Source: Anadara kagoshimensis
Taxonomy: Eukaryota > Mollusca > Bivalvia > Arcoida > Arcidae
Length of the DNA stretch: 64,000 nt
Reading direction: 5' to 3'
Assembly (NCBI GenBank): GCA_021292105.1
Contig: CM037871.1
Coordinates: forward strand, 54,273,366 to 54,337,365
In this document: positions 1 to 64,000 of the stretch, in pieces
How positions within the stretch are numbered: position 1 is the stretch's first letter
Layout of the letters: every line of letters starts with the position of its first letter
Program-made: the position numbers and the translations under genes
Notes under the pieces: generated by a model
Database searches by the model: none
What the model saw: the letters and a program-made list of their open reading frames with translations, nothing else
What the model was told of the DNA's origin: nothing

Positions 1-1250
1 ATACTATTATTATAGTCAGAGGAAATAATAAAATGTGATAATGAAATATCATATAAAATATATACATGTAGTAATACATATAGTGACTTCACTTTTTAAA
101 TATGTTTACATGTTAAAAGGAAAGACCAAAGAGTGAAACTGTAAAAGTACAAATGTTTAGTTAATTAATCAATCGTTCAAATAATTACTTGCAATGACTT
201 AACCAAAAACAAAGTCATCCATGTCAAAACCAAAATCTTTAAAGTAAAATCTTTAATGCTGACAAATTAGGTTAAATATGTGAACTTCCACCAGAGAACC
301 ATTTTCTTAACTCTGGTACTTTCAACTCAAGATTCTGATACTGAACAATCGACTCACACAGTGCTTTTTGCGGTTATGAATTTTAATAGTTCTGAAAAAA
401 ATACATTTTTGTGAAAGTCAATTCGCGATTTGTTATTAAATTTAAGTATGTTTATTATATATACAATTTTTCGTTGATATACAAAATTGTGAGCCAGAAC
501 AGAACGTCCACGAAATCAACTAAAATAAGGACACCACGAAATTTAATGATTTCACAGTTAATAAGTATTTTTAAAGAATTTAAAAGGCACCATGTAAGAA
601 TTACACAAATATAAATAAAACATTAAAATGTTAATTATATGAAAATTTGAACTCTTTTTGACATATTGGCTAATTCGCAAAACTTTTTAATGTATGATCT
701 TTGCCTGATTTTTAATTAAATTACATTTTATTCGCGAAATAAATGACGAAAAATTATCATGACTGATGATTTGATTCTTTAACCATTTCTCTGGGTGTCT
801 TTCCGAAAACAACATTTATAATAAGTTAAAAAAAACAGTCGTCCTTAAACATATAAAACATTTGAAACATGTCTTGATAATGGCGAGCATTTTGTATCAA
901 TACCTTGGAAACATTGTAATGACAAACATCGCACTTACTTATTATAACAAGAAAAAATGAATTATGTTTCTGTCCGAATCCTTGTATAAAATACCAAAAA
1001 GGATTGATCGGCAGTATGGCATTCCACCGCAATAAGAATTTTTTGGAATAACATTGTGAACAAATAGTTAGGTTGCAATAATGAATGTCTATAAAATGCA
1101 CCTAGTTAGGTTCTATAACGCGAAATGTGATATCGGTCTGTTTCCAAAGGCTTCCATTTTAACCGTGTGTAAAAAATTTATGTCTTGACCACCAAGCCAG
1201 TTTCCTAATTAAGCTACTGAAAGTCAACATTATGTCACAAATAAGCAATA
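1..1250. other. AT-rich non-coding stretch
   Basis: No supported gene. The short open frames here (for example 411-614 and 826-1101) have low-complexity, stop-dense surroundings and no recognisable domain. The only identifiable content is a decayed CAAAC-element fragment near 203-320. Confidence 0.6.
203..320 (+). repeat. CAAAC interspersed element, decayed fragment
   Basis: It keeps the order of blocks seen in better copies: a CAAAG/TCCATGT block, AAAGTAAAATCTTT, GACAAATTAGGTTAAA and GTGAACTTCCACCAG. The match fades after about 310. The element is unclassified and defined only by comparison of copies within this window. Confidence 0.6.
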
Positions 1251-1293
1251 ACCGATCGTTTTATAAAGTCTACAATTTTCCAAACAATAATGT
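1251..1293 (+). repeat. Left flank direct repeat of the 35-bp array
   Basis: Begins CCGATCGTT and continues through ATAAAGTC to a TTCCAAACAA block. A diverged copy in the same orientation lies at 3111-3150, just past the array. The array is thus bracketed by a short direct duplication, which suggests it grew inside an older repeated unit or a duplicated target. Confidence 0.55.
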
Positions 1294-1319
1294 CTCGTCT
1301 GTATTCAGAAAACAAAGCA

Positions 1320-3090
1320 TCAGATTGGTTCTGAGCTACCGTAGTGGAGAAACATCAGATTGGTACTGAGCTACCGTAGTGGAGAAACATCAGATTGGTA
1401 CTTAGCTACCGTAGTGGAGAAACATCAGATTGGTACTGAGCTACCGTATGGAGAAACATCAGATTGGTACTGAGCTACCGTAGTGGAGAAACATCAGATT
1501 GGTACTTTACTACCGTAGTGGAGAAACCTCAGATTGGTACTGAGCTACCGTAGTGTAGAAACATCAGATTGGTACTGAGCTACCGTAGTGGAGAAACATC
1601 AGATTGGTACTGAGCTACCGTAGTGGAGAAACATCAGATTGGTTCTGAGCCTACCGTAGTGGAGAAACGTCAGATTGGTACTGAGCTACCGTAGTGTAGA
1701 AACATCAGATTGGTTCTGAGCTACCGTAGTGGAGAAACATCAGATTGGTGCTGAGCTACCGTAGTGGAGAAACATCAGATTGGTACTGAGCTACCGTAGT
1801 GGAGAAACATCAGATTGGTTCTGAGCTACCGTAGTGGAGAAACATCAGATTGGTACTGAGCTACCGTAGTGGAGAAACATCAGATTGGTACTGAGCTACC
1901 GTGTGGAGAAACATCAGATTGGTACTGAGCTACCGTAGTGGAGAAACATCAGATTGGTACTGAGCTACGTAGTGGAGAAACATCAGATTGGTACTTAGCT
2001 ACCGTAGTGGAGAAACATCAGATTGGTACTGAGCTACGTAGTGGAGAAACATCAGATTGGTACTCTACCGTAGTGGAGAAACATCAGATTGGTACTGAGC
2101 TACCGTGTGGAGAAACATCAGATTGGTTCTGAGCTACCGTAGTGGAGAAACATCAGATTGGTACTGAGCTACCGTAGTGGAGAAACATCAGATTGGTACT
2201 GAGCTACCGTGTGGAGAAACATCAGATTGGTTCTGAGCTACCGTAGTGGAGAAACATCAGATTGGTACTGAGCTACCGTAGTGGAGAAACATCAGATTGG
2301 TACTGAGCTACCGTGTGGAGAAACATCAGATTGGTTCTGAGCTACCGTAGTGGAGAAACATCAGATTGGTTCTGAGCTACCGTAGTGGAGAAACATCAGA
2401 TTGGTTCTGAGCTACCGTAGTGGAGAAACATCAGATTGGTACTGAGCTACCGTAGTGGAGAAACATCAGATTGGTACTGAGCTACCGTGGTGGAGAAACA
2501 TCAGATTGGTACTGAGCTACCGTAGTGGAGAAACATCAGATTGGTACTTAGCTACCGTAGTGGAGAAACATCAGATTGGTACTTAGCTACCGTAGTGGAG
2601 AAACATCAGATTGGTACTTAGCTACCGTAGTGGAGAAACATCAGATTGGTACTGAGCTACCGTGGTGGAGAAACATCAGATTGGTACTTAGCTACCGTAG
2701 TGGAGAAACATCAGATTGGTACTGAGCTACCGTAGTGGAGAACATCAGATTGGTACTTAGCTACCGTAGTGGAGAAACATCAGATTGGTACTTAGCTACC
2801 GTAGTGGAGAAACATCAGATTGGTACTTAGCTACCGTAGTGGAGAAACATCAGATTGGTACTTAGCTACCGTAGTGGAGAAACATCAGATTGGTACTGAG
2901 CTACCGTAGTGGAGAAACATCAGATTGGTACTTAGCTACCGTAGTGGAGAAACATCAGATTGGTACTGAGCTACCGTAGTGGAGAAACATCAGATTGGTA
3001 CTTAGCTACCGTAGTGGAGAAACATCAGATTGGTACTTAGCTACCGTAGTGGAGAAACATCAGATTGGTGCTGAGCTACCGTAGTGGAGA
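1320..3090 (+). repeat. 35-bp minisatellite, about 50 copies
   Basis: Head-to-tail array of a 35-bp unit containing CAGATTGGTACTGAGCTACC and GTAGTGGAGAAACAT. Variants recur: TACTGAG, TTCTGAG or TACTTAG; ACCGTAGTGG or a shortened ACCGTGTGG; occasional single-base losses. Related variants cluster (the TACTTAG type dominates after 2530), as expected from unequal exchange or slippage. The open frame at 1938-2132 is only read-through. No unique spacers, so it is not a CRISPR array. Confidence 0.95.
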
Positions 3091-3110
3091 TTGAACAAAT
3101 TAGTTTGATT

Positions 3111-3150
3111 TCCGATCGTTCCATAAAATCTTGAAGCATTCCAAACAAGA
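3111..3150 (+). repeat. Right flank direct repeat of the 35-bp array
   Basis: Diverged second copy of the left flank (1251-1293), sharing CCGATCGTT, an ATAAA block and TTCCAAACAA in the same order. Confidence 0.5.
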
Positions 3151-3470
3151 CCCCTTCCACATCAAGTTTCCGATAAAACCATCACCATTAGATTGTTACT
3201 TAATTAAGGGACAAATTGAATCGAGGGTTTAACTGATGACACTTTAATTAAGTTAGACGATATGATTGGTCCGATATTGGCCAATGATTGTATTTGCTTT
3301 GATTAATTTAAGGGTTTGTAAGGAACAAGTTCTTTGTGAGAGCAGAAATGAAATAATGATATCATTGTGGTCGGATTAACTTCTTCCGACATTAAATCCC
3401 ATTACACGAAAAACGACAAGGAATCGATGTGAGTGGAATCAGAAATAATCACGTGTAAATTAAATAAATC

Positions 3471-3503
<33 letters not shown>

Positions 3504-3565
3504 TAAGTAAATAAGTAAGTAAGTAAATAAATTCTGTTTACTTTCTGTAAGTAAGTAAGTAAGTA
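3471..3565 (+). repeat. (TAA)n followed by (AAGT)n microsatellite
   Basis: About ten TAA units pass directly into interrupted AAGT/AAAT units, ending near 3565. Simple sequence only. Confidence 0.9.
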
Positions 3566-4480
3566 AGCATGTAGGTAAATTATAGTGACAGTTGCATATT
3601 TACAAAATTATATAAAACATATTTGAATGCACCGGCCTGGAAGACCTGTCACTCACTTAATATACATGAAGTTTAACAATTCACGTGAAAGTTTTGATTG
3701 ATGGAGTTGAAATGCTAAATGTATGTATCTGGCAGTTTGTGGCTTGGGAACGAAGTTACAAAATGTGTAACCAAATCGAAGTTCAGAGAATTTTGAGGAA
3801 GAATATTGCACTGAACCATAACTTTTGTCGCAAGGCAGAATATAGTGAGCAACCCAATAAAAAATAAATTTCGTCTTAAAGCATTAAAGCATGTCACAAC
3901 AGTGTATACGTACATTATAAAATGTCAAAGCGTAGTAAGTCTAAATAAAATATCCGTTGTGTCGCAGACAGACATGAAGATTTGACCATGAATATATGTA
4001 AAGCAATATAAGGTATTCGTTATCATGCTGAAACCATGGACAATTAATGTGGTTAAGATCAATAAAATAAAACCAATAGTTGACAGTTAAAAAAATCCCC
4101 TTTAGTTATTAATTTAATCAAAAACATGAAACAAAAAAATGATGGAAACAACAAATAGCTGATAACTGTCATTTCTTTAGTTTGAACAAACTCTACCAGA
4201 TTGTACAAAATACACCATAAGCATGAGAAAACAGGTATATTGCTGCATAGATAGAAAAAGAAAATTTTCAATTGTAAAACTGAGGTCATTGCATTTGTAA
4301 TATAACTTCAATGGAAGTATTTCTTGGGTGTCTTTATGAAGCAGAACTTGAAGAATCGTTAAAAGAGCACGGAATCATAAATTGTAGCTAAACTTGTAGT
4401 AAATTGTTGATGCAACCAAGACACAAAACAGCAAATTAACGAATCAACCGTTTTAGCTGAGAAACCATGTACTTCAAACA
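3566..4480. other. Non-coding stretch without recognised features
   Basis: AT-rich sequence. The overlapping frames at 3685-3915 on both strands and at 4059-4289 on the minus strand show no domain or splice context. Confidence 0.5.
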
Positions 4481-4665
4481 AACATAACCATAGCGGTCCA
4501 TGTTTAAACTGCAATCCCAAAGCAAAATCAAAATTTTGAAGCTGGAAAACTTTGTTAAATACATGCACTTCCACGAGGGAAGTGAAGCCGGTGGTCTGGA
4601 AGGGTAAACGCCTCCTGTTCAGGTAGCTAAACCCGCCATGTGTGTTATCAAAATTGGAAATGAAA
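4481..4665 (+). repeat. CAAAC interspersed element, copy
   Basis: Contains GGTCCATGTTTAAACTGCAA, the AAATTTTGAAGCTGG block, CTTCCACGAGGGAAGTGA, GGAAGGGTAAACGCCTCCTG and CCCGCCATGTGTG in canonical order. It is the first of three copies in a row in the same orientation, which suggests local duplication or preferred insertion here. The minus-strand frame at 4359-4763 is read-through of this repeat. Confidence 0.75.
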
Positions 4666-4693
4666 GAAAAAAGCGGACTCAAAACTAAGAAAA

Positions 4694-4870
4694 TAAAAAC
4701 AAACATATCAATCCATATCCGAACCACAATTCCAAAGCAAAGTGAAAATTTTGAAGCTGGCAAATTAAGTTAAACACGTGAACATTCCCTAGGAAAGCGC
4801 CGGAAGGGTAAACACTTCCTGTTTCACTAGCTATACCCGCCACGTTTGTAATCAAACTTATTGGAAATGA
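4694..4870 (+). repeat. CAAAC interspersed element, copy
   Basis: Starts AAAAACAAACATATCAATCC and runs through CACAATTCC, AAGTTAAACACGTGAAC, GGAAGGGTAAACACTTCCTG and CCCGCCACGT to a TTGGAAATGAAAAG block shared with the preceding copy. The shared right end supports tandem duplication of this copy with its neighbour. Confidence 0.8.
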
Positions 4871-4907
4871 AAAGAAATCGCCAATTAAAAACTTTGAAAA
4901 TAAAAAA

Positions 4908-5200
4908 CAAACATACTAATCCATGTCCAACCCGCAAAAGCTAAGCAAAAACTTTGAAGTTGACAAATTAAGACAACGCGTAAACTTTCCCCAGAGAAAT
5001 CGAGACCGGGTGTTCCGGAAAGGTAAACACCTCCTGTTTCACTAGCTTCACCAATAGCAAGTCAATTCACAATTGAGAAGGAGCATGGGACTATGCGACG
5101 TCAAACATATCCTGGATAGCCTCGGATACAGAGACCTTATACTTTTTAACAATGTTTTGTGATTGTCATAATCTTGCAATATCCTTGCGACACCAACTTA
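4908..5200 (+). repeat. CAAAC interspersed element, longer copy
   Basis: Starts AAAAAACAAACATACTAATC. This copy extends past the CCTCCTGTTTCACTAGC block into the distal part: GAGCATGGGACTATG, GACGTCAAACATATCC, a CAGAGACCTTATAC block and TCTTGCAATATCC. Confidence 0.8.
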
Positions 5201-5500
5201 TTTATATGCTTCGTTGTATAAAGTTCCCGTAGTTGGAACAAACTCTACCATAGCGCGATAACTGTGAAGCATATATGTCGCTTTATAGAAAAGGGAAGTT
5301 GACAATAGAATAATTGGCGTTATCACGTTTGTCATGTTATGTGGATTCACATGTACCGTTCCCTAATTTTGTAATTGAAGTACAAGTCAAATTATGAAGT
5401 AGAACTTGAAAATACGAAATGAATGGAAACAACAATTTGTAGCTGCAAAAAACAACAACAACAAAAACAAAAAACACGTAATTGATTGTTTATGCAATCA

Positions 5501-5800
5501 AACACAAACATATCAGCTTATGTTCAAATCCCAATGTCAAAAGGAGAGTTAAAAACTGACAACTTTAGTTAAGCACGTGAACTTTCACCAAGGTACTGTG
5601 GAAGGCTAATTAAGTACTTCCTTTTCGCTAGTAGCTAATTGTACACCCGTAAGGCGAGAAAGCAAATTGAATGAAAGTAACTATGCAACTTTGGATACAG
5701 AGACATCATTCATACATGTACGAACAATATTATGATGGCAGCCTAAAAACTTTTTGAGGGCCTTGTTAAGCCTAGATTTGTAATTATATCCCTGGGTCAA
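5501..5800 (+). repeat. CAAAC interspersed element, diverged long copy
   Basis: Degenerate but full-order copy: ACACAAACATATCAGC, TTAAGCACGTGAACTTTCAC, GTACACCCGTAAGGCG, GGATACAGAGACATC, TTATGATGGCAGCC, AACTTTTTGAGGGCCTTG, AAGCCTAGATTTG and CCCTGGGTCAAC. It shows that the long form is about 300 bp. Confidence 0.7.
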
Positions 5801-5950
5801 CAATTTATTTGTAAGTAGCTTTCTTAGCTTAACATGTACTTAATTGTAAATTTAATCAAGAACACAAAACAACAAAACAAAACAAGACAAATATACAAGT
5901 ATATTATGACAAATGAACAAAAACAAACAAATAATTTGCGAGATGGTAAT

Positions 5951-5954
<4 letters not shown>

Positions 5955-5999
<45 letters not shown>
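5955..5999. repeat. (TA)n microsatellite
   Basis: About 22 uninterrupted AT/TA dinucleotides next to the tail of the SINE at 6009-6318. Confidence 0.95.
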
Positions 6000-6002
<3 letters not shown>

Positions 6003-6008
6003 ATTGGG

Positions 6009-6318
6009 TTGAGAGTTGAGTTGAGTTAAGTAGTGGTTTTTAACGCCCCAGTCAAGAATATTTCAGTTTTATCGGGACGTCGCCAGCTATTGGCGAAAGT
6101 GAAGAAATTTTGTCCGTATATTGCGCTGCTGGCATTATACAACAGGGTTCTTTAGGGTGCCACGACTACCGTGACACGGGACCTCGTTTCATTTAAGTTC
6201 CCATCCGAAAGAACCGTGACTTTCATTTCGTAATGCCAAGTACTTGGACGGGGTTCAAACACACGACCTCCCACTAACGGAGCGAGCACTCTACCAACTG
6301 AGCTACCGCAGCGGTATC
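6009..6318 (-). mobile_element. tRNA-derived SINE (SINE-A), near full length
   Basis: Read on the minus strand, the head carries a tRNA-like A box (TAGCTCAGTTGGTAGAGTGC) and a B box (GTTTGAACCCC) about 40 nt later. The body follows with GAAAGTCACGGTTC, a GGGAACTTAAATGAAACGAG stretch, GTCACGGTAGTCGTGG and GCCAATAGCTGGCGACGTC. The 3' end has a GACTGGGGCGTTAAA block and a tail of AACTC/CAACT units. Such elements are transcribed by RNA polymerase III and moved by LINE machinery. Other copies lie at 34126-34428 (minus) and 55480-55812 (plus), with fragments near 15361 and 35858. It looks like a molluscan SINE, but I do not assign a published family name. Confidence 0.85.
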
Positions 6319-8349
6319 TCTTTTTTATTGAAGCTATTCAATATATAGTAAAAATAAATTAGCTTCAGTTCTTTTTATTACGACTTAATAATTTATCAAA
6401 CGCTTCTAAAAATTTTAAATGTTTAAATTGAAAACTTGGCATTTTTCAAACTAAAATTGAAAATAAAATTGTTAAAATATGCCATTATTTATATTAATAT
6501 GATAGTTAATATAAAATTTGCAACTTTTAATTTTTTGCGTATTTTTTCATCGATAAAAACTGATTGATTTTAATTTCCTACGCATCTACATAAAATCATT
6601 CCATTTTAAAAAAAACAACAAGTTTTTACATTTACAGCATTTAATTATCGCCTAGCTAAAATTCATTTCTTATTAGGACTGGTACCCAGCTGTACCACAT
6701 ACGGAGTAGGAATTTTGTAATCAACAGGTCGCGGTATTGTTTATACAGGTAAATGTTTATGGTTGCGTATTCTAAGTGACATGCGGCTATTGGTAATTGT
6801 ATTTTTATTCCGGTGCATCAGTTACATTTTATTCGTTTATTCTTGCTTTTATACAAATATGTAGTGCAATTGAACCTCAAGCTACACATAATATACATGT
6901 ATACATTTGTGCATGTTTAAGATGACCGACTATCTAACATTGCTTTCCTCTCTTTTATAAATAAAATGTAATGCATATCCACAAAATACAAAATACTTTT
7001 ACCATTAATTAAAAATATTAATTCAAATTATTCTGCAATTTTTAAATGTCAATTCTGAATTTCTAACTTTGACATTGGTAACTTTTACCTGTAATATAGA
7101 CGTGCGTTGTAGTTACACATTTCATCTGGACACGTACAAATCAAAAGGTGTACAATAATTTTAATTAAGTTTTTAATTATTTATCAACATCTGCTCCGAG
7201 AGAACGGAATGCCATCATTAAATCAAAGGTTTATCTCAATAGTGGCGCTGAAAAGCCTTTATGATTCCTATCTGGAAAATAAAAAATTAAAAGTTGATTT
7301 TCTCACATCCGGATACTTGTGTTTATCGTCGACATGCCAAGACATGTGCTTTACATTCAGATTTAAGGACCAGTGTGTTTTTATTTTAAATAATAATATA
7401 AAAAACCAAAACATAATGTTCATAGTCATTCATAATACCGTTTTCTGCAATTTTACGATTGTTTTTAATTTTTTTTTAATTGTATAGCTTCCACATATTT
7501 TTTTTTATTTCACTTTGTTATAAATATATATAATTATGAAATGTATTATTTTTATTTTTAGCTGTTCTTGTTTAGATCACATGGGCCACACAGTGAAAAA
7601 ATAATGGTACGGTTCACACCACATTACTGAATGCTGGTTTTTATAAAGTCTATTGCCGTTCGTGCCAAGTCCGCGGGTTTGTAATCAGTGGTCCCACGAT
7701 GTACCATTCTGTCTTTGAATAACTTTTTACACGTGTTCTGTGGTATCAAAATAATTTGACACTTACTATTACTTAATTACTTTTATACAACACATTCAGC
7801 TGCAATTTTCAATTTTATTATAACACTTTTAATATTCTTTTTTACTAAATAAATTATATATATTTGAAGTGCGAATCTGAAATACAACACCGATTTATTT
7901 TTCCCCATTTTTGATAATTGACAATTTTGACCAATTTTGAAATGCGTATGCTCCTCGGAATTTATTTATTTATTTATTTATTTATTTATTTTGACTTATA
8001 TTTTTATTAATTCAATTATTGTTCGAGATGTTAAAACCGTATCATACACCAGTTCGATAATTTTCTTAAAGTAATGATTTTAGACATTCAATATATTTAG
8101 TTTGCCACACATCATTTTGTGGCCGAAATAAAATCGAATTTACTTTTTCATAACTAGTTAAATAGATACAAATTAAAACTGAATTTATTCCACTTTTCTG
8201 TTTTATAATTTGCATTACCAACAAGACTTACATACCTGTAATATATTTTTTTCAGGAAGATAGTACCATATAATTGCGCACCTGTAATGTATTTAATTTT
8301 TTAAAAATCATTCCTTCTTAATTTTCTTAATTTTGTTCTTGTCGTTCAT

Positions 8350-8384
<35 letters not shown>

Positions 8385-8430
8385 TCACATTTTAAATATA
8401 CTAACAAATTTGACAAAATTAACAAATTTC
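6319..8430. other. AT-rich non-coding stretch
   Basis: No gene supported. It contains (TTTA)n runs near 7966-7991 and 8347-8385. The frame at 7209-7487 ends in a T-rich, hydrophobic low-complexity tail and is not convincing. Confidence 0.55.
8347..8385. repeat. (TTTA)n microsatellite
   Basis: About nine ATTT/TTTA units. A similar shorter run lies at 7966-7991 and another at 31459-31492. Confidence 0.9.
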
Positions 8431-8436
8431 ACTTAC

Positions 8437-8488
8437 CTAGACGACCATTTAGCGGCACTGTGACATCTTCATGCCTCTGACTCTCCAT
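8437..8488 (-). CDS. Candidate first coding exon, unknown protein
   Basis: On the minus strand an ATG at 8488-8486 opens 17 codons, MESQRHEDVTVPLNGRL, plus one base, followed at once by a strong splice donor (CTAG|GTAAGTG at 8437/8436). The polar, non-repetitive composition differs from the surrounding AT-rich DNA, and the sequence upstream of the ATG is purine-rich (GATAAAAAAG). If real, the gene runs leftward through the 6.3-8.4 kb stretch, where I could not pick out exon 2. I do not recognise the product. A chance ATG-plus-donor combination is the alternative. Confidence 0.3.
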
Positions 8489-8499
8489 CTTTTTTATCA

Positions 8500-10311
8500 C
8501 CAACACTACAATGGTCCCCAAGCTACGTATGCAAATGTTGAAATGGAGTCCCTGGTGATCTGAGGGAACATTTATTGACCGCTCAATCTGTTAACAAATT
8601 ACTGTCGTTTATTGTGCATTGGTTAATCTAACGATGTCATCATCAGCATCAGTAAAAAGGCAACCGCCCATCGCAATATTTAATATCACGGTTAATGTTA
8701 CAACGCACGTGGGTATTGTAGTATAGTTGATTTCAGTCGGTCGGGAGGTCTTTATTTGCACGCAATTATAACACAATTTTCTAACTATTTAAAAACAATT
8801 TCAATTATATTAAAACACATTTTTTAACTATTTAAAAATAACATTTTACTGCTTTTTACTGCATGTATAAGAAGAATTTGAAAGCATTTTAAAATTAATT
8901 CAAATATTCATCGTATTTCAAAAACAGTGTCAATCGTTGTTAAAACTTATTAAATCTTTTCAAATAAAATACATTTTTAATTACAAGGACAAGTGTGGTG
9001 TTAAAAGTGTCATGTTAAAGTCCTAAATGTTAAGTAGTGCATCTAATATTGTCATCATCAACATCCGATAAAACAAGCAATCGCTCTGTATTACAAAACA
9101 TTATACTACTGTTGATTTTCACTTATGCTTTTCCCGAATTCGAAGTACACTTCTAAATTAATTAAATCTAGTTTTTTCTTGAAGAAAATAAAAAACTATT
9201 ATACTGAAAAAATATTGCATGCTAGAATATTAAAATGTACATAAGTCTTTTATATCAAATACGGTACCATTTTCAAAGATCACAGACCCTTCATACGCAT
9301 TTAAAAGAGAAAATTTTGAAAACAATACCAAAAATTAGCACCATCGGTTTTATTCCAGATGTTCGTGAAATCGGTTAATATGGGATATTACCCTAACTTT
9401 TAAAAATAATACTGTGAGAAATTTAAAAAGACAAATACTATATTTATACATGGAAAATAAAAAAAATTCGTTCATTTTTTTCAAATTTCATATACTTTAA
9501 ATTTAAAATTTCACAAAAAAATAAATATTACTAAAAACCGTACCTGACAATACCTAATGCAACCCAATCCAAAACAACAACCTAACGAAATGAACCGATG
9601 ATCATTATTAGATCAATGGTTATAGAACTCCTGACTGTGGATGGATGCTGATTCTAAGGGCGATATGGTTCCCAATTGGGTGAGTAAAGTACTTTTGGAG
9701 GACCCTTACCACAGTTTTTTTTACAATCACTGGTCTATAGATCACCTTATCAAAACATTAAATATAAGCACTATGCTGCAAAACACAACCCAATATACAT
9801 GTATACATGTATAGCTCATCCATGATAAGCCAACACTTGTTTGTCTAAACACAAACGAAGTAGGGTGTCTGGCCCCGGTATCACAATTGTTTATTAACTA
9901 ATATTTTCCTTAACTTAAATCTAGCAACTTTTGACAATCTTTTCTCGGAACTGAAGTGGTCTTCAAAGAATTGAAATTTTGTCAGATTTAAGTTAGGGAA
10001 AAATCTACGTTAAGAAATGATTGTGAACCTTGGACTTAATGATATAAATAATATACCGGTATGACGGCCTGAACTGTGTCAATATGATGCCTTCAATCTC
10101 GTTTCTTGTCATATGCTTTTTCATCAGCATTGGAAAATAAATACATATGTCCCCGATTTTTTTCTATATTAATCTTCCAATATGTAAACCGACCAAACTT
10201 AGTAATAAAGCGTCATTAATTCAGATAATTAGCTAATTAACTAATTATAACGTCACCGCGTAAAAATGTATAACAATAAGGTGCAATGCTTCCGTATCTT
10301 TTGACGCCATC

Positions 10312-10313
<2 letters not shown>
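8500..10313. other. Non-coding stretch
   Basis: AT-rich with no supported gene, and no repeat family recognised from elsewhere in the window. It could hold upstream sequence of the candidate exon at 8437-8488, but I see no clear core promoter. Confidence 0.5.

Positions 10314-10381
<68 letters not shown>
10314..10381. repeat. (TA)n microsatellite, long
   Basis: About 33 uninterrupted TA dinucleotides. Such tracts can extrude as cruciforms and are common assembly weak points. Confidence 0.97.
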
Positions 10382-10384
<3 letters not shown>

Positions 10385-11570
10385 CAATGCAAACTATTAT
10401 TTTGTCCCATACAGTCTCTTTAGTTATTAGAATTAAAAGGTAAAAGACGTAGTCTAGTTGCTGTCAACAGTAGAGTAAAGCTTTTGTATTACTCGAAAAA
10501 AGAAACGAGAGTCAATCCGAAATGCAAGAAATTAAAGCGCACCTGTCAAAATTAGTACTACATTGTCAATAAAATTAAATGAAGACTATAAACCACTTAG
10601 AAAAAATTCTAAATGAAAAGTATAAAAGACCTTTCAAATGAAAAAAAATTGCATATATAATTGTGGAGTGTAATTCAAAGGTTAGAATGGTTAGAACACT
10701 GTCAGAAATACTTCACTCAATTGATTATAAATCTGTCAAATCATTGAATTAAAAATGCGTAATTTAATCCCCGTGCATCATTTCATTAACACGTCTTATT
10801 TCAGTGTACATTTTCGAATTCATTGCAAATAGATTCTAAAAGTATAAAGTATGAAAAATATAAAAATTGTTGTTTATCAAAATATAAAATTGCCAAAATC
10901 GGTAATATATCATAAAAGGTATTATGAATTTAATATTGTGAAAAAACACCATTAGTAATTATATATATTGATGATGATTTATAACCTACTTCACAGTGGT
11001 TAAGGTACAATACACTAAAATAAAGACTACAATACCATTATTATGGAAGAAATCAGCATTTGTCGAGGAGAGATCAGAATGTGTACATTGCAACTTTCCT
11101 CAGGACAACCGCACATCTGCTTTAGGACAACAATTTAATTTCTCGTGTTCGGCCTTAACCACTGCAAATCGACAAATACAGGTAATACGTCAGCCATACA
11201 CCATTTTTGAATGCCGTATCGAAGATACAAGATACAATAGTTTATTTTAAGTCTCATTATATATACAACAATAAAACACATATATTTTAATTAAAACATA
11301 AATACTAGTATATATGCCATTTATATATAACACGTCGGTACAAACGGTGAGCGCCAGAAATACCTCCAATGATAGCGAGAGGTAAGCTTTTTGGATTACT
11401 GAACAAGTAATATCACTTTTAATTCAACATTAAGCTTGACTTGTTGGTAACAGTCTAAATAGATTTTTTATTTCAAATACAGCCTATTATAATTAATTTT
11501 AAATACATTAGAAAAACGGATAGGTCTATAATGTTTTGAAATAACACTTGCAGCACAGTTGTAACGTGCA
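10382..11570. other. Non-coding stretch
   Basis: No supported gene. The frame at 10996-11250 has somewhat protein-like composition in its second half and a CAG|GTAATA donor-like site near 11180, but no domain. It is not called as an exon. Confidence 0.4.
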
Positions 11571-11574
11571 TATA

Positions 11575-11640
11575 TCAAAGTTCGACCCCCACACTGGCCA
11601 TTTTTTTATCTTACCTTTCCTACTACTAGTTGAATAAAAC
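11575..11640 (+). mobile_element. SINE-like fragment with Pol III B box
   Basis: GTTCGACCCCCACACTGGCC matches the T-arm and 3' end of the tRNA-like sequence at 12750-12822, followed by a T-rich stretch. Only the B-box side survives; no A box is visible upstream. Confidence 0.4.
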
Positions 11641-11744
11641 GTCGTGTCTGTATCATAAATGCATTTCCAACGTGAAATCTCGAAAACGATAGGACTGTTA
11701 TTTATTCAATTCTATGTAAATTTTAGACATCCAAAAGACACATA

Positions 11745-11965
11745 CCATTGCATGTCTAAGCCACAACCCTAAAGTAAAAACTTTGAAGCTGGCAACTATG
11801 CTCAAAAATATTTTCACAGAAATGGTTTGACTCGGTCATTATAAAGCTTTTTCCAAAAACAAACAATATTAGGGGGTACAAATGTAATGCTTTTCTCGAA
11901 AACAACTAGCTGTTTTTTGTAATCAAAAACAAACAAACATGTACTAATCCTTGTCCGAATCATGA
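11745..11965 (+). repeat. CAAAC interspersed element, fragments
   Basis: A diverged piece (CATGTCTAAGCCACAACCC, AAAAACTTTGAAGCTGGCAA) is followed near 11919 by a new 5' start (TAATCAAAAACAAAC) with ACTAATCCTTGTCCGAATCA. Two partial copies, both heavily decayed. Confidence 0.55.
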
Positions 11966-12242
11966 AATGTAGGTCATTACTGTACATACATAAAAGTATC
12001 GTACATGGTCTGTAACATATGAACAACGGATTAGAGTTATCTGGAACTGATAGACAAAGACTAAATAATGTAAGAATTACAGTACTCAAAATGATTAATC
12101 ACTTTTTGAAATCAGACCAATCTGTTAAGAAGCGTAAAAAATTTCGTGATCGAGAATTAAAGATGAGTTACTGAACCCACAGCTTCATTTGTTGTAATCA
12201 TTCCATTATACTGTATTGTAATATTATTGTGTAATACTTTAG

Positions 12243-12470
12243 TAAATCAAAACCAAACATACTAATTCATGTTAAAATCTCAATCCAGAATCAAAGTAAA
12301 AACTTTGGAACTTACAAGTCAGGTCAGACACTTGGACTTCCACCAAGGAAGTGAGACCGGGTGCTCCGGAAGTGTAAGCACCTCCTGTTAAGCTAGATAA
12401 TCAAAATTGTGTGAAAGGAACACGGAACTATGGGACATCAAATATATCCAGGTCAAAATCTCTGAAATTC
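12243..12470 (+). repeat. CAAAC interspersed element, copy
   Basis: Starts AAATCAAAACCAAACATACT and runs through AATCTCAATCCAGAATC, CTTCCACCAAGGAAGTGAGA, GGGTGCTCCGGAAGTGTAAG, CACCTCCTGTTAAGCTAG and GAACACGGAACTATGGGAC. The inner GGTGCT and AGCACC can pair as a 6-bp stem, except that AGTGTAAGCACC here carries one loop change. Confidence 0.8.
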
Positions 12471-12749
12471 TTTGACGTCGTCTTTTGATCTTGCTGAATT
12501 TTAAATTATTTTATTTGACTAACATAACTTGTATTTCCTTCATATGAAACACGAGGAAAGCCAGCTGTTTTAATATGTCCATGGCTGTTCTGTTTGACTT
12601 GCTTCCTTCATCATTTTGTGACGTCATGCTATGTTTTGCGATGTATAAAAAATAAAATCATTATTTTATTCATTGACGGTAATCTCAACACCCGAATATT
12701 GATGTGGGTTTCAATCATCAATGTCAATAACCAAGCCTACAAAAATATT

Positions 12750-12822
12750 GGCCAGTGTGGGGGTCAAACCCACGACATTCGCGTTGCTAGCACGACGCTT
12801 TAACCGACTGAGCTATTCGGCC
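12750..12822 (-). pseudogene. tRNA-Ala(AGC)-like sequence, pseudogene or SINE head
   Basis: The minus strand reads as a 73-nt tRNA-like unit: A box TAGCTCAGTCGGTTAAAG, an anticodon arm with stem TCGTG/CGCGA and loop CTAGCAA (anticodon AGC), and a T arm GTGGGTTTGACCCCCAC. The acceptor stem has only four Watson-Crick pairs plus one wobble (GGCCGAA against ACTGGCC), and the D stem is poor. A functional tRNA is therefore unlikely. Its 3' end recurs at 11575, which favours a dispersed tRNA-derived element. Confidence 0.5.
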
Positions 12823-13262
12823 ATGATGGAACCAAACTGGTGAAGTGATATAGCTGATGATGATATACAAATACAGAAAATACCAAATAAAAAAGAAAGC
12901 TTCATTTAAAGTCGGGAATATAGAAACAATTAACATAAACTAATGAGGTCTTTATAGACTACAATAGAATCAAAATCACATTTACATTAAGCATAGCACA
13001 ATATATTATACATATATTAATATTTGTATTTGTACATTTTGTTATACATTACATAATTCAATACATACACGATACTTCATTTGAAAAATTACCAATTAAA
13101 ATTTATGAAAAACAATAAAATAAGCTGATTTAAAATAATACAACGAAAAACAAATAAAGCATATAATGATACACAATATAAATAGCAACGAAACTAAAGT
13201 GTTTAATATAAAGCAACTGAACTGTAACTGTATAAAGTAAAATAAAAAATAAATAAAAAGCA
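12823..13262. other. AT-rich non-coding stretch
   Basis: Nothing recognisable. The minus-strand frame at 13130-13321 is low-complexity and runs into the repeat at 13263. Confidence 0.5.
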
Positions 13263-13402
13263 GAGTTAGGAGTGCTTACTCTTCCAGAGCAACCAGCCTC
13301 ACTTTCCCGGTGGAAGTTCACGCGTTTAACTTAATTTGTCAGTTTCACACTATACCTTTGCATTTGGGATTGTGATTTGGACATGGATTGGTATGTTTGT
13401 TT
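13263..13402 (-). repeat. CAAAC interspersed element, copy
   Basis: Reverse-oriented copy: AGGAGTGCTTACTCTTCCAG, CTCACTTCCCGGTGGAAGTT, CACGCGTTTAACTTAATTTG, then the 5' end as GGGATTGTGATTTGGACATG, GATTGGTATGTTTG. The beginning of the frame at 13336-13671 is this repeat, which explains its odd hydrophobic N terminus. Confidence 0.8.
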
Positions 13403-13770
13403 TTTCGGAACTGAAAAACTATATGAAACAACTAAAAGCTAATAGGAATGTCATGCACAGCATTGGTATGATCATGCGCTGTCATTCCATGATGTGTACA
13501 CTATTTTTGCATTGGTTTATACTAGTTCCTTGTCTAATGTTGTTTGGCAGTTCATTCCAAAGTTTTTTTGGGGAAATAGCTAAAGGATTTGATTCCTTAC
13601 TTTGTAGTTTTTACCAGTGTTATATTTGCTGTGTTTTTGAATCTGGAAGAGTAAGGATATTTTTAACATGAAACAGGTCATGTAAATATTAAGTATTGTT
13701 GCCATTTATAAAGTGTAAATGTTCTTAGTCTTCTGATATCGAGTGTAGGTACTTTGGACTGTTAGAGTTA

Positions 13771-13866
13771 TGTATTGTAGATGCTGTCGTAATTAACTCA
13801 TAGACAAACCTTATGTCCTGTATTGTAGATGCTGTCGTAATTAACTCATAGACAAACCTTATGTCC
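13771..13866 (+). repeat. 48-bp direct duplication
   Basis: Two adjacent, essentially identical 48-bp units starting TGTATTGTAGATGCTGTCG and ending CAAACCTTATGTCC. A very young two-copy tandem, the earliest visible stage of minisatellite birth in this window. Confidence 0.9.
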
Positions 13867-14108
13867 TGAATTGTACTTTCTCCATTTGTTCGTTTCTTTT
13901 GCATTGGTTTCATTCAAGACATGCCATGTTAAAGGTCAGCTATATAATTATGTTACCTCGAATACCTCCTGTTGGGAAAAGTGACGAAGGAATTGATTTT
14001 TTTAATGATATTTCTACCATGTAACATTTTTTAATGTATTGTATGATTAAATTTTAAAAATTGTATATACCATTTCACTTAGTCTATATAATATAATCAG
14101 GATCCATT

Positions 14109-14166
14109 TGTCATGTGCTACTTTTGAATTTTTATGAAATAATACATTCAAAAGTAGCACATGACA
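14109..14166. mobile_element. Short palindromic element (TGTCATGTGCTA type)
   Basis: Near-perfect inverted repeat: TGTCATGTGCTACTTTTGAA is mirrored by the reverse complement ending at 14166, with about 16 nt between the arms. A second copy lies at 31824-31920. The termini resemble those of the TGTCATATACCATTTTTT hairpins elsewhere. Too short to encode anything, so it is non-autonomous if mobile. Confidence 0.7.
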
Positions 14167-14404
14167 CATTTTATACAATTATTCCTTTACTAAAATTTTT
14201 CTTTACTTAAATTTCGAAAATTATGACAATCTTTGGTGGAACCTTAAAGTCGCCCTGAGTGCGCGCTGGTACAAGACAGACCATAAAACACACTCGCACT
14301 TCACATGCATACACGAACTTGTTCATTGATTAATCCATAGAGATTATAAAAGAAGTTCTTGTCGCGAATAACCGGAAAAAAACATTAAGCAACGTTAATG
14401 TTAA

Positions 14405-14442
14405 GCAACAACAACAACAACACCAACAACAACAACAACAAC
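14405..14442. repeat. (AAC)n microsatellite
   Basis: About 12 AAC units with one CACC interruption. Confidence 0.9.
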
Positions 14443-15213
14443 ATTGATTGTACAGAATGTATAAAATCTGGAGACAATGCTTAGTATAGAGAACGCCTAT
14501 TTCCTCACAATGTATGCACGTATACGTATTACGCTCACTTAAAAAATCTACATGAAACCAGAGAGAGGTTCAATGATTTGACAGAATCATTTGATGTGGT
14601 CAACACCAGCATCATTGGTGTATATATACTGGTGTTTGAACATACTGGCCGGTATGTTTGTGCTTGATACAATTGGTAATTTCTGCAATGTTACACCTAT
14701 TAGATTAAAGATATTTTGGAAAATTTAATGTTTTTAATTTATTTATTTATAATTCTAAAATCATCTTTACAATCAAGCAGTGTCCATGCTAATAACAAGT
14801 TATTAATTGATCGCTCGTGTTGAGAAATCTATTTAACATTTCACCTAATGTGTCGGTCATTATTAAAATCATACTTTGATGAACAGATTAATAAAATCAT
14901 AGTTTATTAAATTTTCGACTTAAGATTTTCCTATCCTTTTGATTAGGTTTATCCGGTTTTGATTACCTTGGCTTACCGGGTATCACATACAAGACAACTC
15001 ACATCAGTATTGATTAGATGAACAATCACATATGACCGGAATCTGCTTAGCTACAAACCTGTCATAATACCGCTAATATAGAGCGTAATTAGAGGATAAT
15101 AAGGTACTAATTATCAACGTTATCTCTCTAATCTTACACGTGGTCATTTTTGTCATGTCATAGAAAACCCTATTGATTCTCATCTTTCTGGTCATGTTCA
15201 ATTTGATCAAAGT
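14443..15213. other. Non-coding stretch
   Basis: No gene or known repeat recognised; AT-rich and stop-dense on both strands. Confidence 0.5.
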
Positions 15214-15310
15214 GAAATCAAAAACAAACATACCAATCCATGTTCAAACCACCGAGGAAGTGAGGCCGGTTGCTCCGGAAGGGTGTCTGTCCTTCTGTTT
15301 TAGCCAGCTC
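15214..15310 (+). repeat. CAAAC interspersed element, internally deleted copy
   Basis: Starts AATCAAAAACAAACATACC, then TCCATGTTCAAACCACC jumps directly to GAGGAAGTGAGGCCGGT and GCTCCGGAAGGGTG. About 50-60 bp of the normal middle is missing. Confidence 0.7.
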
Positions 15311-15360
15311 AACATATAACTTAAAACTTACTTATGTATCATTGTATGTGGTTATTTCAA

Positions 15361-15430
15361 GAGTGAGTTAAGTAATGGCGTTTTACGCCAAGTAACTATT
15401 ATTGGTGATCTAGTATAGCGAAGGAAACAG
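15361..15430 (-). mobile_element. SINE-A 3' tail fragment
   Basis: GAGTTAAGTAATGGCGTTTTACGCC followed by GGTGATCTAG and GCGAAGG resembles the 3' end of the SINE at 6009, read in the same minus orientation. No head is present. Confidence 0.45.
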
Positions 15431-15942
15431 AAAAAAATGGAGAAGCGTGCAAACTCAAAAAACGTTCACACACTCAACAAAACCGCATTGATTGAAACAC
15501 TTAACATTATTGACGTCATCACTAGTTAAAATTATAATTGACTAAATATAAATATAACCACTTAAACATAATTCTTTAAATACTTGACATTTAAAAAATA
15601 AAAATGTTTCGAACGATTGATTTTTCATGCGTCAAAAGATTTTCACAATTTTAAATGTAATATAAGCAGGAAAATTTCCTTTGTCCTGGGCCACTGGCTG
15701 TAAAATAATATGGATGACTGAAGCACTGTAACCAAACAACTGTACACAATGTTCAAGCCAACCCGATATATCAGGTCACATAAGTTTAATTCGATGTCCC
15801 CAATATATATCCAGCTTTCTCATATTTTCTTGTTCCTCGTCAAATTTGTACTTATGTCATATTATAATTTAAATAAATTTTTAAATATTTCATTCAGAAA
15901 ATTAAAAATATATACATACTAGTATATGACAATTACCCTTTC
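15431..15942. other. Non-coding stretch
   Basis: Nothing recognised. Contains one TTGACGTCATC motif near 15510. Confidence 0.5.
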
Positions 15943-16035
15943 AGAGCTCCCAGCCTCACTTCCCTGGTGGAAATTGATGTGTTTAATTTATTGTTTTTAA
16001 ACTTTGCTTTGGGATTGTAATTTGGGCATGAATAG
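15943..16035 (-). repeat. CAAAC interspersed element, 5' part
   Basis: CAGCCTCACTTCCCTGGTGG, then GTTTTTAAACTTTGCTTTGG, GATTGTAATTTGGGCATG and a T-rich end, in reverse orientation. Confidence 0.75.
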
Positions 16036-16127
16036 TTGTTTGATTTTAATAAATTAGGTTATAGGGAATAATCTCCTTCCAAATGTTTTCGACTTACTTG
16101 ACAATTTTACTTAGCTAGACAACATAT

Positions 16128-16262
16128 GTCCAACCTTCCGGAGCACCCAGTCTCACTTGGCTGTTTGAAGTTCAAAGTGGTATTGAACTTAATTTGTAAG
16201 TTTTAGTAGTGTTACTATGCTTTTGAGGTTGTTATTGGACATGTACCGGTATATTTATTTTT
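16128..16262 (-). repeat. CAAAC interspersed element, diverged copy
   Basis: CCTTCCGGAGCACCCAGTCT, CACTTGGCTGTTTGAAGTTC and GAGGTTGTTATTGGACATG in reverse orientation, close to the copy at 15943 and in the same orientation. Confidence 0.65.
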
Positions 16263-17423
16263 AATTAATACCATTTAGGCTTTAGATACAAATTTTGTTT
16301 TCTCCTGTTTTAAATATTTAAATTATTCACGAGAACATCACGTGACTTGTAACCCTGACAATATATTAGTTGCGTTCTTTATTGATGTACCGATGTATAT
16401 CATTTGCTCGTGCTACCTATTTATTATTCAGTACGTATTTTTTCTCTAAAATAACATATAACTACTTTAACATTATATGTCAATAGAACAATTTCCTGAC
16501 TGATTTGTAAAACGCTCTGGCAAATACCCCATCGAAGCAGATGAAATTGTCATTTTACATGCTTTCTCAAAGACAACTAGCCCAGAAAACCTAATCCTTG
16601 TGTTCTTAATCTTATAGTTTACGATTCTGTAGCAGACGATATCCTGTTTCGCAATAACATCTTTGTGCCCTCAAAGAAAATAAACCTTAATATGTTGGCA
16701 TTTCTTTCCTGATTTGTAGAAATCTAATCAAAGACTGGTGACAGAATGTTATCTTTTTGATGGCATTTCGCGATCATCTGCTAGGATTATTAATATATTA
16801 AAAGCTATTGGCAAAATGGTTCTCAACAGGAAATTTCGCACCATCACAATGCTTTGAACTTGAAACAATTAATTTAACTATCGACCCATTAGAAAGACTA
16901 TCTCTTTTCTTATTTCCTAGATTGTATAGACGGATTGTACTCGTGAGTGATTCGTCGTCGATTGTGGTCTGATCTTCGTCAGCAACTCAATATGTGATAG
17001 AACTTTTCTATTTCCGACCTTTAACAAACTGTCACGATGGCTTTTCAATCAACGCATTTGGACTTGAAGTTTAATTCCATTAGGGAATCATTACAAATAA
17101 TATATACAGAGTATTCTTTGTAGTGTTAAGATGTTTTATTCTATTGTTTATATATTGGTATTAGTATTCTAATTTCCTGTATTACATTTATATAAAAATT
17201 TGGCTTTTCGTGATGTTTTTAAATTGAACAGTTTTTCCTATGTAGTTTTAAGATTAAAAATCGATTCTGATTTAATGTGTAATATAATGTTGTATATACC
17301 CGGTAACAGGGTATCTTATATTTGAAAACAACATAACTTTTGCAATAGTCACTGCAACAGAGAAAATAAAACAACAAATGAACGAAACGAACAAATACAA
17401 CAAGGCAATATAAACTCATAATC
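16263..17423. other. Non-coding stretch
   Basis: No gene supported on either strand; no repeat family recognised. Confidence 0.5.
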
Positions 17424-17735
17424 AAAAACAAACATACTAATCCATGTCCGAATCACAATCCAGAAACAAAGTGACTTTGGAACTGACAAGTAGGTTAGAC
17501 ACGTGAACCTCCACCAGGGAAAAGGGACCGGGTGCTCCGAAAGGGTAAGCACCTCATGTTTAGCTAGCTACACCCGCCACGTGTGTAATCAAAATTGTGT
17601 GAAAGGAACATGGAACTATGGGACGTCAACTACATCCAGGACAATCCTGAACACAGAGACATCAAACTTATCAACAACACTGTGATGGCGAGCATAAAAC
17701 TTTTTGAAGGCCTTGATTAACTAAGCCATGGTTTA
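17424..17735 (+). repeat. CAAAC interspersed element, long copy
   Basis: One of the best copies. Blocks in order: ATCAAAAACAAACATACTAA, CATGTCCGAATCACAATCC, GAACTGACAAGTAGG, CACGTGAACCTCCACCAGGG, GGGTGCTCCGAAAGGGTAAG, CACCTCATGTTTAGCTAGC, CACCCGCCACGTGTGTAATC, GGAACATGGAACTATGGGAC, CACAGAGACATCAAAC, GATGGCGAGCATAAAAC and TTTTTGAAGGCCTTGAT. The antiparallel small frames at 17349-17685 lie inside it. Confidence 0.9.
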
Positions 17736-17799
17736 TGTCCGACTTTTTAAAATGAAAATGTTAAACAAAAAAACCTAAAAAATTAAATGCAAAATCGTA

Positions 17800-17895
17800 T
17801 TAACCAAACGCAAGCACATCGATTCATGTTTAAAGCAAAGTAAATTCTTTGATTATATATTCGGAAATAATTTAAAATATGTAAAATTCAACCAG
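17800..17895 (+). repeat. CAAAC interspersed element, strongly decayed fragment
   Basis: ACGCAAGCACATCGATTCAT, GCAAAGTAAATTCTTTGA and AAAATTCAACCAGG keep the block order but little identity. Confidence 0.4.
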
Positions 17896-17989
17896 GTTAG
17901 TGTTGGCATTGACTCATTTTAACATCTTTAAGGGGAGTGAAATAAAGAAGTTGGATTGCTTGAACCTCCAAAAGAACACATTTATATAT

Positions 17990-18120
17990 CAAAAACAAAC
18001 ATAACTATCCATGTCCAAATCGCAATCCCATAGCAAAAATAAAATTTGAAACTTGCAAATTAGGTTAAACAAGTGAATATCCTCCAGGGAAGTGAGGCCG
18101 GGTGCTCCGGAAGGGTAAAC
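17990..18120 (+). repeat. CAAAC interspersed element, copy
   Basis: ATCAAAAACAAACATAACTA, CCAAATCGCAATCCC, TTAGGTTAAACAAGTGAATA, GAAGTGAGGCCGGGTGCTCC and GGAAGGGTAAAC, ending abruptly at about 18120, just after the stem-loop region. Confidence 0.8.
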
Positions 18121-18304
18121 ATATATTATCTTGTTTTTCTTATTTCTCACTGTTTGTTGAGTCATCTTCTTGGTTGTTGTCTATTACCGAGCACGTTTCT
18201 TCAGCCTCTATATGTTACAATGACCAAGACAACACAAGAGAAAACAATATATGTATAAGGTAGCAGATACAAATATATGTATAGTGAGGCCACTGATTGA
18301 TATG

Positions 18305-18368
18305 GTCATATACCATTTTTTTAAATTAAGATTTTAGTCATAAAATGGATTCAAAAGAGGTATTTGAC
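18305..18368. mobile_element. Short palindromic element (TGTCATATACC type), decayed
   Basis: GTCATATACCATTTTTTTAA on the left is matched imperfectly by a reverse-complement arm ending GGTATTTGAC. Member of the hairpin family found at 31763, 32695 and 35029. Confidence 0.5.
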
Positions 18369-18369
18369 A

Positions 18370-19945
18370 ATATGGTCGTTTTCTCTATTACAATTTTCTA
18401 TTATGAAACAATTAATAGTCTTTTGTACACCGATTCCTACTGTATACGTACGTGGGAAAATATTTCTTTTTTTCTTTAATCTTTTCTTTTCTTAATCATA
18501 TGCATCATAGTAACAGTTTTAATTATTCTATTAATTTATTTATCTTAAATGTCTGCGCTTTAATTTTAGAAACATGTATGCAAACACATTATTTTTCAAT
18601 AGATATATAGTTTAGTACACGTATTATACACAACTTGTATTAATACATAATTTATGTGCAAACATACATTTGCCAGGTTTATTTAACTTATTATAATACA
18701 TTATTTAAATCGAAGTAGCTATCAACTTACAAAGAAACAAGTAGAAATAATTGTGTGTTTAATTTTGTAATTTCCTATTTTATCAAACGATTAATGAATG
18801 TAGACTGACATGACATATGAGTGCGATAGGGTTTCTTCATATCCCCGATATATCCCTGCATTGAGAGACAGAATTTAATCAGAACGATCAACGATGTATC
18901 ATCATCAATAAAACGTTTTTCCATAACATATGCCTCCCGGTTATTTTGTTTCATAGAAAGGCGCTATGATAGTGCGGCGGCATTGATTGTTATTTTAAAT
19001 AGCATTTCTACCTGTTTGATTGATGGACAATGTATTACTGACCATTTCATATTTCATTTCATCTCCTCAATAACAAAAAAGAAATTAAAATCTTATTACG
19101 TTCCTTCAATATTAATTCGCTTGTTCTCGTGTAAAGTTCATGCAGAATTTGATACAAAACCTCCAATTACAAACATTTTAACGCTGTTAATTTGGTATCT
19201 ATAGACACCAAAGCGCGAGAGCTTCACGTGAGCACGTGCGGGTTGAAATTGACATCGAGACAGATTTTTCGTATCATTACACATTTTTGTTGACTTTAAT
19301 TGCTAAAATAAACACCTGTTTATAATGATAAAGGTGAAACTGTATCGTTAACCGGTCTAACCTATCCTGTTCCCGGCGGGTAGGTCCTCATCCGTCTTTG
19401 TCAGGCTGTATAATATCGATGGAGGTACGTGTTCGATCCATACGGCTAACGGGGTATCCCATCGTTTTCAATTTTGTAACAACTTGTGAAATATGAAACT
19501 TATCTGCCATCTTTTATTAAAGGTTGTGTTTAGTAGAAGCCTAGATCTTTTAAAGATATTTTTCTTTCATTGAGTGATTATGTGTCCCTGTCTGGGTGAC
19601 AAATAACGCACAAATAATAATTATATCAATAACTAACTATTATTATGCAACAATACGGTATAATTCTATAGCCAAAACTTTCAGACAGACAACAGTTTGC
19701 TATAGAGAAGTTTTTAAATGTTCAAATTAAACTCTCTTTACTAACTACATTAGCTTTCGGACATTTAATTATTATATTATTATTATATTATTATTATTAT
19801 TATTAATCATTATTTATTATCATTATTATTAGTAGTAGTAGTATTTTATTTAAATGATGTAAAATTTTGCTGTTTGAAGTCTTGTATCGCTTTATTGTTC
19901 GATATTGTTCTTGATTGCATTGGTTATGAACAAATACACGTTTTT
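18370..19945. other. Non-coding stretch with (ATT)n
   Basis: No gene supported. An interrupted (ATT)n microsatellite occupies about 19769-19830, with short AGT units after it. Confidence 0.5.
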
Positions 19946-19949
19946 GTTG

Positions 19950-22250
19950 TTTCGTTCCTTGGGTACAATGGCTTTAGCTAAGTAATTTTTGTTGTTTCGT
20001 TTCTTTGGGTACAATGGTATTAGCTAAGTAATTTTTTGTTTTGTTTCCTTGGGTTCAATAGTATTAGCTAAGTAATTTTTTGTTTTGTTTCCTTGGGTAC
20101 AATGGTTTTAGCTAAGTACATGTTTTGTTGTTTCGTTTCCTTGGGTACAATGGTATTAGCTAAGTACATGTTTTGTTGTTTCGTTTCCTTGGGTACAATG
20201 GTATTAGCTAAGTAATTTTTTGTTTTGTTTCCTTGGGTACAATGGTTTAAGCTAAGTCCATGTTTTGCTGTTTCGTTTCCTTAGGTAAAATGGTATTAGC
20301 TGAGTAATTTTTTGTTTTATTTCCTTGGGTACAATGGTTTTTAGCTAAGTAATGTTTTGTTTGTTTCCTTGGGTACAATGGTTTTAGCTAAGGAAATTTT
20401 TGTTTTGTTTCCTTGGGTACAATGGTTTAGCTAGTAATTTTGTTTTGTTTCCTTGGGTACAATGGTATTAGCTAAGTACATTTTTGTTGTGTTTCCTTGG
20501 GCATAATGGTATTAGCTAAGTACATGTTTTGTTGTTTCGTTTCCTTGGGCATAATGGTATTAGCTAAGTAATATTTTGTTTCGTTTCCTTGGGTACAATG
20601 GTATTATCTAAGTAATTTTTTGTTTCGTTTCCTTGGGTACAATGGTATTAGCTAAGTATTTTTTTTGTTTCGTTTCCTTGGGTACAATGGTATTATCTAA
20701 GTAATTTTTTGTTTCGTTTCCTTGGGTACAATGGTATTAGCTAAGTATGTTTTTGTTTCGTTTCCTTGGGTACAATGGTATTAGCTAAGTAATTTGTTGT
20801 TGTTTCGTTTCCTTGGGTACAATGGTTTCAGCTAAGTACATGTTTTGTTGTTTCGTTTCCTTGGGTACAATGTATTAGCTAAGTACATGTTTTGTTGTTT
20901 CGTTTCCTTGGGTACAATGGTATTAGCTAAGTAATTTTTTGTTTTGTTTCCTTGGGTACAATGGTTTTAAGCTAAGTCCATGTTTTGCTGTTTCGTTTCC
21001 TTAGGTAAAATGGTATTAGCTGAGTAATTTTTTGTTTTATTTCCTTGGGTACAATGGTTTTAGCTAAGTAATGTTTTGTTTGTTTCCTTGGGTACAATGG
21101 TTTTAGCTAAGGAAATTTTTGTTTTGTTTCCTTGGGTACTATGGTTTTAGCTCAGTAATGTTTTGTTTTGTTTCCTTGGGTACAATGGTATTAGCTTAGT
21201 AATTTTTTGTTTTGTTTCCTTGGGTACAATGGTATTAGCTAAGTACATGTTTTGTTGTTTCGTTTCCTTGGGCATAATGGTATTAGCTAAGTAATATTTT
21301 GTTTCGTTTCCTTGGGTACAATGGTATTATCTAAGTAATTTTTTGTTTCGTTTCCTTGGGTACAATGGTATTAGCTAAGTATTTTTTTTGTTTCGTTTCC
21401 TTGGGTACAATGGTATTATCTAAGTAATTTTTTGTTTCGTTTCCTTGGGTACAATGGTATTAGCTAAGTATGTTTTTGTTTCGTTTCCTTGGGTACAATG
21501 GTATTAGCTAAGTAATTTGTTGTTGTTTCGTTTCCTTGGGTACAATGGTTTCAGCTAAGTACATGTTTTGTGGTTTTGTTTCCTTGGGTACAATGGTATT
21601 AGCTAAGTATGTTTTTGTTTCGTTTCCTTGGGTACAATGGCTTTAGCTAAGTACATGTTTTGTGGTTTTGTTTCCTTGGGTATAATGGCTTTAGCTAAGT
21701 ACATGTTTTGTGGTTTTGTTTCCTTGGGTACAATGGCTTTAGCTAAGTACATGTTTTGTTGTTTCGTTTCCTTGGGTACAATGGTTTTAGTTAAGTACAT
21801 GTTTTGTGGTTTTGTTTCCTTGGGTATAATGACTTTAGCTAAGTACATGTTTTGTTGTTTTGTTTCCTTGGGTACAATGGCTTTAGGTAAGTAATTTTTT
21901 GTTTCGTTTCCTTGGGTACAATGGTTTCAGCTAAGTATTTTTTTTGTTTCGTTTCCTTGGGTACAATGGCTTTAGCTAAGTAATTATTTGTTTCGTTTCC
22001 TTGGGTACAATGGTATTAGCTAAGTAATTTTTTGTTTCGTTTCCTTGGGTACAATGATATTAGCTAAGTAATTTTTTGTTGTTTCGTTTCTTTGGGTATA
22101 ATGGCTTTAGCTAAGTACATGTACATGTTTTGTTGTTTTGTTTCCTTGGGTACAATGGCTTTAGCTAAGTAATTTATTGTTTCGTTCCCTTGGGTACAAT
22201 GGCTATAGCCATGTTAGTACATGTTTTTGTTGTTTAGTTTGCTTGGTTAC
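19950..22250 (+). repeat. About 44-bp variable minisatellite with higher-order duplication
   Basis: Roughly 50 units of GTTTCGTTTCCTTGGGTACA followed by ATGGTATTAGCTAAGTA and a variable T-rich linker of 5-15 nt. Linker length and the ATGGT-A/T/C position define unit types. A block with rare markers (TTTAAGCTAAGTCCATG, TTCCTTAGGTAAAATGG, AGCTAAGGAAATTTTTG, GGGCATAATGG) at about 20216-20830 is repeated in the same order at about 20932-21560, an internal duplication offset by about 717 bp. From 21600 on a unit with ACATGTTTTGTGGTTTTG dominates. The frames at 21603-21894 on both strands are repeat read-through. Confidence 0.95.
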
Positions 22251-22386
22251 ATTGACTTCAACCAATTACAAATTTCAGCTACAAATTTAAATGTTTAAAT
22301 CTAATTTAAATGACAGATGGCCCGTCAAAGTAGGGAAATTTATAATTTACTATCTCAATATCGTATGTCATCGTATGGGATAGAAA

Positions 22387-22387
<1 letters not shown>

Positions 22388-22446
<59 letters not shown>
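22388..22446. repeat. (ATT)n microsatellite
   Basis: About 20 uninterrupted ATT units. The poly-tyrosine frame at 22317-22502 is an artefact of this tract. Confidence 0.95.
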
Positions 22447-22557
22447 GCTACTACTACTACTTTCTGGTGAAATTATTTCCTAGAATTTTAAGTTGCAGGT
22501 AACTCAAAAACTGGATCATCAGGTAATTAAGAGTATAATAAAACCTGCAGGTACATA

Positions 22558-22703
22558 TAATGTGGCTAATATCACTGACAAAATGGCCAGCTATAATGTG
22601 GCTAATATCACTGACAAAATGGCCAGCTATAATGTGGCTAATATCACTGACAAAATGGCCAGCTATAATGTGGCTAATATCACTGACAAAATGGCCAGCT
22701 ATA
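22558..22703 (+). repeat. 36-bp minisatellite, four copies
   Basis: Four near-identical units starting AATGTGGCTAATATCACTG and ending ATGGCCAGCTAT. The unit is a multiple of three, so two frames stay open across it (12-residue periodic peptides), but nothing suggests translation. Confidence 0.9.
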
Positions 22704-23890
22704 AGGTTTTTAATTGTTTCAGCAGTTCAAAATGACAAGTGATAAAATTGTGGGTTTATCCTAAACGAGCAATATATATTTACATTTTATTGTCCTTTTT
22801 ATCGGACATCAACAGTTTTAGGCTATAAAATGAGAATTAATTCATTTTGCCGTTACGTTATTAAAACTAACATCTAAATGAACAAATCTAATAATGAATT
22901 TAAGAGTTCAACAATAAATACAATTTTATGGATGCTCTAAGATCTAATCGTAACAGTTTTACATAAAAAATACTAGACTTAATAAACTAATAAAACTCGA
23001 TTCATAACCGACATAAAATCAGAATTACAAATCTACTTTTACGACATCACAGAAATTTATTAACTATCATCATTCAAAGGAAATTACACCTGAGTTTTAC
23101 CTGCGCAGGTGCTCGATCCAGACCGGTAACAAAGATACATTTAAAGATCCTGTTGGGAAAGTTGAAAGAGCAGTTATAGATAATGTCATCAGTAGTATTA
23201 TCTTAATTGATTCTTAAATTGTTAAACATCTCTTCTGATCCAGATAATTGATAACAACTCATTCCTGTTTTTAGTTGAATATTTTTGAAGATTTTAATTT
23301 TTAGTATAAATTTTTGTAATTATTTTTTTTTTCATATCGAAATTTAAATTTGAATTTTTTAAAAGAAAATGGGTGATAAAAAGGCTTTAGTAATGTACAA
23401 TACGTGTAAATGTATTCCAAAAGCATAAATTAGGCTTGTAAGTTGACCAGCTGGTCATGTAGTCAGTGTTCATTCCGGATACAAGGTCAACCGGCATTCG
23501 GCATTAGACATGACGTCACGAAATCCATTCGTCTTTTGGCGTTACCCTTCGTAACGTTTGTTCTTACGTCAAGGTTTTTATATCTGGATGCAAAAAACGG
23601 GTAAATAATATTAATAAATAGACAACACTACCAAAACCTATTGTAGCCAAAACAGAAAAACATAAGAATGATTTGCTTCTCAAGACTTACTACTTAAATG
23701 GTATGAAATGGAACATGCGATTGTAGCTGAAAAAGTGTGTTTTACACATTGATATTTGCTTATTGCAATCTAACGTATGCTGTATTACTGACTAGATGCT
23801 TACAATTTACAAAATAGCTTCTGATTCTTCTAAACAGCAGTTTAGGTTATCCAATAAATTGGTAAATTGTTCTTCGATTGGTGCTTTGAC
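22704..23890. other. Non-coding stretch
   Basis: AT-rich; no gene or repeat family recognised. One TGACGTCA motif occurs near 23511. Confidence 0.5.
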
Positions 23891-23893
23891 TTA

Positions 23894-23907
23894 CCCCCCC
23901 CCCCCCC
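23894..23907. repeat. Poly(C) tract
   Basis: Fourteen consecutive C residues directly before the SINE head at 23913. Homopolymer length is prone to sequencing error. Confidence 0.9.
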
Positions 23908-23912
23908 GGTAT

Positions 23913-24115
23913 CGGGGCCTCGGTGGCCGAGTGAGTGTTTTAAAGATCGTACTCACGGATCACAGTGCCTTTCATTGCCTGGGTTGTTATCCCAATCGGG
24001 CGGATCCTATTTTGAGAAAATTTCCAGTGGATTGCCAATGCTCAGTTGTTTTCTCTAGGCCCTGAGCTTTCTTCCGCCATCACAGAGCTCACTGCCTCAA
24101 TGTACATCATAATAC
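23913..24115 (+). mobile_element. tRNA-derived SINE (SINE-B), decayed
   Basis: The head GGCCTCGGTGGCCGAGTGAG matches the A-box region of class II (Leu/Ser-type) tRNAs. A degenerate B box GGGTTGTTATCCC follows about 65 nt later, consistent with a long variable arm. Downstream TTTTCTCTAGGCCCTGAGC and TTTCTTCCGCCATCAC resemble a conserved SINE body; a similar piece is seen near 33590. The family name is not assigned. The frames at 23796-24065 are read-through. Confidence 0.6.
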
Positions 24116-24394
24116 AGACATTCTCTCGACTAGGACGTTAACCACAATTACTCCACAACTTCATCCCCAATATATTCCAACATTGTGTTAAAAACAGTCA
24201 CTTCTTATATAAGTTACATCTTATATACAAATGTGTCTAGTTTTATTTGGCGATTTTCATTGGTGTTATTTTTACTTGAAATTACCTTTGTTCAACACAC
24301 TCAATATCTTTTGAAACATTTATAAAATAAAAAAAATAAATCATAATGTTGATACGTTGTTCTATATAGGTACAATTGAGTAAATACCCCGGAT

Positions 24395-24605
24395 GTATTG
24401 GACGTCCCATAGTTCCATGTTCCTTTCATTCTTAATTTTTATTACACACGTGGTTGGTGTAGCTAGCTAAACAGGAAGTGCTTACCCTATCGGAAGCATC
24501 CGGTTTCAACTACCTCGTGCTTAACCTTATTTTCGAGTTTTCAAAGTTGTTTTTTTTAACTGATTTGGGATCGTGATTTAGACATGAATTCGTTGGTTTG
24601 TTTTT
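24395..24605 (-). repeat. CAAAC interspersed element, copy
   Basis: Reverse-oriented: GGACGTCCCATAGTTCCATG, TTACACACGTGGTTGG, GTAGCTAGCTAAACAGGAAG, TGCTTACCCTATCGGAAGC, AACTACCTCGTGCTTAAC, GATCGTGATTTAGACATG, GGTTTGTTTTTGA. Confidence 0.85.
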
Positions 24606-26723
24606 GAATATTATTATAGGTCGTTTCTATCTCTTGATACCGTCACCCTGTTCTTTTAGCACACCGTAAATTAGGAAAGGGGCTCTCAAAGTGACAGGAA
24701 AATTGGAATTGAGCGAGACCTTTTTTATTCTGTCATTATCTGATGTGATGGAAATGTTTCTGTAATTCAATAATTTTTAACAATTCGTCAAAGTCTACGA
24801 TTTTTCATTACGAAAATAAAATTTACAAGCGATATTACTTCTGTCCATTTTGTTTGGCAAGTCAGTTTTGATTTGTGACAAAGAGAAAAGGACAATTTAA
24901 GACAAATGGCAGATTTTTCATTGAACTTATTTTCTGGCCGAATGAAGTGAAAAATTGGAAAGACCAGAGAATGACACTAGTCGAGACGGAAATCACTAAT
25001 AAAGTTAATTTCTCATCACTAATCCAATCTCTTGTTGTTGATAATACATGTTTCTCCATTCCTCAATCATATAAGATGTGTTCCGTTAGGGTATATCTTC
25101 ATTACATTAGTCCTAATATGAAAGCATTGTTGCAATAGAATTCTATTAAGCATTATTAATCGTCACTGTGTATAACACCTGATTTATTCCTTGTCATATT
25201 AAAGCGCTATTAAAGCATGGTTACCAGCCTCAAATCGAAGGCTCAAAGAATTATACCAAATGGATATTCTCGATTTTCTTGTCAGCCTTAAGATAAAATT
25301 TTCGATTCCATTTTTCTACACTTAAATAAGTTTTGATCATCTTAGGTAATTGAAAATCTGTTGATGAAATTCATGTGAAAAATAAGAAAAATCTTGATTA
25401 AACTATTTGTGCCTGAATGCGTCAAAAACATTTAGCCGGTTCGTATTGAAGACATCAGTAATACTGTATCAGTATTCTTTGATAATCGGATTTCAGGATG
25501 TGATTTGATCATTACACCGCCGTAATACATAATGATGGATAAAGCCAAAAGGTGAGGTTACAGGTGTTACTTACAAGAATATCCTACTAATAAATGTTCT
25601 ATTTCTGAAAATCCCCAATTCAGCATCTATTAGAGATTCCTTTTGTGTCGTTATAGACAAATGGCTTTGGGTAACTTGATTTACCCAATAGTTGCTCTCC
25701 AAAACGCATCAACATCATTTTGCTTAATAACTTTTCCATCTTCAATTCATCAAAGATATTTGAGCATTAAAATCGGATTGATTTCGCGTCGGTCTTGTTA
25801 GCGTTCAAATATGGATAATCACGTCGCTAACCCGCTAAGAAATTTATCGGCTCATAATTCTATAGAACTTAGAGAAATCCTGCCGAGGTTACCGCCCTTA
25901 TTATACACAAATACCGCAAATTAATTGAAATATTATTTCTTGAATTAAATCAAATCATGTGCCTACAGCTTACTGATAAAACACATTAAGATTTTTTATT
26001 TAGATTGCTAAAAGCATTTCCAGTTGATTTCATGTCCAGAGTTTCAGGCACTAAAACTGTAGCCGACGTTTTACGTTCTTTGAATTCACCACAAATGCGT
26101 TATAACAAGCGTGGAATTGCATTTAAATGAAAGCTGTTCTATCATATTTTTATTATTTTTGACAGGAAAAATACAACTCATGTTAAGAATGGGTGTTTGT
26201 TAAACAATACTGTTTCTGTCAATTTCCATTTTAAGAATTTGGTTTATTTTTTTGGTTTTTGTGGGTTTTTTGTATCTATTTCGTATAGAATTTAAAACTT
26301 ATACTTTGAATCTTTAAATAAAAGAATATCTATCTATATATTTTTATCGATAGATTTTTAAAAAAGTTTGAATTCATAAACTTTATTTGAATTCAAATTT
26401 CAACTCAGGATTTAGAATTTTATTACTAAATGCGACACTCAAAATAAAATAAACACCTGATTTAAATTCAAATTAAAAGTAAATAATTGGCATTTCTCAA
26501 ATTTATAATTACTTAATATGCATGGCTTTTTGGATAAAACACGGTATTTTGTAAATTAATTTTTTTCTTTACTTTTAATATGTCTGAAAATAACACCGTC
26601 GTATACTCAAACTACTGTTTAACATTCTGCAGTGTAATTTTGATTTAAAATGGTTTACGTAATTCATTGAATGTATCTTGAAATCAATTAATATAATACA
26701 ATACAGTGCAGTAAAGTAAAGTT
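24606..26723. other. Non-coding stretch
   Basis: No supported gene. The overlapping antiparallel frames at 24862-25138 show no domain and no splice context. No repeat family recognised. Confidence 0.45.
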
Positions 26724-26932
26724 CAGGCCTGTCGAAAGTTTAACACTGAGTTAACAAAAAATAAAAGAAACCTAAACTACAGAGTGACCGAGAGATACAT
26801 ACCTAGTCACAGAAAAAATGCTGTCAAGAGGTACATGTATATAGCAGCTGTCGAAATAACGAGCGGTCAAGATGTGCTAATGTCCAATTTGGCACCAATC
26901 CGTTAGCTTAGTGTAAAAATGTCTACAGGCCC
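26724..26932. mobile_element. TIR element 'GTCGAAAG', compact copy
   Basis: About 210-bp non-autonomous DNA element. The left end GGCCTGTCGAAAGTTTAACA is matched by a diverged inverted right end (TTAGTGTAAAAATGTCTACA then GGCC). The interior has about one and a half copies of a motif (GACCGAGAGATACATACC, TAGTCACAGAAAAA) that is the unit of the 32-bp array at 36903-38212. Other copies lie at 36810-38275 and, reversed and truncated, 56305-56440. No transposase is present; superfamily not assigned. Confidence 0.75.
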
Positions 26933-27105
26933 GTACCGTAAATCAATTTGTTCCATTTTTTACATTTTCTTTTATTTCTAACAGCATTTAAGAACGTATT
27001 TAAAGTTGCTGATTTTACTTTGACAAGGTTAAGGCCATCTAGTTGTTTTAGAAGTAATGTACTAACGGTTTGGTTTTTTATTATTTCATATTTATGAACT
27101 AAATG

Positions 27106-27216
27106 TACGTCTCCAACAAAACTGAAGATGGTAAGGTTTCTTCACCACAGAATTACTCAGTATCGTGTTCTGGTAAATATCATCCCCAATAAAACTGAAG
27201 ATGGTAAGGTTTTTGG
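27106..27216 (+). repeat. Direct repeat upstream of the hammerhead element
   Basis: AAAACTGAAGATGGTAAGGT occurs twice, near 27119 and 27189, about 70 bp apart in the same orientation. It may belong to the same retrozyme-like element as the ribozymes or be an older local duplication. Confidence 0.6.
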
Positions 27217-27275
27217 ATCATTTATTTAGTTATAAATTATAAATTATACAATTTTTGTTTCATAATTTTGTTCCA

Positions 27276-27321
27276 AGCACTACTGATGAGGAATTGTATT
27301 CCGAAACGGCCGTCTAGTGCT
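27276..27321 (+). ncRNA. Hammerhead ribozyme, type I (copy 1)
   Basis: All core elements are present in order: stem I 5' strand AGCACTA (27276-27282), core CTGATGA (27283-27289), stem II GGAAT/ATTCC with loop TGT (27290-27302), GAAA (27303-27306), a 2-bp stem III with GGCC loop, cleavage triplet GTC (27312-27314), and stem I 3' strand TAGTGCT (27315-27321), a perfect complement. Cleavage is predicted after 27314. The self-complementary ACGGCCGT of stem III is typical of hammerheads that work best as dimers, as known from newt satellite 2 and retrozymes. Stem I is the open one, so this is type I. Confidence 0.92.
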
Positions 27322-27335
27322 GTAATAATAAAACT

Positions 27336-27569
27336 GGGACCAGTTTTCGAAGCTTGATTAGTTTAATGAATTGATTAGTGAAAATTTAAATTTTGTAAAA
27401 TTTCAGATATTTTGCAAAATTTATGTCGAAATAATAAAAAAGAATAGAACAAACTAAAGCACATTGTTATAAAACTATCAATTTTATAATGCTATCTTGA
27501 TCTTTATTGATGTTTTTAATTTTTGTTAATCCTTGATTAAACTAATCAAGCTTCGAACAACCGCGTCCT
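27336..27569. mobile_element. TIR element lying between the two hammerheads
   Basis: The left terminus GGGACCAGTTTTCGAAGC and on through TTGATTAGTTTAA is mirrored by AAACTAATCAAGCTTCGA and GCGTCC at the right end. The core about 20 bp are perfectly inverted. The AT-rich interior has no coding capacity. It appears to be an insertion that enlarged the hammerhead monomer; target duplication is not obvious. Confidence 0.65.
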
Positions 27570-27834
27570 GGTATAAGATATATACATGTCTGCTGGTGGC
27601 TGGAGCACCGAGGATATCACAAACTCAGTAGGCAATAATTGTGTATTATTGTCAGAAATATGCTATTGTCTAAATTTACAGCAAGCTAAAATTTAAAATT
27701 CCTCAAAAACTAACTAAAGGTATACTCCCTCATGCGAAGTATTTCCTTAGCTAAATTTGGTAAAATATACTTTGGTCCTTTTGGTAATCTTTTCAACATC
27801 GTGAAAGCAATTTTGGTTTCATAATTTTGGTCCA

Positions 27835-27880
27835 AGCACTACTGATGAGGAATTGTATTCCGAAACGGCCGTCTAGTGCT
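27835..27880 (+). ncRNA. Hammerhead ribozyme, type I (copy 2)
   Basis: Identical over all 46 nt to the copy at 27276-27321: stem I AGCACTA/TAGTGCT, core CTGATGA, stem II with TGT loop, GAAA, short stem III, cleavage after GTC at 27873. The unpaired and paired positions are equally conserved, so the pair is either young or maintained. The 44-bp satellite begins only 16 nt after its end. Confidence 0.92.
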
Positions 27881-27896
27881 GTAAAATTAAAACTGG

Positions 27897-29791
27897 TAAT
27901 ACCGTATAATATATCACAAATTATCAGGTTCTGGTACTAGTAATACCGTATAATATATCACAAATTATCAGGTTCTGGTACTAGTAATACCGTATAATAT
28001 ATCACAAATTATCAGGTTCTGGTACTAGTAATACCGTATAATATATCACAAATTATCAGGTTCTGGTACTAGTAATACCGTATAATATATCACAAATTAT
28101 CAGGTTCTGGTACTAGTAATACCGTATAATATATCACAAATTATCAGGTTCTGGTACTAGTAATACCGTATAATATATCACAAATTATCAGGTTCTGGTA
28201 CTAGTAATACCGTATAATATATCACAAATTATCAGGTTCTGGTACTAGTAATACCGTATAATATATCACAAATTATCAGGTTCTGGTACTAGTAATACCG
28301 TATAATATATCACAAATTATCAGGTTCTGGTACTAGTAATACCGTATAATATATCACAAATTATCAGGTTCTGGTACTAGTAATACCGTATAATATATCA
28401 CAAATTATCAGGTTCTGGTACTAGTAATACCGTATAATATATCACAAATTATCAGGTTCTGGTACTAGTAATACCGTATAATATATCACAAATTATCAGG
28501 TTCTGGTACTAGTAATACCGTATAATATATCACAAATTATCAGGTTCTGGTACTAGTAATACCGTATAATATATCACAAATTATCAGGTTCTGGTACTAG
28601 TAATACCGTATAATATATCACAAATTATCAGGTTCTGGTACTAGTAATACCGTATAATATATCACAAATTATCAGGTTCTGGTACTAGTAATACCGTATA
28701 ATATATCACAAATTATCAGGTTCTGGTACTAGTAATACCGTATATATATATCACAAATTATCAGGTTCTGGTACTAGTAATACCGTATAATATATCACAA
28801 ATTATCAGGTTCTGGTACTAGTAATACCGTATAATATATCACAAATTATCAGGTTCTGGTACTAGTAATACCGTATAATATATCACAAATTATCAGGTTC
28901 TGGTACTAGTAATACCGTATAATATATCACAAATTATCAGGTTCTGGTACTAGTAATACCGTATAATATATCACAAATTATCAGGTTCTGGTACTAGTAA
29001 TACCGTATAATATATCACAAATTATCAGGTTCTGGTACTAGTAATACCGTATAATATATCACAAATTATCAGGTTCTGGTACTAGTAATACCGTATAATA
29101 TATCACAAATTATCAGGTTCTGGTACTAGTAATACCGTATATATATCACAAATTATCAGGTTCTGGTACTAGTAATACCGTATAATATATCACAAATTAT
29201 CAGGTTCTGGTACTAGTAATACCGTATAATATATCACAAATTATCAGGTTCTGGTACTAGTAATACCGTATAATATATCACAAATTATCAGGTTCTGGTA
29301 CTAGTAATACCGTATAATATATCACAAATTATCAGGTTCTGGTACTAGTAATACCGTATAATATATCACAAATTATCAGGTTCTGGTACTAGTAATACCG
29401 TATAATATATCACAAATTATCAGGTTCTGGTACTAGTAATACCGTATAATATATCACAAATTATCAGGTTCTGGTACTAGTAATACCGTATAATATATCA
29501 CAAATTATCAGGTTCTGGTACTAGTAATACCGTATAATATATCACAAATTATCAGGTTCTGGTACTAGTAATACCGTATAATATATCACAAATTATCAGG
29601 TTCTGGTACTAGTAATACCGTATAATATATCACAAATTATCAGGTTCTGGTACTAGTAATACCGTATAATATATCACAAATTATCAGGTTCTGGTACTAG
29701 TAATACCGTATAATATATCACAAATTATCAGGTTCTGGTACTAGTAATACCGTATAATATATCACAAATTATCAGGTTCTGGTACTAGTAA
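27897..29791 (+). repeat. 44-bp satellite, about 43 near-identical copies
   Basis: The unit starts TAATACCGTATAATATATCA and ends TCTGGTACTAG. Almost every copy is identical; the only obvious variants are TA-number changes near 28741 and 29141. Such homogeneity over 1.9 kb points to recent amplification or strong homogenisation. The array starts where the hammerhead direct repeat ends, at a shared CTGGTA, suggesting a junction within that short homology. No unique spacers, so it is not a CRISPR array. Confidence 0.97.
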
Positions 29792-31455
29792 TTTTTTTTG
29801 CAAAACATGCACAATAAAACCGGAAATGGGAGCTTTTATGGATTTTTGATCAAGCGTATAATTCTAGTTCATTCTTCGGAACGCTTTTGTTCCAACATTC
29901 ATATTGATTCTTTAAAAACCAATGAAGTCGAAGTATTGTCTATGAACCAAATTGGAGACATTTGTGCACTTTTGGAGCACATGATCCTAGCTAAAACGAC
30001 CATAAAATGATACAATTGAGCTTTGTGTTGTCACTATCTTTAGCTTGTTAATAATACAAGTATAGTATGCATTGGCATAAAGCAAAAACGAGCTTATAAC
30101 CCAACATACATGTATATACATGTTATAGACCTTTTTTCTAAATTTAATCAAAAAATACAATTAAAGAAATGGTATATGACATACTTAATAAATACGATAG
30201 CCGCAGAATACAGTGTTAACATTGAAGGTGGTCTAAGCATAAAACAAAACAATACAGCTTCTTATATTTTATTCCATGTAGAATTGTTATTTTTTTATTG
30301 AATCAAAATTGTGGGGAAAAGCATTATTTAGTAAGAACAAAAAGTGTATAATGGTTATGTATTTACCAAGCATTTATTGTCTTTAAAACTTCACTATGTG
30401 CTTATCTATCACCTACAGTTCTGTAATTGTCACAAACATGTGTCTGCTTGGTCCTTACTACAATTTTATTTTTGTATTGTATATGTTATTATGTATGTTT
30501 TATGGCATGTGACACGTTAATAAAATAAATTATATATACTACAATACAAAAAAAGTGTATTCCTGTGTTTGATTGCTCATGGCAGATTTCAAAATGGTAT
30601 AATATTTTTAAATAAATTTCAAATACATTTTCTGAACTTTCATTTAGTATTTAGTCTATCATAAAATGACAAAAGTGATAGAATAAAACTTGTTCTAATT
30701 TTGTTAAAAGTTTGTTCAAAGTTGATTGGATTTAAAGGCAAGTTACAACTTTCAAAACCTTTCTTCTAACTTTTAAGCGTTTAGACTTTCAAAAATTTCA
30801 TGTTCTCGCCGGGAGATGATTCTCGATATTTCCTTCAACAAATAATATTTTATATAGTATGTTTCATATTCATAAAGCTGCAAATCGTCTATAAAGAATA
30901 CCGGCTTTAAAACAGAAAACATTGTACAGTAAAGGCTCTATTACATACATTTGTTTTCAGACTAAAAAAAACTAAAATAAAAATTAAAGAACCGCCTACT
31001 TATACCCTGAGTTTTGGAAAAACAGCATTAAAACTTCAGCTAAAATTGGATAACTTGGACAAATATACAATTTGACATAATATAATTTCCTGATGTGATT
31101 TGGTTTTGGAGTTTTCAGAGAAATCTGGTTATGACGATTTTAGATGTATGGCTCCGTACTTTGATGCAATAACGTCTGATAAAATTCAATTACAATAGAT
31201 CACTCGCCTGAGTGTGTATTTGACACTCTTTTATTAGCATAAATCAAAATTGTAATTACGTTACGGCAAGATTCTTAACGTGTAAGGAATGTAGGATTAT
31301 GTTACTCTGTCATACATAAACACATCACGACTCTCAGACACAAATAGTTATGTTTTTATGTATTTATAAAATTCCAACATTCAAAATTAAACTTGTGTGG
31401 ATAGAGAGATGTTTGAATTGTTTTATTGATTTTTAAAAAGTGTGTATGTTAATAT

Positions 31456-31458
<3 letters not shown>
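29792..31458. other. Non-coding stretch
   Basis: Frames at 29798-30010 and 30110-30301 are short and unrecognised. No known repeats were seen. Confidence 0.45.
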
Positions 31459-31490
<32 letters not shown>

Positions 31491-31492
31491 TT
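31459..31492. repeat. (TTTA)n microsatellite
   Basis: About eight TTTA units. Confidence 0.9.
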
Positions 31493-31762
31493 TTTCGAAA
31501 TCTTTCATGAATTCATATAAAAGAAACAGAAATTGACAAAAGACCTGAAATGAAATACAAATATATAATTTGCATATTACCGTCTGTTGGACATCCTTCA
31601 GTTTACGAAAATATACTTGCATGTATGTTATCTTCCATGCAACTATGAAAGAGCGTGAGAATGGCGAGAAGCGTAAAAAGTGGAGTAATGGAATATATCG
31701 AGGCGGTGAGTACATGGATTGGTAGAGGAAACCGAAGCATAAAGACATATATTTTAAGTGAA

Positions 31763-31816
31763 GTCATATGCCATTTTTTAAAAAATCATAAAATACATTC
31801 AAAAATGGAATATGAC
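31763..31816. mobile_element. Short palindromic element (TGTCATATACC type)
   Basis: GTCATATGCCATTTTTTAA pairs with the right arm ending AAAATGGAATATGAC; the centre contains TCATAAAATACATTC. It stands 7 bp before a related but distinct hairpin at 31824. Confidence 0.65.
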
Positions 31817-31823
31817 AATAAAT

Positions 31824-31920
31824 TGTCATGTGCTACTTTTGAATGCATTATTTTATAAAAATTCAAAACTTTTGTTTTAACATTTTTATAAAATAATGCA
31901 TTCAAAAGTAGCACATGACA
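31824..31920. mobile_element. Short palindromic element (TGTCATGTGCTA type), long copy
   Basis: A 97-bp inverted repeat: TGTCATGTGCTACTTTTGAA with TGCATTATTTTATAAAAAT on the left is mirrored almost perfectly on the right. Same termini as 14109-14166 but with arms about twice as long, so the 58-bp form may be a deletion derivative. RNA from it would be a long, nearly perfect hairpin. Confidence 0.75.
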
Positions 31921-32694
31921 GTGATATAGTTTTAAAAATTATATCTAATTGATACATTCAATAATCAACAAATTATATAATTACTAAAAACTTCAATGAA
32001 TTTATTTATCTGTTTTACTCGATTTTTCATCTAACCACAAAATGGGGATCCTACAATTTCATTATTAGTTCTGATGAACTCGATAAAGTATTTAGTCGAT
32101 TACGGAATAGACCACTAATATAACGGATAGTGGCAATAAAAGGCAATTGGAGGAACTATCAGTTGTCAACAAAACATAAAGACAATGTCTGCAAAGAAAT
32201 CAAAGAATTCAATCTCTTTAAATCCTCTTGTTTTTCCGAGGGGATTTCACTACCAATACATCAAAAAAATCTCGTTTAGCAATGAGTATCGGGTGACATA
32301 TTGATGAATAGTGTTGATACTGTTAGAGATTTGATACCGATCGAGTATGTCTCTTGAGAAATGCCAAATAGAATTATCCATCGAATTGGAAATCAAGTCA
32401 GTTACGGCGCCGTAATAAAGCTTATAAAGGGAATTAGCGAACCGTAGAAACATAACGATCTCTTAATCAAATCCAAGAAAAGACTTCGGGGAGAAATCTT
32501 TCCGCCGTGCTTTCGTACTTTTTTTATACATGGATTGTAATTCTCTATATTCCTGGAGTTAATTGCTTATATAACTAAATTCTGATTATACACCAGCACT
32601 AATAACAAAAAATTAAGAAAAAATAAATATAAATCCATGCTTATATAAAAATGTAAATGTGTCATATCATGTGTTATTTTTGTTGGTATCATTA
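31921..32694. other. Non-coding stretch
   Basis: No gene recognised; the minus frame at 32250-32453 has no domain. Confidence 0.45.
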
Positions 32695-32813
32695 TGTCAT
32701 ATACCATTTTTTTAATTTAATCATAAAATACATTCAAAAAATGGTATATGACAATAACAATATACCATTTTTTGAATGTATTTTATGATTAAATTCAAAA
32801 AATGGTATATGAC
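32695..32813. mobile_element. Two tandem palindromic elements (TGTCATATACC type)
   Basis: First hairpin 32695-32753: TGTCATATACCATTTTTTT against AAAAAATGGTATATGACA. A second hairpin, 32761-32813, follows immediately with TATACCATTTTTTGAATG on the left and the same right arm. The shared right arm and short spacer suggest tandem duplication or nested insertion into the family's own terminus. Confidence 0.7.
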
Positions 32814-34125
32814 AATTATATAGTTTTTAAAATTTGACAAAGTCGTGTAGTCATGACAACTATCAAACTATTTCAATATAAAAAAGAAGTACTCACTCTG
32901 TTTGGATATTGAAATAAAAAAGACATTCAAATTGCTAATACACCGGAAATATATAACTCATCATATAACCCTTGAATCTTATCAACTTCTACTTTATTGG
33001 AAGTGGTTATTAAATTCTGTCTACATACATGTAAAGTTACAAATACATGTACGTCTAACATAACATTACCCATAACCTTCAATGTTTCATTGTCGTATTA
33101 CTTTATTCTGAATCGATTAAGATATATTTTTTTTAACGTACGTTGTTCATGTAGATGATCCATTTTTAAATTAGGAAGGGATTTTTGTTTAGAAAATACA
33201 CTGGAATTGTAATTATGTCGTAGCTAACACATTAAACTTGAAACATTATGTAAATAGTGCCCTCGGTTGGAAGAATTATGGAGATTGTCTCCCCCAGGGA
33301 ACGTTAACACCCGAGCCCATAGACTCGGAAGATAAAGTTCTCAAACGCCGTGATTCAGAATAGTAATTGGTAAAATTGAAGGAACTTTACATTTTTTTTC
33401 TATCTATGAACGTCACTGCAAAGGTAAAAATTTCTACCACTTCACCTTGAACTTGTGACATCTCGATATAAGTGATATCAATCAACACTATGCTTCGGTG
33501 TGCTAATAATGCTTTATTCTTTAACAAATCTTAGAACATGTACTTTCATTAGGCCGCGGAATGGTCTGAAACCGAAGGTAGGTTTTCTTGCTAAAAGTCG
33601 TTGGTTTTCTCCAGGTACTCCAGTTCCCTCTAGCATTTCAGAACCTGACCGATTCTGTATTAGTTAGAGAATCTTGACTTGGGCGAAAATTTATACACTG
33701 CTGGTACTACAAAGAGAGACAACTCCAATTACAAAACACGTTAGACGGTTTAAAGAAGTACACGCCATTTCTTAACTAAGCTTTTTCTTATATTAACTTA
33801 AAAATCTGAATGTTTTTGTTGGCATTTTAACTATTCAAAAATTAAGGTATCATCTTGAAGATCATGTTTATTACATCTACATTCTAATATTGAAAACAAT
33901 ACTTGTTTGTAATGATTTAACACACTGACAAAAGTTGTCAGATTTAAGTTAAGGAAAATCTTTGTTAAAACATTATTGTGAAACTGCCAAACTATAACTA
34001 GCCTGGTTGTAAAATGAATGTGACTGTTAGTGAAGTGCCTAGATGTTTTAGAGTATTTTCATTGTAATTCAAGTTGTCTCTCTTTGAATTACTATTTGCC
34101 TGACATGACATCCAGATTATTCCGG
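32814..34125. other. Non-coding stretch with a SINE-body remnant
   Basis: No gene supported. Near 33590-33640 GGTTTTCTCCAGGTACTCCA followed by TTCCCTC resembles the conserved body motif also seen in SINE-B (24040), but no tRNA head is present. Confidence 0.45.
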
Positions 34126-34428
34126 TAGAGTTGAGTTGAGTAATGGTGTTTTACGTACCAGTCAAGCATATTTCACTTATATCATGACGTCGCCTACTAT
34201 AGGCGAAAGTGCAGAAATTTTGCATGTGCGTTGCGCTGATGGAAATATACAACAGTGTTCTTTATCGTGCCACGTCTACCGTGATACAGGATCTCGTTTA
34301 TTTTAAGTTCGTAAACCCGAGTGCTTGACGATAGAAAGTCATTACCCTCTTTCAAGTCTTGGGTCAGACCCGGTCGGGGTTCGAACCCACGACCTCCCAC
34401 TTACGAAGCGAGTACTGAGCTACCGCAG
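34126..34428 (-). mobile_element. tRNA-derived SINE-A, A box deleted
   Basis: Minus-strand copy with AACTC tail, TAGGCGACGTC, ACTTTCGCC, a GTAGACGTGGCACGA stretch and an intact B box GGTTCGAACCC. Compared with 6009-6318, about 11 nt are missing from the A box: TAGCTCAGTA goes straight to CTCGCTTCG, losing TTGGTAGAG. Pol III transcription from this copy is probably impaired. Its head directly abuts a LINE ORF2 tail. Confidence 0.85.
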
Positions 34429-34429
34429 C

Positions 34430-34690
34430 TTGGCAGCTGCTTTTCCAGACGCCCAGCCAGTCTTCCATCCCAGTTGTGTTCTTTGTTTCTCTGTTGTTCT
34501 GCACCATGTTGTTTTTTGACAGACCTATTTTCCTCTTTCCTTCTGGGACTGCCATGTTATTGTCGTTGTACAAATCCTGTTGTTTTCCATTCTAAGTGCA
34601 TAGCCAATCCACCTCCACTTCCTTATTCTTATTATCTGACTTGCTCTTTCTGTTTTTGTTCTGTTGTGCAGCTCTTTGTTTTGTAATTGT
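34430..34690 (-). pseudogene. LINE ORF2 C-terminal fragment
   Basis: Minus-strand translation gives ELHNRTKTERASQIIRIR followed by KWRWIGYALRM, NNRI, an internal stop, and a K-T-TW-RT-E tail. It matches the well-known C-terminal pattern (WERT..I..QIRRR.WRWIGH.LRM, then PKNTWRRT) of endonuclease/reverse-transcriptase LINEs common in invertebrates. The stop and the missing upstream domains make it a dead 5'-truncated copy. The clade (RTE-like or other) cannot be fixed from this fragment. Confidence 0.75.
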
Positions 34691-35028
34691 CTGGCCATCT
34701 TACCCTCAGGAATCAGGATCCAAAAACATGAAATAAATTTAAAACACTGTCGTGTACGACATGCAATTCCAATTCCTGGAACAGCCTATCAATGACGTCA
34801 CGAGCATAGGTGTCAGCAAGAAATGAGTGACGTCACATTAGCAAATGCAAAATAGTCCTATAACTTCATTTAGTCTAAAACAGAGTTTAATACAATCAAA
34901 TACCATAAATGTAAATATAATGTCATAACATAGTTCAGTGTTTTTCTGTGGATTTTTTTCCCACATAAAGTGTTGTTTTTATTATTTTAAATAACCTAGT
35001 AGAAGGATAGCAACAACAACAAGCGATA
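34691..35028. other. Non-coding stretch with two TGACGTCA sites
   Basis: Perfect TGACGTCA palindromes at 34793-34800 and 34828-34835, 35 bp apart. They match the cyclic-AMP response element core. No gene start was recognised next to them. Confidence 0.5.
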
Positions 35029-35086
35029 TGTCATTATAACATTTTTTGAATGTATTTTATGACTTACTTAAAAATGGTATATGACA
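35029..35086. mobile_element. Short palindromic element (TGTCATATACC type)
   Basis: TGTCATTATAACATTTTTTG against AAAAATGGTATATGACA, with the conserved centre GTATTTTATGA. Confidence 0.65.
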
Positions 35087-35089
35087 CAA

Positions 35090-35300
35090 TTAATATTCTT
35101 TACCGTAATAATCAGTCTTTTACCGGCAAATTCAGACACTTCCGGATTCGGTCTGATTATTACGGATTTTGCCTCATTATTCCGGATTTATCTGGTTTAT
35201 TCCGGATTCTGCCGGATTATTCCGGATTTCCCCTAAGATTACGGAAAGTGTCTAACTATTTCAGAATTTCGCAATTATTCCGGTAAAACCTCTTAGAACT
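35090..35300 (+). repeat. Degenerate short tandem of TTCCGGATT motifs
   Basis: TTCCGGATTC, TACGGATTTTGCC, TTCCGGATTTATC, TTCCGGATTCTGCC and TTCCGGATTTCCCC recur at about 15-17-bp spacing through 35137-35230. Weak and degenerate, but clearly periodic; the frame at 35050-35286 is read-through. Confidence 0.6.
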
Positions 35301-35857
35301 AAGTTTTATGATTATCACCGATTTTGATTTAAGTGCACACACTTACGAAGAGGAATAACTCTTAATGATATTACATTTTAACACAGCTAGATTTTCACAT
35401 GAGATAATTTACCAAGCTCCCAACAGCGGCCAACATTCGTATCTCTTTTACCTCGCGACATACGGAGCTAGGAGGTGGGCGCTGTTTCGGAGCTTGATAA
35501 TTTACACGTGTGTGTGTGTGGTGTGTGTGTTGTGTGTGTGTGTGTGATACTTTATCCAAAAATTAAGAGGTCACACTGGCTGCCTAAAAGTAACAGAACT
35601 CATAACCGGCAATGGTGTACATTGTAATCTTGTGTCTCCAGATCTATGGTAGGCTAATTGAAAAGCTCTCAAAAATGTTATTTTCGATAGAGTCGGGTTA
35701 GGTTACATGGGGACATTTGATCGTCTCTACAAAAATTTCCCCACATTTAATAAATACTGAAAATGTCCTCACATTGTAGGAAAAAGAAATAACATATTTC
35801 TATGAATCTCGCATTGTCCCCGCTATCTATCTCGCTTGTCTCTACTAATGTCCACAG
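35301..35857. other. Non-coding stretch with (TG)n
   Basis: An interrupted (TG)n microsatellite lies at 35509-35547. No gene recognised. Confidence 0.6.
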
Positions 35858-36020
35858 AGATTGGTCGGGGTTTAACGTACCAGTCTTGTACCAATCGAGA
35901 CGTCACCAGATTTAGGTGAAGTGATAGAAAAAATTACCTTTTGCAGTGCGCTCATGACAATGTGTCGGGAATCTTCCTGCTTTGACATAGGGCACTCTAC
36001 CAGTTGTGCTACTGTAGTTG
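35858..36020 (-). mobile_element. SINE-A fragment, decayed
   Basis: GGTTTAACGTACCAGTC, ATCGAGACGTCACCAG, GGTGAAGTGATAGAAA and a head remnant CACTCTACCAGTTGTGCTAC follow the SINE-A order in minus orientation, with a large internal deletion that removes the B box. Confidence 0.6.
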
Positions 36021-36024
36021 TTTA

Positions 36025-36051
36025 GGAGAGAGAGAGAGAGAGAGAGAGAGA
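36025..36051. repeat. (AG)n microsatellite
   Basis: About 13 GA units immediately beyond the SINE-A fragment. Confidence 0.9.
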
Positions 36052-36434
36052 TTAATCAGTGCACGGTTTTCTGGCCTTGAACGTGACTTACCAGATCACT
36101 TAACAATCATGTATGTCAGAGTCAGAACTGTATCAACAATTAGATTTAAGGATTCTGCACTCGAGAATCAGAGATTAAAAACGATAAAATCGCGCTGAAG
36201 ATGCTGGATATATATACAAGTATCATAAGGTCGCCAACATCTACGTCAATCACTCGCACCGATTTGTTCTACATTCCGCCCATTTGTATTTTTTATATAT
36301 ATTTATGCATTTTAAAATTTCAAAATAAAGATAATAAAAGAAACTGAATCACCTTTTTACTTTTTTCCATTGCACTTAACTTGCACTCGCTGTCAGATGT
36401 GAATTACATTAGATCTCAGAAAGTTTATACAATA

Positions 36435-36436
<2 letters not shown>

Positions 36437-36479
<43 letters not shown>
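36437..36479. repeat. (CT)n microsatellite
   Basis: About 21 uninterrupted CT units. Opposite-strand motif to the (AG)n at 36025, 400 bp away, so the two could pair in a transcript. Confidence 0.9.
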
Positions 36480-36481
<2 letters not shown>

Positions 36482-36809
36482 GCATATGCATACACATACG
36501 TTGATATGACATCATTTTCAAACGGGACGCTGCACTCATTCTGGTTTGGATAAGTTAACATTGTTAAACTATTGTTCCCTCTAATTTCGGATTCTGTACA
36601 ACTATAATAATTTCGGTAATACAAATCACAGTTAGAAAGTATGGAAATGAATAAATAAATACCTTTCAGTTCTTGAATTAAAATTTCGATCGGACATGGA
36701 ACAAATTCAAATTCAAATTTCTTTATTTCTCATAATTGCATATTTACAATAAAGAGAACATATAAATATTACAACTACACGAGGTTGCTCTTAATTACAG
36801 TACAAATTA
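36480..36809. other. Non-coding stretch
   Basis: AT-rich. AAATTCAAATTTCTTTATTT near 36708 looks like a reverse-oriented retroelement 3' end but is not diagnostic. Confidence 0.4.
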
Positions 36810-38275
36810 AACCTGTCGAAAGTTTAACATTGAACGGATAAAAAGAAGTCGAACATGCTAGTCTGTCGAGTGGCCAAAATATGGGTAGCTAGTGACAGAA
36901 CAACTGCCGAGAGATATATCCCAGTCAACGAAAAACTGCCGAGAGATATATCCCAGTCAACGAAAAACTGCCGAGAGATATATCCCAGTCAACGAAAAAC
37001 TTCCGAGAGATATATCCCAGTCAACGTAAAACTTCCGAGAGATATATCCAGTCAACGTAAAACTTCCGAGAGATATATCCCAGTCAACGAAAAACTGCCG
37101 AGAGATATATCCCAGTCAACGAAAAACTGCCGAGAGATATATCCCAGTCAACGAAAAACTGCCGAGAGATATATCCCAGTCAACGTAAAACTTCCGAGAG
37201 ATATATCCCAGTCAACGTAAAACTGCCGAGAGATATATCCCAGTCAACGAAAAACTGCCGAGAGATATATCCCAGTCAACGAAAACTGCCGAGAGATATA
37301 TCCCAGTCAACGTAAAACTGCCGAGAGATATATCCCAGTCAACGAAAACTGCCGAGAGATATATCCCAGTCAACGTAAAACTTCCGAGAGATATATCCCA
37401 GTCAACGAAAACTGCCGAGAGATATATCCCAGTCAACGAAAAACTGCCGAGAGATATATCCCAGTCAACGAAAAACTGCGAGAGATATATCCCAGTCAAC
37501 GTAAAACTGCGAGAGATATATCCCAGTCAACGAAAACTGCCGAGAGATATATCCCAGTCAACGAAAAACTGCCGAGAGATATATCCCAGTCAACGAAAAA
37601 CTGCCGAGAGATATATCCCAGTCAACGAAAAACTGCCGAGAGATATATCCCAGTCAACGAAAAACTGCCGAGAGATATATCCCAGTCAACGAAAAACTGC
37701 CGAGAGATATATCCCAGTCAACGAAAAACTGCCGAGAGAGATATCCCAGTCAACGAAAAACTTCCGAGATATATATCCCAGTCAACGAAAACTGCGAGAT
37801 ATATCCCAGTCAATGAAAACTTCCTAAATATATCCCAGTCAACGAAAACTGCCGAGAGATATATCCCAGTCAACGAAAAACTGCCGAGAGATCTATCCCA
37901 GTCAACGAAAAACTTCCGAGAGATATATCCCAGTCAACGAAAAACTGCCGAGAGATATATCCCAGTCAACGAAAAACTTCCGAGATATATATCCCAGTCA
38001 ACGTAAAACTTTCGAGATATATATCCCAGTCAATGAAAAACTTCCGAAAGATATATCCCAGTCAACGAAAAACTGCCGAGAGATATATCCCAGTCAACGA
38101 AAAACTGCCGAGAGATATATCCCAGTCAACGAAAAACTGCCGAGAGATATATCCCAGTCAACGAAAAACTGGCGAGAGATATATCCCAGTCAACGAAAAA
38201 CTTTCGAGATATCGGTACAGCTGCTAATTCGGCATCAATTTGTTAATTTAGTGTTAAACTTTCGACGGCCCTGTA
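36810..38275. mobile_element. TIR element 'GTCGAAAG' with expanded core
   Basis: The left end CCTGTCGAAAGTTTAACATT (about 36812) and right end AGTGTTAAACTTTCGACGG with CCCTG (about 38250-38275) are inverted repeats of the element seen compactly at 26724-26932. The subterminal parts also match (GGCATCAATTTGTTAATTTA against GGCACCAATCCGTTAGCTTA). The interior holds about 41 copies of a 32-bp unit, making the element about seven times longer than the compact copy. Confidence 0.8.
36903..38212 (+). repeat. 32-bp minisatellite inside a TIR element
   Basis: Unit CCGAGAGATATATCCCAGTC then AACGAAAAACTG, about 41 copies. Variants are AACGTAAAACT, CTTCCGAG and shortened AACGAAAACTG; variant density rises between 37730 and 38040. 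Open frames on both strands (36855-37220, 37212-37499, 38033-38227) are read-through. Confidence 0.95.
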
Positions 38276-38539
38276 ACTGTAGAGTTAATCTTGATGACCT
38301 CATTACAAGATGTCACTCTGACAGAGAGACTGACAAACACGTCCTAAAACATGACCTTCAAACTTAATGTCATAGAAAGGTCGGTCCCTGATTGTAATTA
38401 ATTTGAATGTGATTAGTATGTATCCTAATGATTCAAATCTTGTCAATTTTAAACCAAATTCCATGTGTGTATTAATATACTGTCAGACCTATTTGTAGAT
38501 CAAGGACGTAAATTTACAAGTGTGCAATATCAAGGCTAA
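38276..38539. other. Short non-coding interval
   Basis: Unique AT-rich sequence between two arrays; nothing recognised. Confidence 0.5.
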
Positions 38540-38955
38540 TCTCCGGTTTTTTTTGGAGATGTTGAGCTTACCATCTCCGGCTTTAGCGGAATCGTTCGTC
38601 TTATTTTCTCCGGTTGTATTAGAGCTGTATCTCTTATATCTCCGGCTTAATCGGAATACTTCGTCTTTATCTCATGTTATTTAGAATGATTCTTCTTTCA
38701 ATCTCCGGTTTTATTGGAAATGTTCATTTTACCATCCCCGGTTTTATTGGAAATGTTCGTCTTACCATCTCTGATTTAATCGGAGTGTTTCATCATACCC
38801 TCCCCAGCTTTACTGAAATTGTTCATCAGACCATCTCCGATTTAATGGGAGTCGATCATCTTACAATCCCCATCCCCGCTTGTATTGGAGTTGTTTGTCT
38901 CGTCTAACCATCTCCGATTTACTTGGAAATGTGTTTCTAAATGTTGCCATCACCC

Positions 38956-38992
<37 letters not shown>

Positions 38993-40470
38993 AATCTCTT
39001 GTTTTGTTTGGAATCGTTGGCCTTACTATTTCCAGCTTAATTGGAGTTATTTGTCTTACTATATCCAGTTTTATCGGAGCTGTTCATCTTACCTACCATC
39101 TCCATATTTCATTATAATCGTATAGATGATTATCTTCGGTTTTATTGGAGATGTTCGTCTCACAGTCTTCCCCTTTTTTAACCATTCGCCTAACTTTGGT
39201 TTTATGGTAGTTTTTAGTCACATTATCTCCGGTTTTATTGGAACTGTTCATCTTACCATCGCCATGTTTTATTATAATCGTTCGTATAACTATCTCCGAT
39301 TTTACAATCTTTGGTTTTATTGGAGCTGTTCGTCTCACCGTCTCCCATTGAATTGTAATCTTACGTTTTACTATGCCGGGTATCCGGTTTTATTGGACCC
39401 GTTCCTCTTACAACATCACAATTCATTGGGGCTTTTCATTTTGTCGCCTTCTGATTATTGGAATCGTTGATCTTACTTTCTGTGGTTTAAATGGATCTGT
39501 TCCTCTTACCATCTCCTTTTATACTGGAATCGTTTGTCTTACAATGTCCGACTTAATCCAAATTGTTCGTCATCATCTCTGCTTTAATTGGAATGGTTCA
39601 TCTCTCCATATGTTCTGGATTGCTATGCCCATGCGAGTGACAATAAACCACGCAACAATATATAATATATATTAATGTTTATCATGGCGACCTTATTGAT
39701 TGTCCTCCATCTTGTCAATGGTCTACTTTAGCCCCGTTTTGGAATTTAATGCGGGGCTTAAGAATATTCATCGAAAAAGAAGTATTGAAGTTGTGCGTTT
39801 TACCACCTCAACTTTAGGTGGAATTGTTTTTCTCACAATCTCGGGTTTTATTAAATTTGTTCGTCTTACAATCTTCGGTTTTAGTGGAATTGTTCGTCTC
39901 ACAATATCGGGTTTTATTGAATTTGTTCGTCTTACAGTTTCCGGTTTGAGTGGTATTGTTCGTCGCACAATCTCAGGTTTTATTGAATTTGTTCGTCTTA
40001 CAGTCTTCGGTTTTAGTGGAATTGCACGTCTCGGGTTTTATTGAATTTGTTCGTCTCACAATCTTCGGTTTTACCGGAATTGTTCGTCTCACAATATCGG
40101 GTTTTATTGAATTTGTTCGTCTTACAGTTTCCGGTTTTAGTGACATTGTTTGTCGCACAATCTCGGGTTTTATCGGATTTGTTCGTCTTACAATCTCCGG
40201 TTTTAGTGGAATTGTTCGTCACACAATCTCGGGTTTCATTTGGATTTGTTCGTCTTACAATCTCCGGTTTTAGTGGAATTGTTCGTCACACAATCTCGGG
40301 TTTTATTGAATTTGTTCGCCTTACAATCTCCGGTTTTAGTGGAATTGTTCGTCACACAATCTGGGGTTTTATTGGATTTGTTCGTCTTACAATCTCCGGT
40401 TTAGTGGAATTCTTCATCTCACAATCTCGGGTTTTATTGGATTTGTTCGTCTTACATTTTCCGGTTTGTT
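38540..40470 (+). repeat. 33-bp minisatellite with age gradient
   Basis: Unit approximately TTCGTCTTACAATCTCCGGT followed by TTTAGTGGAATTG. The left half (38540-39660) is highly diverged and interrupted by a poly(T) tract. The right part (39820-40470) is homogeneous and shows a two-unit higher-order repeat alternating a TTTATTGAATTTGTTCG unit with a TTTTAGTGGAATTGTTCG unit. As 33 is a multiple of three, many frames stay open on both strands and give 11-residue periodic peptides. I see no sign that they are translated. Confidence 0.9.
38957..38990. repeat. Poly(T) tract inside the 33-bp array
   Basis: About 34 consecutive T residues replacing part of a repeat unit. It could be the A-tail of a retroposed sequence on the minus strand, or slippage. 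Confidence 0.85.
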
Positions 40471-41367
40471 GGTGCCGTGTGCCATGTTTTTCCTGACCCA
40501 TTTATTCTTACCTATACGAAGCGCATGCTTAGTGGTTTTTGTTATAAGTACATGGAGTTTAACAAGCATCGACGGTAAAAGCAAAAACCATGAAGGTAAA
40601 AACCATTTAAGATTAATATTACATGATAAATTAAAACACTTTTAATATATACAACATGCGCCCTTGTGTGGATAGATCTTAGGAGTTCGATGGCCTCTGT
40701 AAATCATTCTAGATTTTATTATAACGAAATATAACCAAAGACAAAGTATTTCCAAAATTTTCTTTTATCAGGTATTTGAACTATCGGTAATATATATGTT
40801 CTTCGGGTGACATTGTTATGAAAAAATGATTACAGAAATAAAATATATAAAGATGGTTCTTAAAAAACTTACAATTTATCCGTCTCTAGTTTCCTAACTA
40901 AGATTTTCCTTGACTTAAATCACGTAAATTTTGATGTAGATTTTATGGTACTACAAATATAAAGTTACGACAAAATCAGAATTATGTAGATGAATTAAGT
41001 TTGACTAATCTTAAACTTAAACACCTTAAATACACGGATATCTAAAACTAACAAAGATATTCATATTTAAAATATACCATGCAGTGACACCTGTCTTACA
41101 AACTGAGCATGATAACCATCATCAGTCACTACGAAATTTCAATCCACTTATATGTTATTTTAAAGCAAAAGAACTAGACGTCCCTAACCATTTTCAAGAT
41201 TTTTTAATCTACGTGATTAGTGGATTAGGCCTCGGTTTCACAATCATTTCTTAACTAAGATTTTCCTTAACTTAAGTTTAGCAAATTTTGACAGTTGTTT
41301 TTTAAAAATATGGACAAACGTAAATAAAAAAATAATTATAAGCTTGAAGTGATCTCCAGAATGAATG
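40471..41367. other. Non-coding stretch
   Basis: No gene or known repeat recognised; the minus frame at 41244-41495 overlaps the next foldback. Confidence 0.45.
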
Positions 41368-41697
41368 GCGGCGTATTTCTGACATCCAGATAATTTCGGT
41401 CCACATATCTCGATATGTTCACTTAATACCACAAGTCGAAATATCATATGATGGAAAGTTGTGATAGTGAAATAAAAAGTTGAGATAAATAACACGACCT
41501 GTCGAGAAACTTATGTCGAGATATTACCATGATTAGTTGACGTAAGTATCTCGACATCAGTTATTTATCTCAACTTTTTATTTGGGTATCAACTTTTCAT
41601 GATATTATCTCGACTTGTCCAGCTATTAAGTCGACACATATTCATATTGAGGTAATTTTATGTCGACTGAAATTATGTCGATGTCAGAAATAAGCCA
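41368..41697. mobile_element. Foldback element of about 330 bp
   Basis: Long imperfect inverted repeat. Outer arms GGCGTATTTCTGACATCCAG and TGTCAGAAATAAGCC match. Middle arms CACAAGTCGAAATATCATAT and GATATTATCTCGACTTGTC match. Inner arms AATAAAAAGTTGAGATAAAT and ATTTATCTCAACTTTTTATT are perfect over about 23 bp (41470-41492 and 41561-41583). The centre holds repeated TATGTCGAGA/TATCTCGACA motifs. No coding capacity. Confidence 0.75.
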
Positions 41698-43450
41698 ACA
41701 TAAGTATGACACTTTAAATTCCTGAATATCTTAAATATTAGCAACATTATAACGGGCATGACATTTTCCTTAAAGATATGGAACGATTGTGAAAGCGGGG
41801 CCTGACTCGTAGCTAAAATGTTAACCAAATGGCTTACTATTTCGTATTCAAAATGTCCATCTATTCAATTACTATGTAATATCCCGTACACCCGGCTCAG
41901 TGGATTATTTTGTGACTACACTGCACTTATAAATTTAATAGTAATGTACAGCGCATTCAATAAAGAAAGCCCCCCCCCCCTCTTATTAATAGTAAGAACA
42001 AACAAACAATTACACAAAATGCATTTCAATTAGAATTGATTTACTAAGAATCAGTGACATTGCTAGTAATTTACAGGAGTACCTCTTACTGGTACCTGAA
42101 TAACAGCACTAAAACGATGAGGTAGTGTGCGACACAAGTTTTGACATTCCGATTTCTTGACTCGCATCTCAGTGAAGAATTTCTTTGAAAAACACGAACG
42201 CTTTCTCAGATCTTGAACGCAAAGCACAGTGAAAATCCTGCTCAAGTTTTTGTTTGGGGAATCATATCATATGATGGCGTAGGTGTACTATAGAAGGTTG
42301 CTGACACCTTAAATAGTCAACGCCACAAAAAATATAATAAATGATTTACGAATTCTGTGTGAATATTTTCCCCGAAAAACAATTCATCGTTCCACAAAAT
42401 CTTGCTCCTGCCTATGCATCTAAATCGGCTAAGTAGTTTCTTGAACCAATGAACATTTCTATCCTTGCAATTGATTAGCCCAAAAATTCTCCTAATATTA
42501 GTCTAATTGAAAATTTTAAAAGTCAGAGCTGTTAACGTCTGTTAAAACACTTGTATCAGATCAAGAAATCAAAATTTCAAAATGTGTATCTCAAACTACC
42601 ACATAGTGTAAGAGCTGTTATTCAACCAAGAGGTGCTTCAACAAAATACTAGATCTAAATTAGTTTGTGTTGATGCCAAGCAAGACCACCGGATCTAAGT
42701 AAATCACTTCTAAATGAAAATGTATTTTGTTGTATTTGTGTTTTTGTTCTAACTATAAATGTATTAGGGGTGACATTTCTTTGTAGATTTTAAGGTGATG
42801 TTTCTGAATGGACTGTAATTGCAAAATTGACAAGCAAGAAGTAAATTCTCTTATAGTGACCTCATCGGCTAAATGCTACGCCTTCCAACCTCATGCATTC
42901 GACGACTAAAGTTTTGATCAGATATCTTGATATTATATTTTTAAAATACATTGCTAAATTTGTGATAGATCAGCGTGCATTTAGCACAATATACTTTCTA
43001 TTATATTTGTAAGCTTGCATGCATACAAAACTTGCATCATGTAATTATTACATGAATGGACAGACGATCAAAAACAACAGCAGGTTTTAGTGCCAACATC
43101 GTTAACGTGTGTAAAATCTTTTCCCAATGTGTAATGCTTTTTTAATATATAAGTGAACAAAATATTGTTGAGTTTGTAAAAAAAAAAATCACTTCCTGTG
43201 TACGTTGTTTGTTGATCAGACCCATTTTGGTGAGATTTTGTACTTAGGGTGTTTATGGTAGTTAATGTAGAGACTTCATTAAGGGACGTCATTTTCTCAG
43301 ACCTGTGACACTGAAATCCCTCGTTTTTACCAATGTGGGATTTTCAACCCTAGGGTTGAGACAGGCTACATGCTACGCTTGAATAAACAGCTGTTTTCTG
43401 TGAGCCTAGACGCGTTTGGTTGATGTTTAAAGGAATAAGGTGTGAGAAAA
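41698..43450. other. Non-coding stretch
   Basis: No supported gene. A poly(C) run of about 11 lies at 41970. Small frames at 41818, 42063 and 43068 have no recognisable domain. Confidence 0.45.
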
Positions 43451-43580
43451 AGAATCAATCGCTACTGGTCATTAGATAACCCTTGGTCTTAGTGCAGAAC
43501 TCGACAAGCCTCGTTCTGGACTAAATATAAAAGACCTTGGTTTAAGATTCCCCTTTCTCATATGACCGGTAGCGATTGAT
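43451..43580. mobile_element. Short TIR element of about 130 bp
   Basis: AGAATCAATCGCTACTGGTC at the left is the inverted match of GACCGGTAGCGATTGATTTT at the right (one mismatch in the core). Inside, CCTTGGTCTTAGTGCAGAAC and ATAAAAGACCTTGGTTTAAG carry a second imperfect symmetry. No target duplication identified. Confidence 0.7.
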
Positions 43581-43632
43581 TTTATTTGTATATTACAAGC
43601 ATTGCATCAGCAGCTCACCCCGACCCTCGTTA

Positions 43633-43645
43633 GCTATATATATAT

Positions 43646-43687
<42 letters not shown>

Positions 43688-43690
43688 AAT
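43633..43690. repeat. (TA)n microsatellite
   Basis: Interrupted TA/ATAT tract, immediately upstream of a CAAAC element copy. Confidence 0.95.
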
Positions 43691-43707
43691 ATGTATGTAT
43701 TTGTTTA

Positions 43708-43940
43708 TCAAAAACAAACATACTAATCCATTTCCGAATCACAATCCAGAAGCAAAGTAAAAACTTTGGAACTGACAAGTTAGGTTAGAAACGTGAACTT
43801 CCACCAGGGAAGTGAGGTCGTGTGCTCCGGAAGGGTAAGCACCTCCTGTTTAGCTAGCTACACCCGCCACGTGTGTAATCAAAATTGTGTGAAAGGAACA
43901 TGGAACTATGAGACGTCAAATATATCCAAGGCAATTTATG
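43708..43940 (+). repeat. CAAAC interspersed element, copy
   Basis: Starts ATCAAAAACAAACATACTAA, then TTCCGAATCACAATCCAG, GTTAGAAACGTGAACTTCC, ACCAGGGAAGTGAGGTCG, TGCTCCGGAAGGGTAAGCAC, TCCTGTTTAGCTAGC, CACCCGCCACGTGTGTAATC and GGAACATGGAACTATGAGAC. Ends near 43940 inside the distal part. Confidence 0.9.
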
Positions 43941-44548
43941 CCATAAATAAATGCTTAAATCATATAAAATCATTCTTTTATGTTAACTGAATTTTCTTTG
44001 TTTAATTTAATATTATATATCAAGTTATCCTTGAACTTAAATTCACCATTTGTCTTATGATACAAAACTCGGGGTTAATGTCATCTAATGACAAACTTGC
44101 CTGTCCGTTTGACCTTTCGTTAAACTTTTCAAATAGGAGGGTCCACTCAATACATTGATACCGTTAGGATTCGCAATTTAATACATATACACCCTGTCCA
44201 TGACTAGTGTTCACGTCATATAGCCGAAATGTACACGCGTGATACCTATTACTGAAATATACTCGTCATTAATGAATATTTAATTCAAAGGTCAAGTGGA
44301 CAGGTCAGTGTCGTTTGCCTACACGGGATATAGTAAGTAATGGCTAGAATTAGGTATAGAGTTCTCATTAATGTGTATTACATCAAATCATCCTCACGGT
44401 CATTCTGGATGGTAGCCAGAGCAATCGCTCTTACTTACAAGAAGGTTTAGTTTATGAATGGAAATGTCTATGAACCCGTGAAAGTAAAGTTATAAAAACA
44501 AAAACTAAATAAACAGTTAGGCTATTTCTATACTACTTAAATGTAAAG
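43941..44548. other. Non-coding stretch
   Basis: No gene or repeat recognised. Confidence 0.45.
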
Positions 44549-44605
44549 GATCAACCCTTCAGCAACTTCCATTACTCATTCCAGCTAATGGAACAAAGGT
44601 TGATC
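44549..44605. repeat. 57-bp hairpin
   Basis: GATCAACCCTTCAG and TTCCATT on the left pair with AATGGAA and AAAGGTTGATC on the right. It lies 5 bp before the TIR element at 44611. Confidence 0.6.
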
Positions 44606-44610
44606 AGGGG

Positions 44611-44764
44611 GCTTACTAAATGCGGTTCGCCGCTGTACCACGTGACCAATACCTCTTCACGTAAAACGTAAACCTCGCAAATTCCCGAAAATATCTAATG
44701 CGATTCCATGTCCACTGAAAAATTAGGAGGTATCACGTGATACAGGGGCGAACCCTATTAGCAG
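44611..44764. mobile_element. Short TIR element of about 154 bp
   Basis: The left arm (ACTAAATGCGGTTCGC, CTGTACCACGTGACC, AATACCTC) is mirrored by the right arm (GAGGTATCACGTGATACAGG, GGCGAACCCTATTAG). About 34 bp of inverted similarity with no coding content. Each arm contains a CACGTG-type E-box. Confidence 0.7.
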
Positions 44765-45138
44765 AATCTTCCTCTAAAGCGTTTAGATTAGCTTGCTACA
44801 AACTCCACTTGGTGTGCTTCGTATCCACTGTCAGAAGTATTGGTACCCATTAGGCTGAAAGCTTTCTAATTGTAAAATCCTCTGTCAGAATTGAATGTAT
44901 TCTTCACTGTGAAATGCCGACTGTACTGGCTATATTTCGTTCTGTAACTCGGCTGTCAGTAGACTTAATTGACCATTTCTAGGTTTTCAACGGTAACAAG
45001 CCGCCCAGGACGGGGCCATCATCGAGACTATGTCTGCAAGAACCACCTTTTTCTGTAGCAGATGGAGTATCAGTATAAATATCCTTAGGTACTGAACATT
45101 ATTATATGTAAATATTGGATAGCTTATATCTCACCTTT
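44765..45138. other. Non-coding stretch with a small GC-rich patch
   Basis: Around 44990-45060 the sequence is GC-rich for this window (AAGCCGCCCAGGACGGGGCC). Two frames stay open there for 20-30 codons. Neither has a convincing start, splice context or domain. Confidence 0.4.
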
Positions 45139-46652
45139 CTTTGTTTTTACTCTTTAATTGGGATTGTGATTTGGACATGGATTTCTGTTTGTTTTTACTT
45201 TGCATTGGGATTGTGATTTGGACATGGATTGGTATATTTGTTTTAACTTTGCATTGGGATTGTGATTTGGACATGGATTGGTATGTTTGTTTTAACTTTG
45301 CATTGTGATTGGGATTTGGACATGGATCGGTATATTTGTTTTTACTTTCCTTTGGGATTGTGATTTGGACATGGATTGGTATGTTTGTTTTAACTTTGAA
45401 TTGGGATTGTGATTTGGACATGGATTGGTATATTTGTTTTAACTTTGAATTGGGATTGTGATTTAGACATGGATTGGTATATTTGTTTTAACTTTGAATT
45501 GGGATTGTGATTTGGACATGGATTTGTATATTTGTTTTAAATTTGCATTGGGATTGTGATTTGGACATGGATTGGTAAGTTCGTTTTAACTTTGAATTGG
45601 GATTGTGATTTGGACATGGATTGGTATATTTGTTTTAACTTTGAATTGGGATTGTGATTTGGACATGGATTGGTATATTTGTTTTAACTTTGAATTAGGA
45701 TTGTGATTTGGACATGGATTGGTATATTTGTTTTAACTTTGCATTGGGATTGTGATTTGGACATGGATTGGTAAGTTTGTTTTAACTTTGAATTGGGATT
45801 GTGATTTGGACATGGATTGGTATATTTGTTTTGACTTTGAATTGGGATTGGGATTTGGACATGGATTGGTATATTTGTTTTAACTTTGAATTGGGATTGT
45901 GATTTGGACATGGATTGGTATATTTGTTTTAACTTTGCATTGGGATTGTGATTTGGACATGGATTGGTATGTTTGTTATAACTTTGAATTGGGATTGTGA
46001 TTGGACATGGATTGGTATATTTGTTATAACTTTGAATTGGGATTGTGATTGGACATGGATTGGTATATTTGTTTTTACTTTGCATTGTGATTGTGATTTG
46101 GACATGGATTTCTATGTTCGTTTTAACCTTGAATTGGGATTGTGATTTGGACATGGATTGGTATATTTGTTTTTACTTTGAATTGGGATTGTGATTTGGA
46201 CATGGATTGGTATAGTTGTTTTAACTTTGCATTGGGATTGTGATTTGGACATGGATTGGTATATTTGTTTTTACTTTGCTTTGGGATTGTGATTTGGACA
46301 TGGATTGGTAAGTTTGTTTTAACTTTGAATTGGGATTGTGATTTGGACATGGATTGGTATGTTTGTTTTTACTTTGAATTGGGATTCTGATTTGGACATT
46401 GATTGGTATGTTTGTTTTTACTTTGCATTGTGATTGGGATTTGGACATGGATTGGTATGTTTGTTTTTACTTTGCATTGTGATTTGGATTTGGACATGGA
46501 TTGGTATGTTTGTTTTTACTCTGCATTGTCAATGGGATTTGGACATGGATTGGTATGTTTGTTTTTACTTTGCATTGTGATTTGGATTTGGACATGGATG
46601 GGTATGTTTGTTTTTCCTTTGAAATGGGATAGGGATTTGGACATGGATTGCT
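45139..46652 (-). repeat. 49-bp minisatellite derived from the CAAAC element
   Basis: About 31 units. On the minus strand the unit reads AAACAAATATACCAATCCAT, GTCCAAATCACAATCCC, AATTCAAAGTT, which is the first 49 bp or so of the CAAAC element. The plus-strand form is GATTTGGACATGGATTGGTA. The rest of the element is absent at both ends. Variants (TTTGAATTGGG, TTTGCATTGTG) are partly clustered, with TTTGCATTGTG concentrated toward 46400-46640. Open frames on both strands are read-through. Confidence 0.95.
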
Positions 46653-48899
46653 ATCATTATCGACAACATACGAGTAAACGCAACGGTATACTGTACATGT
46701 ATGGCTCACTGTTCATCATTATCGACAACATACGAGTACACTCACCGGTATACTGTACATGTATGGCTCACTGTTCATCATTATCGACAACATACGAGTA
46801 CACTCACCGGTATACTGTACCTGTATGGCTCATTGTTCATCACTATCGACAACATACGAGTACACTCACCGGTATACTGTACCTGTATGGCTCATTGTTC
46901 ATCATTATCGACAACATACGAGTACACACACCGGTATACTGTACCTGTATGGCTCACTGTTCACCATTATCGACAACATACGAGTACACACACCGGTATA
47001 CTGTACCTGTATGGCTCACTGTTCATCATTATCGACAACATACGAGTACACACACCGGTATACTGTACATGTATGGCTCACTGTTCATCATTATCGACAA
47101 CATACGAGTACACTCACCGGTATACTGTACCTGTATGGCTCACTGTTCATCAGTATCGACAACATACGAGTACACACACCGGTATACTGTACATGTATGG
47201 CTCACTGTTCATCATTATCGACAACATACGAGTACACTCACCATCTATACTGTACATGTATGGCTCACTGTTCATCATTATCGACAACATACGAGTACAC
47301 TCACCGGTATACTGTACATGTATGGCTCACTGTTCATCATTATCGACAACATACGAGTACACTCACCGGTATACTGTACATGTATGGCTCACTGTTCATC
47401 ATTATCGACAACATACGAGTACACTCACCGGTATACTGTACATGTATGGCTCACTGTTCATCATTATCGACAACATACGAGTACACTCACCGGTATACTG
47501 TACATGTATGGCTCACTGTTCATCATTATCGACAACATACGAGTACACACACCGGTATACTGTACATGTATGGCTCACTGTTCATCACTATCAACAACAT
47601 ACGAGTACACTCACCGGTATACTGTACATGTATGGCTCACTGTTCATCATTATCGACAACATACGAGTACACTCACCATCTATACTGTACATGTATGGCT
47701 CACTGTTCATCATTATCGACAACATACGAGTACACTCACCGGTATACTGTACATGTATGGCTCACTGTTCATCATTATCGACAACATACGAGTACACACA
47801 CCGGTATACTGTACATGTATGGCTCACTGTTCATCATTATCGACAACATACGAGTACACTCACCATCTATACTGTACCTGTATGGCTCACTGTTCATCAT
47901 TATCGACAACATACGAGTACACTCACCGGTATACTGTACATGTATGCCTCAATGTTCATCATTATCGACAACATACGAGTACACTCACCATCTATACTGT
48001 ACCTGTATGGCTCACTGTTCATCAGTATCGACAACATACGAGTACACTCACCGGTATACTGTACATGTATGGCTCAATGTTCATCATTATCGACAACATA
48101 CGAGTACACTCACCGGTATACTGTACATGTATGGCTCACTGTTCATCATTATCGACAACATACGAGTACACACACCGGTATACTGTACATGTATGGCTCA
48201 CTGTTCATCATTATCGACAACATACGAGTACACTCACCGGTATACTGTACATGTATGGCTCACTGTTCATCATTATCGACAACATACGAGTACACTCACC
48301 GGTATACTGTACATGTATGGCTCACTGTTCATCATTATCGACAACATACGAGTACACACACCGGTATACTGTACATGTATGGCTCACTGTTCATCATTAT
48401 CGACAACATACGAGTACACACACCGGTATACTGTACATGTATGGCTCACTGTTCATCATTATCGACAACATACGAGTACACTCACCGGTATGCTGTACAT
48501 GTATGGCTCACTGTTCATCATTATCGACAACATACGAGTACACTCACCGGTATGCTGTACATGTATGGCTCACTGTTCATCATTATCGACAACATACGAG
48601 TACACTCACCGGTATACTGTACATGTATGGCTCACTGTTCATCATTATCGACAACATACGAGTACACTCACCGGTATACTCTACATGTATGGCTCACTGT
48701 TCATCATTATCGACAACATACGAGTACACACACCGGTATACTGTACATGTATGGCTCACTGTTCATCATTATCGACAACATACGAGTACACTCACCGGTA
48801 TACTGTACATGTATGGCTCACTGTTCATCAGTATCGACAACATACGAGTACACACACCGGTATACTGTACATGTATGGCTCACTGTTCATCATTATCGA
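46653..48899 (+). repeat. 62-bp satellite, plus-oriented arm, about 36 copies
   Basis: Unit CATCATTATCGACAACATAC, GAGTACACTCACCGGTATAC, TGTACATGTATGGCTCACTG, TT. Variants: CACACACCGG for CACTCACCGG, CCTGTATGG for CATGTATGG, TCAGTATCG for TCATTATCG, and a 63-bp form with CACCATCTATAC. The array starts inside a 49-bp unit (GGACATGGATTGCTAT) and stops mid-unit at ATTATCGA. The unit has no stop in any plus frame, and since 62 is not a multiple of three all three frames read the same 62-residue periodic peptide. The frames of up to 860 codons are therefore not genes. Confidence 0.97.
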
Positions 48900-49017
48900 A
48901 CCACAAATACAGAATATTCAGTGCCCTACAAACGAACGTTTTTAATCTTAACCACATTACTGGCATTACTGGACACTCTTTTTGACATTTTCCCGTTGTC
49001 TGTCAGAAGGTATATTT
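48900..49017. other. Unique spacer between opposed 62-bp arms
   Basis: About 118 bp of non-repetitive sequence (ACCACAAATACAGAATATTC onward). It lies inside the segment inferred to be inverted, so its original position was next to the unique sequence now at 53490. Confidence 0.7.
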
Positions 49018-49088
49018 TAGACATCCATGTCCAAATCACAATCACAATGCAAATTAAAAACAAACATAGCAATCCATGTCCAAATCCC
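49018..49088 (+). repeat. Two 49-bp-type units at the head of the minus arm
   Basis: ACATCCATGTCCAAATCACA, AAATTAAAAACAAACATAGC and AATCCATGTCCAAATCCCAT. Orientation is opposite to the main 49-bp array. The rare variant ATAGCAATCC (ATTGCTAT on the other strand) is the same one that borders the start of the plus arm at about 46651. Confidence 0.85.
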
Positions 49089-52000
49089 ATGAACAGTGAG
49101 CCATACATGTACAGTATACCGGTGAGTGTACTCGTATGTTGTCGATAATGATGAACAGTGAGCCATACATGTACAGTATACCGGTGAGTGTACTCGTATG
49201 TTGTCGATAATGATGAACAGTGAGCCATACAGGTACAGTATACCGGTGAGTGTACTCGTATGTTGTCGATAATGATGAACAGTGAGCGATACATGTACAG
49301 TATACCGGTGAGTGTACTCGTATGTTGTCGATAATGATGAACAGTGAGCCATACATGTACAGTATACCGGTGAGTGGACTCGTATGTTGTCGATAATGAT
49401 GAACAGTGAGCCATACAGGTACAGTATACCGGTGAGTGTACTCGTATGTTGTCGATAATGATGAACAGTGAGCCATACATGTACAGTATACCGGTGAGTG
49501 TACTCGTATGTTGTCGATAATGATGAACAGTGAGCCATACATGTACAGTATACCGGTGAGTGTACTCGTATGTTGTCGATAATGATGAACAGTGAGCCAT
49601 ACATGTACAGTATACCGGTGAGTGTACTCGTATGTTGTCGATACCGATGAACAGTGAGCCATGCATGTACAGTATACCGGTGAGTGTACTCGTATGTTGT
49701 CGATAATGATGAACAGTGAGCCATACATGTACAGTATACCGGTGTGTGTACTCGTATGTTGTCGATATTGATGAACAGTGAGCCATACATGTACAGTATA
49801 CCGGTGAGTGTACTCGTATGTTGTCGATAATGATGAACATTGAGCCATACATGTACAGTATACCGGTGAGTGTACTCGTATGTTGTCGATAATGATGAAC
49901 AGTGAGCCATACAGGTACAGTATACCGGTGAGTGTACTCGTATGTTGTCGATAATGATGAACAGTGAGCCATACAGGTACAGTATACCGGTGAGTGTACT
50001 CGTATGTTGTCGATAATGATGAACAGTGAGCCATACATGTACAGTATAGATGGTGAGTGTACTCGTATGTTGTCGATAATGATGAACAGTGTTCCATACA
50101 TGTACAGTATACCGGTGAGTGTACTCGTATGTTGTCGATAATGATGAACATTGAGCCATACATGTACAGTATACCGGTATACTGTACTCGTATGTTGTCG
50201 ATACTGATGAACAATGAGCCATACATGTACAGTATAGATGGTGAGTGTACTCGTATGTTGTCGATAATGATGAACAGTGAGCCATACATGTACAGCATAC
50301 CGGTGTGTGTACTCGTATGTTGTCGATACTGATGAACATTGAGCCATACATGTACAGTATACCGGTGAGTGTACTCGTATGTTGTCGATAATGATGAACA
50401 GTGAGCCATACAGGTACAGTATACCGGTGAGTGTACTCGTATGTTGTCGATAATGATGAACAGTGAGCCATACAAGTACAGTATACCGGTGAGTGTACTC
50501 GTATGTTGTCGATAATGATGAACAGTGAGCCATACATGTACAGTATACCGGCGTGTGTACTCGTATGTTGTCGATAATGATGAACAGTGAGCCATACATG
50601 TACAGTATACCGGTGTGTGTACTCGTATGTTGTCGATAATGATGAACAGTGAGCCATACATGTACAGTATACCGGCGTGTGTACTCGTATGTTGTCGATA
50701 ATGATGAACAGTGAGCCAAACATGTACAGTATACCGGTGAGTGTACTCGTATGTTGTCGATAATGATGAACAGTGAGCCATACATGTACAGTATACCGGT
50801 GTGTGTACTCGTATGTTGTCGATACTGATGAACATTGAGCCATACAGGTACAGTATACCGGTGAGTGGACTCGTATGTTGTCGATAATGGTGAACAGTGA
50901 GCCATACATGTACAGTATACCGGTGAGTGTTCTCGTTTGTTGTCGATACTGATGAACAGTGAGCCATACATGTAGAGTATACCGGTGAGTGTACTCGTTT
51001 GTTGTCGATAATGATGAACAGTGAGCCATACATGTACAGTATACCGATGAGTGTACTCGTATGTTGTCGATAATGATGAACAGTGAGCCATACATGTACA
51101 GTATAGATGGTGAGTGTACTCGTATGTTGTCGATAATGATGAACAGTGAGCCATACATGTACAGTATAGATGGTGAGTGTACTCGTATGTTGTCGATAAT
51201 GATGAACAGTGAGCCATACATGTACAGTATAGATGGTGAGTGTACTCGTATGTTGTCGATAATGATGAACAGTGAGCCATACATGTACAGTATAGATGGT
51301 GAGTGTACTCGTATGTTGTCGATAATGATGAACAGTGAGCCATACATGTACAGTATAGATGGTGAGTGTACTCGTATGTTGTCGATAATGATGAACAGTG
51401 AGCCATACATGTACAGTATACCGGTGTGTGTACTCGTATGTTGTCGATAATGATGAACAGTGAGCCATACATGTACAGTATACCGGTGAGTGTACTCGTA
51501 TGTTGTCGATACCGATGAACAGTGAGCCATACATGTACAGTATACCGGTGAGTGTACTCGTATGTTGTCGATAATGATGAACAGTGAGCCATACATGTAC
51601 AGTATACCGGTGAGTGTACTCGTATGTTGTCGATATTGATGAACAGTGAGCCATACATGTACAGTATACCGGTGTGTGTACTCGTATGTTGTCGATAATG
51701 ATGAACAGTGAGCCATACATGTACAGTATACCGGTAAGTGTACTCGTATGTTGTCGATAATGATGAACAGTGAGCCATACATGTACAGTATAGATGGTGA
51801 GTGTACTCGTATGTTGTCGATAATAATGAACAGTGAGCCATACATGTACAGTATACCGGTGTGTGTACTCGTATGTTGTCGATAATGATGAACAGTGAGC
51901 CATACAGGTACAGTATACCGGTGTGTGTACTCGTATGTTGTCGATAATGATGAACAGTGAGCCATACATGTACAGTATACCGGTGTGTGCACTCGTATGT

Positions 52001-53489
52001 TGTCGATAATGATGAACAGTGAGCCATACATGTACAGTATACCGGTGAGTGTACTCGTATGTTGTCGATAATGATGAACAGTGAGCCATACATGTACAGT
52101 ATAGATGGTGAGTGTACTCGTATGTTGTCGATATTGATGAACAGTGAGCCATACATGTACAGTATACCGGTGTGTGTACTCGTATGTTGTCGATGATGAA
52201 CAGTGAGCCATACATGTACAGTATACCGGTGAGTGTACTCGTATGTTGTCGATAATGATGAACAGTGAGCCATACATGTACAGTATAGATGGTGAGTGTA
52301 CTCGTATGTTGTCGATAATGATGAACAGTGAGCCATACATGTACAGTATAGATGGTGAGTGTACTCGTATGTTGTCGATAATGATGAACAATGAGCCATA
52401 CATGTACAGTATACCGGTGAGTGTACTCGTATGTTGTCGATAATGATGAACAGTGAGCCATACATGTACAGTATACCGGTGAGTGTACTCGCATGTTGTC
52501 GATACTGATGAACAGTGAGTCATACATGTACAGTATACCGGTGAGTGCACTCGTATGTTGTCGATAATGATGAACAGTGAGCCATACATGTACAGTATAC
52601 CGGTGAGTGTACTCGTATGTTGTCGATAATGATGAACAGTGAGCCATACATGTACAGTATACCGGTGAGTGTACTCGTATGTTGTCGATAATGATGAACA
52701 GTGAGCCATACATGTACAGTATACCGGTGTGTACTCGTATGTTGTCGATAATGATGAACAGTGAGCCATACATGTACAGTATACCGGTGAGTGTACTCGT
52801 ATGTTGTCGATAATGATGAACAGTGAGCCATACATGTACAGTATACCGGTTTGTGTACTCGTATGTTGTCGATAATGATGAACAGTGAGCCATACATGTA
52901 TAGTATACCGGTGTGTGTACTCGTATGTTGTCGATAATGATGAACAGTGAGCCATACATGTACAGTATACCGGTGAGTGTACTCGTATGTTGTCGATAAT
53001 GATGAACAGTGAGCCATACAGGTACAGTATACCGGTGAGTGTACTCGTATGTTGTCGATACTGATGAACAATGAGCCATACATGTACAGTATACCGGTGT
53101 GTGTACTCGTATGTTGTTGATAGTGATGAACAGTGAGCCATACATGTACAGTATACCGGTGTGTGTACTCGTATGTTGTCGATAATGATAAACAGTGAGC
53201 CATACATGTACATTATACCGGTGCGTGTACTAGTATGTTGTCGATAATGATGAACAGTGAGCCATACATGTACAGTATACCGGTGTGTGTACTCGTATGT
53301 TGTCGATAATGATAAACAGTGAGCCATACATGTACATTATACCGGTGCGTGTACTCGTATGTTGTCGATAATGATGTACAGTGAGCCAAACATGTACAGT
53401 ATACCGGTGAGTGTACTCGTATGTTGTCGATAATGATGAACAGTGAGCCATACATGTACAGTATACCGGTGAGTGTACTCGTATGTTGT
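49089..53489 (-). repeat. 62-bp satellite, minus-oriented arm, about 71 copies
   Basis: Same unit as 46653-48899 but inverted (plus strand reads AACAGTGAGCCATACATGTA and so on). The 63-bp variant with TATAGATGGTGAG is common and forms a homogeneous run of six at about 51090-51365. Right-edge units (53100-53400) carry private changes (CATTATACCGGTGCGTG, GATAAACAG). It ends mid-unit at GTATGTTGT. Minus-strand frames of up to 1436 codons are read-through, as in the plus arm. Confidence 0.97.
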
Positions 53490-54104
53490 TTTTCTTTATC
53501 AATAATCAAAGTAAAATATACTGGTATATATTAGGTCAATGTTAAATGTACTTGACATTATGAGGAAGCTAGTTAAGAATAAGTCTGCTGACCGAATTAA
53601 GCGACATTATCTGGATATCGGATAAACACCCTGTTTACTTCTTGGCAACCCATGGCGCAGTCAGACAGTAATATACCCGTAGTACAAATGATTCATGTTT
53701 TGGAGATTCTGTTTGTTATTTTTTATCATCCAAATGTATCTTTTTACTATTGATATCCAGCAGAGTTCACCTCTCTTTGGCATCATTCACAGTGCTCGTG
53801 TCCTTGAATATACACTATATGTAAACACAAATTAAGACATTACATGACACGGCACAATGAGTTTACTAACTGTCAATATGGCAAGTTTTCAACAATACCG
53901 AATGCACGAATGGTCATTGGCGATCATTTGTGAACCCTGACAAACATTTGATATTTTCAAAACAATCAAGAAAACATAAACATGCCAGAAAAGTTCAATG
54001 TTTGGTAAAATTAGCTTATTTTTTATACGCGCGTTGTTTTAGGACTGCTGGTTCAAATCTTGTGAGATGGTAAAAGCCCTACACATATACATGTATTTGA
54101 TTCG
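53490..54104. other. Non-coding stretch
   Basis: Unique AT-rich sequence between two satellites. TGCTGGTTCAAATCTTGTG near 54047 faintly resembles a B box but has no A box. Confidence 0.45.
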
Positions 54105-55280
54105 CGTCACTGGATACCATTTTGTTATTATGCCTGTATAAAACAAGTGGGGTGGTTAGGACTCTACTATGGTCTGTAGATTGGCAGACAGTCCTCGTGT
54201 AGACGTTCAAATTCGACGATTATCATTAGGGTCCTACAGACATACTTGGGTCGTCACTGGATACCATTTTGTTGTTATGCCTGTATAAAACAAGTGGGGT
54301 AGTTAGGACTCTACTATGGTCTGTAGATTGGCAGACAGTCCTCGTGTAGACGTTCAAATTCGACGATTATCATTAGGGTCCTACAGACATACTTGGGTCG
54401 TCACTGGATACCATTTTGTTATTTTGCCTGTAAAAAACAAGTGGGGTGGTTAGGACTCTACTATGGTCTGTAGATTGACAGACAGTCCTCGTGTAGACGT
54501 TCAAATTCGACGATTATCATTAGGGTCCTACAGACATACTTGGGTCGTCACTGGATACCATTTTGTTATTTTGCCTGTAAAAAACAAGTGGGGTGGTTAG
54601 GACTCTACTATGGTCTGTAGATTGGCAGACAGTCCTCGTGTAGACGTTCAATTTCGACGATTATCATTAGGGTCCTACAGACATACTTGGGTCGTCACTG
54701 GAAACCATTTTGTTGTTATGCCTGTATAAAACAAGTGGGGTAGTTAGGACTCTACTATGGTCTGTAGATTGGCAGACAGTCCTCGTGTAGACGTTCAACT
54801 TCGATGATCATCATTAGGGTCCTACAGACATACTTGGGTCGTCACTGGAAACCATTTTGTTATTTTGCCTGTAAAAAACAAGTGGGGTGGTTAGGACTCT
54901 ACTATGGTCTGTAGATTGGCAGACAGTCCTCGTGTAGACGTTCAAATTCGACGATTATCATTAGGGTCCTACAGACATACTTGGGTCGTCACTGGAAACC
55001 ATTTTGTTGTTATGCCTGTATAAAACAAGTGGGGTGGTTAGGACTCTACTATGGTCTGTAGATTGGCAGACAGTCCTCGTGTAGACGTTCAACTTCGACG
55101 ATTATCATTAGGGTCCTACAGACATACTTGGGTCGTCACTGGATACCATTTTGTTATTATGCCTGTAAAAAACAAGTGAGATGGTTAGGACTCCAAGATA
55201 TGACGTGTACATTTGCCGACAGCCCTCACGTAAACGTAAACTTTAGGACTCTACGACGGCGTGTACTTTTGCCGTCATCA
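54105..55280 (+). repeat. 147-bp satellite, seven exact-length units plus a decayed one
   Basis: Units begin CGTCACTGGATACCATTTTG at 54105, 54252, 54399, 54546, 54693, 54840 and 54987, and an eighth starts at 55134 and decays after 55180. Seven consecutive spacings are exactly 147 bp with no indel. Unit subtypes differ at TTATTATGCCTGTATAAAA, TTGTTATGCCTGTATAAAA and TTATTTTGCCTGTAAAAAA; their order is not random and suggests multi-unit duplication. The length equals nucleosome-core DNA. Confidence 0.95.
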
Positions 55281-55479
55281 CATATGTAGACGTTAAACCC
55301 CGACAGTCATCATAAGATCCCTACATAAATACTTGTGTCAGTATGTCTGATTTCATGTTCTAGCTTGATGTAATGTTAAGGTTTCCTAATATGGGTTAAC
55401 TTGATGTTTGCTTTCTTAATTGGTTAGTTGTTTCTTTATTTTGCCCTACTTGTTCTTGTTACTGGTATTGTTTATACTA
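55281..55479. other. Decayed satellite edge and unique sequence
   Basis: Fragments such as CGTAAACG, GACTCTACGACGGCGTGTAC, GTAGACGTTAAACCCCGAC and CATCATAAGATCCCTACAT are degraded 147-bp unit pieces reaching about 55335, then unique sequence. Confidence 0.6.
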
Positions 55480-55812
55480 CTGCGGTAGCTAAGTTGATAG
55501 AGTGATCGCTCTGTAAGTAGAATGTCGGTGGTTCGAACCCTCACTTGGTCCAAAAAGTGAGAAGTTGCTGTTCTTTCGCCAAGCACTCGGCATTACGAAA
55601 ATTGAAGTCACGGTTCTTTCGGATGGGAACTTAAAATAAACGAGGTCCGGTGTCATGGTAGGTATGGCATGATAAAGAACCCTACTGTATAATGCCATCA
55701 GCGCAACGCACAGGCAAGATTTCCGCACCTTCGCCTAAAGCTGGCGACGTCTCGATGTAAGTGAAATATTTTTATCTGGGACGTTAAACACTATTTTTCA
55801 ACTCAACTCTTG
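55480..55812 (+). mobile_element. tRNA-derived SINE-A, full length, plus strand
   Basis: Head GCGGTAGCTAAGTTGATAGA (A box 55486-55500) and B box GGTTCGAACCC at 55530-55540. Body: GGCATTACGAAAATTGAAGT, CACGGTTCTTTCGGATGGG, TGATAAAGAACCCTACTG, CAGCGCAACGCACAGGC, AAAGCTGGCGACGTCTCGAT. 3' end GGGACGTTAAACACTA and a CAACTCAACTC tail. About 330 bp, the most complete copy in the window. Confidence 0.88.
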
Positions 55813-56304
55813 TTTTTGCTCAATTGCAGGTTTTGGCATTCAAATTTCAGTTTTTGCGTCTGTTTATTATTAAACAAACGGTTTATTATATAAACACACA
55901 AATAACGTGACAACATAAAACCGTTGATAAGTAGCATATGACGCGTTAATTGAGAAATATCGTGTGTGAGATTTAAATTAATAATCCAGATATTCTGAAA
56001 ATAAAAAGTACCATCGTGACATAGCGTTGTTTTAAACATGTACATGTTGTACTGGTTATCTTGTTACGCTCCGGTTTTATCTTTTATATCCGTTTATAGA
56101 TATTGTAATTCAATACTTATCTTGTCACTACGTCAATAACACGAGAAACAGGTCTCAAATATTCCATTCTGATTTGATCATTTTCGCACTTTTCATGTGT
56201 TATTACTGAGTTTTAGTCACAAAATACACACGTATCAAACTATTTATATTTAAATCTTGTAATTGTATAATGACTGATTTCGTACCAACACACCTACATG
56301 TACA
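55813..56304. other. Non-coding stretch
   Basis: No gene or repeat recognised. Confidence 0.45.
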
Positions 56305-56440
56305 GTAAAGGCCCGGCTAAAGCTTAACACTAAGCTTATTAATACCAGCTCAATTCGGCATCTCGTATTCGATGTCGAAAGCAGCTGTAATCTATCTCTC
56401 GGAAGTTTTTCGACCACAAGCTATCTATTTCTCGTACATC
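56305..56440 (-). mobile_element. TIR element 'GTCGAAAG', truncated reverse copy
   Basis: ACAGTAAAGGCCCGGCTAAA, GCTTAACACTAAG, CAATTCGGCATC, AGCAGCTGTAATCTATCTCT and CGGAAGTTTTTCGACCA follow, in order, the reverse complement of the right end of the copy at 36810-38275. The opposite terminus is not found, so the copy is truncated or hit by another insertion near 56440. Confidence 0.65.
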
Positions 56441-56441
56441 G

Positions 56442-56485
56442 GACAGAAAAATCTCACGCGCACACCAGTGCTAGATTTTTCTGTC
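56442..56485. repeat. 44-bp hairpin
   Basis: GACAGAAAAATCT (56442-56454) and AGATTTTTCTGTC (56473-56485) form a perfect 13-bp stem with an 18-nt GC-rich loop. It sits exactly where the TIR element copy at 56305 breaks off. Confidence 0.7.
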
Positions 56486-56701
56486 TTGTCCAGTTTGTCT
56501 GGTACTGCCTCACGCGACAATTGAACAATCAGGATGACGTATCCGATCATTGCGCTTGACGTCATCAAAACAGAGCGTTTCTTTATTTATTTTTCACATG
56601 TGTTTTATTTTACTTTTTATTCAAAATATTTCATTGTCAGAGTTTTTTATATTTGCAGTGAATACAAATCGTTGATATTTTAAAATTTTGAAGAGTTGTC
56701 G
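56486..56701. promoter_or_regulatory. Possible upstream region with TGACGTCA site
   Basis: A perfect TGACGTCA (56557-56564) follows a CG-containing stretch, with T-rich sequence and a TTGCAG acceptor-like site at 56654-56659 further down. It would be upstream of the candidate exon at 56702. Tentative. Confidence 0.2.
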
Positions 56702-56774
56702 ATGGGATTATTTTCAAAGGGCGGATTTGTACAATGCATTAGGTGCCCAAAGGAATGCAAGAGACCCCATGAGG
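56702..56774 (+). CDS. Candidate small coding exon, unknown
   Basis: ATG at 56702 in a fair context (TCGATGG) opens 24 codons rich in Gly, Lys and Cys (including the core CIRCPKECKRPHE), then meets a donor-like GAGG|GTACGTG. The spaced cysteines and basic residues are unlike the AT-driven frames around it. Without splicing the frame stops after 37 codons. No family recognised; a chance frame is quite possible. Confidence 0.18.
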
Positions 56775-57228
56775 GTACGTGTTTTGTTTTGTATGTATCG
56801 CAGTTATAAACACTTAAATGGTACGAGAAATAGAATTTATCACTTGTGTGTGACCGATTCTATTAATCTCAGTCAATCGACAGCCAAGTTTCAACCCCTC
56901 TTCGTTACGTCGGTGTCGACATGTCTGTACTGTATGGTAATATAGTACCTGTTTTATTCTCATAGCATATAACTACGAAAATACGCACAAATGAGTAATA
57001 AATATTCAATTTATTAAAGTAATAATCTGAATTGTCTACAAAAGGCAGATGATGTTCTAAATGGTTTCCAAATAACATTATTTCTAATTATAGTTCAAAG
57101 AGGGGGTGTTGCAAGAATTGTCTAAAGCGTAGCCCAATGGTCAAGTCCAAATCATACTTAATCAAAAAGCTATCCGACGGTACATGAAGTTGGTTTCTTT
57201 TCTGTAAGCTAGCTGCATACATACATAT
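56775..57228. other. Non-coding stretch
   Basis: No repeat or gene recognised. Confidence 0.4.
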
Positions 57229-57386
57229 TATATACACGGTGTGTATGTACAACCCTCAGTATCAGGTCAATCGTTTTTCGTAGTCGTATCACTGCGAGTC
57301 GCGCTTGACCGACGAGTAGTGATACAACTACGAAAATAGGACAAGACCTGATACGAAGGGTTGTACATACACACTGTGTATATGAT
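57229..57386. mobile_element. Foldback element of about 158 bp
   Basis: Long inverted repeat: ATACACGGTGTGTATGTACA, ACCCTCAGTATCAGGTC, TTTTCGTAGTCGTATCACT on the left. Right-arm reverse complement: ATACACAGTGTGTATGTACA, ACCCTTCGTATCAGGTC, TTTTCGTAGTTGTATCACT. Arms of about 70 bp with roughly 85% identity around a short GC-rich centre (CGAGTCGCGCTTGACC). A transcript would be a miRNA-precursor-like long hairpin; a foldback transposon is the simpler reading. Confidence 0.8.
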
Positions 57387-57483
57387 ATTTCTATCTAACA
57401 TTTCCAATTAGGTTATTTAAAATAATATGAAAATAGGCATTGCCTATCCCGGGAAATGTCCAAATTTATTATCGGGTTATTGC

Positions 57484-57540
57484 ACACACACACACACACA
57501 CACACAACACACACACCCACACACACACACACACACACAA
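57484..57540. repeat. (AC)n microsatellite
   Basis: About 27 AC units with two interruptions. Confidence 0.95.
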
Positions 57541-57993
57541 AGAGATCAATATAACAACTCTTTATAAATTGAATATTATAGAACTAGAAAAGATGCAACT
57601 TTAAACATACAGTGATAAGAGTAAGTAGTTTTGTCAGAAAACCGGTGTCTTATAATAATTACCCAATACTAGTGGGACTGACTATAGTTAACTACCGTCG
57701 AGTTCTTGCGCTGTCTATCAATCATGTTCTGTCACATAGAACTGAGTTTTGGTATGATCTTTTCAGGGACACAAAAGGCTATTCAATTACCCAATATAGT
57801 GAATATACTAATCCATACCACAACAACATTTTAACGTTGTAATGTTTTCTCATCTTGAGTCACCTTTTACCATACCAAATGAGTAATTTAATCTACTGAT
57901 TTATGGATTGCATACTACTCCAGTTTCTTAAATCAAGACGTGTATCATATCACAGTTCAAGATTGTCCCATTCAATTAATGAAGCAGTTATAC
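57541..57993. other. Non-coding stretch
   Basis: A frame at 57612-57842 has fairly balanced composition but no recognised domain and no splice context, so it is not called. Confidence 0.4.
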
Positions 57994-58330
57994 CAATGAA
58001 AAACAAACATACTAATCCATGTCCAAATCATAATCCAGGAGTAAAGTAAAAAAAACTTTGAAACTGACAATTAGGTCAAACACACGGACTTCCACCAGGG
58101 AAGTGAGACCGAGTTTTCTGGAAGGGTAAGCACATTCTGTTAGCTAGCTACACCCGCCACGTGTGTAATCAATATTAAGTGAAAGGAACATGGAACTAAA
58201 ACATCCAGGGCAATCTTGGACACAGAGACATCAAACTTGTCAACAATACAGTGATGACGGTCATAAATCTTTTTGCCGAAGGCCTTGATAAGCCTAGGCT
58301 TGCAATATCCCTTGGTCAACAATCTATTCT
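57994..58330 (+). repeat. CAAAC interspersed element, longest copy
   Basis: Blocks in order: AAAAACAAACATACTAATCC, ATGTCCAAATCATAATCCAG, GGACTTCCACCAGGGAAGTG, GGAAGGGTAAGCACATTCTG, TAGCTAGCTACACCCGCCAC, GGAACATGGAAC, GGACACAGAGACATCAAAC, CAGTGATGACGGTCATAAA, GAAGGCCTTGATAAGCC, TAGGCTTGCAATATCCC and TTGGTCAACAATCTATTC. This defines a unit of about 335 bp. Confidence 0.9.
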
Positions 58331-58337
58331 GTTTGTG

Positions 58338-58630
58338 ACCGCCTTGGTCGCTCAATGATATAGCATCCTCCTGGAGAGTGGAAGGTTTCTGGTTCCAACC
58401 TGACTTGTGTTATACATGACAATACTTTAAAATTTGAGTTATTGCTTCCTCATTTTGCAAGCTACATTTGGCTTAGAGGATAGATTATCGACTGGTTATA
58501 GAATAATATTAATTGGGAATGGAATATTTGTCTTTGGCGTGCCTGACTCTGTGAGGCAGCACCTTTAACGCACAACCCAATATGAGTACAGTGGTATGAG
58601 GGTAAGCTCCTCTTACACCTTCAATATTCA
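58338..58630 (+). mobile_element. SINE-like sequence, decayed
   Basis: CGCCTTGGTCGCTCAATGAT resembles an A-box region and GGTTCCAACC, about 45 nt later, a B box. Downstream are ACACCTTCAATATTCACAG and other unclassified blocks. It abuts the 3' end of the CAAAC element at 58330, so the two may be one composite or adjacent insertions. Confidence 0.4.
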
Positions 58631-58997
58631 CAGGCATATAGTACCAAGATGGGAATTTTCTAAAGCACAGACCATTGCAAGTAACAAATGATATGATTAA
58701 AACTTGACAGGCTTGTACTGAAATAATGTTAATTTTAGCCCAGCCCCTTTATGTTTCACTGCATGAAGAGCCCCAGCCCTAGCCCCAGCCCTGGAGAGTT
58801 GAAGATGCCTTTTTCACTTATATCGAGACGGTTAATTCTAGGATGGTGGGTTAAAGTTTTTTTTTAACCCAGTCAAGCTTATTCATTATTCACCTAAATT
58901 AAAATGGAACATTCTGGGATCATATACTAGAAATGTGGTGCTTTAGTATTTATATCGAAATGGTCACTTCTGTGGATGGTGGAGTGGAAATTGGCAT
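58631..58997. other. Non-coding stretch
   Basis: Contains GCCCCAGCCCTAGCCCCAGC near 58770 and a weak SINE-A tail-like patch (TATCGAGACGG, AACCCAGTCAAG) near 58820-58880. No gene. Confidence 0.4.
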
Positions 58998-59031
58998 TTA
59001 TTCATATATATATATATATATATAATATATA

Positions 59032-59067
<36 letters not shown>
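58998..59067. repeat. (TA)n microsatellite
   Basis: Interrupted TA tract of about 70 bp directly upstream of the LINE tail at 59101. Confidence 0.95.
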
Positions 59068-59100
59068 CTTTTTTCGAGAACCAAGTATGGGATATCGAGG

Positions 59101-59268
59101 AGGGGTAATGTTGATTTTACCCTAGTTAAAATTTTTATATTCATTCAAAGAACTGTAAATTACTGGAATCTCCTGCCAGCATCAATAGTCCAGTCGCCAT
59201 CCCTAGAGATTTTCAAGGATTCAATTCAGACCTTACCCAAGTGGATCTCAACTACAGTCAGCTGCTAA
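59101..59268 (+). pseudogene. LINE ORF2 C-terminal fragment
   Basis: The last 42 codons before TAA (59266-59268) read FIQRTVNYWNLLP followed by ASIVQSPSLEIFKDSI. This is the C-terminal signature (R-T-x-x-x-WN-x-LP then a SL-x-x-F-K helix) of Jockey/CR1/L2-type LINE reverse transcriptases. Upstream the frame continues for about 13 codons to a (TA)n tract and nothing of the RT domain remains, so this is a 5'-truncated copy. The stop and 3' sequence look natural. It differs in type from the fragment at 34430-34690. Confidence 0.8.
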
Positions 59269-59870
59269 ACTCAACATGAATGTTTTATTTTTGTTATTTT
59301 CATCACAACTTTTTGGGACAGCGGTCCATCTCATTGCACAACATGTACAGTTTCCTCATCCAAGCTAGATTTATATGAGTGCAGTCATTGTAGTTGAAGT
59401 CGGTTCTAGTCAGCACCTTAAAGTCAAACTGTCCCAGCTCGATCAGCTGATCCACGTCATCTAAACAGAGGATTTGTCAATATTTACATTCAATCCGGAA
59501 TAAATGTCAATAAATTTTATCTGTACTTTCATAAAAATGATGATTGGGACAATCTGTTAATTAATTCTTTCGAAAAACGCATTTTACTATTTTTCTTAAA
59601 AATCGATCGTTTGTGAAAACGTCTTTCCCGTCCTGACGAACGCCATTTTTGTTTTTGCATTCAACGAGGGTCACATATGCACTCAAAATTTCCATTCAAT
59701 TAAGTAATAATATGTTACCGTAGAAGTCATATAATGTGGTTATGCCAACCTCGTAATAGGTTTGTGTCAGGTAACTATGGTTATCAATTTATCTAACTTG
59801 AAATTGGCAAATTTTGTATCTCCCCGCATTGTATACTGTGTGATCATGGTTGATGCACGTGGGAATGCCG
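59269..59870. other. Non-coding stretch
   Basis: LINE 3' untranslated remnant near 59269-59340, then unique sequence. No gene recognised. Confidence 0.45.
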
Positions 59871-59978
59871 ATCGCTGATTGGCTTACAGTGGTTATCGAT
59901 TTGAATTGAACTTTGACCCAATCAAAAGAAATCATGTCATCGCGAATCTTGAAACGCTACACTTAAAGATCAGCCAGA
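59871..59978 (+). promoter_or_regulatory. Promoter-like region with paired CCAAT boxes
   Basis: ATTGG (59878-59882) and CCAAT (59918-59922) lie 40 bp apart and head toward an ATG at 59979. The stretch is less AT-rich than its surroundings and includes ATGCCGATCGC just before. No TATA box. Compatible with a TATA-less promoter driving the short exon that follows; inference only. Confidence 0.25.
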
Positions 59979-59992
59979 ATGGCGAAAGAAAG
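59979..59992 (+). CDS. Candidate 5' coding exon, four codons
   Basis: ATGGCGAAAGAAAG followed by GTAAATAT: an ATG in strong context (CCAGAATGG) encoding MAKE plus two bases, then a consensus splice donor. Many animal genes have such short first coding segments. No downstream exon in matching phase was identified; the open segment at 62563 joined at its TTTCAG acceptor (62607) gives an immediate stop. The alternative is plain read-through of the frame 59879-60139. Confidence 0.22.
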
Positions 59993-60228
59993 GTAAATAT
60001 TTGGTATTCGATCAACCTATTTAAATTATTACTTGTTTCAATGAATTATTTTCACGATAATCGTTTTTTGGTTTCATTTCTGATGTACGAGACCGGCGAG
60101 ATTTTCCCCCCATATGGAGCTCACTTCCTGTCGATTTGACCGCTTCAATGACCTTTAGAAAAGTGGTGCACGCGCGGCGTCAAATGATTTGGACGTATGG
60201 TCTATGCAATTTTTCTACAATTTTTCTA

Positions 60229-60380
60229 TGACGTCATAGTACATACGTGTTACCTATAGACGGGAAATTGCTGGCGCTTCGCGCCGGGACATTTCCCGTA
60301 TGACATAATAATTTATTATGTTCTGTAGTAATGACGTCATTATTTACATTTGGCAAATCGGAGATTCCCCAATGACGTCA
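60229..60380. promoter_or_regulatory. Cluster of three TGACGTCA (CRE-type) sites
   Basis: Perfect palindromic TGACGTCA at 60229-60236, 60332-60339 and 60373-60380, within 152 bp. The motif binds CREB/ATF-family bZIP factors in animals. In AT-rich DNA three exact 8-mers this close are unexpected by chance. They lie in or just after the candidate first intron at 59993. Confidence 0.4.
60260..60299. repeat. GC-rich 40-nt hairpin
   Basis: ACGGGAAAT (60260-60268) pairs with ATTTCCCGT (60291-60299), and inside it GGCGC pairs with GCGCC around a TTC loop. Half of the motif (CCCGGGAAATGTCC) recurs near 57450, hinting at a dispersed element. Strong secondary structure in either DNA or RNA. Confidence 0.7.
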
Positions 60381-60700
60381 CAATGAGAAGTGCACGTGTA
60401 CTTTACCGCTAATGTTTTATCACGACAGTGTCTATACTTTAGCAATCCATTGACTACGACACAAAAAGAATCAAACAATCGAAACCATCAGAAGATAATT
60501 GAGACCACTGCGATCAAAACGCACATTTAAAATGCCAAAATAAAACTTATTTACAACGATAAAACCAGGAAACTTATTAAACTATTCTCTCCCTACGAAA
60601 GATTCAATACGTCTTATTGAATTCCATACTTAAGCAGAATTTAAACTGGGAGAAAAACAAATTTAACAGCGAACAAGCAAGTTCAGTGGTTTGGGATCTT
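60381..60700. other. Non-coding stretch
   Basis: AT-rich; nothing recognised. Confidence 0.4.
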
Positions 60701-60925
60701 CCGCCAGTAGAGTTTTCAGTCAAAGGGTCATAACTACCAGAAAAAAGTAAACCAACTCGGTTTCATGATATGCACAATTCCTATCAATGTTGATGATTTG
60801 CATAAAGTTTCGTAAAATAGTGTTTAATAGTTTAGAAGATTTATTCCGGAGGATGTATCTGGACGGACGAAAGGACGATATTTCAAATAAAATACCCCCC
60901 TCTTTCTTCGAAAGGCGGGGAATGC
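60701..60925 (+). repeat. Interspersed repeat of the 'AAGGGTCATAACT' style
   Basis: TCAAAGGGTCATAACTACC, TTTCATGATATGCAC, AAAGTTTCGTAAAATAG, GGACGGACGAAAGGACG and a terminal CCCCCCTCTTTCTTCG/AAAGGCGGGG hairpin (60895-60920). From general familiarity this block order is frequent in bivalve genomes; the family is unnamed here. Confidence 0.5.
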
Positions 60926-61429
60926 AAATAGGATGTACGGTAGCAGATTATACATAAAGAAGTTAATTTTAGTCGGTGACAGTCTCTGTATATATAAACT
61001 GTTACCTTCTATATTTAGTCAGAAGGTTTTTGATTTGATTTATATCACAGTCTGTTGTATTTGACATTTGACCCAGTGAACCTATGATCAGTGTACCAAA
61101 GTGTACGTCGTCCCACGCACTTGTTCCATGGCGGTGATCAATTTACACTCGGTTAATTAAGTTTGTGATGCATGCTTCGTATTCGTATGACGTACTTTTG
61201 TGTATTTACGTCTCAGTGTATATTGCATAATTTATAACCCCTAACATTTATGGAAACTAATCGAAATCTGTGTCTGAAAACGAAGACAGACAATTTATAT
61301 CGTGTTTAGAATAAAGATTTTAAAAAACAACAACTTTGCATCAATAAAGTGGAACAAGGACATCGATGCAATAAATATTTCAAAAGCTTGTTTGGGAAGC
61401 GTGACAATCCCATAATACATCAAGTTATA

Positions 61430-61880
61430 ACAGATAAATATACCAAGTTTTATTAAATTCTTTTCAATTTAAGGTCATATGTTTCCATATTTTGTAAAAT
61501 ACATCTAAGTAGAAAAAGGGGTATAAGTCTTTTAGAGATTTCAGCTGCGTGACGATTTTATCATATATACACCATCTGGACATAACAAAACACAAACTAA
61601 ATTTATTAATTTCATTCTAAAATATACAGTAGGACTAGATACGACCACAATGCTACCATATTGTGTGAAATAAAACAGAATTAAAAGGGACATAACTCCA
61701 TGGATGAAGAATTTCAGAAGGGTGACGATTTTATGATATGCCCATCATCTGGACATGACAAATACACAAATTGCATTCAAAACTGTAGAACTAGATATGC
61801 TCATTAGACACTTATATTTTGTAAAACAACTCTTAAGTGGTAAGTGGACATTACTCCTTGTCAAAGGAACTAAAGTCTTC
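61430..61880 (+). repeat. Diverged tandem repeat of about 170 bp, 2.5-3 copies
   Basis: GTGACGATTTTATCATATAT with CACCATCTGGACAT near 61550 recurs near 61722 as GTGACGATTTTATGATATGC with CATCATCTGGACAT. AGGGACATAACTCC (61684) and AGTGGACATTACTCC (61842) mark successive units. Old, diverged copies related to the repeat at 60701. Confidence 0.6.
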
Positions 61881-62562
61881 GAATACAATGCAAGATATGC
61901 AAAAAGCATCAGGATACCCTAGAAAGGCTAGAATTGTTTTTTATTAACTGAAATACTAAATGTGTAAGGTTTCTAATGACACTGATGTAGTTTATACGAG
62001 ACTGTTTCAGATCAAGCACCGGTCACCATTATATACATTGCCTAATGACACCGACTTGCAAATGTAGCTCGTTTCAGATGCACATTTGGATTAATGACAC
62101 CGAATTAGCTCGTGGCGCTTGTTGTTTTTAGCAGGATAATCTTCGCGAGTTTTCGATTCTGAATCATTTATTCTTAATGGTGACAATGTGGTTTTTTTTT
62201 ACTCTGGTATCCAGGTTTTCTGAGCACCACCAGTGAAATCTGAATGACTTATTTTATGGTTATCTATGTCCTTGTGATCATAAACCAACATTTCATTAAG
62301 TACAAAAACGATGAATATGAAAATTCTAGCATGGGTGTCGTGTAAACGTTACTTACCAGCAGCTAGCATTAAGTCATTTTCAAACGGTGTGAGTTCATGT
62401 GAATGTTCTGGTCTACTTCTGGTCGTACTTTAATAGTGCATGTTAGTTTTACCAACCTTGACAAAATGCAAAAAAAAAACAAAAAAACATCGGTATATAA
62501 AAAAATCCATAAATAGGGAGTGAAATATACCATAAGATGAATGCAAAATATCCATCATTTAA
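61881..62562. other. Non-coding stretch
   Basis: No gene recognised. A short local repeat, AATGACACYGA, occurs near 61975, 62043 and 62094. Confidence 0.4.
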
Positions 62563-62871
62563 CAATTACGTCCAAATAGAAATAATTACAGGGAAAATAG
62601 CATTTCAGATGATAGAAAGTCTTACGAGATACATACATCAATGTGTAGTAATGGCAGAGGTTCAGGTATAGCCTGTGGCGTTAATAATGTTGTATCTGAT
62701 ACAGTGACATATGATGTGTTATCTGCGTTATGTATACTAGGAGTTCATTTAGAAATACAAAATACGTCACTAGAAAACGTAAATACGCCATCAGCAAACA
62801 TATACAGTTGCACAGTTGATGCAATTGATGTCTTTGTTTATGAAAATCAAGGTCAAAATGAAGGAAAATAA
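62563..62871 (+). CDS. Open segment of 103 codons, possible terminal exon
   Basis: Open from after a TAA at 62560-62562 to TAA at 62869. The first internal ATG is at 62641 (MCSNGRGSGIACGVNNVVSD onward). Composition is protein-like, with balanced Ser, Thr, Asn, Val and Gly, five Cys and few AT-driven residues, and it ends in an acidic/Gln-rich stretch (YENQGQNEGK). An acceptor-like ATTTCAG lies at 62603-62608. No domain recognised and no partner exon found. Could be a real 3' exon, a decayed gene piece, or chance. Confidence 0.22.
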   Translation, partial: QLRPNRNNYRENSISDDRKSYEIHTSMCSNGRGSGIACGVNNVVSDTVTYDVLSALCILGVHLEIQNTSLENVNTPSANIYSCTVDAIDVFVYENQGQNEGK

Positions 62872-64000
62872 GTCATCTAGGTACAATGTGCCATTGGCAA
62901 AGACGGTTCCAATGATCGTATGATCTTAAGCATCTGCTAGACACGTTTAACAGAGGCACTTGTGCAATAGCGGTTCAGGTGATCGAATTGTCCAAGACAC
63001 TGTTTTGCATCTTTGTACACAACTGGTCAAAAACATCCGCTTGTCATTTTTACAGAACCGATGGAGCAAGGGCAGTCTCAGTGACCATCGATGACTTTGT
63101 CCTGCCATCTCAGAACTGTCCGCCACGGTATAAGGAATTTCAAGCATCATAATCCCACAATACTCCATTCCCATTAGATTGAAAAATGATGATAGATACA
63201 GCCTAAATTCAGTTGATTCTTATTAAAATCATTACAAAACAGATTTTACACTGAGACTTTGACTATTGATATGTAAACTTACGGAGCTCCTTTCGTGACA
63301 CGAAGAAATATATTTCAAACCTCGTGTCCACGATTTCTTCAACTCGCACGCATTAAAACCCGTATTATAGAACTGAGCTTTTACTTCATTGAGATTCAAA
63401 CCTACCGGATGCTTCAAACATTGAAATCTTTAAAACAGTTCAAAACTTTATTAACCTATCTAAGCGATTCTCAAACTAGAACTCTATTTTGTCAACTTAC
63501 TATTTATTTGTATACTACTACCAGTGTGTATATCTTACATGAATTAATCATATACATGTACTATTGCTTATATTCAACATTTTATATCTAACGAGTAACG
63601 ATTGTACCTGGCTTTATCATAATATTTTCCCTTGTTTTGGCCATTCAGTTTTAAATTTTACAGTTGCTAAGGAAACGGGTTAATATAAGCTATTCTGGCT
63701 TGTTAACGTTCCTGGATCCTTTTCTATATTTCTATATGTTTGTATATTGAATTACATATTGTATATGTATTGTTTTTGGAGAATAAAATATTGTTAAAAG
63801 TAACTCGCACGCACGACTTTTTAGCTTGTTTAACTCGTCATATGAATCATTTAGTTAATCTTGCAAACCATTACGCAAAAACTCCCCGACAAGGTGGAAA
63901 AAATATAGGCGATTATAACACAACCTCTATTAACAATAACAAGTCATGCATAAAAAAGTCATGCACACTCGTGTCACCAAAGGGGTTCCGTAGAAAACTA
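62872..64000. other. Non-coding right edge
   Basis: Two short overlapping antiparallel frames (63232-63417 and 63295-63591) and one at 62947-63174 have no recognised domain. AATAAAATATTG near 63782 is AT-rich context only. Nothing else identified up to the end. Confidence 0.4.

Follow-up and report, generated by a model that had tools for sequence, protein, structure and literature searches.

A damaged non-LTR retrozyme in Anadara kagoshimensis and the fixed 3′ end of its hammerhead family

The window analyzed here, a stretch of 64,000 nucleotides from Anadara kagoshimensis, contains two hammerhead ribozymes in direct repeat. We consider it probable that the locus represents an animal non-LTR retrozyme that is old and damaged and whose family is copied by the cycle proposed below, most likely with the reverse transcriptase of a Penelope-like element. 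The 3′-end pattern of the family is of more interest than the window locus itself: the 3′ end lies at a fixed point, 35 to 37 nt beyond the cleavage site, in 63 of the 75 insertions selected through the hammerhead and in 14 of the 16 selected through the tail.

The two hammerheads of the window are 46 nt long, of type I, 559 nt apart and identical letter for letter. Each has CTGATGA, a 5-bp stem II with a TGT loop, GAAA, GTC and 7-bp stem I arms (AGCACTA/TAGTGCT); at the sequence level the catalytic core is intact and stem I forms the open helix. The original prediction had described this identical pair and its motifs correctly, and also its predicted cleavage positions; the base preceding each predicted cut is C. 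The direct repeat that holds the pair proved longer than claimed, at 89 nt (27249-27337 and 27808-27896, 96% alike), and no long terminal repeats were seen at the locus beyond it. A loose hammerhead pattern run over both strands of the whole window matched at four places, with GTC present only in the two copies described here. The Rfam hammerhead models gave no match in the whole window at gathering score and none over 26800-28200 at E values up to 10.

Set against the family unit, the window copy begins with unit positions 274-339 and the start of a second unit, continues with a foreign stretch and then with positions 56-339, and closes with the tail (Table 1). The foreign stretch is a 230-bp inverted-repeat element that we scored at 40 places out of 1790 first-look candidates, with 81 to 100% identity; 38 of these 40 places lie outside the window locus and its paralogue, and the element is also found apart from retrozymes, as at L089. 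At L089 it adjoins a minisatellite resembling, by eye, the 49-bp array at 45140-46654 of the window. Because this element was inserted, the 559 nt represent one damaged unit and not the unit of the family. The earlier proposal of a retrozyme-like locus thus stands, with thousands of dispersed copies and some head-to-tail arrays of 339 nt, and its 559-nt monomer does not, 230 nt of it being the inserted element.

Table 1. Features of the window copy and their positions in the window
Feature	Positions	Strand	Basis
First retrozyme unit, 5′-truncated (unit positions 274-339 and start of next unit)	27250-27337	+	blastn of 339-nt unit on L001; direct repeat
Type I hammerhead 1, predicted cut after 27314	27276-27321	+	Sequence and identity check
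230-bp inverted-repeat (MITE-like) element within retrozyme unit, CTGG at both borders	27338-27567	+	25-nt arms 96% complementary; genome-wide copies
Remainder of retrozyme unit, 88% match to unit positions 56-339	27568-27873	+	blastn of unit
Type I hammerhead 2, predicted cut after 27873	27835-27880	+	Sequence and identity check
Retrozyme 3′ tail, 6-nt difference within family end motif (by inspection); exact end uncertain	27874-27914	+	
44-bp minisatellite, 43.2 copies, 99% alike, overlaps retrozyme tail	27892-29792	+	

A paralogue, L002, lies on the same contig 1.9 Mb away and carries the same 230-bp insertion and both hammerheads. Where compared, its flanks are 94 to 98% identical to those of the window locus, so the two represent one insertion that was duplicated, and the full 605-nt stretch is present at only these two places in the genome. 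The locus is a 5′-truncated, later duplicated retrozyme copy and not a typical working unit. We also weighed a unit that functions with its insert as a larger retrozyme, making a 559-nt circle. Hammerhead cores are intact throughout both paralogues, and the window hammerheads are identical to those of the family unit against ∼12% divergence elsewhere in the locus; at an even divergence of 11.7%, zero changes in 92 nt would have a P of ∼1e-5, a value to be read with the fact that the finding was picked for its intact hammerheads. Restriction of the 605-nt stretch to a single duplicated insertion, together with the occurrence of the inserted element without a retrozyme, nevertheless makes a functional 559-nt retrozyme very improbable.

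The two paralogues also differ at the 3′ side. The 44-bp minisatellite comprises 43 units beside the window copy against a single partial match of 38 nt at L002. It overlaps the retrozyme tail and so probably grew from the 3′ end of the element; expansion at the 3′ end of the window copy is the probable course, and the array may instead have shrunk at L002. Degenerate repeats around 'AATAAAACTGAAGATGGTAAG' lie at 27108-27225 and 29806-29850, their 73-bp form having ∼10 more copies in L002 than in the window copy, and repeats of similar appearance, judged by eye, occupy the opposite strand at 38685-40467. Elsewhere in the window, two 62-bp minisatellite arrays of 36 and 71 copies (46653-48899 and 49089-53489), whose units are exact reverse complements, face each other across ∼190 bp, and a tRNA-Ala (AGC) gene lies on the minus strand at 12748-12823.

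The original prediction held that such a locus should have other copies in the genome, and it does: across the 36 contigs (1,115,223,567 bases), searching with a 32-nt core pattern gave 3994 exact matches (2067 + 1927) and searching with the reversed control pattern gave none, so the hammerhead pair is not due to chance. The family unit is 339 nt long with 33.9% GC, and the arrays repeat it without an open reading frame (ORF) of at least 130 amino acids. At L009, for example, one truncated unit is followed head to tail by four full units of 338 to 339 nt and then by 38 nt of another. Matches in L001 to L078 were chained into 100 arrays, of which 75 were kept as insertions; selection of these loci through the hammerhead constrains the 5′ end and not the 3′ end, and some share flanks and are duplicates. 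One hammerhead is present in 64 of the insertions, two in nine, three in one and five in one. No compensatory changes in stem I were seen among 29 distinct hammerhead copies, a result to be expected of copies decaying once inserted. The idea that one array derives from one circle gave a mixed result. At L009 alone did the members of an array resemble one another more than they resembled units elsewhere; in the L005 and L053 arrays, and in the poorly aligned L030 array, each unit was more like one at a different locus than like its neighbors.

The 3′ ends of the insertions follow a strict pattern. A tail motif is present in 63 of the 75 insertions, and in 57 of those 63 the distance between the cut and the end of the motif is exactly 33 nt; AA comes next and then usually TT. 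Beyond the tail the flank base counts of these 63 anchored insertions cease to follow the unit, and in none of them does the flank resemble the next part of it. The exceptions are 11 insertions lacking the anchor motif and one (L034) that reads on. Among the 16 tail-selected loci, the two that do not end at the fixed point are L105, which reads on, and L094, which is doubtful. Genome-wide, the tail core occurs 4236 times, and in 2476 cases it immediately follows CGTC and the accompanying stem I arm; 372 of these 2476 continue exactly into the next unit, the rest being true ends mixed with diverged read-through. Read from these ends, the pattern indicates a template RNA that was either uncut at the ribozyme site or joined there, with copying starting from a single internal position 35 to 37 nt further on. 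A limited literature search (PMC7229834, PMC11167929, PMC7761336, PMC8490949 and PMC11722881, each here and below in the portions available to us) found no report of a fixed 3′ end in animal retrozymes, and the review among them states that no conserved motif indicating the partner of a retrozyme had been seen (PMC7761336).

The 5′ starts, by contrast with the 3′ ends, take 59 values among the 75 insertions; the median insertion is 249 nt long and 52 are shorter than one unit. Copying driven by LINEs likewise gives constant 3′ and variable 5′ ends. The observed ends would thus also fit a SINE-like family, whose linear RNA has a defined 3′ terminus and serves as template for a reverse transcriptase of the LINE type, the hammerhead being a passenger or a 5′ trimmer. 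Such a family would, however, have to account for the head-to-tail arrays, which need a circular or multimeric template, for a 3′ end at which no poly-A or simple repeat was seen, and for the fact that the same hammerhead-plus-tail form occurs in a Penelope-like element of this genome. We regard SINE-like copying as unlikely.

Target duplications of at least 7 nt were found in 8 of the 63 insertions, against 1.1% of 3906 mismatched pairs; duplications of at least 6 nt were present in 11 of the 63, where chance would give 3.5%. This is a modest excess over chance and most insertions show no duplication, although L016 has one of 32 nt. Long duplications were rejected as a rule, given that in a free test 2 of the 75 insertions reached 9 nt compared to 4 of 300 mismatched pairs. 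In metazoan non-LTR retrozymes, target-site duplications are longer than 4 bp when present.

A preference for 5′ ends starting exactly at the cut was likewise set aside; genome-wide it was seen at 20 places, compared to counts of 13, 11 and 1 for the controls, with patterns whose reach differs slightly. Such starts were seen at L090, L095, L096 and L099 among the 16 tail-selected loci, and L095 and L096 may be one event because they are alike on both sides. At L090, L095 and L096, the upstream unit sequence shows a jump at, or immediately beside, the base that follows the predicted cut, and part of the hammerhead is skipped. These three jumps may reflect template switching at a cleaved end, which is unsupported as a general rule.

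The Penelope-like elements of this genome offer the closest parallel to the 3′ ends of the retrozymes. L086 contains an ORF with RVT_1 and GIY-YIG domains and has its own hammerhead, and L084, L085 and L086 all carry a minimal hammerhead with the palindrome ACATGT. Their sequences agree completely up to a point 64 or 68 nt beyond the hammerhead cut and differ after it. The L086 end has 39 further scored matches, some of which may be tandem copies and not ends, and every one stops at query positions 243-251, equivalent to 63 to 71 nt past the cut. The hammerhead of L084 to L086 differs from that of the retrozyme in all three stems, and the two tails have no obvious sequence in common. As far as sequence comparison goes, a hammerhead, a short spacer and a fixed end are thus common to the retrozyme and these elements in form and not in sequence. 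Among eight GIY-YIG loci, out of 50 matches, none was a Penelope-like element with the hammerhead and tail of the retrozyme.

Several of these loci have features of their own. A whole retrozyme lies near the GIY-YIG locus L083, and L079 and L080 resemble other GIY-YIG genes by eye. L085 and L086 (C15:59519167-59524924) are two Penelope-like copies, inverted, in one place, and their 497-codon stop-to-stop stretches differ near one end.

The existence in this genome of Penelope-like elements with minimal type I hammerheads raises the question of whether the two hammerheads of the window are the terminal repeats of a decayed element of that kind. There is no ORF of at least 130 amino acids at 27-30 kb of the window, an ORF with reverse transcriptase and GIY-YIG being absent at the locus, and the 339-nt arrays lack one too. 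Given also the differences in all three stems, descent from such an element is scarcely credible.

Working on an Anolis Penelope-like element, Frangieh et al. (2024; PMC11167929) found internal initiation of reverse transcription, and the genomic 'tail' of Penelope-like elements arises because reverse transcription starts internally; mutants of the hammerhead were without effect on insertion in vitro. Like the retrozyme, this element (Poseidon) has a hammerhead followed by a short stretch ending at the start of reverse transcription, and AT-rich targets beginning near ATT (PMC11167929). Unlike the retrozyme, it encodes a reverse transcriptase with a GIY-YIG nuclease, and the tail sequences differ. 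By subtraction from the coordinates of PMC11167929, copying of the Anolis element starts 85 to 92 nt past the cut, compared to tails that end 64 to 68 nt past it in L084 to L086 and 35 to 37 nt past it in the retrozyme. From its genomic end pattern alone, the retrozyme has the fixed tail of Penelope-like elements and would work like them, although it is not a member of the group. By analogy, this shared hammerhead-plus-tail form suggests that a Penelope-like element copies the retrozyme. A Penelope-like partner is the likeliest, a LINE partner being the main rival.

Stem III of the retrozyme hammerhead is the palindrome ACGGCCGT. The predicted native fold of the monomer (-8.9 kcal/mol) is less stable than the predicted optimum (-13.4 kcal/mol), whereas the predicted optimum for two strands (-36.7 kcal/mol) is exactly the double-hammerhead form. 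Since two strands fold best in this way, the retrozyme hammerheads would be expected to cut as dimers, as in newts and axolotl (PMC7229834). The type I hammerhead repeats of those animals similarly have a very weak palindromic stem III and units of 330 to 350 nt; they differ from the family described here in sequence, and a two-pair stem III closing GGCC is found here.

In the cycle that we propose, two hammerheads of the transcripts would associate by their palindromic stem III and then cut. The 339-nt products would be closed into circles, and part of the RNA would stay multimeric and uncut. Reverse transcription, most likely by the enzyme of a Penelope-like element, would then start within the RNA ∼35 nt past the cleavage site and run a variable distance, and most new copies would therefore be shorter than one unit and a few would be head-to-tail arrays. 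In this scheme we infer cleavage, the circles and the identity of the enzyme. At the window locus, the 230-bp element would have landed within the unit, the region would have been duplicated and the minisatellite would have grown at the 3′ end or shrunk at the paralogue.

The non-LTR retrozymes of mussel, coral and axolotl have a type I hammerhead, units of ∼170 to 400 nt, low GC and thousands of copies (PMC7229834). Metazoan non-LTR retrozymes as a class form tandem repeats of ∼150 to 450 bp, cleave themselves, give abundant circular RNA and lack LTRs, a primer-binding site and a polypurine tract. The family described here shows the features of this class (GC below 50%, no coding capacity, an intact type I hammerhead and dispersed tandem repeats, with up to five hammerheads in a sampled array), and its anatomy of type I hammerhead, tandem units, low GC and many dispersed copies identifies it, on sequence grounds, as one of the animal non-LTR retrozymes. 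The retrozyme of Mytilus galloprovincialis is alike in its type I hammerhead, units of a few hundred nucleotides, low-GC tandem repeats, thousands of copies and lack of visible coding capacity, but its unit measures ∼350 to 390 nt compared to 339 nt here, where the sequence is the family's own (PMC7229834). The window locus further differs from it in carrying an insertion. Unlike for this family, no description of a fixed 3′ end past the hammerhead was found in the available sections of PMC7229834. Plant LTR retrozymes share the non-coding nature, the paired hammerheads and a proposed circular RNA intermediate, but they have type III hammerheads, long terminal repeats, circles of 600 to 800 nt and GC above 55% (PMC7229834).

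More tentatively, animal retrozymes in general may parasitize Penelope-like elements by imitating their hammerhead-plus-tail form. Their circular or uncut RNA would then be copied from a site within it, ∼35 nt beyond the ribozyme, with the tail acting as the recognition signal that links retrozyme and Penelope-like element. A fixed 3′ end at this distance, in a form shared with Penelope-like elements, would make the question of the retrozyme's partner testable in vitro and in existing genomes.
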